Part shown: positions 1-64,000 of the stretch, one piece after another
Layout: each line of letters begins with the position of its first letter
How positions within the stretch are numbered: the stretch's first letter is position 1
Assembly: GCF_014132155.1 (NCBI RefSeq)
Contig: NZ_BLJQ01000002.1
Location: forward strand, 562,845-626,844
Origin: Gluconobacter sp. Gdi
GTDB lineage: Bacteria; Pseudomonadota; Alphaproteobacteria; Acetobacterales; Acetobacteraceae
Direction: 5' to 3'
DNA length: 64,000 nt
Position numbers and translations under genes: made by a program
The notes under the pieces: generated by a model
The model's input: the letters and a program-made list of their open reading frames with translations, nothing else
Database searches by the model: none
Told to the model about the DNA's origin: nothing

Positions 1-615
1 GACTCGGGGGCACATCTACATGTGGATGCGGTTCAGAGCGCTGGGCGACTGCCTTTCAGCCTGACTGAGTGCAGCGTTGCTCTCTCGGGGCACAAGATGG
101 GCGGGCCAAAAGGCGCAGGCGCGTTGCTGCTGCCTCTGGATGAACCGATTGATGCCCTGATGGTGGGCGGCGGTCAGGAGCGCGGTCGGCGAGGAGGAAC
201 GCAGCCTTTGCCAGCTATCCTGGGTATGGCTGCTGCTTTCGATGAGGCGCAGGCCCAGGACTGGTCCGCTATTGAGGCATTGCGCGAGCGCGTCGAACAG
301 GTGGCGATGGCGGCGGGAGCCCGTGTTGCCGGGCGTGAGGTCGCTCGCCTGCCGAACACAAGCTGCCTGATCCTCGACGGGGTAGCCGCACAGGTGCAGC
401 TCATGGCGCTTGATCTGGAAGGATTTTGTGTTTCTGCCGGTTCGGCATGCTCTTCTGGAAAGGTGGCGGCATCTCATGTTCTGACGGCTATGGGCGAGAC
501 GACAGGGGCCTCTCAGGCCATACGAGTGTCGTTGCCGTGGAATGTGAGGGCAGAGCAAGTTGACGCGTTTTGTGATGCCTATGAGCGTATGGCGCGTCGT
601 TTAAGTAAACGTTAA
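1..615 (+). CDS. Cysteine desulfurase (NifS/IscS family), 5' end outside window
   Basis: This is the C-terminal part of a PLP-dependent class V aminotransferase fold enzyme that takes sulfur from cysteine for Fe-S clusters or tRNA thiolation. Reading frame 1 is open from the first base and ends with TAA at 613-615. Visible motifs are the PLP-lysine block SGHKMGGPKG, the GGGQERGRRGGT loop and the catalytic-cysteine loop SAGSACSSGK. The N-terminal half lies upstream of the window, so the start is unknown. A second cysteine desulfurase follows on the same strand, then ferredoxin and mnmA, which suggests a sulfur-trafficking operon. Which of the two paralogues supplies Fe-S clusters cannot be decided from sequence alone. 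Confidence 0.93.
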   Translation, partial: DSGAHLHVDAVQSAGRLPFSLTECSVALSGHKMGGPKGAGALLLPLDEPIDALMVGGGQERGRRGGTQPLPAILGMAAAFDEAQAQDWSAIEALRERVEQVAMAAGARVAGREVARLPNTSCLILDGVAAQVQLMALDLEGFCVSAGSACSSGKVAASHVLTAMGETTGASQAIRVSLPWNVRAEQVDAFCDAYERMARRLSKR

Positions 616-776
616 GGCGCGCTCATGTGGTCATTTTCCAGCCTGAGTTTCCGGGCCTGCTCTTCCAGAAGGGCGCTGCGGGCGTTGATCCATCGGCCTG
701 AAGGGGAAATGAGGCTGAGGAGTAGAATCCCGAAGGCGAGGGCAAACAGAGTGCTGCCAAGGGGGATCAGGTCCAT
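612..776 (-). CDS. Small single-pass membrane protein
   Basis: A 54-residue product read from ATG at 776 has a hydrophobic segment at about residues 7-23 (STLFALAFGILLLSLISP) followed by a charged tail (LLEEQARKLRLE) that could form a short coiled coil. It lies opposite in orientation to the two desulfurase genes, and its stop shares bases with the stop of the upstream one. A longer reading from 821 adds 15 residues with no obvious function. Neither start has a good ribosome binding site, so reality is moderately supported only by the protein-like composition. Function is unknown. Confidence 0.45.
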   Translation of the reverse strand: MDLIPLGSTLFALAFGILLLSLISPSGRWINARSALLEEQARKLRLENDHMSAP

Positions 777-869
777 GAGGTATTCTCTGCCTGAAACAAG
801 GTTCGAGACTGAAAAGCCCATCTATATCTGGAACCGTAACGATCTGTGTTGGTCAGTGGAAGGTATAGC

Positions 870-2018
870 GTGATTTATCTGGACTATTTTTCCACAACGC
901 CCTGCGCCCCTGAGGTTGTGGAAGCAATGCTGCCCTGGTTCGCAGAGGATTTTGGTAATCCACACAGTGTTCATGGCCCGGGCCAGAAAGCGGCGCAGGC
1001 TGTCGATGCAGCCCGCCAGACCATCGCTAACCTGATCGGGGCTGAAGCCCGGGAACTTGTTTTTACGTCCGGAGCCACGGAAGCAAACAATCTTGCCATC
1101 AAGGGAGCCGCTCGCCACCTGAAGCGCATGGGCAATGAGCGTCGTCGCGTCATTACCGTCTCTACTGAGCATAAATGCGTTCTGGAATCCGTTCGGGATC
1201 TGGAGACTGAAGGCTTTGACCCTCTTATCCTGGGAGTGGACGGGCAAGGGCGTGTTGATCCCGAGGCTCTGCGGGAGGCACTGGCGGTGCCGACACTGCT
1301 TGTTAGCATCATGACGGCAAATAATGAAACGGGCATCCTGCAGGACATTCCACTCCTGTCACGAATCGCCCATGAGGCTGGGGCGTTGTTTCACACTGAC
1401 ATGGCGCAGATGGCCGGGAAGCTGCCTGTTTCGCTGGATGGTATCGACCTGGCGTCTTTTTCCGCGCATAAGATGTATGGCCCCAAGGGGATCGGTGCCC
1501 TGTATGTGCGGCGTCGTCCCCGTGTGCGACTACAGCCTCTCTTTTCCGGGGGAGGGCAGGAACGGGCCTTTCGTTCAGGCACGTTGCCTACCCCTCTTGT
1601 CGTGGGGTTCGGGAAAGCTGCGGAGCTGGCGAAACGAAGATTGGATACGGATATTTTGCAGATTTCCGCCCTGCGGGATGATCTGTGGCGCCAGATTGAA
1701 ACGGCACTTCCAGGATGTGAACTGAATGGACGTGAAGTTTCGCGCCTACCGGGTGCGCTGAATTTCTGTCTGCCGGAAGGCGTGCGGGCGACGGACATCC
1801 TTGAACGGGTCCCGGAAGTTGCCATGTCTACGGGGTCAGCTTGCTCGGCCGCAGAAATTACCCCCTCTTATGTGCTGACGGCGATGGGACTTTCTGCACA
1901 GAAAGCATCGCGGTGCTTGCGCCTGTCGGTCGGACGCTCTACCTCCAAGCCCGGTATTGACCGTGCGGCGGCTCTTCTGATCGAGGCTGTCCGTACCTGC
2001 CAACCTTCAAGAGACTGA
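870..2018 (+). CDS. Cysteine desulfurase (IscS/NifS family), second copy
   Basis: A complete 382-residue PLP enzyme that mobilises sulfur from L-cysteine as a persulfide. With the GTG start at 870 the protein begins [15 protein letters not shown], the usual family opening, and GGAAGG at 858-863 is correctly spaced; a GTG at 846 would add eight residues with no site of its own. Motifs are TSGATEANN near residue 67, HTDMAQ near 175, PLP lysine K201 in [10 protein letters not shown], and catalytic C325 in STGSACS. It is followed after 17 bases by a 2Fe-2S ferredoxin and then mnmA, which fits a role in Fe-S assembly and/or 2-thiouridine synthesis. Confidence 0.93.
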
Positions 2019-2035
2019 AACAAGACGGACAGCCC

Positions 2036-2350
2036 ATGCCCAAGATGACCTTTATCGAACGTGACGGTTCCCGCCGTGAAGTTGACGCGCCTGTCGGCCT
2101 GTCGGTGCTGGAAATCGCTCACAAGCATGACATTGACCTCGAAGGCGCCTGCGAAGGCTCCCTGGCCTGTGCGACGTGCCATGTCGTGGTGGACCCGGAA
2201 TGGGCTGGCAAGCTGTCCGAGCCGACCGACGATGAAGAAGACATGCTGGATCTGGCCTTCGGCCTTGAGCAGACGTCCCGTCTGGGCTGCCAGATTGTCA
2301 TGACCGAAGATCTGGACGGCCTGACCGTTCAGCTTCCAAAGGCGGGCTGA
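2036..2350 (+). CDS. fdx: 2Fe-2S ferredoxin, adrenodoxin/ISC type
   Basis: A 104-residue electron carrier of the adrenodoxin-like family, which supplies electrons for Fe-S cluster assembly. The four cluster ligands are visible as C39, C45, C48 ([11 protein letters not shown]) and C85 (SRLGC). The acidic segment between them ([11 protein letters not shown]) is the typical partner-docking helix. It lies 17 bases after a cysteine desulfurase and five bases before mnmA, so co-transcription is likely. Placing it in the ISC pathway is an inference from family and context, since iscU and iscA are not in the window. Confidence 0.93.
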
Positions 2351-2355
2351 AGACC

Positions 2356-3438
2356 ATGCGTATCCTCGTTGCCATGTCGGGAGGCGTGGACAGCTCCGTA
2401 GTGGCCGCGCTGCTCAAAAGGCAGGGCCACGAGGTGATCGGCGCGACCCTTCAGCTTTACGATCACGGCCAGGCGTCCAAGCCGGGCGCCTGTTGTGCCG
2501 GACGCGACATCATGGATGCCCGCGCCGTAGCGGATAAGCTGGATTTCCCGCATTACGTCATTGATGCGGAAAGCCGCTTCCGGGATAGCGTGATCGAGAA
2601 CTTCGCGGACGCCTATGCGCGTGGGGAAACTCCCGTGCCATGCGTGGCCTGCAATCAGGGCGTGAAGTTCACGGATCTTCTGGGCATGGCCCGCGATCTG
2701 GGCTGTGAAGCGATGGCGACCGGGCATTACGTCCGGCGTGTTGAAGGTCCGTCTGGTGCTGAAATGCATCGCCCCGTTGATGCAGAGCGGGACCAGACCT
2801 GGTTCCTGTTCGCGACGACGAAAGACCAGCTTGATTACCTGCGCTTCCCGCTTGGCGAGATGCCGGACAAGGCGCATGTGCGTGAACTGGCACAGGAGCT
2901 TGGACTGGAAATCGCGGCCAAGCCGGACAGTCAGGACATCTGCTTCGTTCCAAGCGGGTCTTACGTTGATATCGTGGAGAAGCTTCGTCCCGAAATTCGT
3001 GGTGAAGGCGAGATCGTGGATGAACAGGGCAAGGTCCTTGGGCATCATGAGGGCGTTGCGCGCTATACGGTTGGACAGAGCAAGCGGTTGGGAGACATCC
3101 ATACAGCCGTTGGCGAACGCCAGATGGTAACGCGGATTGATGTGCCAAAGCGCCGGATTGTTGTTGGACCTCGCGTTCAGGCGACCGAAGTTGAGACGCG
3201 CAAGGCGATCCGTCTGCGGGACATGAACTGGCTGATTGATGCTCCGCCGGAAGGTGTCTCCTGTGGCGTGCAGATCCGTGCTCGGGAGAAGCTCCGGGAT
3301 GCGGTGGTGAAGCCTCTTGAGAATGGTGGCGCGCTAGTCGAACTGCTGGAGCCAGCCATGCCGGCCCCGGGGCAGGCCTGTGTTCTGTATGATGGGAGCC
3401 GTGTTCTGGGCGGCGGGTTTATTCTGGCGGGAGCGTAA
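2356..3438 (+). CDS. mnmA: tRNA-specific 2-thiouridylase MnmA
   Basis: This cytoplasmic enzyme makes 2-thiouridine at position 34 of Lys, Glu and Gln tRNAs, using sulfur passed from a cysteine desulfurase. The ATP pyrophosphatase P-loop SGGVDSS is at residues 8-14. The catalytic pair is C99 in the PCVACNQGVKF block and C196 in DSQDICFVP. Length (360 residues) is normal. It is preceded by desulfurase and ferredoxin genes and followed after two bases by a glutathione transferase gene, so one transcript is likely. Confidence 0.96.
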   Translation: MRILVAMSGGVDSSVVAALLKRQGHEVIGATLQLYDHGQASKPGACCAGRDIMDARAVADKLDFPHYVIDAESRFRDSVIENFADAYARGETPVPCVACNQGVKFTDLLGMARDLGCEAMATGHYVRRVEGPSGAEMHRPVDAERDQTWFLFATTKDQLDYLRFPLGEMPDKAHVRELAQELGLEIAAKPDSQDICFVPSGSYVDIVEKLRPEIRGEGEIVDEQGKVLGHHEGVARYTVGQSKRLGDIHTAVGERQMVTRIDVPKRRIVVGPRVQATEVETRKAIRLRDMNWLIDAPPEGVSCGVQIRAREKLRDAVVKPLENGGALVELLEPAMPAPGQACVLYDGSRVLGGGFILAGA

Positions 3439-3440
3439 GC

Positions 3441-4097
3441 ATGGCAGGGACACTTCTGATCGGGTCGCGGCGGTATTCGTCCTGGTCTTTGCGTGGCTGG
3501 CTGGCCGTCAAGCTGGCGAAGCTGGATGTGGAAGAGAAGGTCATTGCTCTCAAGGGCGGTGGCAAGACCACGGAAATTCACGCGCTGTCGCCGAACAAGC
3601 TGGTGCCGTATTTGCAGCATGATGGCGCGCATGTCTGGGAAAGTCTGGCCATCTGCGAATACTGTGCCGAGTACGAGCCCGCTCTTTGGCCGCAAGACCG
3701 CGTGGTGCGCGCTCACGCCCGCAGCATCAGCGCCCAGATGCACGCCGGTTTCCGCCCAATCCGGCAGAATTGCCCGATGGATGTGGAGCGCGTTCCAGCG
3801 CCTTTGTCAGAAATTAGCGAAGACCTGGCCAAGGATGTTGCTCTGTTAAGCGAGACCCTGAAGGGGGCACTTCTGCGCTCCGGCACGGCCACGCCGTATC
3901 TGTTCGGGGACGTCCTGACGGTGGCTGACTGCATGTATGCGCCAGTCGCTATCCGGATTCACACGTATCAACTTAATGTTGACCCCGTTGTGAAAGCTTG
4001 GGTTCAGAGCATGCTGCACCATCCGCTTATGAAGGAATGGTACAGCCTTGCGGATGCAGAGCCTGCTGAGTGGCGACTGAGCTACGAAGACAAATAA
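3441..4097 (+). CDS. Glutathione S-transferase family protein
   Basis: A 218-residue protein with the two-domain GST layout. The N-terminal thioredoxin-like part starts GTLLIGSRRYSSWSLRGW, where the serines are the usual glutathione-activating position, and continues with NKLVPYL and the ESLAICEY block that contacts the glutathione gamma-glutamyl group. The C-terminal part is helical. It starts two bases after mnmA and is probably read from the same transcript. The substrate cannot be told; a stress or isomerase role is possible. Confidence 0.85.
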   Translation: MAGTLLIGSRRYSSWSLRGWLAVKLAKLDVEEKVIALKGGGKTTEIHALSPNKLVPYLQHDGAHVWESLAICEYCAEYEPALWPQDRVVRAHARSISAQMHAGFRPIRQNCPMDVERVPAPLSEISEDLAKDVALLSETLKGALLRSGTATPYLFGDVLTVADCMYAPVAIRIHTYQLNVDPVVKAWVQSMLHHPLMKEWYSLADAEPAEWRLSYEDK

Positions 4098-4103
4098 GGG
4101 TCT

Positions 4104-4129
4104 GGCTTCGTTCAGTGGTGAACGAAGCC
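4104..4129. terminator. Perfect 11-bp hairpin between convergent genes
   Basis: GGCTTCGTTCA (4104-4114), a GTGG loop, and TGAACGAAGCC (4119-4129) form a perfect stem seven bases after the GST stop. It overlaps the last codons of the lipoprotein gene on the other strand. There is no clear T run, so bidirectional termination is plausible but not proven. Confidence 0.55.
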
Positions 4130-4327
4130 CATTCCAGTTTGTAGGGCGGTACGAAACACATCAGACCAGATGCTGTTACCGCCGCCACGGCCTCCACCAG
4201 GGCCACTGCCCGTCTGATTGAACGACGGGGTATCGTTGCTGTCAGCAGTTTCGGACATATCGGATGGTGCATGCGATGCGCAGCTTGCGAGCAGGAGCAT
4301 ACTGCATCCCAACAACAGTCGTTTCAC
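4112..4327 (-). CDS. Small outer-membrane-type lipoprotein
   Basis: A 71-residue product from a GTG start preceded by AGGGA. It has a short charged N-terminus (MKRLLLGCSMLLLASC) whose LLASC is a lipobox, so the mature protein would be lipidated at C16. The mature part is low in complexity, with a glycine-rich patch (GSGPGGGRGGG). No domain is recognised. Its 3' end forms half of the hairpin shared with the GST gene. Function is unknown. Confidence 0.65.
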   Translation of the reverse strand: MKRLLLGCSMLLLASCASHAPSDMSETADSNDTPSFNQTGSGPGGGRGGGNSIWSDVFRTALQTGMGFVHH

Positions 4328-4481
4328 ATCTGTATTCCCTACCCGTAATGTCCTCCTTGTAAGTCACCTGTGGAAAAGCAGGTGTCATGTCAGGAAGTAT
4401 CAGGAAGCGTAAGCAGATCTGACGAAACTCCGGTTCCAGCAGCACGCTGTTACAGTTGGACGGACAGGGAACCGCGAAACC

Positions 4482-5567
4482 GTGACAGCAAGACTTTCAC
4501 CTGAGCAGAAACAGGCCCGGCGCGCGGGTTTGCATTATGTGGACAGGACGGAACCAGGAATTACACGCAGACGAGCCGGCAAAGGTTTCGCCTATTACGA
4601 TCCTTCCGGGGAGCGCATCACGGACCAAAGCGTTATCGGGCGCCTGAAACGCCTGGGGATTCCTCCGGCTTATCGCGACGTCTGGATCTGTGCTGATCCC
4701 GATGGTCATCTGCAAGGCGTCGGCACAGATGCGCGGGGGCGGTTGCAGTATCGCTATCATCCCAAGTGGCGGGAAACCCGGGACGTCGCCAAGTTCGGTC
4801 GAATGCTTGTATTTAGTGAGCATCTTCCTGCCTTGAGAGCACAGGTGGAAAAGGATCTGGCGCGAAAGAAGCTGGACCGGGACCGTGTTCTGGCCGCGAT
4901 TGTCTTCATTATGGAACGGACGATGGCCCGGATCGGAAATGACCGGTACGCGCGCGAAAACCGTAGCTATGGCCTGACGACGCTGCGGCACCGGCATGTG
5001 GATGTGACCGGAAAGCACGTCACGCTTGATTTCCGGGCCAAACATGGGATTGAGCAGCATTTGGATTTGTCTGACGCTAGATTGGCGCGGCTTGTGTCAC
5101 GGCTCGAAGATCTCCCGGGGCAACGTCTCTTCCAGTATCTGGATGAGAACGGTGAACGCCACGATGTGCACTCACAGGATGTGAACGACTACCTTCAGAC
5201 CATCACTGGTGAAGACATTACGGCCAAAGACTTTCGCACTTGGGCTGCCACGCAACTGGCTGCCGTCACGCTCTGTGCCTTCAGCGGCTACGATACGAAA
5301 GCGAAAGCCAAAAAGCAGGTTGTGGAAGCCGTGAAGTCCGTGGCTGCCCGGCTTGGAAATACGCCTGCGGTCTGTCGAAAGAGCTATATTAATCCCTGTG
5401 TGGTGGATGGGCACCTGGACGGGACTTTAAGGGCCGCGTTTCAGAAACGGGCACAGGATGTTCTGGATATGCCGGAGCATGGATTGTCGGCTGAAGAAGC
5501 AGCGGTGACGGGCTTCCTGGCAAACCGTTTGCCGCATCTTCGAAATAACGGCACATCAAAGTCCTGA
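4482..5567 (+). CDS. DNA topoisomerase IB (bacterial/poxvirus type)
   Basis: A 361-residue enzyme that relaxes supercoils through a 3'-phosphotyrosine intermediate. It starts at GTG 4482. The N-terminal domain has the family block GKGFAYYDPSG and RYHPKWRE. The catalytic domain shows RAKHGIE, HSQDVNDYL, the DFRTW block and the terminal KSYINP, whose tyrosine (about residue 302) is the nucleophile. Bacterial TopIB genes have a patchy distribution and are often acquired, but codon use here looks like that of the neighbours. No partner gene is evident nearby. Confidence 0.9.
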   Translation: MTARLSPEQKQARRAGLHYVDRTEPGITRRRAGKGFAYYDPSGERITDQSVIGRLKRLGIPPAYRDVWICADPDGHLQGVGTDARGRLQYRYHPKWRETRDVAKFGRMLVFSEHLPALRAQVEKDLARKKLDRDRVLAAIVFIMERTMARIGNDRYARENRSYGLTTLRHRHVDVTGKHVTLDFRAKHGIEQHLDLSDARLARLVSRLEDLPGQRLFQYLDENGERHDVHSQDVNDYLQTITGEDITAKDFRTWAATQLAAVTLCAFSGYDTKAKAKKQVVEAVKSVAARLGNTPAVCRKSYINPCVVDGHLDGTLRAAFQKRAQDVLDMPEHGLSAEEAAVTGFLANRLPHLRNNGTSKS

Positions 5568-5716
5568 ACCGCAGTATGTTGAAATCTTTCGCAGGAAACT
5601 CTGCCTGTTACAGAAGCTTCTGTTTCTGACGGACCGTATAAAAATGCGTCGCAACGGAATTGATGGCTGGCGACGGAAGGTCAGTGCATGATGCACTGTC
5701 AGGAGGAGAAGAACGG

Positions 5717-6970
5717 ATGAACTCGCTGGGTCTTTTTGCCTTGCTGATGCTGGGAGCAACGTGTTTCGGGGTTTTGAACGAGCGCCTTTTCAAGCTCCCT
5801 CTGACCATCGGTATTCTCCTGATTTCCATGGTCATTTCGATGCTGATCATGCTGATCAATCCTCTGGTGCCAGGCTACGACCTCCAGCACATTCCCCGGA
5901 CCCTTCTCGGGCAGGTCAATCTCCCAGAAACGCTTCTGGAAGGGGCTCTGTCCTTCCTTCTTTTTGCCGGGGCCATGCAGGTTAATCTCGGACTTCTGCT
6001 CTCCCGCGGAAAGGCTGTGGCTGCACTGGCTATCTTGGGAACGGTATTGGCCGTGGGGCTATTGGCAGGCGCAGCATGGTTAGTCTTTCCGCTGCTGGGC
6101 ATGAATGTTCCCTTCAGCTGGTGTGTCGTTCTGGGGGCCATCCTCGCGCCGACGGATCCGGTTTCCGTCGTGGGAATGTTGCGTCGGCTAGGGTTGCCAG
6201 AAGCTCTTCAGGCCACCTTTGCAGGAGAAAGCCTGTTCAACGATGGCGTAGGCATTGTGATGTACGGGACCGTCATCGGTCTTGCGACCGGCGAGGTCCA
6301 TAGCGTTGCAATGACGGACTTTATCGTCCGCTTTCTTGTGGAAGCGGTCGGTGGTGGTGTGCTGGGAGGTGTGCTGGGCTGGGTCGCCCTGAAAATCATT
6401 CGGGGCGTGCAGGACATGCAGATTGATCTGCTGGCTTCGCTGGCCTTGGCAACGGGCACTTACAGCCTCGCCAGCTCTTTGCACATGTCTGGCCCGATTG
6501 CTGTGGTCGTGGCGGGGATGTGGCTGGCGACTGATACAGGCAAGCGTGCGATTCCAGAGCATTCCCGCCAGGAGCTCACCACGTTCTGGGGGCTGATCGA
6601 CGAAATCCTGAACGCATTGTTGTTCCTGCTGATCGGATTTGAGCTTCTCGAAATTACTCCACATCTGCCCAACCTTGTGGCGACACTCATCATCATTCCA
6701 TTGTCCGTAATTGTTCGCGGACTGAGTGTGTTCTTGTCCACAATGCCGGTTCACCTGAAAAAAGGTGAACGTGGCAGAGCTCTCGGTGTTTTGACCTGGG
6801 GTGGGCTTCGGGGCGGGATTTCCGTGGCATTGGCCTTGGGATTGCCCCCGGGAGAACTGAGGGAGACGCTACTGCCGGTTTGCTATGGGGTGGTGGTCTT
6901 TACAATCATCGTGCAGGGACTGACGATGGAAAAGGTGGTCAATCGGCTTTACCCGAAAGCCACCAGTTGA
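5717..6970 (+). CDS. Na+/H+ antiporter, CPA1 (NhaP-like) family
   Basis: A 417-residue polytopic membrane protein with about 12 hydrophobic segments that exchanges monovalent cations for protons. Start ATG 5717 is set by AGGAGGAGAA at 5701-5710; an in-frame ATG at 5660 lacks such a site. Signature blocks are the ALSFLLFAGAMQV segment, GAILAPTDPVSVVGMLRRLG (the conserved TDP motif) and FAGESLFNDGVGIV (the ND ion-binding pair), with a GGLRGGISVALAL arginine-containing segment near the end. It appears monocistronic. Ion preference is not readable from sequence. Confidence 0.92.
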   Translation: MNSLGLFALLMLGATCFGVLNERLFKLPLTIGILLISMVISMLIMLINPLVPGYDLQHIPRTLLGQVNLPETLLEGALSFLLFAGAMQVNLGLLLSRGKAVAALAILGTVLAVGLLAGAAWLVFPLLGMNVPFSWCVVLGAILAPTDPVSVVGMLRRLGLPEALQATFAGESLFNDGVGIVMYGTVIGLATGEVHSVAMTDFIVRFLVEAVGGGVLGGVLGWVALKIIRGVQDMQIDLLASLALATGTYSLASSLHMSGPIAVVVAGMWLATDTGKRAIPEHSRQELTTFWGLIDEILNALLFLLIGFELLEITPHLPNLVATLIIIPLSVIVRGLSVFLSTMPVHLKKGERGRALGVLTWGGLRGGISVALALGLPPGELRETLLPVCYGVVVFTIIVQGLTMEKVVNRLYPKATS

Positions 6971-7030
6971 GTGTATGCCTGCTGAGAGATTTTGGCAGAC
7001 TGAAAAATGGATCGGCAGGAGCGCGGTAAA

Positions 7031-7495
7031 ATGGTGACTTTAAAGCGGGTGATGGGTCTACTAATCGTGACAGGTGCCGTCATGAGCATGTCCGGGAATG
7101 CGTTTGCCGCCAAGGGGTTCCCGGGACAGGCAGGATGCTGGGCCGCCCTTCCGGGTGAAGACGAGCGACCAGAAGTGACGTGTCGGAGCTTCACGGAAGA
7201 TCTGCTGAAAAGTCTTGAGAAAGCTACGCCTGCACAGGTGACGTCTATTCTGGGTGTTCCAGGCAAGGACCATAAGCCCACCTATTTCGAGAGCGCGAAC
7301 AAAACGCCCGGAGCCTATAACGGCTACGTTGAGCTGACATACACGGCCGGACACGTCTCGGATCTGTCTGCTGTTTTGACGCAGGTTCAGCCGAACGGCA
7401 TGGCAAGTGACGAGAAGGATTATCAGTGGGGCGTCAATAAGGCTGGCTGCTCCGATTTTCCAGGAAGCAAGAAAGCCTGCGACACGTCCAACTAA
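7031..7495 (+). CDS. Secreted protein of unknown function
   Basis: A 154-residue product with a clear Sec signal peptide (MVTLKRVMGLLIVTGAVMSMSG, cut after AFA). ATG 7031 is chosen because AGGAG at 7017-7021 precedes it at a good distance; an upstream ATG at 7007 would put charged residues in front of the signal. The mature part has four cysteines (GCW, VTCRS, GCSDF, KACD), compatible with two disulfides in the periplasm. The middle region (SFTEDLLKSLEKATPAQVTSILG) resembles the small beta-lactamase-inhibitor-like folds used in some envelope proteins, but that is only a guess. Confidence 0.65.
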   Translation: MVTLKRVMGLLIVTGAVMSMSGNAFAAKGFPGQAGCWAALPGEDERPEVTCRSFTEDLLKSLEKATPAQVTSILGVPGKDHKPTYFESANKTPGAYNGYVELTYTAGHVSDLSAVLTQVQPNGMASDEKDYQWGVNKAGCSDFPGSKKACDTSN

Positions 7496-7503
7496 AGAAC
7501 TGC

Positions 7504-7533
7504 GCTCTGGATTCAGTCTCTCAGATCCAGAGC
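7504..7533. terminator. 9-bp hairpin between convergent genes
   Basis: GCTCTGGAT (7504-7512) pairs perfectly with ATCCAGAGC (7525-7533) just after the secreted-protein stop. It overlaps the 3' end of the opposite gluconolactonase gene. A TTTTT run lies about 6 bases beyond on the plus strand. It is a probable shared terminator. Confidence 0.45.
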
Positions 7534-8457
7534 TACCAGTTTTTCACGGCAGGTAATGAAGAGGCGCCTGTTCTCCGGGCCGCCAAATGTGCAGTTTGTT
7601 GGTGACCACGGAAGAGGGATGGACCCAAGCGTACAGCCTGAAGCGTCGATAACGTAAATCCCATTATCTGAGGTGGTCCACACCCATCCGCGATGGTCTA
7701 CGGCCAAGCCATCAGGGACGCCGTTTTCCGTGCTGTAGAAGGGGCGTTTACCCGTCAGCTTTCCATGGCGGCCGACATCAAATGCATGAATGTGGCAGCC
7801 GTGACCGCCAATTTTTCTGGATGTGTCCGTTACGTATAGGGTTTTCTTATCTGGCGAAAATGCCAGAGCATCGGGCTGATCCAGATCAGCCATGCGCGTC
7901 AGATCTCCAGTTTTTCGATCGTATCGGTACACGCTGCGATGGGGAAGTTCTGGTGCCGCGATATACCCTTCTTTTGCGGAGTGGATGCCGAAGATTGGGT
8001 CGGTGAACCAGAGGGTATGATTGGGGCCAGTGATAATGGCGTTTGGGGCGTTAAGGCGGCCCCCCTGATAGTGCGTGACGAGGGGCAGGGTTTCCTGACC
8101 ATCCTGTGAAAGACTGATGCAGCGACGTCCCTGTTCGCAATGCACCAGCGTGCCATCCGGGAGTAAGGCATTGCCGTTGATGAACCACGTGGGATCAATA
8201 ATGGTGTGAACATGGCCGTCTGGGTGCCAAGCCATCACCCTGCGTGAGATGACATCTGACCAGATGAGCCTGTTGCGGTCCTGATCCCAGACCGGGCTGT
8301 CGCCCAGCGTTGTTCCCTCGTGGAGAAGCAGAAGCGGAATATCGAAATCCAGAACCGCAGCGAGTGTCGGATCATCAATCCGGATGCCTGGAAGAGGGCC
8401 TGATGTTTCTGGTGCACCTGGCAACCGCAGGAATGTACCAATCAGAGCGTTCTTCAC
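7513..8457 (-). CDS. SMP-30/gluconolactonase/LRE family protein
   Basis: A 314-residue six-bladed beta-propeller protein related to gluconolactonases, which hydrolyse sugar lactones made by the periplasmic and cytoplasmic sugar dehydrogenases common in these bacteria. Family blocks are LGDSPVWD (where EGP is usual, so the metal-binding glutamate is replaced), LNAPNAIITGPN, WFTDPIFG, PDALAFSPD, GVPDGLAVD and NCTFGGPENRRLFITC. No signal peptide is seen, which suggests the cytoplasm. The change at the usual first metal ligand leaves the exact activity open. Confidence 0.85.
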   Translation of the reverse strand: MKNALIGTFLRLPGAPETSGPLPGIRIDDPTLAAVLDFDIPLLLLHEGTTLGDSPVWDQDRNRLIWSDVISRRVMAWHPDGHVHTIIDPTWFINGNALLPDGTLVHCEQGRRCISLSQDGQETLPLVTHYQGGRLNAPNAIITGPNHTLWFTDPIFGIHSAKEGYIAAPELPHRSVYRYDRKTGDLTRMADLDQPDALAFSPDKKTLYVTDTSRKIGGHGCHIHAFDVGRHGKLTGKRPFYSTENGVPDGLAVDHRGWVWTTSDNGIYVIDASGCTLGSIPLPWSPTNCTFGGPENRRLFITCREKLVALDLRD

Positions 8458-8595
8458 GCGGCGCGTCTTTTCTGGATACGCATTGCGACTTTCTCAGCCA
8501 TATTTGTGGCGCAGGCCTACAGCAGTGTTTGTCTTCCCCAGACAGAGCCTTCAGGAAAGCGATATCTTACAAAAACGCCGTGATATTCACGGGGT

Positions 8596-9528
8596 TCATG
8601 CCGGATACATTTTGCATCCTTCGGGGGTGGCCTGCCGTAGAAAGGTGCCAAGTTCCCGGAATGTGCTGGCACGTGGATCTGAGGCGCGCCACACGAGGCC
8701 GATTGTCCGACTTGCTTCGGGTTCAGAAAGGGGGCGGACGGTGATGAGGTTCTCAAAATCCATCCGGTTGCGCAGAGCAAGCCGGGGAATGAGCGAGAAG
8801 CCTTCGCCTGCACCAATCATGTGCCAGAGCATCTCCAGGCTTGTGGCCAGTCTGGTCTCGCGCTGTCTGGGAATGGTTGGGCAGATGGAGAGTGCCTGAT
8901 CGCGAAGACAGTGACCGTCTTCCAGTAACAGAAGGTCAGGTTGACCCAGCTGTTTCAGGGAGATCCTGTTCTTGCCAGCCAGTTCGTGCGTAACCGGAAA
9001 AACGCCCAGAAAAGCCTCTTCGAAAAGAGGAAGGGCTTCCAGTGCCTCCGACGGAGCAGGCAGCGCCATCAGAGCCAGATCGAGTTCGTTGTTTCGCAGA
9101 GACTGGACCAGCGTATCCGTCGTTCCTTCTGTCAGGCGCAGATTCAGGTTCGGATAGGATTGCCGCAGATGGGGAAGAGTGCCGGGAATATAATACGGGC
9201 CAAGCGTCGGGATGACGCCCAGGCGCAGAATGCCATCCAGCGGGCTGGTGCGCGTCCGTGCGACTTCCAGAAGATTCCGGGCTGCCGTTAAAACTTCACG
9301 GCCAAGCGCAATCAGGCGCTCTCCATCAGGTGTGGGGGCGACATGCCTGCGCGAGCGCTCGAACAGCGTAACGTCGAGAAGCTGCTCCAGCTTGCGGACC
9401 TGCTCTGAAAGGCCCGCCTGGCTCACACCACAGCGTTCTGCCGCGCGGGAGAAATTGCGCAGGTCATCCACTGCCACGACATATTCGATGTCCCGCAGGG
9501 ACAGGCCGGAAAGGGGAACGTAACTCAT
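8596..9528 (-). CDS. oxyR: LysR-type peroxide sensor OxyR
   Basis: A 310-residue transcription regulator. The N-terminal winged helix (SLRDIEYVVAVDDLRNFSRAAERCGVSQ) binds DNA. The regulatory domain carries LLLLEDGHCLRDQALSIC, with cysteines C207 and C216 nine residues apart, the same spacing as the redox pair of E. coli OxyR. This makes a peroxide sensor far more likely than a generic LysR protein. It sits about 2.3 kb from ahpC and ahpF, its classic targets, and diverges from an SDR gene. Confidence 0.9.
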   Translation of the reverse strand: MSYVPLSGLSLRDIEYVVAVDDLRNFSRAAERCGVSQAGLSEQVRKLEQLLDVTLFERSRRHVAPTPDGERLIALGREVLTAARNLLEVARTRTSPLDGILRLGVIPTLGPYYIPGTLPHLRQSYPNLNLRLTEGTTDTLVQSLRNNELDLALMALPAPSEALEALPLFEEAFLGVFPVTHELAGKNRISLKQLGQPDLLLLEDGHCLRDQALSICPTIPRQRETRLATSLEMLWHMIGAGEGFSLIPRLALRNRMDFENLITVRPLSEPEASRTIGLVWRASDPRASTFRELGTFLRQATPEGCKMYPA

Positions 9529-9532
9529 GAAT

Positions 9533-9580
9533 TATAGATAATACCGAACACTAAAATATGGAAGTGCGGTTTTTCCTATA
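9533..9580. promoter_or_regulatory. AT-rich divergent control region of oxyR and the SDR gene
   Basis: The 145-base gap between oxyR and the SDR gene holds an AT-rich core with TATAG at 9533-9537 and CTATA at 9576-9580 in inverted orientation. LysR proteins usually bind their own divergent promoter, so this is the natural place for OxyR binding. The strict ATAG-N7-CTAT spacing of the E. coli consensus is not met, so the site is only a candidate. Confidence 0.3.
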
Positions 9581-9673
9581 TTTGCATGAAAGCGTCATCG
9601 GCCTTGGCAAGACACATCTGCTGACGAAGCGTATAAGGTTTCAAAGAATTTCCACAGCAAGGATGAAGACTCC

Positions 9674-10405
9674 ATGACACAGCGCGCTGCTCTCGTGACC
9701 GGTGGTTCCCGTGGTATCGGGGCCGCAATCGCCCTTCGTCTGGCCACAGACGGATATGACGTTGCGATCTCTTATGCCAGCAACGAAAAGGCTGCTGCGG
9801 ATATCGTCAGCAAGATTGAAGCCAAGGGCCGCAAGGCTGTTGCCATCAAGGCCAATGGCGGAACAGCGGAAGGTAACCGCGCTGTTGTCACGAAGGCCGT
9901 GGAAACATTCGGTCGGCTGGATGCACTCGTCTGTAACGCCGGGATTTATCCTTACGGGCCGATCGATCAGATGACAGTTGAGCAGATCGATCAGGTGCTG
10001 AACCTGAATGTTCGTGCCGTTATGATCGAGACGATGGAAGCTGTGAAACATCTGGGGCAGGGTGGCCGCCTGATTTATATCGGCTCTGCTTTTGGTGCTC
10101 GCGCACCTTTCCCGGGTATTTCCCTTTACTCCGCCACCAAGGCGGCTCTGGAAGGCTTTGCCCGCGGCGTAGCGCGTGATGTGGGGCCGAAGGGGATTAC
10201 CGTTAATGTGGTCGAGCCAGGTCCGATTGATACGGATCTCAACCCGGCGGACGGCGACGGTGCGGCCCTGATCAGCAGTTTCACCGCGACGAATTCCTAC
10301 GGCAAGGTTGCTGATATTGCGGATTTCGTAGGCTTCCTTGCAAGCCCTGCAGCCTCTTACATTACGGGCGCGTCCCTCCCGGTAGATGGCGGTCTGACGG
10401 CCTGA
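9674..10405 (+). CDS. Short-chain dehydrogenase/reductase
   Basis: A 243-residue classical SDR oxidoreductase. It has the nucleotide-binding TGGSRGIG at residues 9-16, the NAG motif (CNAGIYPYGPI), the catalytic serine in YIGSAFG, and the YSATK tyrosine-lysine pair, with a normal C-terminal INVxPG-like block (TVNVVEPGPIDTD). AAGGA precedes the start. The position diverging from oxyR suggests a link to oxidative stress, but the substrate is unknown. Confidence 0.9.
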   Translation: MTQRAALVTGGSRGIGAAIALRLATDGYDVAISYASNEKAAADIVSKIEAKGRKAVAIKANGGTAEGNRAVVTKAVETFGRLDALVCNAGIYPYGPIDQMTVEQIDQVLNLNVRAVMIETMEAVKHLGQGGRLIYIGSAFGARAPFPGISLYSATKAALEGFARGVARDVGPKGITVNVVEPGPIDTDLNPADGDGAALISSFTATNSYGKVADIADFVGFLASPAASYITGASLPVDGGLTA

Positions 10406-10427
10406 TCTAAATTAACGTGCGGTCTAT

Positions 10428-10524
10428 CCTGTTTTCTCTCCTTGTTATCGGAGCGGATGCGCAACATTCTCCCTGCGAAAGTCGTGGGCAGGGGGATGCC
10501 GCGTAAACGCTAAAGGAAAACAGG
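10428..10524 (+). promoter_or_regulatory. Structured leader RNA ahead of the deaminase gene
   Basis: The 97 bases just before the ATG at 10525 can fold into a closed multi-branch element. CCTGTTTTC (10428-10436) pairs perfectly with GAAAACAGG (10516-10524), which contains the bases next to the start codon. Inside are a CTCC/GGAG hairpin (10438-10453), a GCGG/CCGC helix (10453-10456 with 10499-10502), and a long helix of CATTCTCCCTGC (10465-10476) with GCAGGGGGATG (10488-10498). The closing helix would hide the ribosome binding region, as in translational riboswitches. It matches no riboswitch class I can recall; this is a reading by eye, not a computed fold. Confidence 0.45.
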
Positions 10525-11649
10525 ATGACGTTCGGGCGCAGGTTCTTTCTGGCAAATACAATGCTGTTTTCAGCCAGTATCGCTTTGACCGGGCGTGCAT
10601 CGGCTGCAGCAGCTTCAGATGGAGCGGGCGATGACCTGACCCGCTTCATCTATGCAATGCCAAAGGCCGAAATGCATGTGCATATTGAAGGCACGCTTGA
10701 GCCGGAAATGAAGTTCCGCCTGGCCCAGCGCAATGGTGTCTCCCTGCCGTACAGCACGGTTGAAGACATGCGGGCCAGTTATAACTTCCACGACCTTCAG
10801 AGCTTTCTGAAGATTTTCTATGAGGGCAAAACCGTTCTGCTCAAAGAGCAGGATTTCTATGACCTTACATATGCCTATCTGACCAAAGCAGCCTCCCAGA
10901 ATGTGCTGTATGCGGAGATATTCTTTGATCCGCAGATGCATACAGACCGTGGCATTCCGTTCGCTACGGTTATGAATGGCCTCACGCGGGCGCAGGCTGA
11001 TGGCCGACGCAATCTGAAGATCGACTCCCAGCTTGTTCTTTGCTTCGAGCGGGAACTGACGGCTGAGTCTGCCATGAAGACGCTGGAGGCAGCGCTTCCC
11101 TACCGTCAGCATATTGTCGGCATTGGGTTGGACTCTGACGAGAAGAACAATCCCCCTGACAAATTCCGGGAGGTGTTTGCCCGTGCCCGTAAAGCCGGTT
11201 TTCACCTGACGATGCATTGTGACCTGAACCAGCTCGATACGCATGAACACATCCGGCAGGTGCTGGAAGACATTCAGGCAGACCGCATTGATCATGGCGG
11301 CAATATTCTGGAGCGTCCGGATCTGGTGGCTGTGGCAAAACGCAGAGGCACAGCGTTTACTGTTTGCCCGGTTGCCTGTGGCTGGCTGCGGGAAAATGGT
11401 GAAAACATCAACATCATTCGCGGAATGCTGGATCAGGGTCTGAAAGTTACGGTCGCGTCTGATGATCCCGCCTACATGAAGAGCAATTATGTGGCGGAGA
11501 GCCTTGTCGTGGCGCAGGGCGATGGCGCGTTGAGCAAAGACGATCTTCTGACGCTGGCGCGAAACAGTTTTGAGGCTGCCTGGATCAGCCCGGCGCAGCG
11601 CAAAATCTATCTGGGCAAGCTGGAAGCCTTTCGTCGTCAGTGGGCTTGA
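10525..11649 (+). CDS. Exported adenosine/adenine deaminase-like protein
   Basis: A 374-residue member of the adenosine/adenine deaminase branch of the metal-dependent amidohydrolases. The N-terminus MTFGRRFFLANTMLF with cleavage near RASAA looks like a Tat signal, so the enzyme would act in the periplasm. Metal ligands appear to be H51 and H53 (AEMHVHIEGTLEP), H231 and D313 (ASDDP), and RIDHG supplies H257. The usual HAGE motif is HCDLNQ here, so the proton-donating glutamate is not at its normal place. The LEP and GIGLDSDE blocks resemble bacterial adenine deaminases more than adenosine deaminases. The substrate is uncertain. Confidence 0.8.
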   Translation: MTFGRRFFLANTMLFSASIALTGRASAAAASDGAGDDLTRFIYAMPKAEMHVHIEGTLEPEMKFRLAQRNGVSLPYSTVEDMRASYNFHDLQSFLKIFYEGKTVLLKEQDFYDLTYAYLTKAASQNVLYAEIFFDPQMHTDRGIPFATVMNGLTRAQADGRRNLKIDSQLVLCFERELTAESAMKTLEAALPYRQHIVGIGLDSDEKNNPPDKFREVFARARKAGFHLTMHCDLNQLDTHEHIRQVLEDIQADRIDHGGNILERPDLVAVAKRRGTAFTVCPVACGWLRENGENINIIRGMLDQGLKVTVASDDPAYMKSNYVAESLVVAQGDGALSKDDLLTLARNSFEAAWISPAQRKIYLGKLEAFRRQWA

Positions 11650-11713
11650 AGGACTGGTCAGTGGGGCTGATATGAAATAGGTAGTGGTGATGAGGGTTTG
11701 ATCTCTGTTCGGT

Positions 11714-11787
11714 TTGACCGATCAATCATATTGACAGGAACTGTTTCCTGACCTTCTCATTTTGTGGGACATAGGTTCCGCAACCTA
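11714..11787 (+). promoter_or_regulatory. ahpC control region
   Basis: Upstream of ahpC there is a TTGACA at 11731-11736 with a weak -10 (near TTCTCAT, about 11754-11760). Two inverted repeats stand out: CAGGAA-ctgt-TTCCTG (11735-11750), which overlaps the -35 element, and TAGGTT-ccgc-AACCTA (11772-11787). Either could be an operator. Given the nearby OxyR gene, peroxide control is expected, but the E. coli OxyR consensus is not clearly met. Confidence 0.35.
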
Positions 11788-11816
11788 ACACGAGCGACAA
11801 AGCAGGAGACCTTCTG

Positions 11817-12380
11817 ATGGTTCGCATTAACTCCACACTGGCCCCGTTCTCGACCGATGCATTCCGCAACGGCGAATTCCTGACGGTCACGGATGCAGAC
11901 GTCCGTGGCAAGTGGTCCGTCTTCTTCTTCTATCCGGCAGACTTCACGTTCGTCTGCCCGACGGAACTTGAAGATCTGGCTGACAATCAGGCCGCTTTCG
12001 ACAAGCTGGGCGTTGAAATCTATTCCGTTTCCACGGACAAGCATTTCACGCACAAGGCCTGGCACGACACGTCCCCGGCTATTGGCAAGATCAAGTACAC
12101 GATGCTGGGCGACCCGACGGGTGTGATCTCCCGCAACTTCGGTGTTCTGATCGAAGAAGCTGGCCTGGCTGATCGCGGCACGTTCCTGCTCGATCCGGAA
12201 GGCAAGGTTCAGTACATCGAAATCACGGCTGGTGGCGTTGGCCGCTCCGCGACGGAACTGCTGGAGAAGATCCAGGCCGCTCAGTATGTCGCCACGCATC
12301 CGGGTGAAGTCTGCCCGGCCAAGTGGAAGGAAGGCGGCGAAACGCTGAAGCCTTCTCTCGACCTCGTCGGCAAGATCTGA
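11817..12380 (+). CDS. ahpC: Alkyl hydroperoxide reductase subunit C (2-Cys peroxiredoxin)
   Basis: A 187-residue typical 2-Cys peroxiredoxin that reduces hydrogen peroxide and organic hydroperoxides. The peroxidatic cysteine is C47 in FTFVCPTE and the resolving cysteine is C166 in EVCPA, at the same positions as in E. coli. GGAG lies just before the start. It is followed by its reductase gene ahpF with two hairpins between them. It is normally oxidised by peroxide and re-reduced by AhpF using NADH. Confidence 0.97.
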
Positions 12381-12389
12381 TTTTGCCGG

Positions 12390-12437
12390 GTGAGGCGGGA
12401 CCGCCTCACCATTCCCTGCCCCTTCATCGGGGCAGGG
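12390..12437 (+). promoter_or_regulatory. Twin hairpins between ahpC and ahpF
   Basis: Two perfect nine-base-pair stems lie back to back in the 98-base gap: GTGAGGCGG/CCGCCTCAC (12390-12409, two-base loop) and CCCTGCCCC/GGGGCAGGG (12414-12437). Neither is followed by a strong T run. They could stabilise the ahpC message or partly stop transcription, so that AhpC is made in excess over AhpF, as is usual for this pair. Confidence 0.6.
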
Positions 12438-12478
12438 CTCTTCAAGATTTCACCAACTTTAAATTGCTGGAGAAAACG

Positions 12479-14041
12479 ATGCTTCAGGACGACCTGAAAA
12501 CCCAGATGCGCGCCTATATGGAATATCTGCGCAGTGACGTCGTGCTGGAAGCTACCCTTGGCACCGACGAGCGCTCCGCCGAAGTGCGTGGATTGCTGGA
12601 AGACATTGCCAGCCTGTCCAACAAGGTGACGTTCTCCGACGCCGGAACTGCTTCCCGCCGCCCGTCTTTCCTGATTCGCCGGGCTGGTTCGGTTGAAGCT
12701 GTGACATTCGCCGGCCTCCCGATGGGGCATGAGTTTACCTCGCTGGTCCTGGCGCTGCTTCAGGTGAGCGGCCATCCGCCCAAGATCGACGCTGATCTTG
12801 TTGAGCAGATCAAAGCGCTGGACGGGGATTTCCATTTCGAGACTTATTTCTCCCAGTCCTGCCAGAACTGCCCGGATGTGGTGCAGGCGCTGAACGCCAT
12901 GAGCGTCCTGAATCCAAAAATCCATCACGTCGCGATTGATGGGGCGGATTTTCAGGAAGAAGTCGAACGCCTTGGCATTCGGTCTGTGCCGCAGGTCTAT
13001 CTGAATGGGCAGCCATTTGCCTCTGGTCGCATGGAAGTCGCGGATATTTTGGCAAAGCTGGATGCCTCTTCTGTCGAGCGTGCGGCTGCCAAGCTAAATG
13101 ACGTTGCGCCATTTGATGTTTTGGTACTGGGCGCGGGCCCGGCGGGTGCATCCGCAGCAATTTATGCTGCGCGTAAAGGCTTGCGGACGGGCCTCGTTGC
13201 GGACCGCTTCGGTGGTCAGGTGATGGATACGGCTGGCATCGAAAACTTCATTTCCGTCAAGGAAACAGAGGGCCCACAGCTATCTGCTGCGCTTGAAGCC
13301 CATGTGCGCCAGTATGATGTGCAGATCATTGCGTCTCAGAAAGCTGCCAAACTTGTTCCGGCGGCTCAGATTGGTGGCTTGCATGAGATCGCTCTGGAAA
13401 GTGGGGCGAGCCTGCATTCCAAGACGGTTATTCTGGCAACCGGTGCACGGTGGCGCCAGCTAGGCGTTCCGGGTGAAGAGGAATATCGCACCAAGGGCGT
13501 GGCCTATTGCCCGCATTGCGATGGCCCGTTCTACAAGGGACGCCCGGTTGTCGTGACCGGTGGTGGCAATAGCGGTGTAGAAGCTGCAATTGATCTGGCG
13601 AATATCGTCTCACACGTTACGCTTTTGCAGCGCGGTGCGCACCTGAAGGCGGATAAGGTGTTGCAGGACAAGTTGCTGAGCCTGCCCAATGTCACGGTTC
13701 TGATGAGTGCGCTCACGACGAAGATCGAAGGTGACGGCAAGGAAGTCACGGGCCTGACCTACAGCGACGCTGATGGTGGCCTGCACCACATCAAGACGGA
13801 CGGCGTATTCGTTCAGATCGGTCTGCTGCCAAATACGGACTGGTTGAAGGGGGCCCTGGATCTGAGCCCGTATGGTGAGATCGTGATCAACGATCATTGC
13901 GCAACATCGGTGCCGGGGATCTACGCTGCGGGTGACGCGACAACAGTGCCTTACAAGCAGATTGTCATTGCCATGGGTGAGGGCGCAAAGGCCTCCCTGT
14001 CTGCCTTTGACTACCTGATCCGCTTGCCTGTGCAGGCATAA
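12479..14041 (+). CDS. ahpF: Alkyl hydroperoxide reductase subunit F
   Basis: A 520-residue flavoprotein that passes electrons from NADH to AhpC. The N-terminal tandem thioredoxin-like domain carries C128-Q-N-C131. The thioredoxin-reductase-like part has the FAD motif GAGPAG near residue 218, the redox pair CPHC at C344 and C347, and a second GGGNSG nucleotide motif. The start at 12479 is chosen for its GGAG (12469-12472) and because an upstream in-frame extension would run through the twin hairpins and the end of ahpC. Confidence 0.96.
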
Positions 14042-14076
14042 TTGGTGAGGCCTTGGGGGGAACGGAAAGGATGTAT

Positions 14077-14739
14077 ATGGTTCGGGCCATGCATCCTTAT
14101 CTGCTCCCCCTCCTTGCCTTCGCACTGACTGCCGCCGTTTTCACCATTACGCCGGGCCTGGATACCGCCATGACCCTCCGGACGGCCACGACGTCTGGCT
14201 GGAAAGCCGGGCTGGCAGCCGTTATGGGAATCTGTCTTGGGCTTGGCGTCTGGGGCTTGGGAGCGGCTTTTGGGCTGACTGCACTTTTGGCAGCGTCAGA
14301 GACGGCATTCACAGCCGTCAAATGGGCAGGTGCGCTTTATCTGGGATGGATAGGCATCAAGCTGCTGCTACATCCGCGATCATCCCTGTCGAAAGAAGAG
14401 GCTGAAGCAGCCATTGAGCAGCCGACGAACCGTCCAGAGGCAGGACTGGCCTTTCGGCGCGGTTTGCTGAGCAATCTGCTGAACCCCAAGGTTGGCGTTT
14501 TTTACATGACGTTTATGCCGCAGTTCATTCCGCCCCATGTCAACGTGCGCGAATTTTCGCTTTTGCTAACCGCTATTCAGGCGTTGCTATCTTTTGCATG
14601 GCTTGGACTGCTGGTCGCCTTGACCATTCCCCTTGGACGCTTTCTGTCCAGCCCGACTGTCGTACGACGTATGGACCGTCTAACCGGCAGCGTTTTCTTG
14701 CTATTCAGCCTTAAGCTGGCACTTGCCCGTCGGGCTTGA
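14077..14739 (+). CDS. LysE/RhtB-family amino acid exporter
   Basis: An inner-membrane efflux protein of about 220 residues with six hydrophobic segments. The family signature TPGLDTAMTLRTATTSGWKAG is near the N-terminus, and the LGWIGIKLLL and NLLNPKVGVFYMTFMPQF blocks follow. ATG 14077 is preceded by GGAAAGG at 14064-14070; ATG 14071 and 14089 are alternatives. It is just downstream of ahpF but probably unrelated. Likely substrates are amino acids or derivatives such as homoserine or threonine. Confidence 0.88.
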   Translation: MVRAMHPYLLPLLAFALTAAVFTITPGLDTAMTLRTATTSGWKAGLAAVMGICLGLGVWGLGAAFGLTALLAASETAFTAVKWAGALYLGWIGIKLLLHPRSSLSKEEAEAAIEQPTNRPEAGLAFRRGLLSNLLNPKVGVFYMTFMPQFIPPHVNVREFSLLLTAIQALLSFAWLGLLVALTIPLGRFLSSPTVVRRMDRLTGSVFLLFSLKLALARRA

Positions 14740-14849
14740 GAGCGGACTCGATTTTTCAGCACTTTTTGTGGCAGGCTCAGAGCAGCAGGTCTTTTTGAAT
14801 CTGGTATGCGGGGTCTGCTGATGAATGCTGTTCTGAAAGGAGCTCGATC

Positions 14850-15182
14850 ATGAGTGCAAAATTTGAACTCTATACCGACACTGCTGGCGAATATCGTTTT
14901 CGCCTGAAAGCAGCTAACGGAGAGAATATTCTTGCCAGTGAAGGGTACAAGCAGAAAGCCAGTGCGGTGAATGGTATTGCTTCCGTTCAGAAGCATGCCC
15001 CTGACGACGCCCATTATGAGCGTAAGATTTCAGCGTCTGGAAAGCCATTCTTCAATCTGAAGGCTTCAAACGGGCAGGTGATTGGCAGCAGTCAGGCGTA
15101 CAGCAGTGAAAGTGCGCGGAATGCTGGGATTGAATCCGTTAAGAAAAATGCACCGTCAGCTGTGACGGTGGATGCTGTATAA
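14850..15182 (+). CDS. YegP-family protein (DUF1508 repeats)
   Basis: A 110-residue protein made of two copies of the DUF1508 unit. The first runs from about residue 4 to 50 (KFELYTDTAGEYRFRLKAANGENI) and the second from about 56 to 103 (ERKISASGKPFFNLKASNGQVIG). AAGGAG precedes the ATG. These small cytoplasmic proteins are widespread and of unclear role, often linked to stress. It faces the AT-rich LuxR gene across a hairpin. Confidence 0.9.
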   Translation: MSAKFELYTDTAGEYRFRLKAANGENILASEGYKQKASAVNGIASVQKHAPDDAHYERKISASGKPFFNLKASNGQVIGSSQAYSSESARNAGIESVKKNAPSAVTVDAV

Positions 15183-15199
15183 GAAGATCTGTTAATCTG

Positions 15200-15233
15200 C
15201 CTCTGCATCATTTTGGTACTATTGATGCAGGGG
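15200..15233. terminator. Hairpin between convergent genes
   Basis: CCTCTGCATCA (15200-15210) pairs with TGATGCAGGGG (15223-15233) with one wobble. It sits between the 3' ends of the YegP gene and the minus-strand LuxR gene and probably ends both transcripts. Confidence 0.55.
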
Positions 15234-15246
15234 TATGTAATAAAAT

Positions 15247-16317
15247 CTAAGCTATAAAACTTATATTCTTAACAAAAGCCGTAAGTTGGCTCTGGCTATT
15301 GACGCCTAACCTGACAAAAATGTCTTTGACCATCTGTCGGGCAGTTCCTTCGGTGATATTCATTTTTAAAGAAGAGTCCTTAATGGAATTCCCATTCGCG
15401 ATCAGGCAGGCAATTTTTGATTGAGACGCTGTAAGGAAAAGGTTGCTCAGGATAGCTTCCGTTTCAGAATTGACTCTATGAATGGAAAAAATAACCATTC
15501 TTGTTTGTTCCATTTTGGATGAAACATTTATTACTTTTGCAAAAAAAATCTTATCTGTTTCGGTTTTTATTTTTATGGGATTGTGAACGTCGCCGGATCC
15601 AGAGAGGAGGCGAGAAAATTTACTGTTACCATCAGAGCTTTTCACTTGGATTGTGTTATTTTTTACAAAAATCCCATCGGATTCCATCCGGATCAGGTTG
15701 TTGTTCGCATATACAATTTTATTTTCTGAATTAATCAGAGCAATTCCAAACGGCATTTCTTTGAAGGAATTCTCAAATATTTCATGAAAATTCTTGCTCT
15801 TGTTAAAGGAGATTCCGGTTCCAACTGCTTGAATAACGTGCGGAATTATTCGTGTCAGGTTTTGCTTGATGATTGCGCTTGATTGTATTGTTAACCCGTC
15901 TGGAGACTGTACTGACAGTAGGAACCTATTCCCATTTTCAGTTTTGAACATGGCATGATGTATTCTTCGAACACCAAATTCCTTCAAAAATTCCATGTAA
16001 AACGGTATTTTGTCGATTTGTTTGTCAGATAAGAAGCTGTCATCAACATACAGGAAGTCATTTTCTATTTTTTTTCTTGTATAGACGGACAGAGGTGATT
16101 TGTTTCGCCAGTGATTGTAATATAATTCTTCTGTTTTCGGATCCTGATTGGAGCCAAAGCGCCATTCAGACATATCTTCGTCTAATGGAATTAAAGATGC
16201 GCCGCCAAAACTGCTGTCTGTGCAGTATTTTGCGATATTTACTAAGGATTCATTCCATTCAGAACGGTCTTCAATAGTTTTATAGATATTTTTTGTAATA
16301 AAAATATGATTTTCCAT
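15247..16317 (-). CDS. LuxR-type transcriptional regulator, AT-rich
   Basis: A regulator of about 356 residues. The last 65 residues form the LuxR-type helix-turn-helix (LTASQSKIACLIANGNSIKD then LKMNITEGTARQMVKDIFVRLGV). The N-terminal part shows no certain sensor domain; a middle stretch (PFGIALINSENKIVYANNNLI) looks PAS-like. ATG 16317 is chosen; 16350 and 16377 would also be in frame, and none has a strong binding site. The gene is much richer in A and T than its neighbours, a sign of transfer. It diverges from the Hint-domain gene across 160 bases and may control it. Confidence 0.8.
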   Translation of the reverse strand: MENHIFITKNIYKTIEDRSEWNESLVNIAKYCTDSSFGGASLIPLDEDMSEWRFGSNQDPKTEELYYNHWRNKSPLSVYTRKKIENDFLYVDDSFLSDKQIDKIPFYMEFLKEFGVRRIHHAMFKTENGNRFLLSVQSPDGLTIQSSAIIKQNLTRIIPHVIQAVGTGISFNKSKNFHEIFENSFKEMPFGIALINSENKIVYANNNLIRMESDGIFVKNNTIQVKSSDGNSKFSRLLSGSGDVHNPIKIKTETDKIFFAKVINVSSKMEQTRMVIFSIHRVNSETEAILSNLFLTASQSKIACLIANGNSIKDSSLKMNITEGTARQMVKDIFVRLGVNSQSQLTAFVKNISFIA

Positions 16318-16478
16318 TTGATGGATTCTTTCTTTTGAAGCCGGAATCATCAGACAAAAATATTCAAAAAAAAGCAAACATCCACTACCATATGGGAGTG
16401 GTGGCCAAAATTCTCATGCTTCAAAAAAACAGGCGCGGTGAGTTGCAGATCTCATCTGGCTAGAGGCAGGAGAAAACA

Positions 16479-18164
16479 ATGGTAGCGTCAGTAATTTTTA
16501 CCCCAACAGGGGGTAGCCAGTCTGTCGTCAGTGCGCAGAATGGTGCCATCACTATAGATAATTCTGGAACTATTGCTGGTGCAGCTTACTATGCTGCCTT
16601 CCCAATTCCAGATGCAAGTCAAGCTACGACAGGTTCAGTATCTATAATTAACGATTCCGATGTAACTGCGTCTACATGGAAAATTGGAACTTCTTCTGAT
16701 GCAGCTGTAGTTACCGTAAGCGACGGAGCATCTCTATCTCTCGATAACACTGTTACGGTTTCAAGTAACTCTAAAATAATTATTGGGAATGGTGGAACGG
16801 TAGTTCTTGGCGGATATGCGACTACAACTGTCGGACTTATCCAGTTTGATGAAGGTGGCGGCGGTACAATTGAAATTGCAGCAGGAACAACGCCAAGCAT
16901 TATCGGATATATTACAAATATTAAAGAAAACGACACAATTATTTTGAACGGCCTCTCGGCAGATGGCTACACGTATGTGAATGGAGTTTACACGCTGACC
17001 AGTCAGGGGCAGCCAATTTCTGGAACTTCTTCATTCCAGCTTCCCGAAGCGAATGAAGGAACGACTTTCACGGTTTCGACGATCAACGGCAAAACTTATC
17101 TGAGAACACTGGTTGTCGTGTGCTTTTTGCGGGGATCAATGGTCCGTACTGCACAGGGAGAGGTCGCTGTTGAAGATATCTGCATTGGCGACGAAGTTAC
17201 CGTTTATGACTGGCAGGCTCAGGCCGAAGTAAATCGTCCGGTCGTGTGGGTTGGAACCAAAAAGGCCTTTGTCTGCCCAGGACTGCCTGATGACAAAGCT
17301 GGTTATCCGGTTCGTGTTCTCAAGGATGCCATCTCAGATGGTGTTCCCTATGAAGACTTGCTGATCACTGCTGAGCATTGCCTGTTCTTCGACGGTAAAT
17401 TCGTACCTGTGCGGATGCTCGTAAACGGTCGCTCCATTTTTTACGACAAGAGCATCACGTCTTACGACTATTACCATGTAGAGACGGAGCAGCACTCCGT
17501 TATCACCGCGAATGGCGTTCTTACAGAGAGCTATCTGGACACAGGAAATCGTCGCTCATTTGGTCAAAGCGGCAATGTCGTCGCCTTGGGTGGTCGTGCT
17601 AAAACATGGGCTCAAGACGGTAATGCGCCGTTGGATGTCAGGCGTGAGTTTGTGGAGCCGCTATTCCAGCAGTTTGATGCGCGTGCCAGCAAGGTGTGCT
17701 CGGAGACGGTTTCCGAAGATGCACCTCTTACGGACGATGCTGATCTTCACCTGGTGACGGACACCGGCACGGTTATTCGCAAGACCCGTGAAGCCAATGA
17801 CCGTGTCATGTTCATGATCCCCGCCAACGTCAAAAGCGTGCGGATTGTCTCCAGAACCAGCCGCCCGAGTGACGTTATCGGCCCGTTTGTAGACGACCGA
17901 CGCAACCTCGGCGTTCTGATTGGTGATATTACTCTGTTTGAAGAGAGCCGTACTCACAGGATTACAGCTCATCTGAAGACTGAGACGCTGGAAGGCTGGA
18001 GCAATCCGGAGAAGGGTAACATGCGCTGGACAGCCGGTCGTGGCCTTCTGCCGCTTGGTAGCCGTCCTTCCAACAGCATTGCCATTCTTGCTCTGCAGAT
18101 TAAAGCTGGCGGACCATACAAACTGGCCCCTCAGAACAATGCAGGTCTGTCTCTGACAGCCTGA
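16479..18164 (+). CDS. Hint-domain protein with N-terminal beta-rich region
   Basis: A 561-residue protein. Residues 1-210 are a serine/threonine/glycine-rich beta-repeat region (for example GAITIDNSGTIAG, DGASLSLDNTVTVSSN) like those of surface adhesins. Residues 215-357 form a Hint_2 (hedgehog/intein-like) domain: C215 in VVVCFLRGSMVRTAQGEVAVED, GDEVTVYD, TAEH300, and the ESYLDTGNR end block. C215 would start an N-to-S acyl shift that cleaves the chain; no C-terminal HN-Cys splice site is seen, so cleavage rather than splicing is expected. The first half is AT-rich and the second is not. No signal peptide is evident. Confidence 0.8.
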   Translation: MVASVIFTPTGGSQSVVSAQNGAITIDNSGTIAGAAYYAAFPIPDASQATTGSVSIINDSDVTASTWKIGTSSDAAVVTVSDGASLSLDNTVTVSSNSKIIIGNGGTVVLGGYATTTVGLIQFDEGGGGTIEIAAGTTPSIIGYITNIKENDTIILNGLSADGYTYVNGVYTLTSQGQPISGTSSFQLPEANEGTTFTVSTINGKTYLRTLVVVCFLRGSMVRTAQGEVAVEDICIGDEVTVYDWQAQAEVNRPVVWVGTKKAFVCPGLPDDKAGYPVRVLKDAISDGVPYEDLLITAEHCLFFDGKFVPVRMLVNGRSIFYDKSITSYDYYHVETEQHSVITANGVLTESYLDTGNRRSFGQSGNVVALGGRAKTWAQDGNAPLDVRREFVEPLFQQFDARASKVCSETVSEDAPLTDDADLHLVTDTGTVIRKTREANDRVMFMIPANVKSVRIVSRTSRPSDVIGPFVDDRRNLGVLIGDITLFEESRTHRITAHLKTETLEGWSNPEKGNMRWTAGRGLLPLGSRPSNSIAILALQIKAGGPYKLAPQNNAGLSLTA

Positions 18165-18185
18165 GGCCCGGTATTTTCCTGCTTT

Positions 18186-18220
18186 GGCTCTGTCCCCTTG
18201 TTGGGGGCAGAGCCTTTTTT
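18186..18220 (+). terminator. Rho-independent terminator of the Hint gene
   Basis: GGCTCTGTCCCC (18186-18197), a short loop, GGGGGCAGAGCC (18203-18214) and then six Ts make a textbook intrinsic terminator on the plus strand, just before the convergent acnA stop. Confidence 0.9.
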
Positions 18221-18222
18221 GT

Positions 18223-20913
18223 TCAGGCCGCAGCCATACCGCGCAGGACGTAAGGCAGGATACCGCCATGGCGATAGTAATCTGCCTCATCCACCGTATC
18301 GATGCGACACAGGAGGGAAACGTTTTCCTGTGTGCCATCGCGACGGGTGATGGTCATAACCAATGTTTTGCGAGGAGTCAGATCACTGATGCCCGCAATA
18401 TTGATGGTTTCAGTCCCATCCAGATTCAGTGTCTTACGCGTCGTTCCAGGTTCGAACGTCAGTGGCAGAACGCCCATCCCCACAAGGTTTGAACGGTGAA
18501 TGCGCTCAAAGCTCTCGGCGATGACGGCTTTGACACCAAGGAGACGCGTGCCTTTCGCGGCCCAGTCACGGGATGATCCCATGCCGTATTCCTTGCCGCC
18601 GAACACGACAAGCGGTGTTCCTGCGTCAGCGTAGCGCGTGGCCGCATCATAGATGGACATGAGTGCCCCATCCGGCTGATGACGTGTCATGCCACCTTCG
18701 GTACCCGGCGCCATTTCATTGCGGATACGGATATTGGCGAAGGTGCCGCGGACCATCACGCGGTCATTGCCGCGGCGTGACCCATAGGAATTAAAGTCTT
18801 TAACCGCGACCTGATGTTCCTGAAGGTATTCGCCTGCAGGAGAGGACGTCGCGATGGAGCCGGCAGGCGAGATGTGATCGGTGGTGATGTTGTCCCCAAG
18901 GAGCGCCAGAACGCGCGCGCCTGAAATGTCACTCGTTGTTTGTGGGTCAGCTGTCAGGCCAGAAAAATATGGCGGATCCTGCACATACGTGGAGCCAGGC
19001 TGCCATTTGAACGTAGCTGAATCACTGGCTGTTTCCAGCGCCTGCCATTCCGGCGTGCCTTCCGTGATGCGACCATACCGTTCAACGAAGGCATCCCGGG
19101 TAACTGCAGACCCAACCAGCTCTGCAACATCATGGTTAGAGGGCCAGAGATCCTTCAGATAGACGGCCTTGCCGTCCGGCGTGTGACCCAGAACGGCTGT
19201 CGTAATGTCCTGACGCATCGTCCCGAGCAGCGCGTAAGCAACCACAAGTGGCGGGCTTGCAAGGTAGTTTGCGCGAACGTTGGGTGAAATACGGCCTTCA
19301 AAGTTCCGATTGCCGGACAGGACGGATGTTGCCACGAGGTTATGTCCCTCAATGGCATCAACTATCGGTTGGGCCAACGGGCCTGAGTTTCCGATGCAGG
19401 TCGTGCAGCCATATCCAACGGTTTCGAAGCCCAACGCATCCAGATCTGCCGTTAGGCCTGCACGATCCAGATAATCGGTCACAACCTGCGACCCTGGCGC
19501 GAGCGAGGTCTTGACCCATGGCTTGGGCTTGAGGCCGAGCGCACGTGCCTTACGGGCAACCAGTCCTGCGGCAATCAGAACGGCTGGATTGGACGTGTTG
19601 GTGCAGGACGTGATGGCTGCGATGACGACCGAGCCATGTTCCAGCGCGTAATCCGTTCCAGCGACCGGGGCGGTGACGATGGTATTTTCCGGTTTGACGC
19701 CGAGTGTCTCCGTCAGGGCCTGTTCAAAAGCTTCAGAGGCAGAGCGCAGTTCTACACGGTCTTGTGGGCGCTTTGGTCCTGCAAGGGACGGCGTGACGGT
19801 GCTGAGATCCAGTGAGAGTGTGGAGGAAAAGACCGGTTCTGGCGTGGACGCATCACGGAACATGCCCTGCGCCCGCAGATAGGCTTCAACAAGCGCAATA
19901 CGGTGTTCGTCACGACCGGTCTGGCGCAGGTAATCCAGTGCCAGCGCATCGACCGGGAAGAAGCCGCAGGTTGCGCCGTATTCCGGAGCCATATTGGCAA
20001 TGGTGGCGCGGTCTGCAACCGGCAGATGATCCAGCGCAGGACCATAGAACTCGACAAATTTCCCGACAACGCCTTTGGCGCGCAGCATCTGCGTGATGGT
20101 CAGGACGAGGTCTGTAGCTGTGGTGCCTTCGGGGAGCTTGCCATCCAAACGAAAACCGACGACATCCGGAATGAGCATGGAAATTGGCTGGCCGAGCATC
20201 GCGGCTTCGGCTTCAATACCACCAACGCCCCAGCCCAGAACACCTAGTCCATTGACCATGGTGGTGTGGGAATCCGTGCCATACAGCGTGTCCGGATAGG
20301 CGTAGGTCACGCCATCAATCGTGCTGGTCCAGACAACCTGGGACAGATATTCCAGATTGACCTGATGACAGATGCCCGCACCCGGCGGCACAACGCGGAA
20401 CTGGTCGAATGCCTGCTGGCCCCAGCGGAGAAACGCATAACGTTCGCCATTCCGCTCGAATTCCAGAGAAACGTTCTGCTGAAGGGCATCAGCGCGGCCT
20501 GCCACGTCGACCATGACGGAATGGTCGATCACAAGATCAACTGGCACAAGCGGATTGACCTTCCGCGGGTCTCCGTTGAGCGCCAGAATGCCATCGCGCA
20601 TGGCGGCCAGATCGACGACAGCCGGAACACCTGTAAAATCCTGCATCAGAATACGGGATGGCTTGAACGGCACTTCCTGCGTTGAGCCAGCGTACTGCAC
20701 CCAGTCTGCAATGGCCTGTGCATCTTCAGCTTTGTAGCTCGTGCCGTCCGTGAAACGCAGAACGTTTTCGAGCAGAACCTTGAGGCTGACGGGTAGGCGG
20801 GAAATGTCCCCGATTTTCTCCGCGGCCACGGGAAGGGAGAAATAGCGATAGGTCTGTCCGTCAACGGACAGGTCGCGCTGGCTGCCCAGAAGATCGCGTC
20901 CAACCTGTTTCAT
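18223..20913 (-). CDS. acnA: Aconitate hydratase A
   Basis: An 896-residue 4Fe-4S enzyme that interconverts citrate and isocitrate. The cluster ligands are in [11 protein letters not shown] (about residue 440) and [14 protein letters not shown] (about 500). Other family blocks are [47 protein letters not shown] and [16 protein letters not shown]. The length is typical of the AcnA group. The NAD-type isocitrate dehydrogenase gene is 32 bases upstream on the same strand, so the two consecutive TCA-cycle steps are probably co-transcribed. Gluconobacter has an incomplete TCA cycle, so the pair serves 2-oxoglutarate supply. Confidence 0.97.
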
Positions 20914-20945
20914 GATGTGTGTTCCCTGCTGGTCGTGTCGTCTGT

Positions 20946-21968
20946 TCAGTGAATGGCGCGCAGGAGGGCCTGCGTGACGTCTTCTGTTGTAGCCGTGCCG
21001 CCAAGATCTCGGGTACGAATACCGTCTGTTGTCAGGATCTGCTTCATGCCGGCATCAAGACGGGCGGACAGGTCCTGACGTCCCACATGAGCCAGCATCA
21101 TGCTGGCTGCCATCATCAGTGCGAGCGGATTAGCAATGCCCTGACCTGCAATGTCGGGTGCGGAGCCATGAACTGCTTCAAAAACAGCCATTTTCTCGCC
21201 AATATTCGCGCCTGGTGCCATGCCTAGGCCGCCGACAAGCCCTGCAGCCAGATCAGACAGGATATCGCCAAAAAGATTGGTCGTGACGAGGACGTCGTAA
21301 TTTTCCGGCTTGATGACAAGTTCCATCGCGCAGGCATCGACAATGCGCTCTTCAAGCTCCACGCGGCCTTCATATTCTGCGGCTACGCGGCGGCCTTCAT
21401 GCAGAAAGATGCCGCTCAGGATCTTGAGGATATTGGCCTTGTGAACCAGCGTAACCTTCTTGCGGCCGTTCTTCACAGCGTACTCGAATGCAAACCTTAC
21501 GATTCGGTTACATTCCGCTCTCGTGTTGAACCCGGCGCCGTATGCCACAGCTTCCGGATCGTCCCCAACGCGCATGTAGTGTTCCATGGCGGCGTAAAGG
21601 CCCTCAACGTTTTCCCGGATCACGACCAGATCGACGTTCTCATAACGACCGCCTGGCACGATTGTCTGCGTCGGACGAACATTCGCATACAGATCGAACT
21701 GCTGACGGAGTGTCACATTGATAGAGCGGAAGCCTTTGCCAACAGGTGTTGTCAACGGGCCTTTCAGCACCAGGCCCGTATGGGCGATGCTTTCCAGCGT
21801 CGCATCAGGCAGGGCGCTTCCCTGGCTCTCCAGAGCGCCCATGCCTGCGCTCTGATGGTCCCAGACAAAAGGCGCTCCCAGAGCATCAAGCACTGTTGTT
21901 ACAGACGCCATGATTTCTGGCCCGATACCATCACCGGCGAGAAGGGTAGCGGGAATCTTGTCGGTCAT
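20946..21968 (-). CDS. NAD-dependent isocitrate dehydrogenase family
   Basis: A 340-residue member of the isocitrate/isopropylmalate dehydrogenase family. Landmarks are [11 protein letters not shown], the substrate loop [30 protein letters not shown], the lysine in [25 protein letters not shown] and [12 protein letters not shown]. The short length and the SxNVxLR pattern point to a mitochondrial-like NAD-IDH rather than LeuB. Position directly upstream of acnA supports this. A LysR gene diverges from it and may sense a TCA metabolite. Confidence 0.88.
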
Positions 21969-22075
21969 GGGGGCGTCCTGTCTGTCCGTATGTGAGAAGG
22001 CGTGCGGACTTTAGAGAGGAAAACTGTTAGATCCAATATTTCCATACAGGTTTCATCATACCTTAAAGGTATCAC

Positions 22076-23008
22076 ATGGTTGAGCTCCGTCATTTCCGCG
22101 CCGTTGTTGCCATCGCGGAGGAAGGCACCCTGACACGAGCCGCAGAACGGCTGGGGATTCAGCAGCCCCCTCTCACGCGGATGTTGCGCTCCTGTGAAGA
22201 AACCATGGGTGTTCAACTTTTCGAGCGTCATGCCAAAGGCATGCGTTTGACGGCAGCAGGGCGCAGCATGCTCAAGGGGGCCTATGACATTCTCGATCGT
22301 GTGGACGAGACGGTTGAAGATGTCCGTCGTGTCGTGCGAGGCGAGAGCGGGGAGCTATCGGTTGGCTTCACCAATTCCGCGATGTGCCACCCCAGTTTAC
22401 CAGCCGTTTTGGGGTATTTTCGCGAAAGCTGGCCGGATGTCACGCTTGGCCTGACAGAGGGGAATTCAAGTCAGTTGCTCGGCGCCCTGCGAGACGATCT
22501 GGTGGATGTCGCGTTTGTCCGTGCGTCCATCCCGGATGTTTCGGACGTTATGGTGGAGTTAATTCTGGAAGAGCCCATGGTTGTGGCTGTGCCCAAGGCC
22601 CATCCCCTTGCGGACAATCCTCCACCAGAGGGGCTCAGGCTGGCTGATCTGGAAAATGAAGACTTCATTCTTTATCAAAGCCAGTACAACAACGGTCTCT
22701 ACAAGACGATCGTGGATGCCTGCCTCGGGGCAGGTTTTATGCCCAATATCCGACAGAAAGGGCCGCAGCTCATGGCGGCTCTCAGTCTTGTCGCCGGGGG
22801 GTTGGGGATTTCGGTGGTTCCCCATTCCATGCAGCAGCACCATGCGGGGCAGATCACCTATATTCCGCTTTCGTCCCGCACGGCGCTGACCGCGCCGGTT
22901 TATCTTGTGTTCAGGTCTGTCCGTATGACGGGCGCCAAACTGTACTTCATCCATCAGGCTCGGCAGATGCGCACGCGCCAATTCGGTGCAGGAAAGGTGG
23001 TTTCCTAA
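22076..23008 (+). CDS. LysR-type regulator divergent from isocitrate dehydrogenase
   Basis: A 310-residue LysR regulator with an N-terminal winged helix (ELRHFRAVVAIAEEGTLTRAAERLGIQQPPLTRML) and a standard effector domain (VVAVPKAHPLAD, GLGISVVPHSMQQ). The 107-base gap to the NAD-IDH start is the expected binding region, with an AT-rich core before its own ATG. It is a likely controller of the IDH-aconitase pair. The effector is unknown. Its 3' end overlaps the convergent zinc-peptidase gene by four bases. Confidence 0.9.
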   Translation: MVELRHFRAVVAIAEEGTLTRAAERLGIQQPPLTRMLRSCEETMGVQLFERHAKGMRLTAAGRSMLKGAYDILDRVDETVEDVRRVVRGESGELSVGFTNSAMCHPSLPAVLGYFRESWPDVTLGLTEGNSSQLLGALRDDLVDVAFVRASIPDVSDVMVELILEEPMVVAVPKAHPLADNPPPEGLRLADLENEDFILYQSQYNNGLYKTIVDACLGAGFMPNIRQKGPQLMAALSLVAGGLGISVVPHSMQQHHAGQITYIPLSSRTALTAPVYLVFRSVRMTGAKLYFIHQARQMRTRQFGAGKVVS

Positions 23009-24087
23009 CCGAGTGCCTGTGTCTCCCGGATCAGCGAGTGAATAAACGCCAGCTTTTCCCGCACTCCGGACGTCAGCACGAAGGGATAAAAGTCTGAGAG
23101 GCCCATGGAGCGGTTAAGGCTGTTGACTGCTGATGTCAGGGGGACCCAGGCCTCCATGATTTCGTCAAATGTGGACGTCAGATACGGATCGTTTCCGGGG
23201 CCGTTGGTTGAGAGGGGTGATGCATCCGGCAGAACGGGATGAATGGTCACGCCATACGCCCATGCGGTCTCCAGAGTGGAAACGATATGGAGGTAATGGG
23301 CCCATGTTTCTGCAAAATCTTCCCAAGGATGGGACGTCGCATACATGCTGACATGCCGTTCTCGCCAGTCTTCCGGCGGTGGGTTGTTGTAATGATTTTG
23401 CAGGGCCTCCTGATAGTCCTGCTGGTCATCGCCGAACACTGCGCGGCAACTCTCAAGGCGCCCCGCGTCCCGAACCAGAACGTTCCAGTAATAGTGTCCG
23501 ATTTCGTGCCGGAAATGACCGAGAAGCGTGCGGTAATACTCGCCCATCTCCACCCGCATACGCTCGCGTTCGGCGTCGTCCGCTTCTCGGATGGCTAAAG
23601 TAATCAGACCGTTGTTATGGCCGGTCATAATGGGGGCAGAGCCGTCTGCGGCATCGTCCAGGAAATCAAATGCCAAGCCGTTATGAGGGTCTTCCCAACG
23701 GCTCCGGATTGGAAGTTTGAGGCGAAGCAGCGTGTAAAACAGCCGGTGCTTGGCGACTTCTATCTTCCGCCAGCGTTCGAGATTTTTCGGATTGTCGAGA
23801 TTGGGAATTGTCCGGTTGAAGCGGCAGGCAAAGCAGATGGCGGGCCTGCCGGATCTGTCTGGCGTCGTCAGCCAGTTGCAGGCGTCATAGGCATGGTTCG
23901 CACAGTAGACGAGTTCTGCATGCTGGACCTGTTCTTCCACGGGGTGCCAGCGGCCCGTTCCGGTCGGTTCCAGCGCAGTCAGCGTTGCCAAACCGGGAAG
24001 ATAGCCCACGGGATGATGGCAGGATTCACACGCAATATTTTCGAAATACAGAGCCTGCTGGCAGCACTGACATGAGAAAAGCTTCAC
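23005..24087 (-). CDS. Zinc-binding metallopeptidase family protein (PF10005/DUF2248-like)
   Basis: A 360-residue protein starting with a zinc-ribbon-like cysteine pattern (C6-x2-C9, C20-x2-C23, then C62, C70 and C85-x2-C88). The peptidase core has HFRHEIGHYYW with HEIGH at 194-198, the HExxH zinc site, and WEDFAETWAHYLH downstream, where the glutamate may be the third ligand. It is 40 bases downstream of the transglutaminase gene on the same strand. This family travels with the alpha-E/ATP-grasp/transglutaminase set and may process the product. Confidence 0.85.
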   Translation of the reverse strand: MKLFSCQCCQQALYFENIACESCHHPVGYLPGLATLTALEPTGTGRWHPVEEQVQHAELVYCANHAYDACNWLTTPDRSGRPAICFACRFNRTIPNLDNPKNLERWRKIEVAKHRLFYTLLRLKLPIRSRWEDPHNGLAFDFLDDAADGSAPIMTGHNNGLITLAIREADDAERERMRVEMGEYYRTLLGHFRHEIGHYYWNVLVRDAGRLESCRAVFGDDQQDYQEALQNHYNNPPPEDWRERHVSMYATSHPWEDFAETWAHYLHIVSTLETAWAYGVTIHPVLPDASPLSTNGPGNDPYLTSTFDEIMEAWVPLTSAVNSLNRSMGLSDFYPFVLTSGVREKLAFIHSLIRETQALG

Positions 24088-24126
24088 TGTTTCGGCACCT
24101 TATTGCAGCTCTTGTGAAGCATGATG

Positions 24127-24975
24127 TCAGGTATTGGTCTCTCTGTGCAAATGTTGTGCTTCCATCAAGACATCAAACCGCGCCTGACAGTGATCCAGAA
24201 GCCCTGAAACAGGGGCAGCCTCTTCTGGTGTCGCCGAAACAGCGAGGGGAATATGGTTCTGGGCTGTGACCAGACCCGAAGTCGTGTCGAATCCGAACCA
24301 TCCTGATTCCGGCACCCAGATTTCAGCCCAGGCGTGCAAGTCACAGGTCAATGTCTGACTGCCTGTATCCAATGGCTTTGGCTGAATAAGGTATCCGGAG
24401 ACAAACCGAGCTGCAAAGCCCAACCTGCGCGCGAAAGCAATCATTAACCACGCACTATCCCGGCAGGAACCTGTCAGGCGGGAGAGGGTCTCAGCTGGAG
24501 CCCAGGTGCCGGGCTCCATGCGCGTCTTATAATGCAGAGATTGTGCCAGTCTGCGATTGAGCCAGATCAGGCGAGCCAGATCTGTTTCTCCCGCTGAAAG
24601 GAATTGACCGTCAAGAAAGCCGTCCAGCAGGTCTGGATCAGACGTGATCACTCTGTAAGCGGGATTGTTCGGTGTCTGTGAAAGCGGCTGACCGCCCTTC
24701 TGAAAGGGATCATAGGGCGTGATATCCACAGTCATACGGACTTCGATATCGAAGTGAGAGACCTGCTCGGCAAAGATGGCTTCGGCAACCGTATTTTCGT
24801 GGGCGTCCAGTCGCCACGCGATCTGACCTTCACCCGGGCCGACGTTCAGGGCATAGGTCAGGACGGGGCTGCGTGCGTTAACGGGCGGCCGCAGCCGGAT
24901 GGTCTGAGGGCCCAGGAAGACGGGACGGTCATAGCGATAGGACGTGTGGTGGCGAAGCGTCACGAGCGTGTTCAT
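24127..24975 (-). CDS. Transglutaminase-like cysteine protease family protein
   Basis: A 282-residue protein with an N-terminal beta domain (LRHHTSYRYDRPVFLGPQTIRLRP) and a papain-like transglutaminase core. The catalytic triad is C171 in LTGSCRDSAW, H214 in DLHAWAEIW and D230 in FGFDTTSG. No signal peptide is seen. It is divergent from the ATP-grasp gene across 260 bases. In many bacteria these genes stay together, and the transglutaminase-like partner is thought to cut or transfer peptide bonds made by the ATP-grasp enzyme. Confidence 0.92.
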   Translation of the reverse strand: MNTLVTLRHHTSYRYDRPVFLGPQTIRLRPPVNARSPVLTYALNVGPGEGQIAWRLDAHENTVAEAIFAEQVSHFDIEVRMTVDITPYDPFQKGGQPLSQTPNNPAYRVITSDPDLLDGFLDGQFLSAGETDLARLIWLNRRLAQSLHYKTRMEPGTWAPAETLSRLTGSCRDSAWLMIAFARRLGFAARFVSGYLIQPKPLDTGSQTLTCDLHAWAEIWVPESGWFGFDTTSGLVTAQNHIPLAVSATPEEAAPVSGLLDHCQARFDVLMEAQHLHRETNT

Positions 24976-25236
24976 TGTGGCAGATTTCCGCGATCCACTC
25001 TCATGACCTGATGTTCCCTGCTCCCCTGATGTCCCGTTAGCTCGGGATTATCCTTCCTTTATCGTAACAGGAAGAACGGTAACGGCAACTCTCTTGATAT
25101 ATTCTGGGAAAAACAAAACTGCTCGCTGCTTTTATTGCTTGGCAAACAGAAGGGAGTTGATAGGTTAATAAATAATCGTAATGATCCGGCCGGGTATGGT
25201 TCATACAGCTGTCGGGTAAGGAAACGGGGCAAACAG

Positions 25237-26709
25237 ATGAGGTCCAACGTCTTGCAATCCCAGGTCCAGGAAGCCGGCATTTTCTCCGCTTATCTCAAGC
25301 CCGCGTTTTTCTGTGAACTGATGAACCGGGGAGAGGCGTTACCTGAGGCCCTGCAACTGGTTCAGGAAAGGCTGTCCCAGTTCGACATCAAGGAACTCCG
25401 CCACCGTACATCCAATGCGGAAACCCAGTTGTACCGTCTTGGTATCACCTTCACGGTTTACTCTGACCGGGAGGCCATTGACCGGGTTTTACCTTTTGAT
25501 GTGATCCCCCGCGTTCTGACAGCCGACGAATGGGCGTTTATCGAAAAAGGCGTGCAGCAGCGCGTCAAGGCGATCAATCTTTTCCTGTGGGACATCTATC
25601 ATGATCGCAAGATCCTGCAGGACGGTATCATTCCCGCGGATCTGGTTCTGAAAAATGCCAATTACTGTCAGGCTATGGTCGGCGTTGATGTCCCGGGTGG
25701 TGTGTATGTCCATATTAATGGAACGGATCTGATCCGCGATCGCAGCGGGCAGTTCCTCGTTCTGGAAGACAACGCCAGAACCCCGTCAGGCGTGTCATAC
25801 GTCATTGAAAACCGACACATGATGCTGCGGTTGATGCCGGATCTGGCATCAGGGATGCCTCTTCGTTCGGTAGAGGATTATGGGCTGCGTCTGCATCGGG
25901 CGCTTTGCGATGTCGCACCGGAAGGCGTAACCAACCCGCAGGTCGTTCTCTTGTCTCCCGGGATCTATAACTCAGCCTATTTCGAGCATGTCTTTCTGGC
26001 ACGCGAGATGGGTGTTCCTCTTGTTGAGGGGCGAGATCTCCTCGTTGAAAACAACCATGTTTACATGCGAACTGTCGCTGGGCTCCGACCGGTGCATTCG
26101 ATCTACAGACGCATTGATGACGCTTTCCTGGACCCGCTGGCTTTCAATCCGGAAAGTCTTCTGGGCGTTCCCGGACTGGTGGAAGCCTACCGTCAAGGCA
26201 ACGTGACGATTGCCAACGCTCTCGGGACCGGGGTTGCGGATGACAAGGCCGTGTACGCGTATATGCCGCGGATTATCCGATACTATCTGGAAGAAGAACC
26301 CATTCTGGGAAGCGTTGAAACGCACATCTGCGCTGAGCCAGAAGGGCTGGCTTTTACTTTGGCCAATCTGGAGAAGCTTGTCGTCAAACCCGTCGGAGAG
26401 TCCGGAGGCTATGGGCTTCTGATAGGGCCGCACGCAACGGAAAGTGAGCTCGAGGAATTCAGGCGTCGGCTGACGGAGAACCCTTCCAATTACATCAGCC
26501 AGCCGGTGATCGATCTTTCGGTAACACCAACCCTGTGTGACGCAGGCGTGGAGGCGCGGCATGTTGATCTGCGTCCCTTCGCATTAACTGGAAAAACGAC
26601 GTGGGTGCTGCCGGGGGGCTTGTCGCGTGTGGCTCTCCGCAAAGGATCTCTGGTTGTTAATTCTTCTCAGGGCGGAGGATCGAAGGATACATGGGTGATG
26701 TCCGTATGA
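25237..26709 (+). CDS. Circularly permuted ATP-grasp protein (DUF404/DUF407)
   Basis: A protein of about 490 residues from ATG 25237; an in-frame start at 25135 would add unrelated sequence. Family blocks are ELRHRTSNAETQLYRLGITFTVY, the FDVIPRVLTADEWAFIEKGVQQRVKAINLFL block, VLEDNARTPSGVSYV and KPVGESGGYGLLIGP. ATP-grasp enzymes join a carboxylate to an amine through an acyl phosphate, so a peptide-bond-forming role is expected. The stop overlaps the start of the alpha-E gene, so the two are translated together. Confidence 0.92.
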   Translation: MRSNVLQSQVQEAGIFSAYLKPAFFCELMNRGEALPEALQLVQERLSQFDIKELRHRTSNAETQLYRLGITFTVYSDREAIDRVLPFDVIPRVLTADEWAFIEKGVQQRVKAINLFLWDIYHDRKILQDGIIPADLVLKNANYCQAMVGVDVPGGVYVHINGTDLIRDRSGQFLVLEDNARTPSGVSYVIENRHMMLRLMPDLASGMPLRSVEDYGLRLHRALCDVAPEGVTNPQVVLLSPGIYNSAYFEHVFLAREMGVPLVEGRDLLVENNHVYMRTVAGLRPVHSIYRRIDDAFLDPLAFNPESLLGVPGLVEAYRQGNVTIANALGTGVADDKAVYAYMPRIIRYYLEEEPILGSVETHICAEPEGLAFTLANLEKLVVKPVGESGGYGLLIGPHATESELEEFRRRLTENPSNYISQPVIDLSVTPTLCDAGVEARHVDLRPFALTGKTTWVLPGGLSRVALRKGSLVVNSSQGGGSKDTWVMSV

Positions 26710-27734
26710 CACAGCTTTCCCCAACGGCATCAGGCATGCTTCCCGGCCTGAATACCCTTCTGTCCCGCTATGCCGAGAGCATGATGTGGCTGGCGCGCTA
26801 CATGGAGCGGATTGAAAATCTAGCGCGTCTGATTGAGGTGACCGAGGCGTTCGTACGAGGCCCGGACGGACGGACGTCCTGGGATACAATCGTTCAGATC
26901 AATTCAGACGAAGAGCGGTTCAGCGCTCTTTATCCAGCGGCTACCGAGCAGGATTATCTACAGTTTTACATTACGGATGTTGCAAATTCGAGTTCCATCA
27001 AGGCGATGGCCAACTCTGTTCGTGAAAATGCCCGCTCGGTTCGTCCACTAATTTCCACAGAAATGTGGATGCAGTTGAACGTCTTCACACGCTGGGTCCT
27101 TGATCTTCAGGCGTCCGATATCCGCAGGACTGGCCTTTCTGCGTTGTGTAATCGCATCAAGCAGGACTGCCAGACCCATACAGGCGTAACCGAAGGCACT
27201 TTATACCGCGATCAGGCATGGCTCTTTTACCTTCTGGGGCGGCATCTGGAGCGGAGCGACCAGATTACCCGCCTCATAGATACGCGATATCATACGCTCC
27301 TTCCCAAAGAAGAGGTTGGCTCTGAAATTGATACAACGCAGTGGGCATCTGTCCTGCGTTCCGCTGCGGCATATCATGCATTTCGACGTTTGCAGCCGGT
27401 CACGACAACGCCAGCAAATGTGGTTGGATTTCTGCTGAAGAACGAAGGATTTCCACGCTCTCTTGCCTTGAATTTGCGACAGACAGATAGTGTTTTGGGG
27501 GCCTTGTCCACGCACTACAATTTGCGCAAGCAATGCTATCCTGTGCAGGAACGTCTGGCTGATTTACGGGCAAGTCTCGAAGATCAGACCGCAGAAGAGA
27601 TTATCATTCGTGGGCTGCATGAATACATGCACTGGATACAGTCGCAGATTGAAGCAATCCAAAGCGAACTGACGGTCGCCTATTGGCCGCGAGTAGCTAC
27701 TCAGCATGTGTCAGGCGCTTGCGTCGCTCAATGA
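26691..27734 (+). CDS. Alpha-E domain protein (DUF403)
   Basis: A helical protein of about 347 residues with the family opening LLSRYAESMMWLARYMERIENLARLIEV and later blocks RDQAWLFYLLGRHLERSDQITRLIDTRY and NEGFPRSLALNLR. ATG 26691 follows AAGGA; ATG 26706 makes an ATGA overlap with the ATP-grasp stop and is the alternative. The family has no settled biochemical role. It is nearly always next to a DUF404/407 ATP-grasp gene and probably acts as its partner. Confidence 0.92.
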   Translation: MGDVRMTQLSPTASGMLPGLNTLLSRYAESMMWLARYMERIENLARLIEVTEAFVRGPDGRTSWDTIVQINSDEERFSALYPAATEQDYLQFYITDVANSSSIKAMANSVRENARSVRPLISTEMWMQLNVFTRWVLDLQASDIRRTGLSALCNRIKQDCQTHTGVTEGTLYRDQAWLFYLLGRHLERSDQITRLIDTRYHTLLPKEEVGSEIDTTQWASVLRSAAAYHAFRRLQPVTTTPANVVGFLLKNEGFPRSLALNLRQTDSVLGALSTHYNLRKQCYPVQERLADLRASLEDQTAEEIIIRGLHEYMHWIQSQIEAIQSELTVAYWPRVATQHVSGACVAQ

Positions 27735-28110
27735 GAGAGCGAGCCATTCTGTTATGCGGAGGAGGCAGACCTAGTCAGCCTTTTTCGCTGAGAACGCTGT
27801 TGGAGAGTGAAGTGAGTCATGACCTTGGTCACGCATGATATAACCCTGCGAGCAAAGTGAGCCGTCACAATCGGAGTTTTAAGGTGACTCGCTTTGTGGA
27901 AAATGAAGTCTGCAGCAGGCGTATCACGAGCATTTTAGTGGTAGAGCCAGGCATTCAGAGGCAGAGAAGTTTTAAAAGGCTCCAAAATTCATGCAGTGAC
28001 AAGGGACGATCCTATCTTGAAACTGCTGGATAGACTTTGAATGGAAAAATCAATATATTATTTGTGATCTCGCAAAAACTGGCCACAGTATCAAAGATTA
28101 TTTATAGATC
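27735..28110. other. 376-base gene-free gap with an imperfect hairpin
   Basis: No convincing reading frame is seen. CAAAGTGAGCCGTCAC (27853-27868) and GTGACTCGCTTTG (27884-27896) form an imperfect hairpin, which may end the alpha-E transcript. The right part (about 28040-28110) is AT-rich and should hold the hldE promoter, although hldE has no clear ribosome binding site. Confidence 0.5.
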
Positions 28111-29547
28111 ATGATCGAAAATTTCTTATTTAAAAAAATTGTTGTTGTCGGCGATGTATTGCTGGATCGGTATATAACTGGGGCAGTCAATAGAATTTCT
28201 CCTGAGGCTCCTGTTCCTGTTGTTCTGCGCTCCGGGGGCTCTAACGTACCTGGAGGAGCAGCAAACGTGGCTGTCAATGCCGCTGCTCTTGGATGCCCGG
28301 TCAATCTGATTGGCGTTGTTGGTCGAGACGAAAACGCCGATACCTTGCGGCGTTCAATTGCGTCTTATGCCGATATCGACATGAGTGCTCTTGTCGAAGT
28401 GCCCAACTGGCCAACAATTTCCAAAACTCGTGTGATGAGCTCTAACCAGCAGATTGTTCGGATTGATGAAGAAGTCGTCGTTGATTTCGATGCGGATATC
28501 AAGAATGCCATCATTGCCGCAACTCTTAGGGCGTTAGAGGGCGCTTCTGTTCTTGTTTGCTCTGACTATGCCAAAGGAGTTCTCTCTCCGCAGGTTTTGT
28601 CAGCAATTATCGAGGCTGCACGGGAAAAGAATATCCCAGTCATCGTTGATCCCAAAAGTCGGGATTTCTCGATTTATCGTGGCGCCTCTCTTGTAACCCC
28701 TAATCGGGCTGAAGCCGCTCAGGCCACAGGGCTGTTCTTGAAGACGGATGACGATGTTCTGCGCGCCGCCAGTGTTCTTTCAGGGCAATTTGGTGGAGAC
28801 GTCCTGTTAACGCGTTCGGAAGAAGGTATGACGTTGTGGCAACGCGATGGACATGTCTTTCATCAATCCGTGCACAAATCAGAAGTTTTCGATGTTTCAG
28901 GTGCTGGCGACACAGTTCTTGCAACTGTAGCTGCCGTGATCTCTGCAGGCCATGATCTGGATACGGCCGTGGTTATGGCGACGCTGGCAGCATCCATTGC
29001 CGTGGGTAAGGTGGGAACAGTTGCCGTTTCCCGTGACGAACTCAGCCACGCATTAAGCAAGGACATGGGAAGTGATGGCCGGGTTGCATCTTTGGAAATG
29101 GCCAAATCCATAGTTTCCAACTGGCGTAGACATGGCGCCAGTGTTGTATTCACAAATGGCTGTTTTGATCTTGTTCACCCAGGGCATGTGTCTCTTATGC
29201 GGGCTGCGGCGGCTCAAGGTGATAAGCTTGTCGTAGGGCTTAACAGTGATGCCTCTGTTCGACGACTGAAAGGGGAGACACGCCCGGTGCAGTCAGAAGA
29301 CGCACGCGCTATGGTCGTGAGTGCCTTGCGTGACGTCGATCTTGTGGTGATCTTCGACGAGGATACCCCACTTCATGTGATCGAGACACTTGTTCCGGAC
29401 GTGTTGGTAAAAGGCGCTGACTACGCGGAAGAAGATGTGGTCGGTGGGGACGTAGTCAAGGCGGCTGGTGGAAAAGTGGTTCTGGCCAATCTTGTAGATG
29501 GATGTTCAACCAGCAACATCGTCAGAAAACTGAAAGCGCCGAACTGA
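28111..29547 (+). CDS. hldE: Bifunctional heptose-7-phosphate kinase / heptose-1-phosphate adenylyltransferase
   Basis: A 478-residue two-domain enzyme of the ADP-heptose pathway for the lipopolysaccharide core. The ribokinase-like kinase domain (about 1-320) shows VGDVLLDRYITG, GGAANVAVN and the catalytic loop DVSGAGDTVLATV. The nucleotidyltransferase domain (about 345-478) shows FTNGCFDLVHPGHVSLM with its HPGH motif and GLNSDASVRRLKG. Both halves look intact. It lies alone at the left edge of a decayed island, away from other LPS genes. Confidence 0.96.
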   Translation: MIENFLFKKIVVVGDVLLDRYITGAVNRISPEAPVPVVLRSGGSNVPGGAANVAVNAAALGCPVNLIGVVGRDENADTLRRSIASYADIDMSALVEVPNWPTISKTRVMSSNQQIVRIDEEVVVDFDADIKNAIIAATLRALEGASVLVCSDYAKGVLSPQVLSAIIEAAREKNIPVIVDPKSRDFSIYRGASLVTPNRAEAAQATGLFLKTDDDVLRAASVLSGQFGGDVLLTRSEEGMTLWQRDGHVFHQSVHKSEVFDVSGAGDTVLATVAAVISAGHDLDTAVVMATLAASIAVGKVGTVAVSRDELSHALSKDMGSDGRVASLEMAKSIVSNWRRHGASVVFTNGCFDLVHPGHVSLMRAAAAQGDKLVVGLNSDASVRRLKGETRPVQSEDARAMVVSALRDVDLVVIFDEDTPLHVIETLVPDVLVKGADYAEEDVVGGDVVKAAGGKVVLANLVDGCSTSNIVRKLKAPN

Positions 29548-29548
29548 C

Positions 29549-30085
29549 CTAAATTCTCAGGTCACGTTGACAAAAGATCTGCCCCTCGAGCCTTGCTGCG
29601 GCGAGACTGAGGAAGGGTATGAAAAACAGGGCGGTTTTGTCGTAGCGGGTGGCGATACGGCGCATCTGCTTGAGCCTGTCAAGTATCCGCTCGATGCGGT
29701 TCCGGTAACGCTGTCAGTCTGTTTTCTGAGGCGCACTTCGGCTTTTGCGTACAGGAATAACCGCCAGGATCCCGTGGACCAACAGATCCTGGCAAAAGCT
29801 GTCGCTGTCATAGCTCCGGTCGGTCAGCATTACCCTGGGGTCTGGAAGCGGAAATTTCCATCAGGGCGTCTGTGGGTTTGTAGTCCGAGACCTGCCTGCC
29901 GGTGAGTACAAAGCCAAGAGGACGTCCCTGATTATCACAGCGGACATGGATTTTTCTCGTAAAGTCTCTGGGTGATCGACCAGATGCTTCCGTATGAGCT
30001 TTCCTCTTGTGCCCCAGTGGCCTCTGAATGGACACAGAATAAGGTGCTGTCGACCATATGCTGCCAGTCATCGGTCAGCCTCATT
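29549..30085 (-). mobile_element. Degraded IS5-family transposase remnant
   Basis: On the minus strand, pieces of one transposase appear in three frames. First is DDWQHMVDST (first catalytic aspartate), then GHKRKAHTEASGRSPRDFTRKIH with GRPLGFVLTGRQVSDYK, and last YRNRIERILDRLKQMRRI, the Y-R-E-K block of the DDE domain, ending at TAG 29549-29551. At least two frameshifts separate them, and the N-terminal third is missing, so it cannot make active transposase. Terminal inverted repeats were not found. Confidence 0.8.
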
Positions 30086-30215
30086 AAGGAAAACAGAGTT
30101 TAGAGTTACTCAGATTATTTCCTCTTATCTCCTCCGCAGATTCAGAAGTAATACTCTAATACGATAGTTTCTTACCCCACACACCAAGTGGTATTATTGG
30201 CATATTAAGTTCTAT

Positions 30216-31112
30216 TTATACATTTATATTATTTTGAAAAAAAACTACTGCATCTGAAATTATTTTTTTTGAATCTCGTCTCCAATACACGCCAACATTA
30301 AGTGTTATATCGGATTTTTCCTCAAGAATCTTACTGTCTTGGAAATTTATCGATTTTAAGTGAGATATTGTAGACATTCCAATAGTTTCCGGACTGTTCA
30401 TCAAACTGGCTGTTCCTAGGATTGAATTTAATTCAATAAGATTTTCAGGGGTTTTTAATCCGTTATATTCAAGAATAGAATCAAACCTATCACGCATCGC
30501 AGTCCCTCGGACTGGCAAAATCCATACTTTTTCTTGAAGGGCATGCCAATTTTCAATAATTTCTTTAATAGAATAAGCTCCATTTCTATCAATTATAACG
30601 CAATTGTCGCTGACAATATGTTTATAGTTGATTCTATCATCTATTATTTCGTTATAGGCACTAGCAAATATTATATCTGTCTTTCCCTTCGATAAAGAAG
30701 AAAATAATTCATCTCGAGATCCATAATTAACTGTAAAATTTATATTTTTTGATGAAGCAATTGACAGCACACATTTCATCATCTCTGAAACAATAGAATT
30801 CGATTGGAAGGATATATTGATATAGCTCTTCTTGTTGTATATACTATCTATATCTAGGATCATCCTATCTATTTCTTTTTCGATCAAGATGCTTGATTCG
30901 ACAACTCTTTTAGCAATTTCATTCGGAACCAACCCATGTATGGTTCTTGAGAAAAGAGTTTTTCCTATAATTTTTTCAAATTCTATACAGGTCTTAGAGA
31001 TGGCAGCCGGGGTTAAAGACATGACTTCTGAGGTCTTTTTAAGATTTTGTATATTATATATATTTTTTATAACGTTTAAATGCCTTATTTTTATGTTTGA
31101 TTTTCTATTCAT
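30216..31112 (-). CDS. AT-rich LysR-type regulator
   Basis: A 298-residue protein with an N-terminal winged-helix domain of LysR type (IKIRHLNVIKNIYNIQNLKKTSEVMS, TPAAISKTCIEFEKIIG) and a weakly conserved effector domain. Base composition is extremely AT-rich (many Ile, Asn, Lys), very unlike the surrounding genes, so it was probably acquired. It lies between an IS remnant and an integrase fragment. No neighbouring operon for it to control remains, so its target is unknown. Confidence 0.8.
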   Translation of the reverse strand: MNRKSNIKIRHLNVIKNIYNIQNLKKTSEVMSLTPAAISKTCIEFEKIIGKTLFSRTIHGLVPNEIAKRVVESSILIEKEIDRMILDIDSIYNKKSYINISFQSNSIVSEMMKCVLSIASSKNINFTVNYGSRDELFSSLSKGKTDIIFASAYNEIIDDRINYKHIVSDNCVIIDRNGAYSIKEIIENWHALQEKVWILPVRGTAMRDRFDSILEYNGLKTPENLIELNSILGTASLMNSPETIGMSTISHLKSINFQDSKILEEKSDITLNVGVYWRRDSKKIISDAVVFFQNNINV

Positions 31113-31692
31113 TTGTATTTAATCCAATATACGCATTTTTATTTATTGTCGATAAAGACGATTAATTGGTGGATATAAGATAATTTATTGGCAGCAATCT
31201 ACGCAATGGAAAGAAATATACATTCATATGCCTCATACTGTGGGCCGAGATCCATAGCATACCTTGAGATGTAGGGTATCAATTTTTTTTTGACATACGA
31301 CAGTTGGCGTAATGCCGCCTAGGCAAGTCGAGGTGTCTTGGCTTTTAGGCGTTGTCTCATATCCCAGAAACTGATCTATCCAGAGTTCCCGCATATCCAC
31401 AGTCGCAATTTGCAACTGTATGGAAAACGCTACTTCAGAACGAGCGGAACGTAATTTTAGCCGGACGTTCAAATCGAGTTTTCATCCTTGAGACGGGGTG
31501 TCCAAAAGCTATGCTTCTGACATCCTGTTTCGAGGTATTGAGATCTGGAATGAAATATAAATCACATGCCCTATTATTCGAGTTCAGAGTATCGGCCTCT
31601 ATTAGTTCGGTGGGAACGGGAATAATCGTGTTTCGCCATTCTTTTTTGGGAATCACCCATACTTTCTGGCGCATTTAGCTTTCTTTGCAGCG
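31113..31692. other. AT-rich decayed region without a recognisable gene
   Basis: About 580 bases with only short open frames. The longest on the minus strand (31435-31674, 79 codons, beginning MRQKVWVIPKKEWRN) and another (31233-31472) match nothing I know. They may be remains of the 3' part of the integrase gene whose 5' part lies at 31693-32346, but I cannot show this. Confidence 0.4.
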
Positions 31693-32346
31693 TCAGGCTG
31701 ATTTACCTTTGTCGGAGTGTAGCGGGAAGAGAAAACAGTAAGCCCCCGAAACCTTCCGGCCTTCTACCTTCGATGATAGAGACCGGAGCATCTCAAAAAC
31801 AGCTCTATTGTCGGCTGAATGGCTTTGCGTGTTTCTGTCCGGCACCCTGCTCTGATGGCGCCTCTTCGTCCTGGGTTCTCGCGGATTTTCTTGCTTGTGA
31901 ATGATGTCGGTCAGAGCGTTGATTTCGGGGCCAATCTTCTCAAGAACGCTGGAAACCCGCTGATGGTCTTCCATTCGTGCCAGAAGATGCTCGGCATTCA
32001 TGGTTTTGTAGCGAGCCTTCAGAGCCTGAATCTCACTGTCGTAGGTCTCGACAATGGACTGGAACAGGTCCTGCTGGACAGGATGGAGGTCAGATGTGGC
32101 CAGAGCCTCCTGAAAGGTCTCAACCGCTTTGTTGAGCGAGGATGTTTCTTCCGATGAAGACATGGCCAGACTGATGCACTCGAAAAGCTGAGAGGTCAGT
32201 CCATACATGGCACAGGCACGGGTTCTGGCAAGATTTCTGTCGAGGGTTTCTAGAGAGTGCCAGATTTCCCGTTTCCCCAGAGCAGGCCGAAAACGAACGG
32301 GAATCCCGCGTCTGAAATGGAAACCGGATTGCAGACGAATCAGCAC
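31693..32346 (-). pseudogene. N-terminal fragment of a tyrosine-type integrase
   Basis: The first 55 residues (SGFHFRRGIPVRFRPALG, then REIWHSLETLDRNLARTRA) match the DUF6538 head of phage-type tyrosine integrases. The rest is a helical stretch, ending at 217 residues without the catalytic R-H-R-Y core, so it is truncated. The gene starts 95 bases from the 3' end of tRNA-Leu and points away from it, the usual place and layout for an island integrase. Confidence 0.6.
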
Positions 32347-32440
32347 GACAGGGCTCGTTTTGTAGAAGCCCTTTGTAGAAGAATGGGGGCTCCGGGTTGC
32401 TGAAAACCCTAAAAGCCGGTTATTTCCAATAACTTATATG

Positions 32441-32526
32441 TGGTGCGAGCTGCGGGACTCGAACCCGCACGCCCTTACGGACTCGAGATTTTAAGTCTCG
32501 TGCGTCTACCATTCCGCCAAGCTCGC
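32441..32526 (-). tRNA. tRNA-Leu (UAA)
   Basis: An 86-base minus-strand tRNA with encoded CCA. The acceptor stem GCGAGCT pairs perfectly with AGCTCGC, followed by A and CCA. The anticodon loop CTTAAAA gives anticodon TAA, the T loop is GGTTCGAGTCC, and a long variable arm (as in Leu tRNAs) is present. An integrase fragment adjoins the 3' end, so it probably served as an attachment site. Confidence 0.96.
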
Positions 32527-32533
32527 ACACGCC

Positions 32534-33217
32534 TCATGCTGCTCGCAGCAGGGCGGTCCCGTTTTGGCTCAGCCAGCGCTCTGCTGCAAGACGTCCTGTG
32601 CGTCCATTTGTGCAAAATCTGTCAACTAAGCCCCAAAAAGCAGCGCTGTGGTCAAAATGTTGAAGATGAGCGAGTTCATGGATCACGACGTAATCTCGAA
32701 TTTCCGGCGGCGTCATGACCAGTCGCCAGCTCAACATGATGCGTCCTTTTCGGGTGCAGCTGCCCCATCGAGACCGGACTTCACGCAAATCGATACGGGA
32801 CGGCACAAGACCCATTCTTTTACCGTGAAGTGCAACAGCCTTTGAGAGGCGCTCTTTGGCCAGGCTGTGAAGAAAGTCTCTTACGCGACGTTCGGTATGA
32901 GCGGCATCTCCGCTGACATGAAGGCCATCTGAATCCAGCCATGTGCCGCGGCGGGCATCTGGCTCATGCAGAATGGGAACTGGCAATCCTTCGATCATGA
33001 CTTCGTGCCCGTCAGCCAGCACACGTTTTTCAGGCAGGGTAGCGAGAGATGACGTAATCCAGTCCATATGCTGATGGACGAAAGCAAGACCCTGCCGCTG
33101 GCTGATGCGCTGGGGCAGCGTAACAACAACGCTGCCGTCTTGAGCATCAATGCGGAGGGTCATGCGGCGTGCACGAGGCGAACGTCTCCATACGAGAGGG
33201 ACGGTCGGCGGAAGCAT
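32534..33217 (-). CDS. YgjP-type zinc metallopeptidase (DUF45)
   Basis: A 227-residue protein with the metallopeptidase site VIHELAHLQHFDHSAAFW (HELAH plus a downstream histidine) and the family block SRWGSCTRKGRIMLSWRL before it. The N-terminal half has the beta-strand YgjP start (RRSPRARRMTLRIDAQDG). It is the last gene of a five-gene minus-strand operon, four bases after the YcgN gene, and ends eight bases before tRNA-Leu. The substrate is unknown. Confidence 0.9.
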   Translation of the reverse strand: MLPPTVPLVWRRSPRARRMTLRIDAQDGSVVVTLPQRISQRQGLAFVHQHMDWITSSLATLPEKRVLADGHEVMIEGLPVPILHEPDARRGTWLDSDGLHVSGDAAHTERRVRDFLHSLAKERLSKAVALHGKRMGLVPSRIDLREVRSRWGSCTRKGRIMLSWRLVMTPPEIRDYVVIHELAHLQHFDHSAAFWGLVDRFCTNGRTGRLAAERWLSQNGTALLRAA

Positions 33218-33221
33218 GGGG

Positions 33222-33710
33222 TTAGCCGGAGCGTTTTCTGGAGATGCAGGCCGGAGCGTTTGCGGGCCATTCTCCTGGCCATGCGGCTATGTAGTTCTCC
33301 AGTGGACCCGCGCGGCGCTCGCTTACACAACGCCCTCCCGCAGAAGCGCCAGCCATCAGAACGCTGTCGCGTGTCCCGGAGCGCAGGGGATGCCATTCAG
33401 GCAAATCAAATCCGTCACGCAGCAATCGATAGGCGCAGCTTGGAGGAAGCCAGTCGATTTCGGCTAGCAGTTCAGGAGTTAATGTGACGCAGTCCGGCAC
33501 TTTACGATGGCGTTCTGGATAGTCTGTGCAACGGCAGGTCTGCGTGTCCAAAAGTCGGCACGCAACGGTCGTGTAGACGATCTCGTCCGTATCTTCGTCA
33601 CGGAGCTTGTTCAGGCAACAACGCCCACACCCATCACAAAGGGATTCCCATTGTTCGGACGTCATCTGATCTAGCGGCGTGGTCTGCCAGAAAGGAGAAA
33701 CTGAAGTCAT
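33222..33710 (-). CDS. YcgN-family cysteine-cluster protein
   Basis: A 162-residue protein from the ATG at 33710, which overlaps the permease stop (ATGA). It has an N-terminal cluster CDGCGRCC and further cysteines in VACRLLDTQTCRCTDYPERHRKVPDC, typical of the YcgN/YkgJ family, thought to bind iron-sulfur or zinc. A longer in-frame reading would run back into the permease gene and is unlikely. Translational coupling on both sides puts it in the ABC-like operon. Confidence 0.88.
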   Translation of the reverse strand: MTSVSPFWQTTPLDQMTSEQWESLCDGCGRCCLNKLRDEDTDEIVYTTVACRLLDTQTCRCTDYPERHRKVPDCVTLTPELLAEIDWLPPSCAYRLLRDGFDLPEWHPLRSGTRDSVLMAGASAGGRCVSERRAGPLENYIAAWPGEWPANAPACISRKRSG

Positions 33711-34138
33711 GGCCGATCCAGTATCACACAGCCGAGGGACAACAGAACCGCTATTGTCAGGGAAAGCAGGGAAGCAGGTAAAAGCAGAGGAAGCCAAATC
33801 AGTTTCAGGCGCGTCGTCAAATCCGCTCCCAGGCCGATTGCCGCACGCGTTGTCCCCATGGGGAGCCCAAGTAACGTTGCCCCAAACGGCATCATGATGG
33901 CTGGGGAAATCAGAATGCCTTGGACAAGGTCATAATGTCGGCCGACAAAGCTAAGGCCCGCGCGATGGAGTTCAGGAAGCGCAAAGGCGAGCGCCGGACC
34001 AGGCAGTAAAACCAGCAGGCCAAGAAGGCGCACGTGTCTGGCAGGCAAAAGACGCATCAGCAGTGTGCTGACGCCACAACCAAGGAGGAGACCAAGTATA
34101 ATGGCGGGCAGGTGAAGCCGCATGGAAATGGCCATCAT
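33707..34138 (-). CDS. Half-size ABC permease-like membrane protein
   Basis: A 143-residue protein with about four hydrophobic segments. The stretch PMGTTRAAIGLGADLTTRLK followed by LIWLPLLLPASL resembles the cytoplasmic EAA loop of PotB/PotC-type permeases, which couples to the ATPase. Normal permeases of the family are roughly twice as long. ATGA overlaps join it to both the binding-protein gene before it and the YcgN gene after it. It could be a reduced permease or a new membrane partner. Confidence 0.65.
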   Translation of the reverse strand: MMAISMRLHLPAIILGLLLGCGVSTLLMRLLPARHVRLLGLLVLLPGPALAFALPELHRAGLSFVGRHYDLVQGILISPAIMMPFGATLLGLPMGTTRAAIGLGADLTTRLKLIWLPLLLPASLLSLTIAVLLSLGCVILDRP

Positions 34139-35322
34139 GGCTTGCTGCTGCCGTACCAGTCCTGAAACTGCTGTTCCAGCTGATCGCCATATTTGGTCCA
34201 GAACGCATCATTGACGGACAGGGCAGTTCCTCTCGGATCCAGAACGCTTTCGGGCATGTCGTTCAGATGGGGAGACTGAGTATGCAACTGGGTCAGGGTT
34301 TTCTGTGCTGCGGTTTCAGGATTATTGGCCGGGATTGCCCAATAAAGTGCGGTGCTAAGAGTTTGATCTGGCTGCGCGACAAAAAGAGATGCTGCTGGTC
34401 CCGCTTTGACTTTCATGCTGACGCTGGAAATTTCTGTCATGGGGGCGCTGGTCATGAGCGCGCTGCTTTGCTCCATAATCCGGGCTGCATCAGCGGGTGT
34501 TTTCCACCACACAATATAAGGTCGAAGCAGATCCAGTTTGTGAAACGCCCGGCTGATCCCCGCTGGAGTTGAAAGCGCGGTATAAATGTCCCGGGAGTCT
34601 ATGCCATCTGCAAGCAGGGCAATTTCCAGCGTTGTTCGCGCACCAAGATAAAGACCGCGTCGTCCTGGATGACGCGCTACATCCCAGAAGTCTTTCCAGT
34701 TGGGGGCGGCAGGGAGGCGGGAGCGATCCCATGCAAGCGCCATGATTGTCTGGCCTCCGGGAAGGCCACATCCCGTAGTGCCTCCCAGAGGGTGAACCCA
34801 GCCTTTTTGGCACGCATCTGCAAGCTGGCTGCCATTTAGCAGGATAGCGGCCCAACTTGGGGTCGATGAATGAACGCCTGAATCCAGTGTTGTTTTTTGA
34901 CCGTCCCATTCAACCTGCTTCAGGGACTTGTCGCTGGTGATCAGAGCATTCGCAGTCACCGCGCCTTCAGGAATAGCCCAGCCCGGGGAAGGGGGAGCGG
35001 GTTTTGCTGTGCGACGATGTTTTGTGGAATGGCGCGCAGCCGCTCGTTTGTGTGCGTGTGCCGAGGCTTCTGATGGCGAGAAGACAGAGGCGACACTATG
35101 CCCGACATGAGAAAAGAAATCTCCAATGTCGTCTGACGAATGGACGCCGTTCGCAGATGTTGCGTGTGCATGCAGGTTGGCAGGCAACACCTGGATCGCA
35201 AGCAGACCCGTCAGAAGTGCTGCAGGGCGCATGATACGACCGAGACCCGCCCGGCATCGTGCCGGGAGCGTATGTCGCAGAAAGAAAGCGGGCCGGGTCA
35301 GAATGGTGTCCTCAATCAGCAT
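34135..35322 (-). CDS. Periplasmic binding protein, polyamine/iron-type (PotD-like)
   Basis: A 395-residue protein. A signal peptide begins at M31 (MRPAALLTGLLAIQVLPANLHAHA), so the true start may be 35232 rather than 35322. After the signal comes a basic linker rich in His, Arg and Lys (HAHKRAAARHSTKHRRTAK), then a bacterial type II binding-protein fold (PSWAAILLNGSQLADACQKGW, NWKDFWDVARHPGRRGLY, YWAIPANNPE). It follows the degenerate ATPase gene and overlaps the permease gene. The ligand is unknown. Confidence 0.75.
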   Translation of the reverse strand: MLIEDTILTRPAFFLRHTLPARCRAGLGRIMRPAALLTGLLAIQVLPANLHAHATSANGVHSSDDIGDFFSHVGHSVASVFSPSEASAHAHKRAAARHSTKHRRTAKPAPPSPGWAIPEGAVTANALITSDKSLKQVEWDGQKTTLDSGVHSSTPSWAAILLNGSQLADACQKGWVHPLGGTTGCGLPGGQTIMALAWDRSRLPAAPNWKDFWDVARHPGRRGLYLGARTTLEIALLADGIDSRDIYTALSTPAGISRAFHKLDLLRPYIVWWKTPADAARIMEQSSALMTSAPMTEISSVSMKVKAGPAASLFVAQPDQTLSTALYWAIPANNPETAAQKTLTQLHTQSPHLNDMPESVLDPRGTALSVNDAFWTKYGDQLEQQFQDWYGSSKP

Positions 35323-35364
35323 GAAGAAGTCAGGCGCGGATGCCTGACCGATTGCGGCGGCACT

Positions 35365-36522
35365 TTAATACAGGTCAGCACGAAGCGGAAAGGCCGTTGC
35401 GTGCCCGGCTGGCCAGGCAAGCTGAACGGCGGCTCCGGCTCGTGGCAGCTTTTGGGCTTGGAGGGGCGGCCGCCGGAGCTCAATCTCGGTGCCATCCGGG
35501 CAGCGCACCCGCATTCTGATATGATCGCCAAGATGAACGCTGTCCGTCAGTGTGCCGCGGACAGGTGGTGCTTCTTCATCGTCAAGGCCGAGAGATTGGC
35601 TGCCGAAAAAGGGCGAGATCCGATCCGGACGGACGCAGACCAGACAGGCATGACCCTCCTGCAGCGTATCGTCGGACGCGAGAGCTTCAACAATGCCACC
35701 GCATGCCAACTGCACGCGCGCGACGTCATCGGCAATGTCCAGAACCTGTCCGGTCAGGGCGTTGGCTTCACCAAAGAGTGTCGCTACACCAACGTCTGAT
35801 GGGCGATCATACAGTTCGGCTGCTGTTCCGCATTGAAGCAGAGCCTGTTCATCAAAGAGGGCAATCTGTCCTCCGGCACGTAGGGCGTCTTCTTTGCGCG
35901 TGACGCTTTGCAGCACACTGAGGTTTCGCGCTCGTGACAGTTTGGAGAGTAAGGAGGCGATGCGTTTGCCAGCCTGTATGTCCAGATTTGTGTACGGATT
36001 GTCGAGCAGCAGAATAGCGGGTGAGGTTACAAGTGCACGGGCCAGCATTGCACGGAATGTCTGCTCGGGATTGAGGTCCTGGGGGGAAAGATTTCCCAGT
36101 CCGTCCAGCCCCAGCAGGGACATCATGCGGCCTGCGGCAGCATCGGCTTCTGCACGGCTCTGTCCCTGAGCACGAAGCGCAAAAACAATGTTACTGCGCG
36201 TATCGAGGTGCGGAAACAGCGGATCGCGGGCACTGATCAGGACAATGCTGCGCTGTCCGGCGGGCCGGGATGTAACGTCCGTCTCCTGCACAAGCACGCG
36301 GCCGCCCATTGGGGGAGAAAAGCCCGCGATCAGGTCTAACAGGCCGGATAGCGCAGCCTGGTCTGTTCCATAGGCCGTAACTGTCTCGCCTTCAGAAACC
36401 GTCAGGTCGAACGCCTCACCCCGCAGGCCTGCCCGAAAAGCTTCAAGCCTGAGGGCGGGGGCAGACCGCGCTGCGGGGCGGCGGCGTGCTGGGGAAGGTG
36501 GGGCGCCGGGTGGGCGGGACAT
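35365..36522 (-). CDS. ABC ATPase homologue with degenerate catalytic motifs
   Basis: A 385-residue PotA-like protein with a C-terminal TOBE-type region (about 255-380). The fold is recognisable from LIAGFSPPMGGRVLVQETDVTS and DPLFPHLDTRSNIVFALR. Every catalytic motif is altered: the Walker A position reads GTDQAALSG (52-60) without GK[ST], the signature reads LNPEQ for LSGGQ, Walker B reads LLLDN (N175 for Glu), the Q-loop glutamine is missing, and the H-loop reads SVTRKED. ATP hydrolysis therefore looks impossible. The frame is intact and begins an intact operon, so it is not an ordinary pseudogene. Confidence 0.82.
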   Translation of the reverse strand: MSRPPGAPPSPARRRPAARSAPALRLEAFRAGLRGEAFDLTVSEGETVTAYGTDQAALSGLLDLIAGFSPPMGGRVLVQETDVTSRPAGQRSIVLISARDPLFPHLDTRSNIVFALRAQGQSRAEADAAAGRMMSLLGLDGLGNLSPQDLNPEQTFRAMLARALVTSPAILLLDNPYTNLDIQAGKRIASLLSKLSRARNLSVLQSVTRKEDALRAGGQIALFDEQALLQCGTAAELYDRPSDVGVATLFGEANALTGQVLDIADDVARVQLACGGIVEALASDDTLQEGHACLVCVRPDRISPFFGSQSLGLDDEEAPPVRGTLTDSVHLGDHIRMRVRCPDGTEIELRRPPLQAQKLPRAGAAVQLAWPAGHATAFPLRADLY

Positions 36523-36608
36523 GCAACCTCTGATAATGGTTTTGCGTTTGAAGCCAGATACCGGGCCTGATTCCCAGGTCCCTATTTGATTGCAATGAGG
36601 GTTTGAAC

Positions 36609-36887
36609 ATGAGCCGCGATACCGTCAAGAAGAACATCGAAGCTGCAGCCGAGACAACGCAGGACCAGATCGAGACGCTGCGCAAGCAGGTTGAGCAGAT
36701 CCTGAACGACTATGTTAACCCGGCTCTGCTTCAGGCAGCGGACCGTACAGAGCATGCCGTTGCAAATGCCCGCAAAATCACAGATCATGAAATTGAAAAT
36801 GTATCGACGCGTGTGCAGTCGCGGCCTATCGCCGCTATTCTGATTTCCGCTGTGGTCGGTTTCCTGGCGGGCCGTTTCTCCAAGTAA
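36609..36887 (+). CDS. DUF883 (ElaB/YqjD-like) membrane-anchored protein
   Basis: A 92-residue protein: a long amphipathic helix (KKNIEAAAETTQDQIETLRKQ, DRTEHAVANARKITDHE) and a C-terminal membrane anchor (AAILISAVVGFLAGRFSK) with the usual GFLAGR end. GAGGG at 36597-36601 selects ATG 36609. E. coli relatives bind ribosomes at the membrane in stationary phase. It is followed by a holin-X gene, a common pairing. Confidence 0.9.
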   Translation: MSRDTVKKNIEAAAETTQDQIETLRKQVEQILNDYVNPALLQAADRTEHAVANARKITDHEIENVSTRVQSRPIAAILISAVVGFLAGRFSK

Positions 36888-36970
36888 TCGGCACGTGACC
36901 TTTCAGGTGGGAGGCAGGCCATCCACAGACCTGCGCCCGTCCTGTTAGAAATAAAGGCGAACGATCCTCC

Positions 36971-37405
36971 ATGAAGCCCATTGAACTCGGTCAGGAAGTC
37001 CTTTCCGCCCAAGGCCAGATTCTCTCCCGCTCTGCCATGCGAATCGGCCGGAGAGTTGCGTGCGCGCTTGTTGCCGTTGTCTTCCTGCTGTTCGCAGCCA
37101 TCTCTTTTCATGGCTTCCTGTGGGCGTTCTTTATCAGTGTGGCGGGTCTGAGCTACGTAAAAGCCAGCCTGTGCGTCATTGGTATTGATCTGTTCTTCGT
37201 GCTGATTTTTGCAGTTCTTGCAGCATGGTCGATTCCCGACGTTGTCGAGATCGAGGCGCGTATTCGTCGTGATCGCAAGTTGGTCGAACTGAAGCAGTCT
37301 GTTGCCATTACGGCGGTTACTGGCCTTCTGCTCGGCCCGATTGGCCGTTTTACGGGCAAAAGCTTTCTGTCCATTCTGAAGAGTTTCTTCAGTCATTCCA
37401 AATAA
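36971..37405 (+). CDS. Phage-holin-X-like membrane protein
   Basis: A 144-residue inner-membrane protein with two close hydrophobic segments (ACALVAVVFLLFAAISFHGF and SLCVIGIDLFFVLIFAVLAAW) and charged ends, typical of the holin-superfamily proteins found with DUF883. Despite the name there is no phage nearby. The two genes probably form one unit acting on the envelope. Confidence 0.75.
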   Translation: MKPIELGQEVLSAQGQILSRSAMRIGRRVACALVAVVFLLFAAISFHGFLWAFFISVAGLSYVKASLCVIGIDLFFVLIFAVLAAWSIPDVVEIEARIRRDRKLVELKQSVAITAVTGLLLGPIGRFTGKSFLSILKSFFSHSK

Positions 37406-37576
37406 GACATTTTATGACTGATTTTTGTCAAAGCCATCTGGCCAGTCGTGGGTTAATGGCGTAAGCACTTCGCCTGTGCCGTGATTACGCCCTTGGGGGA
37501 GTCGTCACGGACTTGCGAGGAGTCCCGTGGAAAGTTCGTCGAACAGTCCGTTAGTTGGCACCAAGGTCACAGCCTG

Positions 37577-37771
37577 ATGCTTACGGAAGTTAATCTCTTC
37601 GGCGTCTTTGTCGCACCCCTCTCAATTTACGCCGTTGCAGCAGTGTTCGTAACACTTCTGTTGAGAAGCATTCTGTGGCGAACCGGTGCTTTGAGCTGGT
37701 TCTGGCACGTCGCCCTCTTTGAAATAGCGCTCTATGTCTGTGTTCTCTGTCTACTCATCCTTTACGTCTAG
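37577..37771 (+). CDS. DUF1656 / AaeX-like small membrane protein
   Basis: A 64-residue protein from ATG 37577 (MLTEVNLFGVFVAPLSIYAV) with two transmembrane segments. It is the small subunit found with AaeA/AaeB-type efflux systems. A longer in-frame reading from 37481 adds a non-membrane leader and is less likely. It is twelve bases before the HlyD adaptor gene, which has a strong AGGAGGGG site. Confidence 0.85.
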   Translation: MLTEVNLFGVFVAPLSIYAVAAVFVTLLLRSILWRTGALSWFWHVALFEIALYVCVLCLLILYV

Positions 37772-37783
37772 GAGGGGTCGGCT

Positions 37784-38695
37784 ATGAACTGGACCCGCAG
37801 TGTAATCCGCGTTCTGCTGACTCTGATTGTCCTGGCGATGGCCATTGGCCTCGGTCGGACCATGTGGGACATTTACGTATTGGCACCATGGACGCGCGAT
37901 GGTCGTGTTCGTGTCTACGTCGTAGATGCAGCCCCTGAAGTTTCCGGAACAGTCGTTTCTGTTCCTGTTGTGGATAACCAGTTTGTCCATCGCGGTGACC
38001 CGCTTTTCGTTCTTGATCCCGTTCGCTTCCGCCTTGATATTGACGCCGCCCGTGCCCGCCTTGCCGGTGCGGACGAAGACCTCAAGCTGAGATCTTCTGA
38101 TGCCAAGCGTCGTATGGGCCTCGGTGGCATTGTGTCTGCCGAAGAGCAGGAAGACTTCAACTCGAATGTTGAAACCCAACGCGCCAAAGTAAATGCAGCA
38201 AAAGCCGAACTGAATACGGCGCTGCTGAACCTTCAGCGTTCCACGGTTTATTCGCCCGTTGACGGCTACATCACCAACCTGAATCTGCGCGTCGGTGATT
38301 ATGCCCATGCTGGTCAGCCTGGTCTCGCCGTGATTGATGCCCACAGTTACTGGATCAACGGATACTTCGAAGAAACCAAGATGCACGGTGTGCATGTTGG
38401 TGACGCCGCCCGTGTCAAACTCATGGGCTACAAGCAGATCCTGCCTGCCCACGTAGTCAGCATTGGTCGTGGTATTAACGACCGTAACGGCGTGTCAGAC
38501 CGTCTTGGTCTGCCAGACGTGAACCCGATTTTCACGTGGGTTCGTCTCGCACAGCGTATTCCAGTTCGTCTGGAGCTGGATAATGTTCCGCCGGAAATCA
38601 CTCTCGCGGCCGGTATGACCGCAACCGTCACGATTGGGCGCGAAACGCCGGGCGCCCGTGGCAAGTTGACCACCTGGCTGCAGAATCATCTCTGA
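37784..38695 (+). CDS. HlyD/EmrA-type efflux adaptor
   Basis: A 303-residue periplasmic adaptor with one N-terminal membrane anchor (VIRVLLTLIVLAMAIGLGRTMW). It has the biotinyl-lipoyl halves (PEVSGTVVSVPVVDNQFVHRGD and YSPVDGYITNLNLRVGDYAHAGQPG) around a short helical hairpin. The GWTR-like ends and the partner DUF1656 gene point to the AaeA group that links inner-membrane FUSC pumps to an outer-membrane channel. The outer-membrane gene follows after one base. Confidence 0.92.
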   Translation: MNWTRSVIRVLLTLIVLAMAIGLGRTMWDIYVLAPWTRDGRVRVYVVDAAPEVSGTVVSVPVVDNQFVHRGDPLFVLDPVRFRLDIDAARARLAGADEDLKLRSSDAKRRMGLGGIVSAEEQEDFNSNVETQRAKVNAAKAELNTALLNLQRSTVYSPVDGYITNLNLRVGDYAHAGQPGLAVIDAHSYWINGYFEETKMHGVHVGDAARVKLMGYKQILPAHVVSIGRGINDRNGVSDRLGLPDVNPIFTWVRLAQRIPVRLELDNVPPEITLAAGMTATVTIGRETPGARGKLTTWLQNHL

Positions 38696-38696
38696 C

Positions 38697-40202
38697 ATGT
38701 CACGCAAGCTTCTGACCCTCGCTCTCAGCACCTGTCTGTCACTTACGGCCTGCACCGTCGGGCCGAATTTCAAGCCAGACAAGATCAAGGTGCCAGACAC
38801 CTTCGTCGAGCAACCAAAATCGGTGACGGCGGCCGAGATTGCGCGGACCGAAGCAGACATGAAGGACTGGTGGGCCCAGTTCCACGATCCGATGCTCAAC
38901 GAACTGATCGAGGCTGCGATCAAGGGCAACTACGACCTGCAGATTGCGTCTCAGCATATCGTGGCAGAGCGGGCTGTCCGGCGGCAGGCTCAGGCAGCCT
39001 GGTATCCCCAGCTTGATGCAGCGATGGGCGGTGGCGATGACCGGTATTCCATCAATGTCGATAACTGGCCGTTGCGGCCTGGAAATCCGGCAAACCGGCC
39101 ACAGGCTTCTGTTCTGACCTATGGTGCTCGCGCCAGTTGGGAAATTGATCTGTTCGGACATATCTCCCGTCAGGTCGAGGAACGTAAGCGGCTCGTTGAG
39201 GAATCACTGGAAAACCGTCGCGCTATTCTGTTGTCGCTGCTGTCCGAAGTCGCATCAGATTATGTGACGCTGCGCGGTATTCAGGAGCGGCTTGCAGTCA
39301 CGGAACACAGCATTGATGTGGCGCAGCGCTCACGCGAACTGACTGAAAAACTTTATACGCACGGCCTGGGCAATACGCTGGCCGTGGCGCAGGCACAGAC
39401 AGAAGAGCATCTCGAGCGCTCGCGTCTTGCTCCACTGCATTCGCAGGAAGAGCGCCTGATCCACGCCATTTCCATTCTGCTCGGCGAAATGCCGGGCAAG
39501 CTGGAGGAAGAGCTGGACGTGCGGCGCCCTCTGCCGTCTGTCCCGGCGTTCCCGGCGTCCCTGCCGTCCATTGTCTTGGCAAACCGCCCGGATATTCGGG
39601 CAACAGAAGCGCATTACGCTGCTGACATGGCTCAGGTCGGTGTGGCGGTTGCCAATCTCTATCCGAAGTTCATGATCCCGCTGACGTTCAATCCGAACGC
39701 TTCTGCTGCCTATCAGGCGTTCCAGATGGGTGGCATGGCCTGGAGCTTCATGATGATGGCTTCGCTGCCCATTATTCATGGCGGTCGCTACACGGCAGAA
39801 ATTGCTCAGGCTCGTGCAGAAGCCGAGGCGAGCCGTCTGGTGTATCGCAAGACAGTGCTGAAAGCCTTTGCTGAAGTCGAAGACTCAATGGGGGACTGGC
39901 GCCATGACAATGAACTTGTCACGCAGCTTGAAGAGGCCGCTACGGATTCCGGTCTGGCGCGTGATCGTGCCCAGAAGCTGTTTGGCGCTGGTCTGACCGG
40001 GTATCTCAATGTCCTGACGACGGAGCAAACCGCACTTTCTGCTCAGGATCAGGCAGTCGTGGGACGGATGGCCCGCCTTCGTGACGCCATCTCGCTTTAC
40101 ACGGCGATGGGTGCCGGCTGGCAGGGTCGTCAGCTCACGGATACGCGTTTGCCGATTGAAGTTGGAAAGCAAAACGCGCTGGTACGGGCCTTTACGCGCT
40201 AA
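38697..40202 (+). CDS. NodT-family outer-membrane efflux lipoprotein
   Basis: A 501-residue TolC-like channel. The signal ends in the lipobox LTAC (C19 lipidated), followed by TVGPNFKPDKIKVP, the usual start of NodT proteins. Paired helical-barrel regions include KDWWAQFHDPMLNELIEAAI and NRPDIRATEAHYAADMAQVGVA. It begins one base after the HlyD stop and completes a tripartite exporter apart from the inner-membrane pump. Confidence 0.94.
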   Translation: MSRKLLTLALSTCLSLTACTVGPNFKPDKIKVPDTFVEQPKSVTAAEIARTEADMKDWWAQFHDPMLNELIEAAIKGNYDLQIASQHIVAERAVRRQAQAAWYPQLDAAMGGGDDRYSINVDNWPLRPGNPANRPQASVLTYGARASWEIDLFGHISRQVEERKRLVEESLENRRAILLSLLSEVASDYVTLRGIQERLAVTEHSIDVAQRSRELTEKLYTHGLGNTLAVAQAQTEEHLERSRLAPLHSQEERLIHAISILLGEMPGKLEEELDVRRPLPSVPAFPASLPSIVLANRPDIRATEAHYAADMAQVGVAVANLYPKFMIPLTFNPNASAAYQAFQMGGMAWSFMMMASLPIIHGGRYTAEIAQARAEAEASRLVYRKTVLKAFAEVEDSMGDWRHDNELVTQLEEAATDSGLARDRAQKLFGAGLTGYLNVLTTEQTALSAQDQAVVGRMARLRDAISLYTAMGAGWQGRQLTDTRLPIEVGKQNALVRAFTR

Positions 40203-40252
40203 GACAAGAACGGCTCGAAACAGGGCAAGAACAGTTTGAACGGAGTCCTGCC

Positions 40253-41221
40253 ATGATGCCTGTCTTTCTGCGTTCATTTGCCTTGGTAATAGCTGTTGTT
40301 CTTGAAACTGGTCTTTCTCAGGCAGCAGCTGAGCGTTCTCTTGAAGCACCCGGTCCACAAGGTCCGCTATCTGGCACTTTTCTGGATGCCGGAAAAACAG
40401 CACCCGTTCTTCTGCTCATTCCTGGTTCTGGTCCTACAGACAGAAATGGAGACTCAGCGTCTGGTCTTAAGCCAGGAACGCTGAGGCTACTGGCTGAAGG
40501 GTTAGCCGCACGCGGTATTTCAACGGTCCGCGTTGACAAGCGTGGTATGTTTGGAAGTGCGCGGGCCGTTGAAAACGGGAACCACGTTACCATCCAGGAT
40601 TACGTGACGGACGTTCAGAACTGGATCTCTGTCATTCGTAAAGAAACGGGAACACGCTGCGTCTGGCTTGGTGGCCATAGCGAGGGCGCGCTGGTCGTGC
40701 TTGCTGCTTCTGGCCAGAGCCAGGGTATCTGTGGCTTGATCCTATTGTCGGCACAAGGGCGGCCAATGGGTGAACTTATCCGGGCGCAACTCCATGCCAA
40801 TCCGCATGCGCAGACCATTTTTCCACAGATTGATAGCACCATTAATGCCCTTGAAGCGGGCCATCGTGTGGATCCGTCACAGCTACACCCTGGTTTGCAG
40901 CCACTCTTCAACGCGGACGTACAGGGATACCTGATTGACGTTATGCGATATGATCCTGCTGCGTTCCTGAAAGCCTATCATGGGCCGGTTTTGCTGGTGC
41001 AGGGCGGAAAAGACCATCAGGTTAGCCCGACAGAAGATCTTCCCTTGCTTCAGGCTGCGGATCCTCAGGCGACGACTGCTTACTTGCCCTCTGCGAGTCA
41101 CTCTCTGAGGGATGTTCCGGCAATTGACCGAAAAACGATGACCCGCCCCGGTCTTCCTTTTCTTGGCCCTCTCGACCCGGATCTCGTGCCGCATGTTGCG
41201 GAGTTTGTCCTCGGTCATTGA
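40253..41221 (+). CDS. Secreted alpha/beta hydrolase
   Basis: A 322-residue protein with a signal peptide (MMPVFLRSFALVIAVVLETG, cut near AAA). The fold is shown by LLLIPGSGPTDRNGDS (oxyanion region), VRVDKRGMFGSAR, the nucleophile elbow GGHSEGA with S143, VQGGKDHQVSP and ASHSLRD (the histidine). The GSGP..DRNG pattern is found in the 'alpha/beta hydrolase of unknown function' group. It is separated from the efflux genes by 50 bases; the link may be accidental. Confidence 0.85.
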   Translation: MMPVFLRSFALVIAVVLETGLSQAAAERSLEAPGPQGPLSGTFLDAGKTAPVLLLIPGSGPTDRNGDSASGLKPGTLRLLAEGLAARGISTVRVDKRGMFGSARAVENGNHVTIQDYVTDVQNWISVIRKETGTRCVWLGGHSEGALVVLAASGQSQGICGLILLSAQGRPMGELIRAQLHANPHAQTIFPQIDSTINALEAGHRVDPSQLHPGLQPLFNADVQGYLIDVMRYDPAAFLKAYHGPVLLVQGGKDHQVSPTEDLPLLQAADPQATTAYLPSASHSLRDVPAIDRKTMTRPGLPFLGPLDPDLVPHVAEFVLGH

Positions 41222-41270
41222 CCCGGGGCGACGGGCGTCACACATCTGGACGTAATGGAGGAATAAACCA

Positions 41271-41429
41271 ATGGCACAGGATGGTCACCCGGCTGAGGAT
41301 TACCTTAGACCAAAGCTGGACAGTCTGATTGAAGAAGGTGTGAGCGCGGGATTTTCCCGTGATGTCGTACTTGCCGTACTGATTGATCTTCTGGATGACG
41401 GCGCAGCAGAGGATGCGGAGTTGAGATGA
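41271..41429 (+). CDS. 52-residue acidic protein coupled to dnaJ-like gene
   Basis: Start ATG 41271 follows TGGAGGAA at 41256-41263, a strong site. The product (MAQDGHPAEDYLRPKLDSL onward, ending in DDGAAEDAELR) is mostly helical and acidic. Its TGA overlaps the ATG of the DnaJ-like gene (ATGA at 41426-41429), so translation should be coupled. It is too short for domain recognition. Its position suggests an inhibitor or adaptor of the co-chaperone, comparable in position only to E. coli CbpM, which it does not resemble. Confidence 0.65.
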   Translation: MAQDGHPAEDYLRPKLDSLIEEGVSAGFSRDVVLAVLIDLLDDGAAEDAELR

Positions 41430-42337
41430 AAGACCCTTATTCAGTTCTTGGGGTTTCCAAGACGGCCACGGACAAGGAAATCCGCAGCGCATACAGGAAG
41501 CTGGCCAAGCAGTACCATCCGGACCACAACCCCGACAGCAAGGACGCGGAAGAGCGGTTCAAGGCTGTTGGTCAGGCGTATAACATCGTCGGGGACAAGG
41601 AAAAGCGTGCGCGCTTTGACCGCGGCGAGATTGATGCCGAAGGGCAGGAGCGTGGCCCGTTTGGCGGCGGTGGCTTCGGCGGTGGCGGTCCGGGAGCCGG
41701 GGCACATGGCTTCCAGGGAAATTTCAATCAGGAAGATCTGGGCGCGTTCTTCTCCGACATGTTTGGTGGCGGCGGGTTCAGTGGGGACTTTCAGCCCGGT
41801 GGTGCGGCAGGACGTCGGGCCACAAAGGGCTCTGACCGCCGTTTTTCCGTGACCATCACCTTTGAACAGTCCGTTCTTGGGACGTCTCTGGATCTGGCTT
41901 TGGGCGAAGGCGGTCATACGGAAGTTCGTATTCCGCCGGGCGTCGAAGAAGGACAGACCCTGCGTGTACGGGGTAAGGGCGCGCCAGGTCGTCCAGGCAT
42001 GGATGGTCAGCCGGGTGTTCCAGGTGATGCGCTGCTGACGATCTCTGTCACGCCAGACAAGCGTTACGTCCGCGATGGTCGTAATCTACGCATGACCCAG
42101 AATGTCGATCTCAAGACAGCTGTTCTGGGCGGGAAAGTGACCGTGGCAACACCGAAGGGAGACGTCGCGGTGAAGGTGCCCAAACATTCCGACAGCGGGA
42201 AAGTTCTCCGTCTTGCCGGTCGTGGTATTGGCGCTGACAAAAAGAACCCCGCAGGTGACCTGTTCGTGACGTTGCAGGTGCATATCGGGCCGGTTTCTCC
42301 TGAACTGGAAGCCTTCTTCGCTGAGCAGGAGGCCTGA
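41426..42337 (+). CDS. DnaJ-like co-chaperone, CbpA type
   Basis: A 303-residue class II J protein. The J domain has HPD at residues 31-33 (KLAKQYHPDHNPDSKDAEERF). A glycine-rich linker (FGGGGFGGGGPGAGAHGF) and two C-terminal substrate-binding domains (IPPGVEEGQTLRVRGKGAPG and VATPKGDVAVKVPKHSDSGK) follow. There is no zinc-finger region, unlike DnaJ. It helps DnaK handle unfolded proteins. It is flanked on both sides by tiny genes in the same unit. Confidence 0.94.
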   Translation: MKDPYSVLGVSKTATDKEIRSAYRKLAKQYHPDHNPDSKDAEERFKAVGQAYNIVGDKEKRARFDRGEIDAEGQERGPFGGGGFGGGGPGAGAHGFQGNFNQEDLGAFFSDMFGGGGFSGDFQPGGAAGRRATKGSDRRFSVTITFEQSVLGTSLDLALGEGGHTEVRIPPGVEEGQTLRVRGKGAPGRPGMDGQPGVPGDALLTISVTPDKRYVRDGRNLRMTQNVDLKTAVLGGKVTVATPKGDVAVKVPKHSDSGKVLRLAGRGIGADKKNPAGDLFVTLQVHIGPVSPELEAFFAEQEA

Positions 42338-42339
42338 TC

Positions 42340-42489
42340 ATGGGAATGATCCGTCGCGCAAAAGCACGTATTCCAGACTGGCCGTGGCGTCAGATTATTG
42401 GTGGCATTTTCGCCATCATCTTCGTCGTGGTGCTGAGCGTGATCGGATCTCATGCCCTCATCCTCGCCGGGGAGTGGCATTTGCCCTAA
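42340..42489 (+). CDS. 49-residue single-pass membrane protein
   Basis: ATG 42340 lies two bases after the DnaJ stop, and AGGAGG at 42327-42332 precedes it. The product has a basic N-terminus (MGMIRRAKARIPDWPWRQ), one hydrophobic helix (IIGGIFAIIFVVVLSVIG) and a short tail. A terminator follows directly. Function is unknown; coupling to a co-chaperone suggests membrane quality control. Confidence 0.65.
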   Translation: MGMIRRAKARIPDWPWRQIIGGIFAIIFVVVLSVIGSHALILAGEWHLP

Positions 42490-42492
42490 GAT

Positions 42493-42522
42493 AAAGCCCG
42501 TCTTTGTTTCTGACGGGCTTTT
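42493..42522 (+). terminator. Intrinsic terminator directly before the POT transporter start
   Basis: AAAGCCCGTC (42493-42502) pairs with GACGGGCTTT (42512-42521), giving ten base pairs and a short T run. It should end the DnaJ unit. The next gene's ATG is only two bases later, so the stem also covers the place for its ribosome binding site. Confidence 0.8.
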
Positions 42523-42523
42523 C

Positions 42524-44032
42524 ATGACCGCTTATTCCACACCGGCCTCCGGGCAACCGCCAGCGACGACGCGTCGTCGGGCATTTACTGTCGTGCTTGC
42601 AATCGAGCTGTGGGAACGGTTCGGCTATTACGGCATGCAGGCAGTTCTGACGCTGTTTATGGTCCAGCAGCTTCGGATGGCAGATACTGCGGCCAACCTG
42701 ATGCTGGGTGCCTTTTCCGCCCTGACCTACATCACGCCTGTTCTCGGTGGCGTGCTGGGAGATCGCGTTCTCGGGACACGGCGAACAATGGTGATGGGGG
42801 CAATTGCCCTCGCCATAGGCTACGCCTGTCTTGCGGCGTCCCTGACATCACCGACATTGTTACTGTTGGCCATGGCGCTGATTTCCACAGGAAACGGCCT
42901 CTTCAAACCAAATGCAGGCAATCTGGTTCGCCGGATTTATGAAGGTGACAATGCCGCACTCGATGCAGCGTTCACCCTCTATTACATGTCCGTCAATGTC
43001 GGTTCGACTGTCTCGATGCTGCTGACGCCTTGGCTTCAGGTCAATTACGGCGCGCCTGTCGCCTTCGCGACCTGTTCAGTCGGGCTGGTTATTGGTCTGT
43101 TGTACTATGTGTGGCGTTCTGGGTGGCTCGCTCATACGGCCAGTGCTGTAGAAAAAGAAAGTGTACCTCTCAGTCGCTTTGCTCTGGTCGGGCTGGGCTT
43201 GCTTGCGCTGACTGTTTTCAACGCATGGATCATGAGCAGCGATGGTCTTGCCCGGGTCTGTATTCTTGCCGCGGCTGCGTTGCTTTTCCTGGCATGGGTT
43301 GTGCTTTACGTTCGTGCACCGGGAGAAGAACGTCCCGGTTTGCGGCTGACATACATGCTGTGCCTGCAAGGCACGATCTATCTCGTCTTTTATCAGCAGA
43401 TGATCACGTCCCTGACGCTGTTCGCTCTGCGCGATGTCTCTGGCGATTTCAGTATTGGCGGCGTGACACTTTTTCATATGTCTGCCGGGCAGTTTCAGGC
43501 GCTTAATCCCATCTGGATCATGGCGATCAGCCCCCTTCTGGCCGTTCTGTATAATCGGCTGGGCGCACAGGGGCGGGATCTGTCTCTGGCTCGGAAAATG
43601 CTGATTGGCTACGTCATGGTAGCTATGGCCTTTGCAGTCTGGTGGCTTTCTGCTGTCGGGACGAAAGGTCTGGTTTCCCCTTGGATCATGGTCGCGGGTT
43701 ACGGGCTTCTGTCTTTTGCGGAACTGCTGACGAATGGTCTGGGTCTGGCCATTGTGGCCCGCTATACGCCAGCCCGCCTGAGTGGTTTCATGATGGGGGC
43801 GCTTTATCTGCTATGGGGCATTGCGATGTATGTGGGCAGTGTGATCGCCAATCGTGCGGCCATGCCTGCGGATATGGCAGCTTCTGCGGGAAATGCTCTT
43901 TATGCCGGTTTGTTCCGCACATTGTGTGAAGTGGCCGTGGTTATTGTGGTGATTCTGGTGTGCCTGGAACCTTTGACGCGCCGTTGGGACAGAGAACACA
44001 TAACTGTGAACATGAAACTTCCGCCGAATTGA
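42524..44032 (+). CDS. POT/PTR family peptide transporter
   Basis: A protein of about 502 residues with 12-14 membrane segments that imports di- and tripeptides with protons. Signatures are the ELWERFGYYGMQAVLTLFM block (ExxER plus GYYGM), GDRVLGTRRTMVMG and GNGLFKPNAGNLVRRIY. ATG 42524 is chosen; an in-frame ATG at 42452 lies inside the upstream small gene and is the alternative. The start follows a terminator, an odd layout. Confidence 0.9.
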   Translation: MTAYSTPASGQPPATTRRRAFTVVLAIELWERFGYYGMQAVLTLFMVQQLRMADTAANLMLGAFSALTYITPVLGGVLGDRVLGTRRTMVMGAIALAIGYACLAASLTSPTLLLLAMALISTGNGLFKPNAGNLVRRIYEGDNAALDAAFTLYYMSVNVGSTVSMLLTPWLQVNYGAPVAFATCSVGLVIGLLYYVWRSGWLAHTASAVEKESVPLSRFALVGLGLLALTVFNAWIMSSDGLARVCILAAAALLFLAWVVLYVRAPGEERPGLRLTYMLCLQGTIYLVFYQQMITSLTLFALRDVSGDFSIGGVTLFHMSAGQFQALNPIWIMAISPLLAVLYNRLGAQGRDLSLARKMLIGYVMVAMAFAVWWLSAVGTKGLVSPWIMVAGYGLLSFAELLTNGLGLAIVARYTPARLSGFMMGALYLLWGIAMYVGSVIANRAAMPADMAASAGNALYAGLFRTLCEVAVVIVVILVCLEPLTRRWDREHITVNMKLPPN

Positions 44033-44226
44033 AAGACGTGAAGGTTTTGTAATTCGGGAGAAAACCTAGGAAAAAGATTAGACATGTTCTGACGTGATGC
44101 GGCGGAATTGCCGCATTACGAAAACAACCGTCTTCCTCTCTCTATTCCGGACCGGCATCGGCCTGTATGGGAAAGTCATTCATGATTTCCGGTTACAGGC
44201 GACGTGAGAAGGAGACGCGGGAAAAG

Positions 44227-45774
44227 ATGCAGAGGTTTAAAAGCAGTTTGACGAAGGCTCTGGGGGCGGCCTGTCTTTTGAGCACGACACTGTCCACCGT
44301 CCAGATTGCATACGCCGAGACGGCTTCTGCCTCCGATCAGGCGAAACCGGGTCAGCCACGCGCGCACAACAGTGCTGGTCATCCTGTCCTTCGGACCAGA
44401 TCCATCCAGCCGACCCCTCTGCTGGTCAAACCTGCCCCGACCCCATCGCATCTGGCTGATGTGCAGCCTTCAGATACAACGGAAAACCGTTTTTTCCCTG
44501 CCAGTTTTCATGACTGGCTGACGCAGAGCACCATGACTGGTGACTGGGGCGGCTATCGCACCTGGCTCACCGAGAAGGGCATTAATATCGGTGGGCACTT
44601 CCTGCAGGACAGTGCGGGAAATCCGATGGGCGGCAAGGCCAAGACTGTTCGATATGCGGATGAATTCGGCCTCAATATCGACTTTGATCTGAAGAAACTG
44701 ACCGGTTGGAACCTTGGCCTGTTTCACTTCCTAAGCACAGCCCGGCAGGGTCTGGGTATTGGTGCCAAACTTCCGGCACTCGATAGCCCACAGCAGATCT
44801 TCGGGTCTGGTGAAACTGTCCGTTTGACGCGTCTGTCATGGGAAATGCCCTGGAACCGCTACGTCTCCACGGAAGTCGGTGAAATCAACACCGAGAATGA
44901 TTTCGAGCAGTCCTCCATGTATTGGGGCATGAGCCAGTACTGCCAGTTCGAGTCCAACGCTATCTGCGGTATGCCGCAGTCCATTGCGATGAACTCAGGC
45001 TATGGTTGGTATCCTACGGCTCATCCGGGAGCATGGGTGAAGTTCTATCCGGCCGGAAACAACCATTACCTGATCCAGTTTGGTGCCTATTCCGTCGATC
45101 CGGTTATTTCCAATACGCACAATGGCTGGAAGATGAACCTCCATGGTGCCACGGGAACGTATCTGCCGTTCCAGATTGGCTGGCATCAGGGTGGCCCGGA
45201 CGATTACAGCGGTCCGCTCCAGACGAATGTGAAGATCGGCGGGTACTGGGATACGTCTGAAGTCAAAGATGTTTATTCTCAGCTTGGGACATTTGGTGTT
45301 CCGGCTGAGTATCTGATTTCTGCACCGTCCCAGAAGGTTCGCGGTCGTTTCGGTGGCTGGTTTCAGTTTGACCGTATGCTGGAACGCGATGAGGGGGATC
45401 CGAACCGTGGAACGTCTTTCTTCGGATCCTTCACATGGGGCGATCCTCGCACGGCAGTTGCGCCTTACTTCATCACCTGGGGCGTGACCAGAAAAGGGAC
45501 GTTCCGGAACCGCCCGAACGATACCATCAGTCTTGGCATGAAAATGCTGTGGGTGAACCCGAAGCTGACCATCTGGGCCCGTCAGATGCAGGCTGCCGGT
45601 GCAGCGGGGATCAACAAGCCGTCCGGTGAGCATGCCATCGAATTGAACTACGGCTGGCGCCCAACACCCTGGCTCGTGATCCGGCCCGGTGCTCAGTATA
45701 TCTGGAGTACGGGCGGCACAAATCGCTACAAGAACCCTCTGCTGCTCGATTTCGAGACAGGCATTACGTTCTGA
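44227..45774 (+). CDS. OprB-type carbohydrate-selective porin
   Basis: A protein of about 515 residues. A signal peptide (FKSSLTKALGAACLLSTTLS, cut near AYA) precedes a linker and the outer-membrane barrel, opening with MTGDWGGYRTWLTEKGINIGG, the usual OprB start. Later blocks are EVGEINTENDFEQS and YNYGWRPTPWLVIRPGAQYIW-like sequence near the end. ATG 44227 follows AAGGAG and fits the signal; 44167 is an alternative. OprB porins let glucose and other sugars reach the periplasmic dehydrogenases. A perfect ATGCGGC/GCCGCAT hairpin (44097-44116) lies in its upstream region. Confidence 0.92.
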   Translation: MQRFKSSLTKALGAACLLSTTLSTVQIAYAETASASDQAKPGQPRAHNSAGHPVLRTRSIQPTPLLVKPAPTPSHLADVQPSDTTENRFFPASFHDWLTQSTMTGDWGGYRTWLTEKGINIGGHFLQDSAGNPMGGKAKTVRYADEFGLNIDFDLKKLTGWNLGLFHFLSTARQGLGIGAKLPALDSPQQIFGSGETVRLTRLSWEMPWNRYVSTEVGEINTENDFEQSSMYWGMSQYCQFESNAICGMPQSIAMNSGYGWYPTAHPGAWVKFYPAGNNHYLIQFGAYSVDPVISNTHNGWKMNLHGATGTYLPFQIGWHQGGPDDYSGPLQTNVKIGGYWDTSEVKDVYSQLGTFGVPAEYLISAPSQKVRGRFGGWFQFDRMLERDEGDPNRGTSFFGSFTWGDPRTAVAPYFITWGVTRKGTFRNRPNDTISLGMKMLWVNPKLTIWARQMQAAGAAGINKPSGEHAIELNYGWRPTPWLVIRPGAQYIWSTGGTNRYKNPLLLDFETGITF

Positions 45775-45799
45775 GGGCTGCCAAAGGCCAGACATGACA

Positions 45800-45833
45800 A
45801 ACGCGCCACCCGATCAAGGTGGCGCGTTTTTTG
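45800..45833 (+). terminator. Strong terminator between convergent porin and TonB receptor
   Basis: AACGCGCCACC (45800-45810), loop CGATCAA, GGTGGCGCGTT (45818-45828) and a run of Ts on the plus strand give a textbook terminator for the porin gene. Confidence 0.93.
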
Positions 45834-45854
45834 TATCTGCGGTCTGAAGTGAAA

Positions 45855-48104
45855 TCAGAGATCGGTCGTGAAGGAGAACTTGAATGTCCTGGGCAGGCCC
45901 TCAAGCAGATAGCCATTGAAGGACGAAGACCAGTAGCGTGTGTTGGCGATGTTATCGACGCCAAAGCGCAGGGTGACAGGCTTGTGATACGTCGTGAACG
46001 TATAGCGTGCTGCCAGATCAAAGCGCGTCCAGACTGGCAGATGCAGGGTGTTGGCAGTGTTGACCCACTGCTTGCCTGTATTGACGACACGTCCGACAAC
46101 GGTTGCTCCCTTCAGGAAAGGGAGGTCGTATTCCAGATTGCCATTGATCGTATAATTCGGAACGCCGATCGCTGTGTTGCCATTCTGCAGGCCTCCTGCC
46201 GTATGGCGCAGGTCCGCATCAATCAGCGTGCCGCCACCGTTGAATCTCAGTCCCGGCAGGATTTCTCCATTCACGGTGAGTTCGATGCCACGGTTCCGTT
46301 GGAGGCCGTCCTGTTTGTAAATGGAATAACCCGTGCCTTCGATGGGCACATTATAAGAGTTGGGGCGTGAAATCTGATAAAACGCCAGAGCAGCGCTGAA
46401 GCGACCAATGTCGTACTTGGCGCCGATTTCATATTGGGCAGACTTATAGGGTGGGAAAATCTGTCCGACATTCTGAGCGCTGGCGGGGGCGGTACCGCCC
46501 TGAGACATGCCTTCAATCCGGTTAAAGTAAATGGACGTCTGACGCGTCGGGTGAATGACAAGCCCGACAATAGGTGTAATGGCATCCTGATTATATGGAG
46601 TGCTCAGTGCACCGCGGCCCGTGCTGCTGTATTTATACCCGTTGATCATCATGTTCTGGTAACGGAAGCCCCCGGTGAGGGCGACGCGACCATTTAGGAA
46701 AGACATCGTGTCGGAGAAAAACAGGCTGTACAGGCGTGTCCAGTTTGTTGTCTGCGGGTCGTTTAAAACACCCCCAACGAAAGTCTGAGCCGGGGAGGCA
46801 AACTGCGGTGTCTTGTAAATGTTGGTGGTCGGAGAGGTCAGGGCCATGGCGTAGGCCGCAGCTGAATCTTCCCAGAGCGCGGAGCCACCGGCATTGACTT
46901 CGTGCTTGATAAAGCCCGTTCGGAAGTGTGCACGAACGCCGGCGCGGGTGCTCTCATTCGTCTGATTGTAAGGCACATACATGCTGCCCGCAGTTGCGGC
47001 GCCGGTGCCTGCATCCGTTAGGGTCGGACTGGAATAGTTGCCCTTCTCATTCGCGTTCAGGGCACCAAAGGCCCCATACAGGGTCACATTTTTGGAGAGA
47101 TCATGCTCAATGTTCAGCATGCCAAAAATGTAGTTCAGGTCATTATACGCCCATTTCTGACCGAAATTGTGAGATGGGGCGACTGGGCGCGGAACGCTGG
47201 TGACAGATGAACTCAGCATCAGCCCAGGGCGGCCACCATCAACGCCCTGATTCTGATAGTTCATGTCCATCGAAATGCGTGTGCTGTTATCGCGGCTGTG
47301 CCAGTCAAAATCGGCTCCCAGCGCGGTGGAGTGCCGGTATTCATTATTGATGGAGTCTTCGCCGGACTGACCGGCCACGTTCAGGCGAACACCAAACTGC
47401 TTCTCCGTTCCAAAACGACGGCCAACGTCAATGTTGCCGCCCCCCATGGCGCTGCTCGTGTAGTCTCCCGTCAGGCGCGTGATGGGGGCATCCGTCGCAT
47501 GTTTGAACATCAGATTGATGTTGCCGCCAATGGCGGATCCGCTCGGTGCCGCGCCGTTCAGAAACGCGCTGGCACCGTTGAGAACCTGAACACTGTCGTA
47601 GAGCTGGGGTGAAACAAGCTGCCGGGGCGTGATGCCGTAAAGACCATTGATGGCCACGTCATCACCATTGACGGCAAAACCGCGGATGACAAACATTTCC
47701 GAGAAGTTGCCGTATCCATACGTCGTGCGAACGGACGGATCATTTTCCAGAACCTGCCCCAGCGTCTGGGACTGCTGGTTCAGGATCATGCTGGAAGAAT
47801 AACTGCGAATGTTGAAGGGCACATCCAGGCCCTTCTTGTTTCCCAGTGCACCAAGCTGTCCGCCACTCGTGACTTCCATCTGGTTCCGGCGCTTGGCCTT
47901 TACGATGATTTCTTCATCGCTGGGTGCGGACGATTTGGCTACGCTGGGAGCTGCCGCAGCCTTGTCGGAAGCGACCTGGGTCTGGTTCGGGAAGGGACTT
48001 GCTGCATAGGCGAAAGCAGGAAAGGTTGTTCCGGCCAGCAGCAGGCAGGCCAGGTGCCTGCGATGGCGAGCAGGTCTGGGGCGGGAAAGCAGATGTGCGC
48101 GCAC
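45855..48104 (-). CDS. TonB-dependent siderophore receptor
   Basis: A 749-residue outer-membrane receptor. From GTG 48104 it has a basic signal peptide (LACLLLAGTTFPAFAYAA), a TonB-box-like DEEIIVKAKR, a plug domain (DVPFNIRSYSSSMILNQQSQTLGQVLENDPSVR, GNINLMFKH) and a 22-strand barrel ending in the usual phenylalanine-rich strand (TFKFSFTTDL). GAGG at 48114-48117 precedes the GTG. A longer reading from 48176 would pass through a Fur box and is rejected. It imports ferric siderophores with TonB. Confidence 0.92.
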   Translation of the reverse strand: MRAHLLSRPRPARHRRHLACLLLAGTTFPAFAYAASPFPNQTQVASDKAAAAPSVAKSSAPSDEEIIVKAKRRNQMEVTSGGQLGALGNKKGLDVPFNIRSYSSSMILNQQSQTLGQVLENDPSVRTTYGYGNFSEMFVIRGFAVNGDDVAINGLYGITPRQLVSPQLYDSVQVLNGASAFLNGAAPSGSAIGGNINLMFKHATDAPITRLTGDYTSSAMGGGNIDVGRRFGTEKQFGVRLNVAGQSGEDSINNEYRHSTALGADFDWHSRDNSTRISMDMNYQNQGVDGGRPGLMLSSSVTSVPRPVAPSHNFGQKWAYNDLNYIFGMLNIEHDLSKNVTLYGAFGALNANEKGNYSSPTLTDAGTGAATAGSMYVPYNQTNESTRAGVRAHFRTGFIKHEVNAGGSALWEDSAAAYAMALTSPTTNIYKTPQFASPAQTFVGGVLNDPQTTNWTRLYSLFFSDTMSFLNGRVALTGGFRYQNMMINGYKYSSTGRGALSTPYNQDAITPIVGLVIHPTRQTSIYFNRIEGMSQGGTAPASAQNVGQIFPPYKSAQYEIGAKYDIGRFSAALAFYQISRPNSYNVPIEGTGYSIYKQDGLQRNRGIELTVNGEILPGLRFNGGGTLIDADLRHTAGGLQNGNTAIGVPNYTINGNLEYDLPFLKGATVVGRVVNTGKQWVNTANTLHLPVWTRFDLAARYTFTTYHKPVTLRFGVDNIANTRYWSSSFNGYLLEGLPRTFKFSFTTDL

Positions 48105-48151
48105 GGGAAGAAGCCTCGATTGGAGGAAAAGATGTGCGCTACATACGGTAA

Positions 48152-48166
48152 TGAGAATTAATCTCA
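48152..48166 (-). promoter_or_regulatory. Fur box upstream of the TonB receptor
   Basis: TGAGAATTAATCTCA matches the 7-1-7 Fur pattern TGATAAT-N-ATTATCA at 11 of 14 positions. It lies about 48 bases upstream of the GTG start, where Fur would block transcription when iron is plentiful. Confidence 0.8.
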
Positions 48167-48218
48167 AATAAATCAATGTAACCTAATATGACTGCGTCTG
48201 CGTGCGGGATGCGGGCAT

Positions 48219-48250
48219 AAAAAAAGCGAAGCCCTTTTCAGGCTTCGCTT
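48219..48250 (-). terminator. Terminator of the second OprB gene
   Basis: On the minus strand AAGCGAAGCC pairs with GGCTTCGCTT (arms at 48241-48250 and 48224-48233), followed by a T run (the A run at 48219-48225 on the plus strand). It lies downstream of the OprB stop and upstream of the receptor promoter. Confidence 0.92.
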
Positions 48251-48274
48251 TGTCGTGGTTGGTTCGTCGCTAAT

Positions 48275-49843
48275 TCAGAGCACGACGGTGAACTGAACCC
48301 CCAGCACAGCGGCATCACGAAATGTCGTCGTCGCGCTGGGGCGTTGGATGTACTGGAAGTCGGGCTGGATCGCCATCGCACGGGCCACATGCGCGCTATA
48401 AAACAGTTCGTACACGTTCTCATGGCTCTGCGGGCCATAGACTGTGCCCCACTGGTTATCCTGATACGGCAGGTTGAGCTGCTTGGAGGATTCCTGCTGC
48501 AAGGCTGCCGTGGTGCTCATGTCGAAGTGCTGCCACATGGCGCCGACAGTATCGAGCGGACGGCCCCACGCTTTGCCCGTATCAATCATGCCGACCCATG
48601 TATGGTCTCGCATGGCGACGGTCTTGCCGTCACTGTACATGGCGCCCGCCATGAGGATCAGACCGTTGGTATCACCGGGCCCGTTGCGCATCAGCATCTG
48701 ATCCATGATCAGCCACGCACTGTTTCGCCCGGCTTCATAGCGGCGAGGCAGGCCAGTCTGCTGCCACGAGTTCCCGTGAATGTCTTCGTACAGGTTCAGA
48801 TAGCGTGAATTGTCGTAGGAATATCCAAGCTCGTAATGACCAACGAGATGGTTTTTCCCAAAACGGGGAAGCCAGCCGATTTCAACAGGCGTTGAGAACT
48901 TCCCCAATCCGGACTGTGCCCAGGACCAGCCGGAAATGCCGCCGTTGTAGGCGTGCGGGCTTACGGCGAAGAGGCCACCCATGATGTATGTGTTGACCGT
49001 CGGCATGACACGAGCAATCGCCGCGAGGTTTCCGGACGGCCAGTCGCGGTTGCCTTCCGTATATTTGTTAGGTGCTGGATTTCCGCAGACGGCAACGTTC
49101 ATGAAGTCGCAGAAAAGTGGCGAGGCAGCAAAGAAAGAACCGACCGGAATCCAGCCAGCGCTGATGTCGATACGGTTATGGTAGAAGGATGCCTCTCCAT
49201 ACATCGACACGAGATGCGCTACGACGTTGCCGCGTGCACCATAGATTTCCTGCACGGGTGCGATGGAATCACCAAACATCCGGGATACGTTCTGGCCATG
49301 TCCGTTGACGATCAGGGTGTGCGTCCAGAAGTTCTTGATACCGGCCATCTTGTCCCAGTCGATATCCACTTCAACGCCGACTTGGCCCGTGTCCGAATAG
49401 GCGCGATCCTTACCGCCTGTCACGTTTCCGGCGAATTCCTCGTTGACTGCGGCGAGGAGGTGAATGCCGTGATTGACAAGCCATGGCTGGATGCCGCCCC
49501 AGTCTCCGAAAAAATGCTGCGATCCCATGGGGGCTGCGAAAAACGCGCCCGGATCTTCAACTTCGTCAGGAGTGCCAGCGCTGCGTACGCCGCGCATGTT
49601 GTTTTGCAGGATGGGAACACGTCGCCCTGTATCCATGGGGTGCGATGTCAGTTCGGATTTGCTGTTGCCTGCCGAGGGTTCAGCCGACGGGCCTGCTGTT
49701 GGAGTGGAACCTGAAGGAGAGGCCGACTGACCCCAGGCTTGGCCTGGCGCAAATGCCAGTGTCGTGGCGGACAGGAGTCCCAGAAAAACGGTCCGCAGAT
49801 GTCCGGAACGAAAAAGGCGAGCGTGATCAGTCAGCACGACCAT
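48275..49843 (-). CDS. OprB-type carbohydrate-selective porin, second copy
   Basis: A 522-residue outer-membrane porin. A signal peptide (LRTVFLGLLSATTLAFAPGQ, cut near AWG) and a serine/proline-rich linker precede the barrel, which opens with FFGDWGGIQPWLVNHGIHL. Blocks such as DISAGWIPVGSFFAASPLFCDF and NVYELFYSAHVARAMAIQPDFQYI are typical of OprB. It diverges only partly from the first copy in motif order. The two flank a siderophore receptor, suggesting a local set of outer-membrane uptake genes. Confidence 0.92.
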   Translation of the reverse strand: MVVLTDHARLFRSGHLRTVFLGLLSATTLAFAPGQAWGQSASPSGSTPTAGPSAEPSAGNSKSELTSHPMDTGRRVPILQNNMRGVRSAGTPDEVEDPGAFFAAPMGSQHFFGDWGGIQPWLVNHGIHLLAAVNEEFAGNVTGGKDRAYSDTGQVGVEVDIDWDKMAGIKNFWTHTLIVNGHGQNVSRMFGDSIAPVQEIYGARGNVVAHLVSMYGEASFYHNRIDISAGWIPVGSFFAASPLFCDFMNVAVCGNPAPNKYTEGNRDWPSGNLAAIARVMPTVNTYIMGGLFAVSPHAYNGGISGWSWAQSGLGKFSTPVEIGWLPRFGKNHLVGHYELGYSYDNSRYLNLYEDIHGNSWQQTGLPRRYEAGRNSAWLIMDQMLMRNGPGDTNGLILMAGAMYSDGKTVAMRDHTWVGMIDTGKAWGRPLDTVGAMWQHFDMSTTAALQQESSKQLNLPYQDNQWGTVYGPQSHENVYELFYSAHVARAMAIQPDFQYIQRPSATTTFRDAAVLGVQFTVVL

Positions 49844-50142
49844 AAGGCAGCGAATCTCTCTTCTGTCTGATGATGGCGAACAGGAAGACGGTCTTCTTCG
49901 AAGACTTTCCCACAGGGTGGGACGAAGAAAATGAATTCCAATTTATGGAGTGAGAGGTGGTGTGTCGCAGACCGTCCGACCCGCTGTCAATGCGTACGGG
50001 GGAACTAAAATGGTTTGGGCTCTGGTGATGCGAAGTGTGACATTGTGTGGATGAAGACCATCACAGTCCAGATAAGGGGCAACTCCTGAGGCATTATGGC
50101 GTAAGACAATCGCTTGATTTTTAGTTTTTTACAGGAGGCAGC

Positions 50143-50799
50143 ATGAGGTTCTCTCGTTCCATGCTGACACGTGCAGGAGTGGGTCTTGCCGTGGGAGCGA
50201 TTTTAACGACCGGTTCGGTTCTGGCCGAGCCCGCCGCAGGCCCGGTCGCTCCCCCACCTGTTCCCGCTCTCGATTCCCCTCTTCAACTGGGCTCGGTGTC
50301 TGTGGAGGGAAACAAGCGTGTTCCATCTGCGGATATTCTCGCAGCATTCGGTTATCACGACGGCCAAAACGTCACACGCGCGAAGCTGGCAGACGCACAG
50401 AAACAGGTCGCGACGCTGTATCAGTCACGTGGCGTTGGGGCGGACCTTGGTGAGCAGTTGCATATCTCCGCCAACAAGGTGGATGTGAAGCTGCTGATGC
50501 GGGAGCACGATCAAAGGACTGCCGAGGCTGGCACTGCTGGACTGATTGTGGACAAGGTTGCTTTCGAGGGTAACCGAAAAGTACCAACGCCTGCTCTGGC
50601 AGCGGCAACTACCCTTCAGGATGGCGCAGCGATCTCGGATCAGGCTTTGGCTGCGGACGAAGTGGCGATCGAGAAAGTCTATCGGGAAAACAAGCTCGGC
50701 GCTCAGATCCAGCCACAGGTGGTTTATCCGAACCATGACAATCATCTGGTTCTGGTCTGGCAGATCCGTGAGCAGAGCCCGCGCTCAGACGGGGAATAA
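50143..50799 (+). CDS. POTRA-only periplasmic protein
   Basis: A 218-residue protein with a signal peptide (MLTRAGVGLAVGAILTTGSV, cut near LAE) and two POTRA-like domains, about 45-115 (LGSVSVEGNKRVPSADILAA) and 134-214 (VDKVAFEGNRKVPTPALAAA), each with the VxVEGN start. Unlike BamA, TamA or FhaC there is no outer-membrane barrel, and no barrel gene follows. GGAGG precedes the ATG. It may assist an outer-membrane assembly or secretion factor, or belong to a separate periplasmic family. Confidence 0.7.
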   Translation: MRFSRSMLTRAGVGLAVGAILTTGSVLAEPAAGPVAPPPVPALDSPLQLGSVSVEGNKRVPSADILAAFGYHDGQNVTRAKLADAQKQVATLYQSRGVGADLGEQLHISANKVDVKLLMREHDQRTAEAGTAGLIVDKVAFEGNRKVPTPALAAATTLQDGAAISDQALAADEVAIEKVYRENKLGAQIQPQVVYPNHDNHLVLVWQIREQSPRSDGE

Positions 50800-50812
50800 C
50801 CCGCCTGAAGAA

Positions 50813-51421
50813 TTAGGTCAGGGTCTCCGGATCCAATGACTGGGGGGTCAGGACACCCGGAAGATAAAGCGGGTGTTCTGGCCGTCCTGTCTTGCTCAAT
50901 CTCAATGCGGTCACCTTCACGCCATGGTGCGCCAGCATCCGGGCCACAGCAGTGCCCCGAGGCCGAAGTGCCTTTGCCTGTGGTGCACCGTAAGCCAGCA
51001 CGACAAGATCAGCTGCCTTTGCCATTTCAAGAAGATGCCTGTCGTTGTCAGGCCCAATGGGATCATCGACTTCCAAAAGGCGTTTCTGATCCGTGCAGCG
51101 GTAGGCAAAACTGTTGCCGACGAAAATGCCCCCATAACCCCATGCACGGGCATAGCGCTGGCATTTGGCAACCGTTCGATCGTCCCCGAGTTCTGTGGCG
51201 ACTGACGGGTTCATCATCAGCCACATGACCATGGGCTTCGTCTCGTCCCATACGCGCTTCAAGGTGTAACGGTAACAGTCGCCCGGGCCGTCGTAGAGGG
51301 CTGTACTGATGACGTCTTCCGAAAGACGAAGTGGCCGTGAATCACCAACATGATGCTGCCCAAAAAGGTCAGCAGGCTCCCCTCCGCTCTGGAACGGTGT
51401 GGAGCAGGAAGGGCGCGACAT
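50813..51421 (-). CDS. DUF1643 family protein
   Basis: A 202-residue cytoplasmic protein with the family core VMWLMMNPSVATELGDDRTV, KCQRYARAWGYGGIFVGN and VVLAYGAPQAKAL. The MNPS and D-R-T blocks suggest a nucleotide- or nucleic-acid-related fold, but no activity is established. It converges with the POTRA gene and is followed upstream by a peroxiredoxin gene on the same strand. Confidence 0.85.
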   Translation of the reverse strand: MSRPSCSTPFQSGGEPADLFGQHHVGDSRPLRLSEDVISTALYDGPGDCYRYTLKRVWDETKPMVMWLMMNPSVATELGDDRTVAKCQRYARAWGYGGIFVGNSFAYRCTDQKRLLEVDDPIGPDNDRHLLEMAKAADLVVLAYGAPQAKALRPRGTAVARMLAHHGVKVTALRLSKTGRPEHPLYLPGVLTPQSLDPETLT

Positions 51422-51447
51422 AGAAGATATTCCGGTGTGTGGTAAAC

Positions 51448-51993
51448 TTAGTGGGCAGCCTGAAGCGCCTTGACGGCAGCCAGTGTGCGCTCGACATGGC
51501 CATCCGGGGACATGGATGCATAGGAGAGGGCAACATGCCCATCCGGCGCAATCACGTAAGAGGTGCGGCTGGCCATATGCAGAAGAGGCATCTTGGCCTT
51601 GTAGGAATTGGTGATGGTCCCGTCAGGATCTGCAGCAACAGGAAATGCGCTCCGGCATTCACTGACGGAGAAACGGGTCAACTTGTCGATCGGGTCCATG
51701 GAAATCCCGATAACCGTTGCACCCATCGCCTTGAATTCGGGAATTGCCTCAGCGAATTCGTGCGCTTCGATGGTGCAGCCTTTGGTAAAAGCGGCCGGGT
51801 AAAAATACAGGACGACCGGGCCTGTTTTTAAGGCTTCGGCCAGATGATAGCTGAACTCATGTCCGGCCATACTGGCCTTGGCAGTGAAATCCGGAGCATG
51901 CGCTCCTGTTTCCAGGGCAGCGTGAGCTGGATTAGGGAGGGTGCCAATCATGGCAAGAGCACAGAAAGCAGAAATTGGCAGAAAGCGACGCAT
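51448..51993 (-). CDS. Periplasmic peroxiredoxin (PrxQ/AhpC-TSA family)
   Basis: A 181-residue thiol peroxidase with a signal peptide (MRRFLPISAFCALAMIGTLP, cut near AHA) from ATG 51993. The active site reads YFYPAAFTKGCTIEAHEF, with the peroxidatic cysteine in the place of the usual TPGC; a second cysteine in SVSECRSAF may resolve it. A longer reading from 52101 overlaps the transglycosylase gene and is rejected. It would remove peroxides in the periplasm, where membrane dehydrogenases of acetic acid bacteria generate stress. Confidence 0.86.
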   Translation of the reverse strand: MRRFLPISAFCALAMIGTLPNPAHAALETGAHAPDFTAKASMAGHEFSYHLAEALKTGPVVLYFYPAAFTKGCTIEAHEFAEAIPEFKAMGATVIGISMDPIDKLTRFSVSECRSAFPVAADPDGTITNSYKAKMPLLHMASRTSYVIAPDGHVALSYASMSPDGHVERTLAAVKALQAAH

Positions 51994-52024
51994 AGGATGT
52001 GCTCTGTTCCCTGAAGGTAACGGT

Positions 52025-53413
52025 TTAGAAAGCGCCGGGCGGAACCACAACGCACGGTGAACCGTGCGACAGACGATGGCAGGCCGCAAGGGCATTTTCA
52101 TGTGTCAGCCCGGTCAGGCGCGCACGATAGAGGTGGCCTTTGCCTGTTTTAACACTGGCAACCTGTGTCCTCGCAGACGCGACAACTGCTCCGCCCTGAC
52201 TATGAGCCTGAGACGCGGCTGAAGTGGCCTGTCCCGAATTGGCAAACGCACCGACCTGAATGGCCCATGTTTTAGGACCGCTCGTTTCCTGCGGGGCGGC
52301 AATAGTTGCGTGATGCATCGTCGGTGCTGGCGAAGACAGTCGATACTGCTGCCGTGTTGCGGGCATGACGGCCATGATCGGCTGGGGTTGCAGGTGGTGC
52401 CCCATCGGAATTTCCTGCGCCGTGACCTGACTGTCCGCCAGTTCAGTATCCATGCTGTTTGCGACCGGCGGATGATAGGCCACTTTCTGCACAGTGGGGG
52501 CCGGGGAGGTGATGCCTCGCGCTGCCCATGCCGCACTGACGCTGCTCGGTTCCGTCGGCGCGGCAGAGGCTACGATAACAGGCGTTGCAGAAGAAGCGAC
52601 GGGTGTCTCGGACACGGTCTCGTCTGAAGAGGAGTTATCATCAGATGAGCTGTCTGCTGATGCATCCTTGTGGGACCAGGCTGCCCGGATCGACTGACTT
52701 GCCGGCGTGGTAGGGACAGTATTTTCTGCGACCTGAATTTGGGCATTGGGATCGTGCTGCGAAACGAGAAGATCTGCGGCTGATCGGTTATGAGGCGTCA
52801 CGCCCGCAATGCGCGGACCAATCGCTGCCACATATCGGCGTGTCTCGCGCGGAAGGGGGCGTCCGCGGCGCAGGTAGCTGTCGAGGCTGCCCGGACCATC
52901 GTTATAGGCGGCAAGAAATCCCGGGGAGCCGTAGATCTCGTACATCTGCCGAAGATATGCCGTGCCTGCGAGAATGTTATCGTGCGGATCAAACGGATCG
53001 TCGCCGAGGCCGTATTGCTGGCGCATGTCATCATAAGTTGGCGGCATAAGCTGCAACAGGCCCATGGCACCCGGCGTCGAGGTGATGAAATTGCCATTAT
53101 GGTCGTAAAGGTGGCCGCCAGATTCCTGCTGCATGACCGCCCGGATCCACGCTTCTGGAATATCAAACCGAGCAGACGCTTCCTGAATGTATGGCCCCCA
53201 TGGATCGCTGGGTGGCCCTGGCGGGGCGTAGTAGGATTTTGCGTGAGCGCGATACTTCGCGGCTTCCTGAGAGACCGGAACCTGTGAGGTGGAGCTCATG
53301 TCTGGTGTGCCGGCGCAGGCCGCGAGAAGGCCGATCAGACCAAGTGCCAGACCGGAACGGAGAGCGGTCAACGGGCGAAGAATGGTCTGGAACGGCACGG
53401 CGGGTCTGGGCAT
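52025..53413 (-). CDS. Lytic transglycosylase with SPOR domain
   Basis: A 462-residue lipoprotein. The lipobox LLAAC places lipidation at C33. The SLT domain (about 72-200) shows PEAWIRAVMQQESGG with catalytic E97, MGLLQLMPPTYDDM, AGTAYLRQMYEIYG and AAYNDGPG. A serine/alanine-rich linker leads to a C-terminal SPOR domain (TWAIQVGAFANSGQA) that binds denuded septal peptidoglycan. It therefore likely cuts cell-wall glycan during division, like RlpA or related enzymes. Confidence 0.92.
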   Translation of the reverse strand: MPRPAVPFQTILRPLTALRSGLALGLIGLLAACAGTPDMSSTSQVPVSQEAAKYRAHAKSYYAPPGPPSDPWGPYIQEASARFDIPEAWIRAVMQQESGGHLYDHNGNFITSTPGAMGLLQLMPPTYDDMRQQYGLGDDPFDPHDNILAGTAYLRQMYEIYGSPGFLAAYNDGPGSLDSYLRRGRPLPRETRRYVAAIGPRIAGVTPHNRSAADLLVSQHDPNAQIQVAENTVPTTPASQSIRAAWSHKDASADSSSDDNSSSDETVSETPVASSATPVIVASAAPTEPSSVSAAWAARGITSPAPTVQKVAYHPPVANSMDTELADSQVTAQEIPMGHHLQPQPIMAVMPATRQQYRLSSPAPTMHHATIAAPQETSGPKTWAIQVGAFANSGQATSAASQAHSQGGAVVASARTQVASVKTGKGHLYRARLTGLTHENALAACHRLSHGSPCVVVPPGAF

Positions 53414-53623
53414 CGGGGCAGGGTACCTGACAAAGGAAGAACTGTCGCAACCCTCAAAGCATACACAGGGATTACGGCAAAACTAGGAAAAATGACGAAA
53501 GAGTTACGTTTGTCGCCTACTTTTTCACTGTGGAAGGTGTTCAGGGACAGATGGTGGAAGAGCACGCCATCATCAAGGGCAAGACTGCTTGCGGGAACAC
53601 AGTCTATCGGCTAGGCGAACCAG

Positions 53624-54505
53624 ATGAACTCATCTTCCCCGGCCACGAAAGAGCCAGAGGTGCAACGGTTGCCGACGCACGATCTGAGCGTGCTGAAGTT
53701 CGACCAACGTCGGGGGAGCCCCGCTGCCCGGGCCTGGGATGATTTCCGCGGAGCCTGCAAGCTCTGGCGTTTGGGCGTTATGCTCGGATGGCTGGACATT
53801 AAGCTGCGTTATCGCGGATCAGCCCTGGGGCCCTTCTGGCTGACCATTACATCGGCCCTTATGGTCGCATCCATGGGCGTTCTATACAGTCGGCTCTTTC
53901 ATCAGGATATGAAGGTCTATCTGCCGTTTCTGGCGCTGTCCCTGACGCTCTGGCAAACGGGATTGTCCAGCCTTCTTCAGGAATCCTGCACCAGTTTTCT
54001 GGATGCCGAAAGCATTATACGCTCCAGTCGTCTTCCATTGCTGCTTCAGGCCATACGGGTTGTGGTCCGTAATGCGATTGTTTTCGCTCACAACATCATC
54101 GTGCCTGTTGGTGTTTTCGCGATCTATCATGTCTGGCCGGGGTTCACGGCGTTATTGGCGCTTCCGTCTCTTCTGCTGTGGGGGCTGGACGGATTTGCAG
54201 CCTGCATGCTGCTGGGGGCACTTTGCGCAAGGTTCCGGGATGTGCCGCCGATTATCGGGGCGCTCCTTCAGATCGTGTTCTACGTGACGCCTGTCATCTG
54301 GCAACCGCAGCAGTTGGCGGGGAAAGCGCGGTACCTGCTGTACAACCCGTTTTATGCTCTGCTGGAAGTCGTTCGCGCTCCATTGCTGGGGCATATTCCT
54401 TCGATCAGCGTCTGGCTCGTGGCCCTGCTGACGAGTGCTGTGTTCTGGGTTATCGCGATATGGGCTTTCGTCCGTGTGCGTTCACGGTTGGTGTTCTGGA
54501 TCTGA
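53624..54505 (+). CDS. ABC-2 permease for polysaccharide export (Wzm-like)
   Basis: A 293-residue permease with six membrane segments of the ABC-2 type (LGWLDIKLRYRGSALGPFWLTITS, NAIVFAHNIIVPVGVFAIYHV, FRDVPPIIGALLQIVFYVTPVIWQP). The KxRYRGSxLGPFW block is typical of exporters of O-antigen, capsule or teichoic acid. The ATPase gene starts two bases downstream. No glycosyltransferase genes are nearby. Confidence 0.92.
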   Translation: MNSSSPATKEPEVQRLPTHDLSVLKFDQRRGSPAARAWDDFRGACKLWRLGVMLGWLDIKLRYRGSALGPFWLTITSALMVASMGVLYSRLFHQDMKVYLPFLALSLTLWQTGLSSLLQESCTSFLDAESIIRSSRLPLLLQAIRVVVRNAIVFAHNIIVPVGVFAIYHVWPGFTALLALPSLLLWGLDGFAACMLLGALCARFRDVPPIIGALLQIVFYVTPVIWQPQQLAGKARYLLYNPFYALLEVVRAPLLGHIPSISVWLVALLTSAVFWVIAIWAFVRVRSRLVFWI

Positions 54506-54506
54506 C

Positions 54507-55289
54507 ATGACGCATATCCGCCTTGAGAACCTTTCTCTGTCGTTTCCGGTGCTGCACGGGGCTTCTCGCTCTTTGAAGAAAACACTGCTGGCTCGTGCCA
54601 AGGCTACCGTCACAAAGCCCTCGGCTGTAGGTGGACGAATGCGTCTCGGCGCAGTCGCTTCTGATGCTGTTCTGGTGCAGGCGTTGTCAGGCCTGACATT
54701 CCAGATCCATGGGGGTGAACGGGTTGGCCTGATTGGCCATAATGGTGCTGGAAAAACTACGCTTCTGCGTGTGTTGGCTGGCATCTATGAAACGACTGAT
54801 GGTTTTCTTGATATCGAGGGTGACAGTCATGCGCTCATTGATCCGCAGTCAGGCATGAATCTAGAGTTGAGCGGGCGTGAAAACCTCAATCTCTTTGCGT
54901 GTCGGATCGGGTTACCAAAGAGCCAGATTCCTGCGCTGGAGGCTGATGTCGAAGCCTTTGCGGAACTGGGACCGTTCTTTGATCTGCCAGTCCGCCTCTA
55001 CTCGTCCGGGATGAGCATTCGGCTTGGATTTGCTTTGGCTACGGTTCCACGTCCGCGTATTCTGCTGATGGATGAATGGTTCATGGCAGGAGACCAGCGC
55101 TTTCAGGAAAAAGCCAGAGAGCGGATGGCAGGCATGGTTGATGCCGCAGAAATTCTGGTCGTGACATCGCATTCCCTGCCTGTGCTCAAGCAATGGTGTA
55201 CGCGTATCCTCTGGATGGAAGAGGGGCAAATCCGCATGGATGGTCCAACGGATGCCGTGCTTGAGGCATACGAGGCCTCTCTGGCCTGA
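54507..55289 (+). CDS. ABC ATPase for polysaccharide export (Wzt-like)
   Basis: A 260-residue ATPase from ATG 54507. Walker A is GHNGAGKTT, the signature is LYSSGMSIRLGFAL and Walker B is RILLMDEWF, so it is active, in contrast to the degenerate ATPase at 35-36 kb. It lacks the C-terminal carbohydrate-binding domain of O9a-type Wzt, which suggests a lipid-linked polymer that needs no terminal recognition. It pairs with the permease gene just upstream. Confidence 0.93.
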   Translation: MTHIRLENLSLSFPVLHGASRSLKKTLLARAKATVTKPSAVGGRMRLGAVASDAVLVQALSGLTFQIHGGERVGLIGHNGAGKTTLLRVLAGIYETTDGFLDIEGDSHALIDPQSGMNLELSGRENLNLFACRIGLPKSQIPALEADVEAFAELGPFFDLPVRLYSSGMSIRLGFALATVPRPRILLMDEWFMAGDQRFQEKARERMAGMVDAAEILVVTSHSLPVLKQWCTRILWMEEGQIRMDGPTDAVLEAYEASLA

Positions 55290-55369
55290 GTGCGAGCTGT
55301 TTATTTGGTCTGGTCTCAAGGGTGCGGTAGGATCAACTTCGAGTTTGACCATCACCATGGAGACTAATC

Positions 55370-55588
55370 ATGTCTTATGCCGCTATTGACGCAGCCCGCG
55401 TTGCCAAAGCTGCAAAGTCTGCCCTTCAGACACTTGCCACCGTCAAGGAGCAGTCAGAGGCTCATCAGCGCAAGACGCTCATGATCGAGCGTATCGAAGC
55501 CCTCGCAACGGCTGCGGCTGAAACGAAGGGCTCCAACGCCATTACCCTGACATCCGAAGAATTCTGGATGATTTCCAAGAACTGGTAA
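55370..55588 (+). CDS. Small helical protein of unknown function
   Basis: A 72-residue, mainly helical protein (MSYAAIDAARVAKAAKSALQ start, ending EEFWMISKNW). GGAG lies before the ATG. The composition is protein-like, but no family is recognised. A nine-base-pair hairpin follows the stop. Confidence 0.6.
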   Translation: MSYAAIDAARVAKAAKSALQTLATVKEQSEAHQRKTLMIERIEALATAAAETKGSNAITLTSEEFWMISKNW

Positions 55589-55600
55589 AAACCAGGAGTT

Positions 55601-55623
55601 CAGGCGGGGGCCTACCCCGCCTG
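55601..55623. terminator. 9-bp GC hairpin between convergent genes
   Basis: CAGGCGGGG (55601-55609) and CCCCGCCTG (55615-55623) form a perfect stem ending right at the stop of the VOC gene. There is no T run, so it may act in both directions. Confidence 0.6.
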
Positions 55624-56016
55624 TTAGCCTTGGTAAGAGGCAATTTCCACAAGATTGCCATCCGGATCCCGGCAATAAACCGAAGTGATCGGTCCCAGAG
55701 CGCCCAAGCGCGAAACTGGCCCTTCCACAACGACAACACCGCATTTTTCGAGATGCCGCACAATATCGTCACTCGAAATGGCTGTTGTGAAGCAGAGGTC
55801 GGATGTGCCGGGCTGCGCGCCCTCGGCCGTTTCCCAACCCTCTGATCCTTCAGGGCGAAGATTGATCTTCTGGCCGCCGAAGCAGAGAGCAACACGGTTA
55901 TTCCGGCCGTATTCCTCAATATCCATGCCCAGAACCCGCTGGTACCAGGATGCCGAAACAGTTCTGTCCCGTACGGTCAGAACGATGTGGTCAAGGCGAT
56001 CAACGGTAAAGCGCAT
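55624..56016 (-). CDS. VOC superfamily (glyoxalase-like) protein
   Basis: A 130-residue protein with two beta-alpha-beta-beta-beta units (LDHIVLTVRDRTVSASWYQRVLGMD and SVYCRDPDGNLVEIASY). Metal-binding positions are the H in DHIVLT and the E in LVEIAS. It resembles the GloA/fosfomycin-resistance-like group, but the substrate is unknown. Confidence 0.85.
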   Translation of the reverse strand: MRFTVDRLDHIVLTVRDRTVSASWYQRVLGMDIEEYGRNNRVALCFGGQKINLRPEGSEGWETAEGAQPGTSDLCFTTAISSDDIVRHLEKCGVVVVEGPVSRLGALGPITSVYCRDPDGNLVEIASYQG

Positions 56017-56116
56017 GATGGTCCCTCAAGAAAACGGCGCCCGATGGTCCTGATATTATCATCAGGACGCAGAAACCGTCAGGCCTCGGTGCCCTGTTCG
56101 GGCGGGAAGGAATAAA

Positions 56117-56689
56117 TCAGGTTGGTGGGCGCTTGCGGAATGCTGCCAGGCTTACGACCTCGGCATCTTTCTTCTCTTCCTGAGGAGGCTCTTCGATTGT
56201 CACCTCGGGGTGATGCGCCGGATCGATATCATCTGGCTCTACCGCACCTTCAGGGATCTCGATGTCTTCGTCGTCATCGACCATGCTGCTGACGAAGCGC
56301 AGCGCCATCCGGATATGTGGATCTGCAAAAGCCGTAATAGCGGCGACCGGGATGACGAGGATGCTGCCAACGCCCCCGAATGACAGACCAACAGAAATGA
56401 CATTCTTTTCGCGATCCAGCGCCAGATCCCAGAACTGGTGCTGAAGAACGATCGTCATCTCTTCCGGATACTGGGCCCGGAGACGGGACGGAATGATGAC
56501 GTCCGAACGATTGGTGCGGAAGGTCAGGTAGAAATGGTGAGCACCGGGAAGTCCCTCAGCCGCAACGTGCTCAATGGCGCGCAGCATGACTTCACGATAG
56601 GCGTCTTCCACCCAGTCGTCATAGGGAAGAAGGCTTTCGGGCAGGTCGTGCTCAAGGCCGTCCTGGCCGGTGTGATCGTCGTCGCTCAT
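56117..56689 (-). CDS. sspB: SspB-like ClpXP adaptor
   Basis: A 190-residue protein with the SspB beta-barrel core (HHFYLTFRTNRSDVIIPSRLRAQYPEEMTIVLQ and SVGLSFGGVGSILVIP) and a flexible acidic tail that ends in VVSLAAFRKRPPT, the part that contacts ClpX. It tethers ssrA-tagged proteins to ClpXP. The tmRNA gene that makes the tag lies just upstream on the same strand, which supports the assignment. Confidence 0.9.
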   Translation of the reverse strand: MSDDDHTGQDGLEHDLPESLLPYDDWVEDAYREVMLRAIEHVAAEGLPGAHHFYLTFRTNRSDVIIPSRLRAQYPEEMTIVLQHQFWDLALDREKNVISVGLSFGGVGSILVIPVAAITAFADPHIRMALRFVSSMVDDDEDIEIPEGAVEPDDIDPAHHPEVTIEEPPQEEKKDAEVVSLAAFRKRPPT

Positions 56690-56770
56690 GGTCGCAGGCC
56701 TGATGTTTCAGTCAATCAGGTCAGGGATGCGACAGACCAGCCAGAATGGCAAGACGTTTTGCACAAAAGG

Positions 56771-56811
56771 AAAAATGAGGTGGGAGGGCTTCTGTTGCCC
56801 GGTGCCCTCCC
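56771..56811 (-). terminator. Terminator of the tmRNA gene
   Basis: On the minus strand GGGAGGGC (56811-56804) pairs with GCCCTCCC (56789-56782) and is followed by a T run (AAAAA at 56771-56775 on the plus strand). Confidence 0.8.
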
Positions 56812-57105
56812 GAACCGCGCTTATCGCTTATGCAGCGACAGCGAGCACCTCAGAGTTATCATTGGCACTTGTAAGTTTAGCCCGATGACGGTGGTACAAT
56901 ACCGGGCAAAAGATAAGTCTTTACCATGCGCGTCGAGCCTGTTTCGTCCCCACAGATCCCTCTTGCGAGAGATTTTTCCTGGTGGAGACGCCGGGCACTG
57001 CCCCCGGGTCCACAACACTTATTTCACTTACCGTTTATCGCCATAGCCGGGGACGAACCCCTTGCACTACTGAACATAGGAGTGCTGTTGCCGTCCTGCA
57101 AGGGG
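56782..57105 (-). ncRNA. ssrA: Permuted two-piece tmRNA (ssrA)
   Basis: Read on the minus strand, an acceptor piece ends CGTCTCCACCA at 56980, a 28-base spacer follows (56979-56952), and the coding piece begins GGGGACGAAACAGGCTCGACG at 56951. GGGGACG pairs with CGTCTCC to form the tRNA-like acceptor. A pseudoknot (GCCCG with CGGGC) precedes the tag codons 56866-56831, which read ANDNSEVLAVAA and then TAA. The 3'-half-before-5'-half order is the alphaproteobacterial permuted form. Together they rescue stalled ribosomes and mark proteins for ClpXP. The exact mature ends are uncertain. Confidence 0.92.
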
Positions 57106-57159
57106 AAAAGAATTATCGTACGTGACCTGTCGCGATTCCTCATGCTAGAGCCGCGGCCT

Positions 57160-58071
57160 ATGGCACTGACATCCGAACAGCGCGCTGAAATTGAAGCGCA
57201 ACGCAATGAGCCCCAGCTGACCTCCCGCCCGACCGTTCCGGCGATGGAGAAACTTCTTTTCACGCCCATCGAGGTGCTGGATCACGGTTTCCTGCGCGTC
57301 GTCGATTATATGGGCGATGATGGAGCCGTCGTTCAGGCTGCGCGGGTGTCTTATGGGCGTGGCACCAAGAAGGTGTCTGAAGATGCCGGACTGATCCGTT
57401 ATCTGATGCGTCATCGCCACTCGACGCCGTTCGAGATGTGCGAGATCAAGTTCCACGTGAAGCTTCCGGTTTTCGTGGCACGGCAGTGGATTCGTCATCG
57501 CATGGCGAGCGTGAATGAATATTCCGCGCGCTATTCGATTCTCGACCGTGAGTTCTATCTGCCAGCTCTGGATCAGGTTGCATCGCAGAGCGCCTCGAAC
57601 CGTCAGGGACGTAGCGAAGCTCTTGATCCGGAAACAGCAGAGCGCGTGCTTGAGATTCTGCGTCGTGATGCCAGCCAGTGCTACGACGATTATGAATCAA
57701 TGCTGGACCCGGAGGGCACTGGCCTGGCCCGTGAACTGGCGCGCATGAATCTGACGCTGAACACCTATACCCAGTGGTACTGGAAGATCGATCTGCACAA
57801 TCTGATGCACTTCCTCGCCCTGCGCGCAGATCCGCATGCGCAGTACGAGATTCGTGTTTACGCAGAAAAGATGATCGAGCTGCTGCACGCCTGGGTGCCG
57901 GCAACGGCTGCCGCATTCGAAGAATATCGTCGCGGAGCCTTCACGTTCTCAGCGGGGATGCTGAACGTGGTGCGCCGCCGTCTGGCGGGAGAGGCCGTGA
58001 CGCAGGAAACGTCCGGGCTTTCCAAGCGCGAATGGATCGAGATGAACGCCATCCTCGAACCAGAAGCCTGA
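57160..58071 (+). CDS. thyX: FAD-dependent thymidylate synthase ThyX
   Basis: A 303-residue flavoenzyme that makes dTMP from dUMP using methylenetetrahydrofolate and NADPH. The ThyX motif [13 protein letters not shown] is at 112-124, and [17 protein letters not shown] precedes it. ATG 57160 is chosen (57142 possible); an open frame reaching back to 56926 cannot be protein because it overlaps the tmRNA gene. Many acetic acid bacteria use ThyX instead of ThyA. Confidence 0.95.
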
Positions 58072-58084
58072 GACAGGCGAAATC

Positions 58085-58321
58085 GTGAACGATTTTGATA
58101 AGCTCCTGCAAGATGCCCCTTCCGTGCAAAGTGAGACCGCGGCTGAGATAGAGCCGCGGTTACCACGGATCTGGCCCTGGGCGATTCTGGCAGGACTGCT
58201 TATTCTTGCGTCCGTGTGCATCCACATTTTCTGGCCTGCACCGGCACACAAGCATATGGCCCTTTGTAAAAAGGGCCTGACTGAACACTGCTATAAAATT
58301 GACCCCACCGCCGAAAATTGA
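58085..58321 (+). CDS. Small membrane protein downstream of thyX
   Basis: A 78-residue product from GTG 58085, with an N-terminal cytoplasmic region (NDFDKLLQDAPSVQSETAAE), one membrane helix (IWPWAILAGLLILASVCIHIFW) and a short cysteine-containing tail (LCKKGLTEHCYK). It begins 13 bases after thyX. No family is recognised. Confidence 0.55.
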   Translation: MNDFDKLLQDAPSVQSETAAEIEPRLPRIWPWAILAGLLILASVCIHIFWPAPAHKHMALCKKGLTEHCYKIDPTAEN

Positions 58322-58549
58322 GTTCGTATTTCGGTGAGTAAAATGGTCGGTGGATTTCCTGTTTTCCGGAATCGCTGTTTCTGAACGGATTCTACGGAGA
58401 ACGAATGTGGAATCACGTCGGACTCACATTTCGTAGATCTTAATCAACAAACTTATCCACAGGGTTCGGTCCCATAAAACTGGGTTCGAAGGCGTGGACG
58501 ATTCTTTTTGGGGAATCGTTCAGAAAGCTTGATTTTCTGGGAAAAATCG

Positions 58550-58624
58550 TGGTGCCGGGTGAGGGATTTGAACCCCCGACCTTCGGTTTACAAAACCGCT
58601 GCACTACCACTGTGCTAACCCGGC
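58550..58624 (-). tRNA. tRNA-Thr (UGU)
   Basis: A 75-base minus-strand tRNA with encoded CCA. The acceptor GCCGGGT pairs with ACCCGGC, the D region is AGCACAGTGGTAGTGCA, the anticodon loop TTTGTAA gives TGT, and the T arm has GGTTCAAATCC. The first anticodon-stem pair is a G-A mismatch, but the rest folds well. Confidence 0.93.
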
Positions 58625-58692
58625 ATCCACAGCCCGGCTTTTTCCACGCCGAGACCCCTTTGGTCAAGCTCCTGAGTGTCGATTCTGTAATT

Positions 58693-58851
58693 TTATCGTG
58701 TCGCAGGGGTCATGAGGCTCGGTGGTGGCGGAAGATGGGAGGAGTTATTCGTGAAGCCGTAGCCGTCTGAAGAAAGCCCATGATGGACGACAGGCGGTCG
58801 AGCACAAGCCGACAGAAGTAATGCTGTTCCCAGCAGGAGAAGACGGGTCAT
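58693..58851 (-). CDS. 52-residue lipoprotein translationally coupled to mrp
   Basis: The ATG at 58851 shares bases with the mrp stop (ATGA at 58851-58848). The product starts MTRLLLLGTALLLSACARPP, with LSAC as lipobox (C16 lipidated), and ends after 36 mature residues, proline-rich (HLPPPPSLMTP). It is too short for domain search by eye. Coupling to mrp may only be positional. Confidence 0.7.
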   Translation of the reverse strand: MTRLLLLGTALLLSACARPPVVHHGLSSDGYGFTNNSSHLPPPPSLMTPATR

Positions 58852-60038
58852 GAGGAAGCCTTTTCATCAGAGTGGCTGAGGGCCTCGGCAATAGTCGTGG
58901 CGAGGGCCGTGTAGGCACGGGCGGCTTCGCTGTCAGGTGCCGAGAGGATAATGGGCGTCCCCTGATCGCCGCTGGCCCGGATGTCAGCCAGCAGGGGAAT
59001 TTCGCCGAGGAAAGGCACGCCAAGGCGCTCTGCCTCTTCTCTGGCACCCCCGTGGCCAAAGAGCTCGGTGCGATGATTGCAGTTTGGGCAGCAGAAATAG
59101 GACATGTTTTCCACAACGCCGAGGATGGGGGTTTCCATCCGTTCGAACATGGAGACGCCACGTCGTGCATCCAGCAGCGCAATGTCCTGAGGCGTGGAGA
59201 CAATAACAGCCCCACCTTTGGCCATCTTGGCTCCAAGCTTCTGGGCCAGTGTCAGTTGGGCATCACCGGTTCCGGGTGGCATGTCTATGACAAGGACGTC
59301 CAGATCTCCCCAGTCCACTTCTCCAAGGAACTGGGTGAGGGCACCCATGACCATGGGGCCACGCCAGATCATGGCCTGATGCTCGTCCACCAGATAGCCG
59401 ATAGACATGCTTTTTAGCCCCCAGGCTTCGATGGGGATGATCCGGCCTTCAACGACTTCGGGGCGTGTGTTGCGGCCGAGCATGCGTGGAAGGGATGGGC
59501 CGTAGATGTCTGCATCCAGGAGGCCCGTCCGAACACCGAGTTTGGCGAGGCCAGCTGCAAGGTTCACAGCGGTTGTGGATTTGCCAACGCCTCCCTTGCC
59601 GGACGCAACAGCAACGACAGCCTTCACGCCCGGCAGAAGCGTCTCTGGAGCATGACGGCTGGACGCATTCTGCCGTTTGCCGCCCAGATTGAACGGCCGA
59701 TGACCGCCCCCGCCTGCTGGAGCTGGTGCGTTGGCCGGTGGTGGCGTGGTAGCACGATGAGCTGTCAGGGAAATTGTTGCTCCCGTCAGGCCTGGAATGC
59801 GCGCGATCTCTGCTTCAACCTGAGGTCTGATCGGCTCCATGCGCGACACATTGTCTCGCGAGGTGGCAAGGGTCACGTGCGCATGTCCGTCGCGGACTGA
59901 GACACCTTCCAGCGACGCAAAGGACAATACATTCGATCCAAGGCCAGTTTGTTCGTTGTTCAGAATCTCGGAAATGCGTTTCTCGGCATTGGCATGGGAT
60001 TCGTCAGAAGAACTGGTCGGGGGGAGATGATCGGTCAT
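58848..60038 (-). CDS. mrp: Mrp/ApbC-type Fe-S cluster carrier ATPase
   Basis: A 396-residue P-loop protein from ATG 60038. An N-terminal MIP18/DUF59 domain (LNNEQTGLGSNVLSFASLEGVSVRDGHAHV) precedes the NTPase core with the deviant Walker A SGKGGVGKSTTAVNLA, and the scaffold pair CCPNC (YFCCPNCNHRTELFG) binds a 4Fe-4S cluster. The protein delivers clusters to target enzymes. It shares its promoter gap with the divergent DegP gene. Confidence 0.95.
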   Translation of the reverse strand: MTDHLPPTSSSDESHANAEKRISEILNNEQTGLGSNVLSFASLEGVSVRDGHAHVTLATSRDNVSRMEPIRPQVEAEIARIPGLTGATISLTAHRATTPPPANAPAPAGGGGHRPFNLGGKRQNASSRHAPETLLPGVKAVVAVASGKGGVGKSTTAVNLAAGLAKLGVRTGLLDADIYGPSLPRMLGRNTRPEVVEGRIIPIEAWGLKSMSIGYLVDEHQAMIWRGPMVMGALTQFLGEVDWGDLDVLVIDMPPGTGDAQLTLAQKLGAKMAKGGAVIVSTPQDIALLDARRGVSMFERMETPILGVVENMSYFCCPNCNHRTELFGHGGAREEAERLGVPFLGEIPLLADIRASGDQGTPIILSAPDSEAARAYTALATTIAEALSHSDEKASS

Positions 60039-60155
60039 GCCAAGACTCTTTTTTCTGGAGGAACGGCCTGTCAGGAAGAGGAAACAGCGTAGCATACGCC
60101 CCTCCTGAACTACAGGATGGTGACGAAGGACAGTCTTCTGCGTTAGCGTGTCACC

Positions 60156-61691
60156 ATGAGCAGATTGACCGCCAGCCTTGCCCTGTCCTGCGCCGTTTCC
60201 CTGGCGCTGTCCGTTACGACGGTACAGGCCCAGACCGCCCCGCAGCCCTCTCCGGCACCCGTACCAGCCCCGCGCTCCGTTCCGTCCAGCTTTGCGGATC
60301 TGGCAAATCGCCTTCTTCCGTCCGTGGTGAACGTTTCGACGTCTGCTGTGCTCAAGCCCGGTAAGGATGAAGACAAGGGGCCGGACTCCAGTGGTCCGGA
60401 TGGCCCGCAGGTGCCGCAGTTCCCGCAGGGCTCACCGCTGGAAAAATTCTTCCACGACTACATGACGCACAAGCCGGCACCGAACCGCCCGCCGCGGCGG
60501 ATGCAGGCTCTGGGATCAGGCTTTATTGTCGATCCGGCGGGCATCATAGTGACGAACAATCACGTCATTGAAGGCGCAGATCAGGTCTCCGTGACACTTC
60601 AGGACGGCACGGAACTGCCGGCAAAGATTGTCGGGCGCGACAGTCAGGTTGATCTGGCCGTTCTGGAAGTCAAACCGAAGCATTCGCTGCCAGCTGTTCC
60701 GTTAGGACACAGCGATGCCGCCAGGATCGGAGACTGGGTGGTGGCCATTGGCAATCCGTTCGGCCTGAACGGAACAGTCACGGCAGGTATCATCTCGTCC
60801 CGCGGACGGAATGTCGAACACGGCCTGTATGATGACTATATCCAGACGGATGCAGCCATTAACCGGGGAAATTCTGGCGGCCCGCTCTTTAATCTCTCGG
60901 GCGAAGTCATTGGCATCAACACCTTGATCTATGGTGGGGCCGGGGGTGATTCTATCGGGATCGGCTTTGCCATCCCGGCGGATGACGCGCGTGGCATCAT
61001 CGATCAGCTTCGTAAGACAGGTCATGTGTCGCGCGGGTGGATGGGACTGAAGTTCCAGAATGTCTCCTACGACATTGCGGAGGATCTTGATTTCCACCAG
61101 GCTGATGGCACGGTCGGCAAGGGCGCGCTGGTGTCTGAAGTGGGGCCGAAAAGTCCGGCAGCTCAGGCTGGCCTGCAGGTTGGTGACATCATCACCCGTG
61201 TGGGCAGTCAGGATGTGACGGGGCAGACCATGCCGCGTATCATTGCGTCCATTCTTCCTGGAACGAAAACAGAGCTGACCGTCTGGCATAAGGGCAGCAT
61301 CAAGACGCTTCCGATCACGCTGGCACAGTCGCCGAACGCGCCAGATATGCCACCGTCCGACACGCATCAGCCAACGCATACGAAAGCAGCTTTTGGCGAG
61401 CTGGGTCTGGCCGTGCGTTCCATCGATGCGGAAATGCGCACCCAATATGCTCTGACGGACGATCAGCGTGGCGTGCTGGTGGATCGGGTTGAACCCTCCA
61501 GCCCGGCCACATCTCGCGGGATTGCGGTTGGGAATGTGATTACGCAGGTTGGGCAGGATCAGATCGACACGCCGGATGCGTTTGCCAAAGCTGTGAGCCG
61601 CGCGCTGGAACAGAAAAAGAAAGAAGTTCTGCTTTTGGTGCAGGATGATGACGGACTACGCTGGGTGCCAGTCCCCTTTCTGGGAAACTGA
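60156..61691 (+). CDS. Periplasmic serine protease DegP/HtrA family
   Basis: A 511-residue trypsin-like protease with a signal peptide (LTASLALSCAVSLALSVTTV, cut near VQA). The catalytic triad is H136 (NNHVIEG), D166 (QVDLAVLEV) and S240 (GNSGGPLF). Two PDZ domains follow (about 285-385 and 410-505). It degrades misfolded periplasmic and outer-membrane proteins. The proline-rich stretch before the protease domain is longer than in E. coli DegP. Confidence 0.95.
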   Translation: MSRLTASLALSCAVSLALSVTTVQAQTAPQPSPAPVPAPRSVPSSFADLANRLLPSVVNVSTSAVLKPGKDEDKGPDSSGPDGPQVPQFPQGSPLEKFFHDYMTHKPAPNRPPRRMQALGSGFIVDPAGIIVTNNHVIEGADQVSVTLQDGTELPAKIVGRDSQVDLAVLEVKPKHSLPAVPLGHSDAARIGDWVVAIGNPFGLNGTVTAGIISSRGRNVEHGLYDDYIQTDAAINRGNSGGPLFNLSGEVIGINTLIYGGAGGDSIGIGFAIPADDARGIIDQLRKTGHVSRGWMGLKFQNVSYDIAEDLDFHQADGTVGKGALVSEVGPKSPAAQAGLQVGDIITRVGSQDVTGQTMPRIIASILPGTKTELTVWHKGSIKTLPITLAQSPNAPDMPPSDTHQPTHTKAAFGELGLAVRSIDAEMRTQYALTDDQRGVLVDRVEPSSPATSRGIAVGNVITQVGQDQIDTPDAFAKAVSRALEQKKKEVLLLVQDDDGLRWVPVPFLGN

Positions 61692-61980
61692 CTTAATTTG
61701 GATCAGTAAGATTGAGGGACGACGGAAAATTATGTCATCGGTTTTGCTTCAAAAGCGGACCGGTTTGCGCCGTTCCTCAATCTGAATGAGGCCGTTCTAT
61801 TTGTCGCTACGGCGTTGCCTCTCAGGTTCTGAGCGCCAATCTCGACTGTGATGTTCTGTCGCTTGGGAGCGATACCGATCGTCATTCCAGAAAATGGCTG
61901 GTCCAACGCGTCGTTTGAATGAGCCCGGGCACTGAAACGAGTGGACTGAAGAACTCGGAAGCTCTTAAAGCGCTCATGAA

Positions 61981-63051
61981 ATGATGAGTGCTCTGAAAAA
62001 AATCACACAGACCTGGCTGATGGTTCCGCCCAAGGGAAGCAACTGGCGGGAGGTCCTACGACCTGCCACACGCCAGACCATTCGCGTTCTGGTTTCGATT
62101 GTCACGGCCTGGGTTGTGGGCATGACGCTGCATCTTCAGGAAACAATCTGGGCGCTCGTGACCGCGCTGATTGTTACGCAGTCCAGCATAACGCAGACAA
62201 TGGCAACAGCCCGCGATCAGATTACCGGGACTCTGCTGGGCGCTGTTGCAGGGATCGTAGCGGTCTTGCTGGAAATGTGGACGGGTCTGCGGTGGCTGCC
62301 TTTCTGGGTAGTTCTTGCGCCGTTGGCCTTCCTCGCAGCCGTTCAGACCAATCTGCGGTTTGCCTGTATTACCCTGATTATTGTGTATCTGTTTCCCAGT
62401 GAGGGCAGCCCGTTTCTGCCAATGGTAACGCGGCTGACGGCTATCATGATTGGTGTGGTCGTCTCTCTGGTGGTGTCTTTTGTGGTATTGCACAGCAGTG
62501 CCCGAAAGCAGGCTTTCCACACATCCAGCCGCATCCTGCGACGTCTGGATGGACTGCTGGAAGGCGCACTGGATCAGAAAACGGGCTGGCGGGAAATTGA
62601 AACCCGGAACGAAGCCTGCGTGGCCCTTCTGATCGAACTTGAAGGCGCAGTGGAAGAGGCCAGACGCGAGCGTTTCAGTGACCTGGAGAAGCGCGACCCT
62701 GTGCTCGCGGCACTTCCAAGGTTGATGCGGCGGCTCCTGAACGATACGATGCTGGTGGCTCGAGCAATCGCGACAGGCCGTGCAGCAGGGAATACAGGCC
62801 TTGTTCCACTCTACAAAAGCCTCAGCCACACGCTGAGAGCATTGGCTCATAGCTGTGAACAAAGATTTGTTCGCAAGCAGGACCGTCATCCGCATCAGCC
62901 GGAAGACAAAGACATTCTCGAACTTCTTCCTCGGCTGGAAGAACAGACACGGCCTGAAATGCGCTTCGTCATGTCTCTGTTCAAGGATGATCTGGAGCGC
63001 GCCGTAGGCGTTCTCATGCGGGACGATGCCAGTGCTGCCAAAGGGCTCTAG
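61981..63051 (+). CDS. FUSC/aromatic acid exporter-like membrane protein
   Basis: A 356-residue protein with six N-terminal membrane segments (IRVLVSIVTAWVVGMTLHLQETIWALVTALIVTQ, then LLGAVAGIVAVLLEMW and LTAIMIGVVVSLVVSFVVL) and a long cytoplasmic helical domain (SSRILRRLDGLLEGALD). It is about half the size of full AaeB pumps. A hairpin (GCGCTCAT/ATGAGTGC, 61970-61991) encloses the start codon. The 289-base gap before it (61692-61980) holds no gene that I can see. Confidence 0.85.
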   Translation: MMSALKKITQTWLMVPPKGSNWREVLRPATRQTIRVLVSIVTAWVVGMTLHLQETIWALVTALIVTQSSITQTMATARDQITGTLLGAVAGIVAVLLEMWTGLRWLPFWVVLAPLAFLAAVQTNLRFACITLIIVYLFPSEGSPFLPMVTRLTAIMIGVVVSLVVSFVVLHSSARKQAFHTSSRILRRLDGLLEGALDQKTGWREIETRNEACVALLIELEGAVEEARRERFSDLEKRDPVLAALPRLMRRLLNDTMLVARAIATGRAAGNTGLVPLYKSLSHTLRALAHSCEQRFVRKQDRHPHQPEDKDILELLPRLEEQTRPEMRFVMSLFKDDLERAVGVLMRDDASAAKGL

Positions 63052-63174
63052 GCGCCAGTTGATGGCGTTTTTTCGAAACCCGGTCGTGATCTCCCGCGTT
63101 TTCTGGAGAGCTCGGTGCATCTGCCCGGAAAACCGGCCCCCGTCAGAGGCTGGTCATTAGGAACGGAGAAATCC

Positions 63175-64000
63175 ATGATTACGCACGAAACCCTCAAGTC
63201 TCTTCCCGCCGGTGTGCAGGCTCCGCCCTACGACATCAACGGGATAAAGCCAGGGATCGTGCATTTTGGTGTGGGCAATTTCTTTCGTGCCCACGAGGCA
63301 TTCTATGTTGAACAAATTCTTAAGGATGATCCCAACTGGGGCATCATTGGCGTTGGTCTAACGGGCGGTGACCGCTCAAAGAAAAAAGCTGAAGAATTCA
63401 AAAAGCAGGATTGCCTCTTCTCCCTGACGGAAACGGCACCGTCTGGCAAAAGCACTGTCCGCGTCATGGGCGCATTGCGGGACTATCTGCTGGCTCCGGC
63501 AGATCCTGAAGCCGTACTGAAGCACCTCTCAGACCCTGCCATCCGGATTGTTTCCATGACGATCACGGAAGGTGGATACAACATCAATGAATCGACGGGT
63601 GCGTTCGATCTTGAGAATGCGGCTGTTCAGCAGGATTTGAAGACGCCGGAAGCGCCGTCCACGATCTTCGGATATGTTGTAGAAGGGCTCCGTCGCCGCC
63701 GGGATACCGGGGGTAAGGCCTTTACGATCATGTCCTGCGATAATCTGCGGCACAACGGTAACGTCGCCCGCAAGGCGTTCCTGGGTTATGCAAAGGCGCG
63801 TGATCCGGAACTGGCCAAGTGGATTGAAGAAAACGCCACATTCCCCAACGGAATGGTGGATCGCATCACACCGACCGTGTCTTCAGCAATTGCCAAGCGC
63901 CTGAATGAGGCCAGTGGTCTGAGCGATGATCTTCCGCTCGTTGCTGAGGATTTTCATCAGTGGGTGCTGGAAGACAGCTTTGCTGACGGACGTCCGGCAC
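63175..64000 (+). CDS. mtlD: Mannitol 2-dehydrogenase (long-chain polyol dehydrogenase), 3' end outside window
   Basis: The first 275 residues of an NAD(P)-dependent enzyme that interconverts D-mannitol and D-fructose. GGAG at 63164-63167 precedes ATG 63175. The nucleotide-binding region shows GIVHFGVGNFFRAHEAFYVEQIL and VGLTGGDRSKKKAEEF. Further blocks are MTITEGGYNI, SCDNLRHNGNV, NGMVDRITP and EDFHQWVLED. The sequence closely resembles Gluconobacter cytoplasmic mannitol dehydrogenases as I remember them. The C-terminal catalytic lysine region lies beyond the window. Confidence 0.93.
   Translation, partial: MITHETLKSLPAGVQAPPYDINGIKPGIVHFGVGNFFRAHEAFYVEQILKDDPNWGIIGVGLTGGDRSKKKAEEFKKQDCLFSLTETAPSGKSTVRVMGALRDYLLAPADPEAVLKHLSDPAIRIVSMTITEGGYNINESTGAFDLENAAVQQDLKTPEAPSTIFGYVVEGLRRRRDTGGKAFTIMSCDNLRHNGNVARKAFLGYAKARDPELAKWIEENATFPNGMVDRITPTVSSAIAKRLNEASGLSDDLPLVAEDFHQWVLEDSFADGRPA

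Follow-up and report, generated by a model that had tools for sequence, protein, structure and literature searches.

The stretch of DNA that we analysed, here called the window, comprises 64,000 nucleotides from Gluconobacter sp. Gdi and contains an open reading frame of 385 codons, which runs on the minus strand from 36522 to 35365 with an ATG start and a TAA stop and encodes a PotA-like ABC ATPase that has lost its catalytic motif residues (Table 1). We refer to its product as the dead ATPase. A plus-strand gene at 35365-36522 was rejected because of stops in the plus-strand frame read, and shorter plus-strand ORFs (up to 219 amino acids) overlap the interval. Downstream of the ATPase gene lie genes for a solute-binding protein and for a small permease-like protein, here called the mini-permease, whose gene shares its first 4 bases with the stop end of the binding-protein gene; genes of the YcgN and YgjP types come next, and two divergent genes, one encoding a protein of 94 amino acids that we take to be DUF883-like and the other TM144, flank the ATPase gene on its opposite side. 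Beyond YgjP, at 31693-32346, an ORF of 217 amino acids resembles by eye the N-terminus of a site-specific integrase, and longer integrase-like ORFs (approximately 445-544 amino acids, by eye) occupy the same place in other genera (L057, L065, L069, L070 and L081). Farther along, a LysR-regulator-like ORF (30216-31112, by eye) has more Ile, Asn and Lys than is usual in its genome and was perhaps acquired.

Table 1. Genes and motifs of the dead-ATPase locus, in positions of the window.
Feature	Position	Strand	Basis and remarks
Dead PotA-like ABC ATPase (pseudo-NBD and TOBE_2), 385 aa	35365..36522	-	ORF list, translation, Pfam, NCBIfam, alignment
Degenerate P-loop, residues 52-60, GTDQAALSG	36343..36369	-	Lys lost in 38/38 dead copies
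Q-loop/coupling-helix groove, residues 97-106, SARDPLFPHL	36205..36234	-	Gln lost, xRDPLFxHL conserved
Degenerate signature, residues 150-155, LNPEQT replacing LSGGQ	36058..36075	-	Translation, alignment
Walker B remnant, residues 171-176, LLLDNP	35995..36012	-	Asp kept, catalytic Glu lost
H-loop region, residues 204-210	35893..35913	-	Switch His lost
TOBE_2 domain, residues 295-378, within C-terminal region 241-385	35389..35640	-	Pfam, conservation comparison
Solute-binding protein (SBP_bac_8; GABA/polyamine type), putatively secreted	34135..35322	-	Pfam, profile matches; likelier start ATG 35232
Mini-permease, 143 aa, four clear hydrophobic segments, PotC 62-197 remnant	33707..34138	-	Profile search
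EAA-type coupling loop of mini-permease, residues 98-120, RAAIGLGADLTTRLKLIWLPLLL	33779..33847	-	Most conserved stretch of the protein
YcgN-family cysteine-cluster protein	33222..33710	-	Operon neighbour; likely ATG 33710, overlapping mini-permease stop
YgjP-like metallopeptidase-domain protein	32534..33217	-	Pfam; operon neighbour
Presumed DUF883-like protein, divergent, 94 aa	36603..36887	+	Syntenic anchor; no Pfam match over cut-off
TM144, divergent, 144 aa, probably membrane protein	36971..37405	+	Second syntenic anchor

The initial annotation described the ATPase as a PotA-like protein with a TOBE-type tail, and profile searches bear this out. The protein scored 46.1 bits with the Pfam model ABC_tran (PF00005; cut-off 25), and its C-terminal part scored 59.4 bits with TOBE_2 (cut-off 21), a trait of PotA/MalK-type ATPases. 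The best NCBIfam models were those for PhnT and PotA, both of which remained far under their cut-offs (PhnT equivalog TIGR03258, 160.2 versus 499.15; PotA equivalogs NF006987, 137.7 versus 482, and TIGR01187, 132.6 versus 355.6). Because the protein scores over the ABC_tran cut-off, annotation by that model would name it a transporter ATPase.

It had also been claimed that all catalytic motifs of this protein are changed. The claim stood for Walker A, the Q-loop, which reads VLISARDPLFPHL, the signature (LNPEQ), the catalytic glutamate and the H-loop (SVTRKED): the protein lacks a GxxGxGK[ST] sequence with its P-loop lysine, the Q-loop glutamine, the SGG of LSGGQ and the switch histidine, and carries N175 instead of the catalytic glutamate. 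However, it did not hold for all of Walker B (LLLDN), which still contains the aspartate D174; the D-loop aspartate D181 is kept as well. Among 38 aligned dead orthologues, the Walker A lysine, the Walker B glutamate and the SGG are each lost in every copy, the Q-loop glutamine and the switch histidine are each lost in 37, and the Walker B aspartate is retained in 24. This alignment leaves out L021, which is identical to L055 and L068 and reaches a contig end. The 22 live rows aligned beside the dead ones retain all five motif residues, and since they were picked for intact motifs they serve to check the columns and are no independent control. L160 (genus g78), taken among the presumed live relatives, proved fully dead and was set aside together with L088, L094 and L146. 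In an alignment of 48 loci, an intact Walker A was found in none of the 46 that cover the P-loop (the others being L012 and L035), which indicates that close orthologues share the loss. As to whether the altered residues are themselves conserved, the answer was divided: P-loop columns 53-57 are nearly free (entropy approximately 3 bits) and at G52, L58 and S59 a single residue prevails at 0.67-0.70, whereas newly fixed residues occur in the Q-loop groove, in which SxRDPLFxHL is strongly conserved among dead copies, and in the C-terminal domain.

These losses bear on two ways in which the domain might still work with a nucleotide. In one, the dead ATPase would pair with a live NBD from another locus and form the degenerate side of a heterodimer. 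Dead NBDs do occur in asymmetric ABC transporters in which one site remains, and degenerate-site heterodimers such as PatAB, TM287/288 and CFTR, in which each dimer retains one or more consensus ATP sites, likewise have NBDs that lack catalytic residues yet are under selection. The Gluconobacter sp. Gdi genome offers candidate partners, with 59 ABC_tran matches including the dead ATPase and one other that carries TOBE_2. However, Walker A and the signature are both lost, so that no composite ATP site would be complete even with a live partner, and in this the dead system departs from those heterodimers. Furthermore, the other TOBE_2 ATPase of the genome adjoins its own permeases, and the dead member was the only one found at E<=1e-50 in 15 of 18 Gluconobacter genomes, a weak argument, given that the search also missed the second TOBE_2 ATPase of this genome. 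We disfavour such a partnership as highly improbable. Alternatively, the NBD could bind a nucleotide or other small molecule in a non-canonical manner and act as a ligand-gated switch. The Walker B aspartate in the 24 copies above is in keeping with this, as are eight intermediate copies that keep the Walker A lysine after the signature and switch histidine broke, as would be expected had binding persisted longer than hydrolysis, but the loss of the P-loop lysine from all 38 dead copies, along with most of the glycines, and the near freedom of columns 53-57 make it quite improbable.

We also examined the partners of the dead ATPase for the traits of a type I importer. The binding protein scored 48.8 bits with SBP_bac_8 (Pfam cut-off 27), its profile matches 4i1d and 4eq7 are GABA/polyamine types, and its hydrophobic N-terminus makes secretion putative, so that by sequence the periplasmic solute-binding protein of such an importer is present. 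A linker rich in His, Arg and Lys, strongest around Gluconobacter, separates the hydrophobic N-terminus from the core; it is frequent in binding proteins of dead operons and absent from the live ones looked at. Metal sensing was considered because of this His-rich linker, the residues C296 and H330 of the dead ATPase, and the neighbours YcgN, with its cysteine cluster, and YgjP, which together might hint at metal. The first lobe of the binding protein is shortened in the Gluconobacter group, and ligand binding may for this reason be altered or lost.

Where a type I importer has two six-helix permeases, the dead operon has the single mini-permease. Its profile aligned to residues 62-197 of the 264 of Escherichia coli PotC in 8y5f_C (E 1.5e-12) and to residues 58-193 in 8y5g_C (E 1.3e-12), and hhalign matched it, with a probability of 91, to one full-length permease from a live operon in Acetobacteraceae. 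The Pfam model BPD_transp_1 was matched at E<=0.1 by six of 27 mini-permeases (best 0.00027) and not by that of the window; one mini-permease matched Pfam CopD (E 0.00011) better than any matched BPD_transp_1, which we take for a chance likeness of membrane segments. In genome searches with the mini-permease profile, mini-permeases scored at least 62 bits, and the other frames among the matches listed, all longer and presumably encoding full permeases, scored at most 52 bits. Most of the best-conserved columns of the mini-permease sit in the coupling loop, and the invariant or nearly invariant columns L103, G104, W115 and P117 all lie in its EAA loop, which agrees with a retained coupling loop. 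In the available part of a study of E. coli PotABCD, R157 belongs to the coupling helix of PotC, and Y219 and K223 of the gate, along with the scoop loop, come later in the sequence (PMC11414716). By that numbering, R157 falls inside the PotC 62-197 segment matched by the mini-permease, and Y219, K223 and the scoop loop fall outside it (PMC11414716). The coupling loop is thus present in the mini-permease, and the gate, the scoop loop and, judged by position, the first and last helices are missing from it.

The reduced permease can be read in terms of transport without ATP, in which the binding protein and mini-permease would form a TRAP-like secondary carrier or channel and the dead NBD would be a structural clamp. 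TRAP transporters and sensor binding proteins combine a periplasmic binding protein with membrane partners and lack an ABC motor, and TRAP binding proteins that feed non-ATPase carriers provide a precedent; all three parts of the dead system are retained and selected, and the binding protein has a solute-binding fold according to its profile matches. TRAP and sensor systems use unrelated membrane proteins, whereas the dead system retains an ABC skeleton. Furthermore, a mini-permease without both PotC ends, the gate residues and the scoop loop, with its best-conserved columns mostly in the coupling loop, argues against a translocation path, as does its absence where the binding protein persists alone (see below), and we consider transport of this type unlikely.

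We next considered how widely the dead ATPase occurs. An orthologue was found in all 25 Gluconobacter genomes searched (the genome itself and 24 genus-mates), and 237 of 299 genomes of the family matched at E<=1e-30, a count in which dead and live relatives are mixed. Using a dead-family profile on 200 genomes of the order, we found that, among the matches listed, dead copies scored at least 382 bits and the next match 335, and that partly dead copies scored approximately 280 bits, so that the score alone fails to part them from live ones. Fully dead members of the main clade were present in at least 18 of the 102 sampled genera, a minimum to which weaker dead copies may add. Spread beyond the order was sought and none was seen: none of 16 non-genus genomes of the class matched the ATPase at E<=1e-40, and among 385 genomes of the class, with at most five candidates scored in each, the dead-family profile gave two matches at E<=1e-85, both from Acetobacteraceae. 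Of the 200 genomes from the order, 19, each 1.9-2.5 Mb in size, gave no match at E<=1e-50; some small genomes retain the dead ATPase, such as G247 (1.7 Mb). In a tree, the 22 main dead sequences sampled formed one clade with a support of 100, which recurred as the same split of dead and other sequences (support 100) in a tree of 65 rows; the intermediates nested outside it in an order whose support is uneven (94, 50 and 88, overall 50-94), and the partly dead copies L180 and L181 arose separately from the main dead clade. A second PotA-like ATPase degeneration, apparently independent in the tree, occupies the same place in L199 and L200 (genera g53 and g41), and the dead-family profile did not find a binding protein beside the ATPase in these two loci.

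The three genes travel together. The dead ATPase and the mini-permease co-occur in 52 of 53 genomes, a count from genome lists compiled by eye among the matches listed with G110, G041 and G165 added, and the one exception lies at a contig end. The recurrent order is TM144 and DUF883, then, divergently, ATPase, binding protein, mini-permease, YcgN and YgjP. L055-L094 include 32 loci of the dead type, and of these tblastn found TM144 in 32, YcgN in 30, YgjP in 29 and DUF883 in 27, and iterated profile searches found the binding protein and the mini-permease in 31 each; L068, the locus missed, ends at a contig end. When the longest possible starts are used, the binding-protein stop and the mini-permease start are at most 32 bases apart in 24 of 31 loci.

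The initial annotation proposed that the motif-less ATPase is maintained by selection, on the grounds that 385 codons hold no stop. A simple simulation of neutral change in the dead ATPase gene gave means of 6.4 stops at 0.3 and 11.9 at 0.75 substitutions per site; none of 500 replicates was free of stops at either distance, and 8.4% were at 0.1. The copy of G. cerinus, to which the genome of the window is close and whose protein is 95% identical, stands at a dS of 0.75 and has zero internal stops, and the open frame is beyond chance by this measure. The frame is open in 47 of 48 loci, the remaining locus lying at a contig end; single internal stops also occur in G049 (contig end) and G255. 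Of 14 pairs of ATPase genes compared by the Nei-Gojobori method, two had saturated dS; the other 12, eight of them with dS below 1, gave a dN/dS of 0.039-0.107, which is not neutral. Against G. cerinus, G. thailandicus and G. frateurii, the ATPase had a dN/dS of 0.039-0.075, the binding protein one of 0.068-0.101 and the mini-permease one of 0.062-0.080, with lower values for YcgN and TM144 (0.010-0.048 where measurable) and higher ones for YgjP (0.10-0.14). Within the genus, the motif regions of the ATPase and the rest of the protein had the same dN/dS (0.066), and the NBD had 0.078 as compared with 0.043 in the C-terminus. A recent pseudogene is rejected by dN/dS, the open frames and the stop simulation. 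Taken together with close orthologues that lack intact Walker motifs, these values make it well supported that the dead ATPase is a selected pseudo-ATPase.

The same syntenic place holds copies in several states. Using the DUF883 gene as an anchor in 60 chosen genomes, we obtained a match in 42, and among the 30 best anchored loci an ATPase match lay nearby in 10 and none in 20. Three of the anchored ATPases are fully live (L175, L189 and L192), L164 is dead and already counted, L176 is a fragment, and five (L165, L169, L178, L180 and L181) are partly dead, to which other searches added L088, L094 and L146. All eight of these intermediates keep the Walker A lysine, have a broken signature and lack the switch histidine; the Q-loop glutamine is lost in six and kept in L094 and L165, the Walker B glutamate is kept in four (L094, L146, L169 and L178), and the L178 gene is split across frames. 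The order of loss is testable in these copies, with signature and switch histidine broken and Walker A going last. In eight further anchored regions, a binding protein without ATPase or mini-permease occurs in four (L205, L206, L208 and L209; genera g57, g116, g86 and g77), and all three genes are gone from the other four (L207 and L210-L212), including L207 (g82), in which YcgN and YgjP adjoin the anchor. In a binding-protein tree, L208 and L209 fall inside the dead clade (support 53-65), L205 does so with a support of 30, and L206 groups with the intermediate L094 (support 91). Behind the binding protein of the partly dead L194 the profile matched a mini-permease-like frame (domain E 1.4e-4), and inspection by eye alone suggests such frames in L094 and L202; beside the live PotA-like ATPases of this place in L195, L196 and L197, no such permease was found nearby, nor was a binding protein beside that of L196. 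Orthologues with intact motifs had been named in advance as a point against selection for a non-hydrolytic role. Those of distant genera in the same place do carry intact or partly intact motifs and close orthologues do not, which dates the loss and leaves the reading of selection unrefuted.

This series, in which the locus is live, half-dead, dead, reduced to a binding protein or gone, could also result from slow erosion, in which a dispensable importer is lost stepwise and persists as a long-lived fossil with residual constraint. Since the locus shrinks visibly in several lineages, erosion deserves weight. The 19 genomes of the order without a match are consistent with it, as is L145 (G165, a 2.0 Mb genome), in which the ATPase and binding-protein genes are broken over several frames and that of the mini-permease is open, as a result of real decay or of sequencing error. 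However, dN/dS values of 0.04-0.11 in all three genes, the open ATPase frames, residues newly fixed in dead copies and a conservation pattern repeated across five dead groups all argue against erosion. The low dN/dS and the new fixed residues suggest that the locus is in use where it is intact, and we judge erosion to be an improbable account.

The conservation pattern just mentioned concerns where constraint lies within the ATPase. The ratio of C-terminal to NBD identity was 0.53-0.74 in four live groups (two to eight sequences each), 1.17-1.29 in five dead groups (four to eight each) and 1.21 in an intermediate pair. Because C-terminal identity was 0.59-0.66 in dead as compared with 0.36-0.61 in live groups, this flip is mainly a looser NBD. 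A comparison by region, which mixes live paralogues and for that reason was complemented by the within-group ratios, placed the largest drop of relative conservation in the P-loop, D-loop, signature and H-loop, near constancy in the Q-loop groove and a rise in TOBE. When L002 was also left out, the residues fixed in dead copies and rare in live ones included P101 of the groove and, within TOBE, C296, D300, F306, H330 and R340, of which F306 corresponds to a gap in live copies.

Based on a coupling interface that is kept on both sides, a C-terminal region under selection and the lack of any complete ATP site, we favour, with a probability of roughly 0.45, a reading in which an importer was converted within Acetobacteraceae to an ATP-independent membrane sensor or scaffold with a pseudo-ATPase. 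The function of such a complex is probably to sense or retain something and not to pump; the binding protein would dock on a mini-permease dimer, its ligand state would be relayed by the EAA loop into the groove of an NBD dimer free of nucleotide, the TOBE region at the C-terminus would serve as an output surface for a cytosolic partner or a ligand, and no substrate would be pumped. We infer for the dead ATPase the role of a regulator, a scaffold or a partner of the mini-permease, as had been proposed from its open frame. This sensor or scaffold reading is supported by the dead NBD, binding protein and half-size PotC that are kept syntenic under purifying selection, and the binding protein found alone in four of the eight further regions fits a role apart from transport. 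Other findings count against it: the first lobe of the binding protein is shortened, the flip in conservation is mainly due to the looser NBD, the neighbours YcgN, DUF883 and TM144 mostly evolve under tighter constraint than the three genes, the motif regions of the ATPase as a whole are within Gluconobacter no less constrained than the rest, no permease gene was found beside the three live ATPases of the place, and slow erosion is also compatible with the stepwise loss, the binding proteins left alone and the emptied loci.

Known systems resemble this locus in part. E. coli PotABCD (PDB 8y5f-8y5i) has a homologous ATPase with a C-terminal regulatory domain, a homologous permease and a more distantly homologous binding protein, and its coupling loop and groove are retained in the dead system, which differs in that it lacks the ATP-site residues and conserves its C-terminal region better than its NBD. 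Pseudokinases and other pseudoenzymes resemble it in their catalytically dead folds under purifying selection and in a likely regulatory or scaffold role, and the dead system differs from them in that a whole ABC importer is affected. PotABCD imports spermidine, and its PotB and PotC have six helices each according to the available part of its description (PMC11414716), in contrast to the one half-size permease of the dead system with its approximately four hydrophobic segments and no scoop loop or gate. A keyword search of the open-access literature yielded, among the matches listed, neither this locus nor a conserved importer with a dead NBD as its sole one, and the accessible part of a paper on a Gluconobacter oxydans knockout collection held no data on the dead ATPase gene (PMC12041372). 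It is possible, though doubtful, that the locus encodes a new ABC-derived transmembrane signalling complex, composed of a binding protein, a half-size permease, a nucleotide-free NBD dimer and a TOBE effector, in which catalysis was lost stepwise within one family and the intermediates survive.

An ABC importer that cannot hydrolyse ATP is regarded as useless. Here, a whole clade retains an importer ATPase under strong selection after catalytic loss, with the permease reduced in step, which opens the question of what uses other than pumping an ABC transporter may have.
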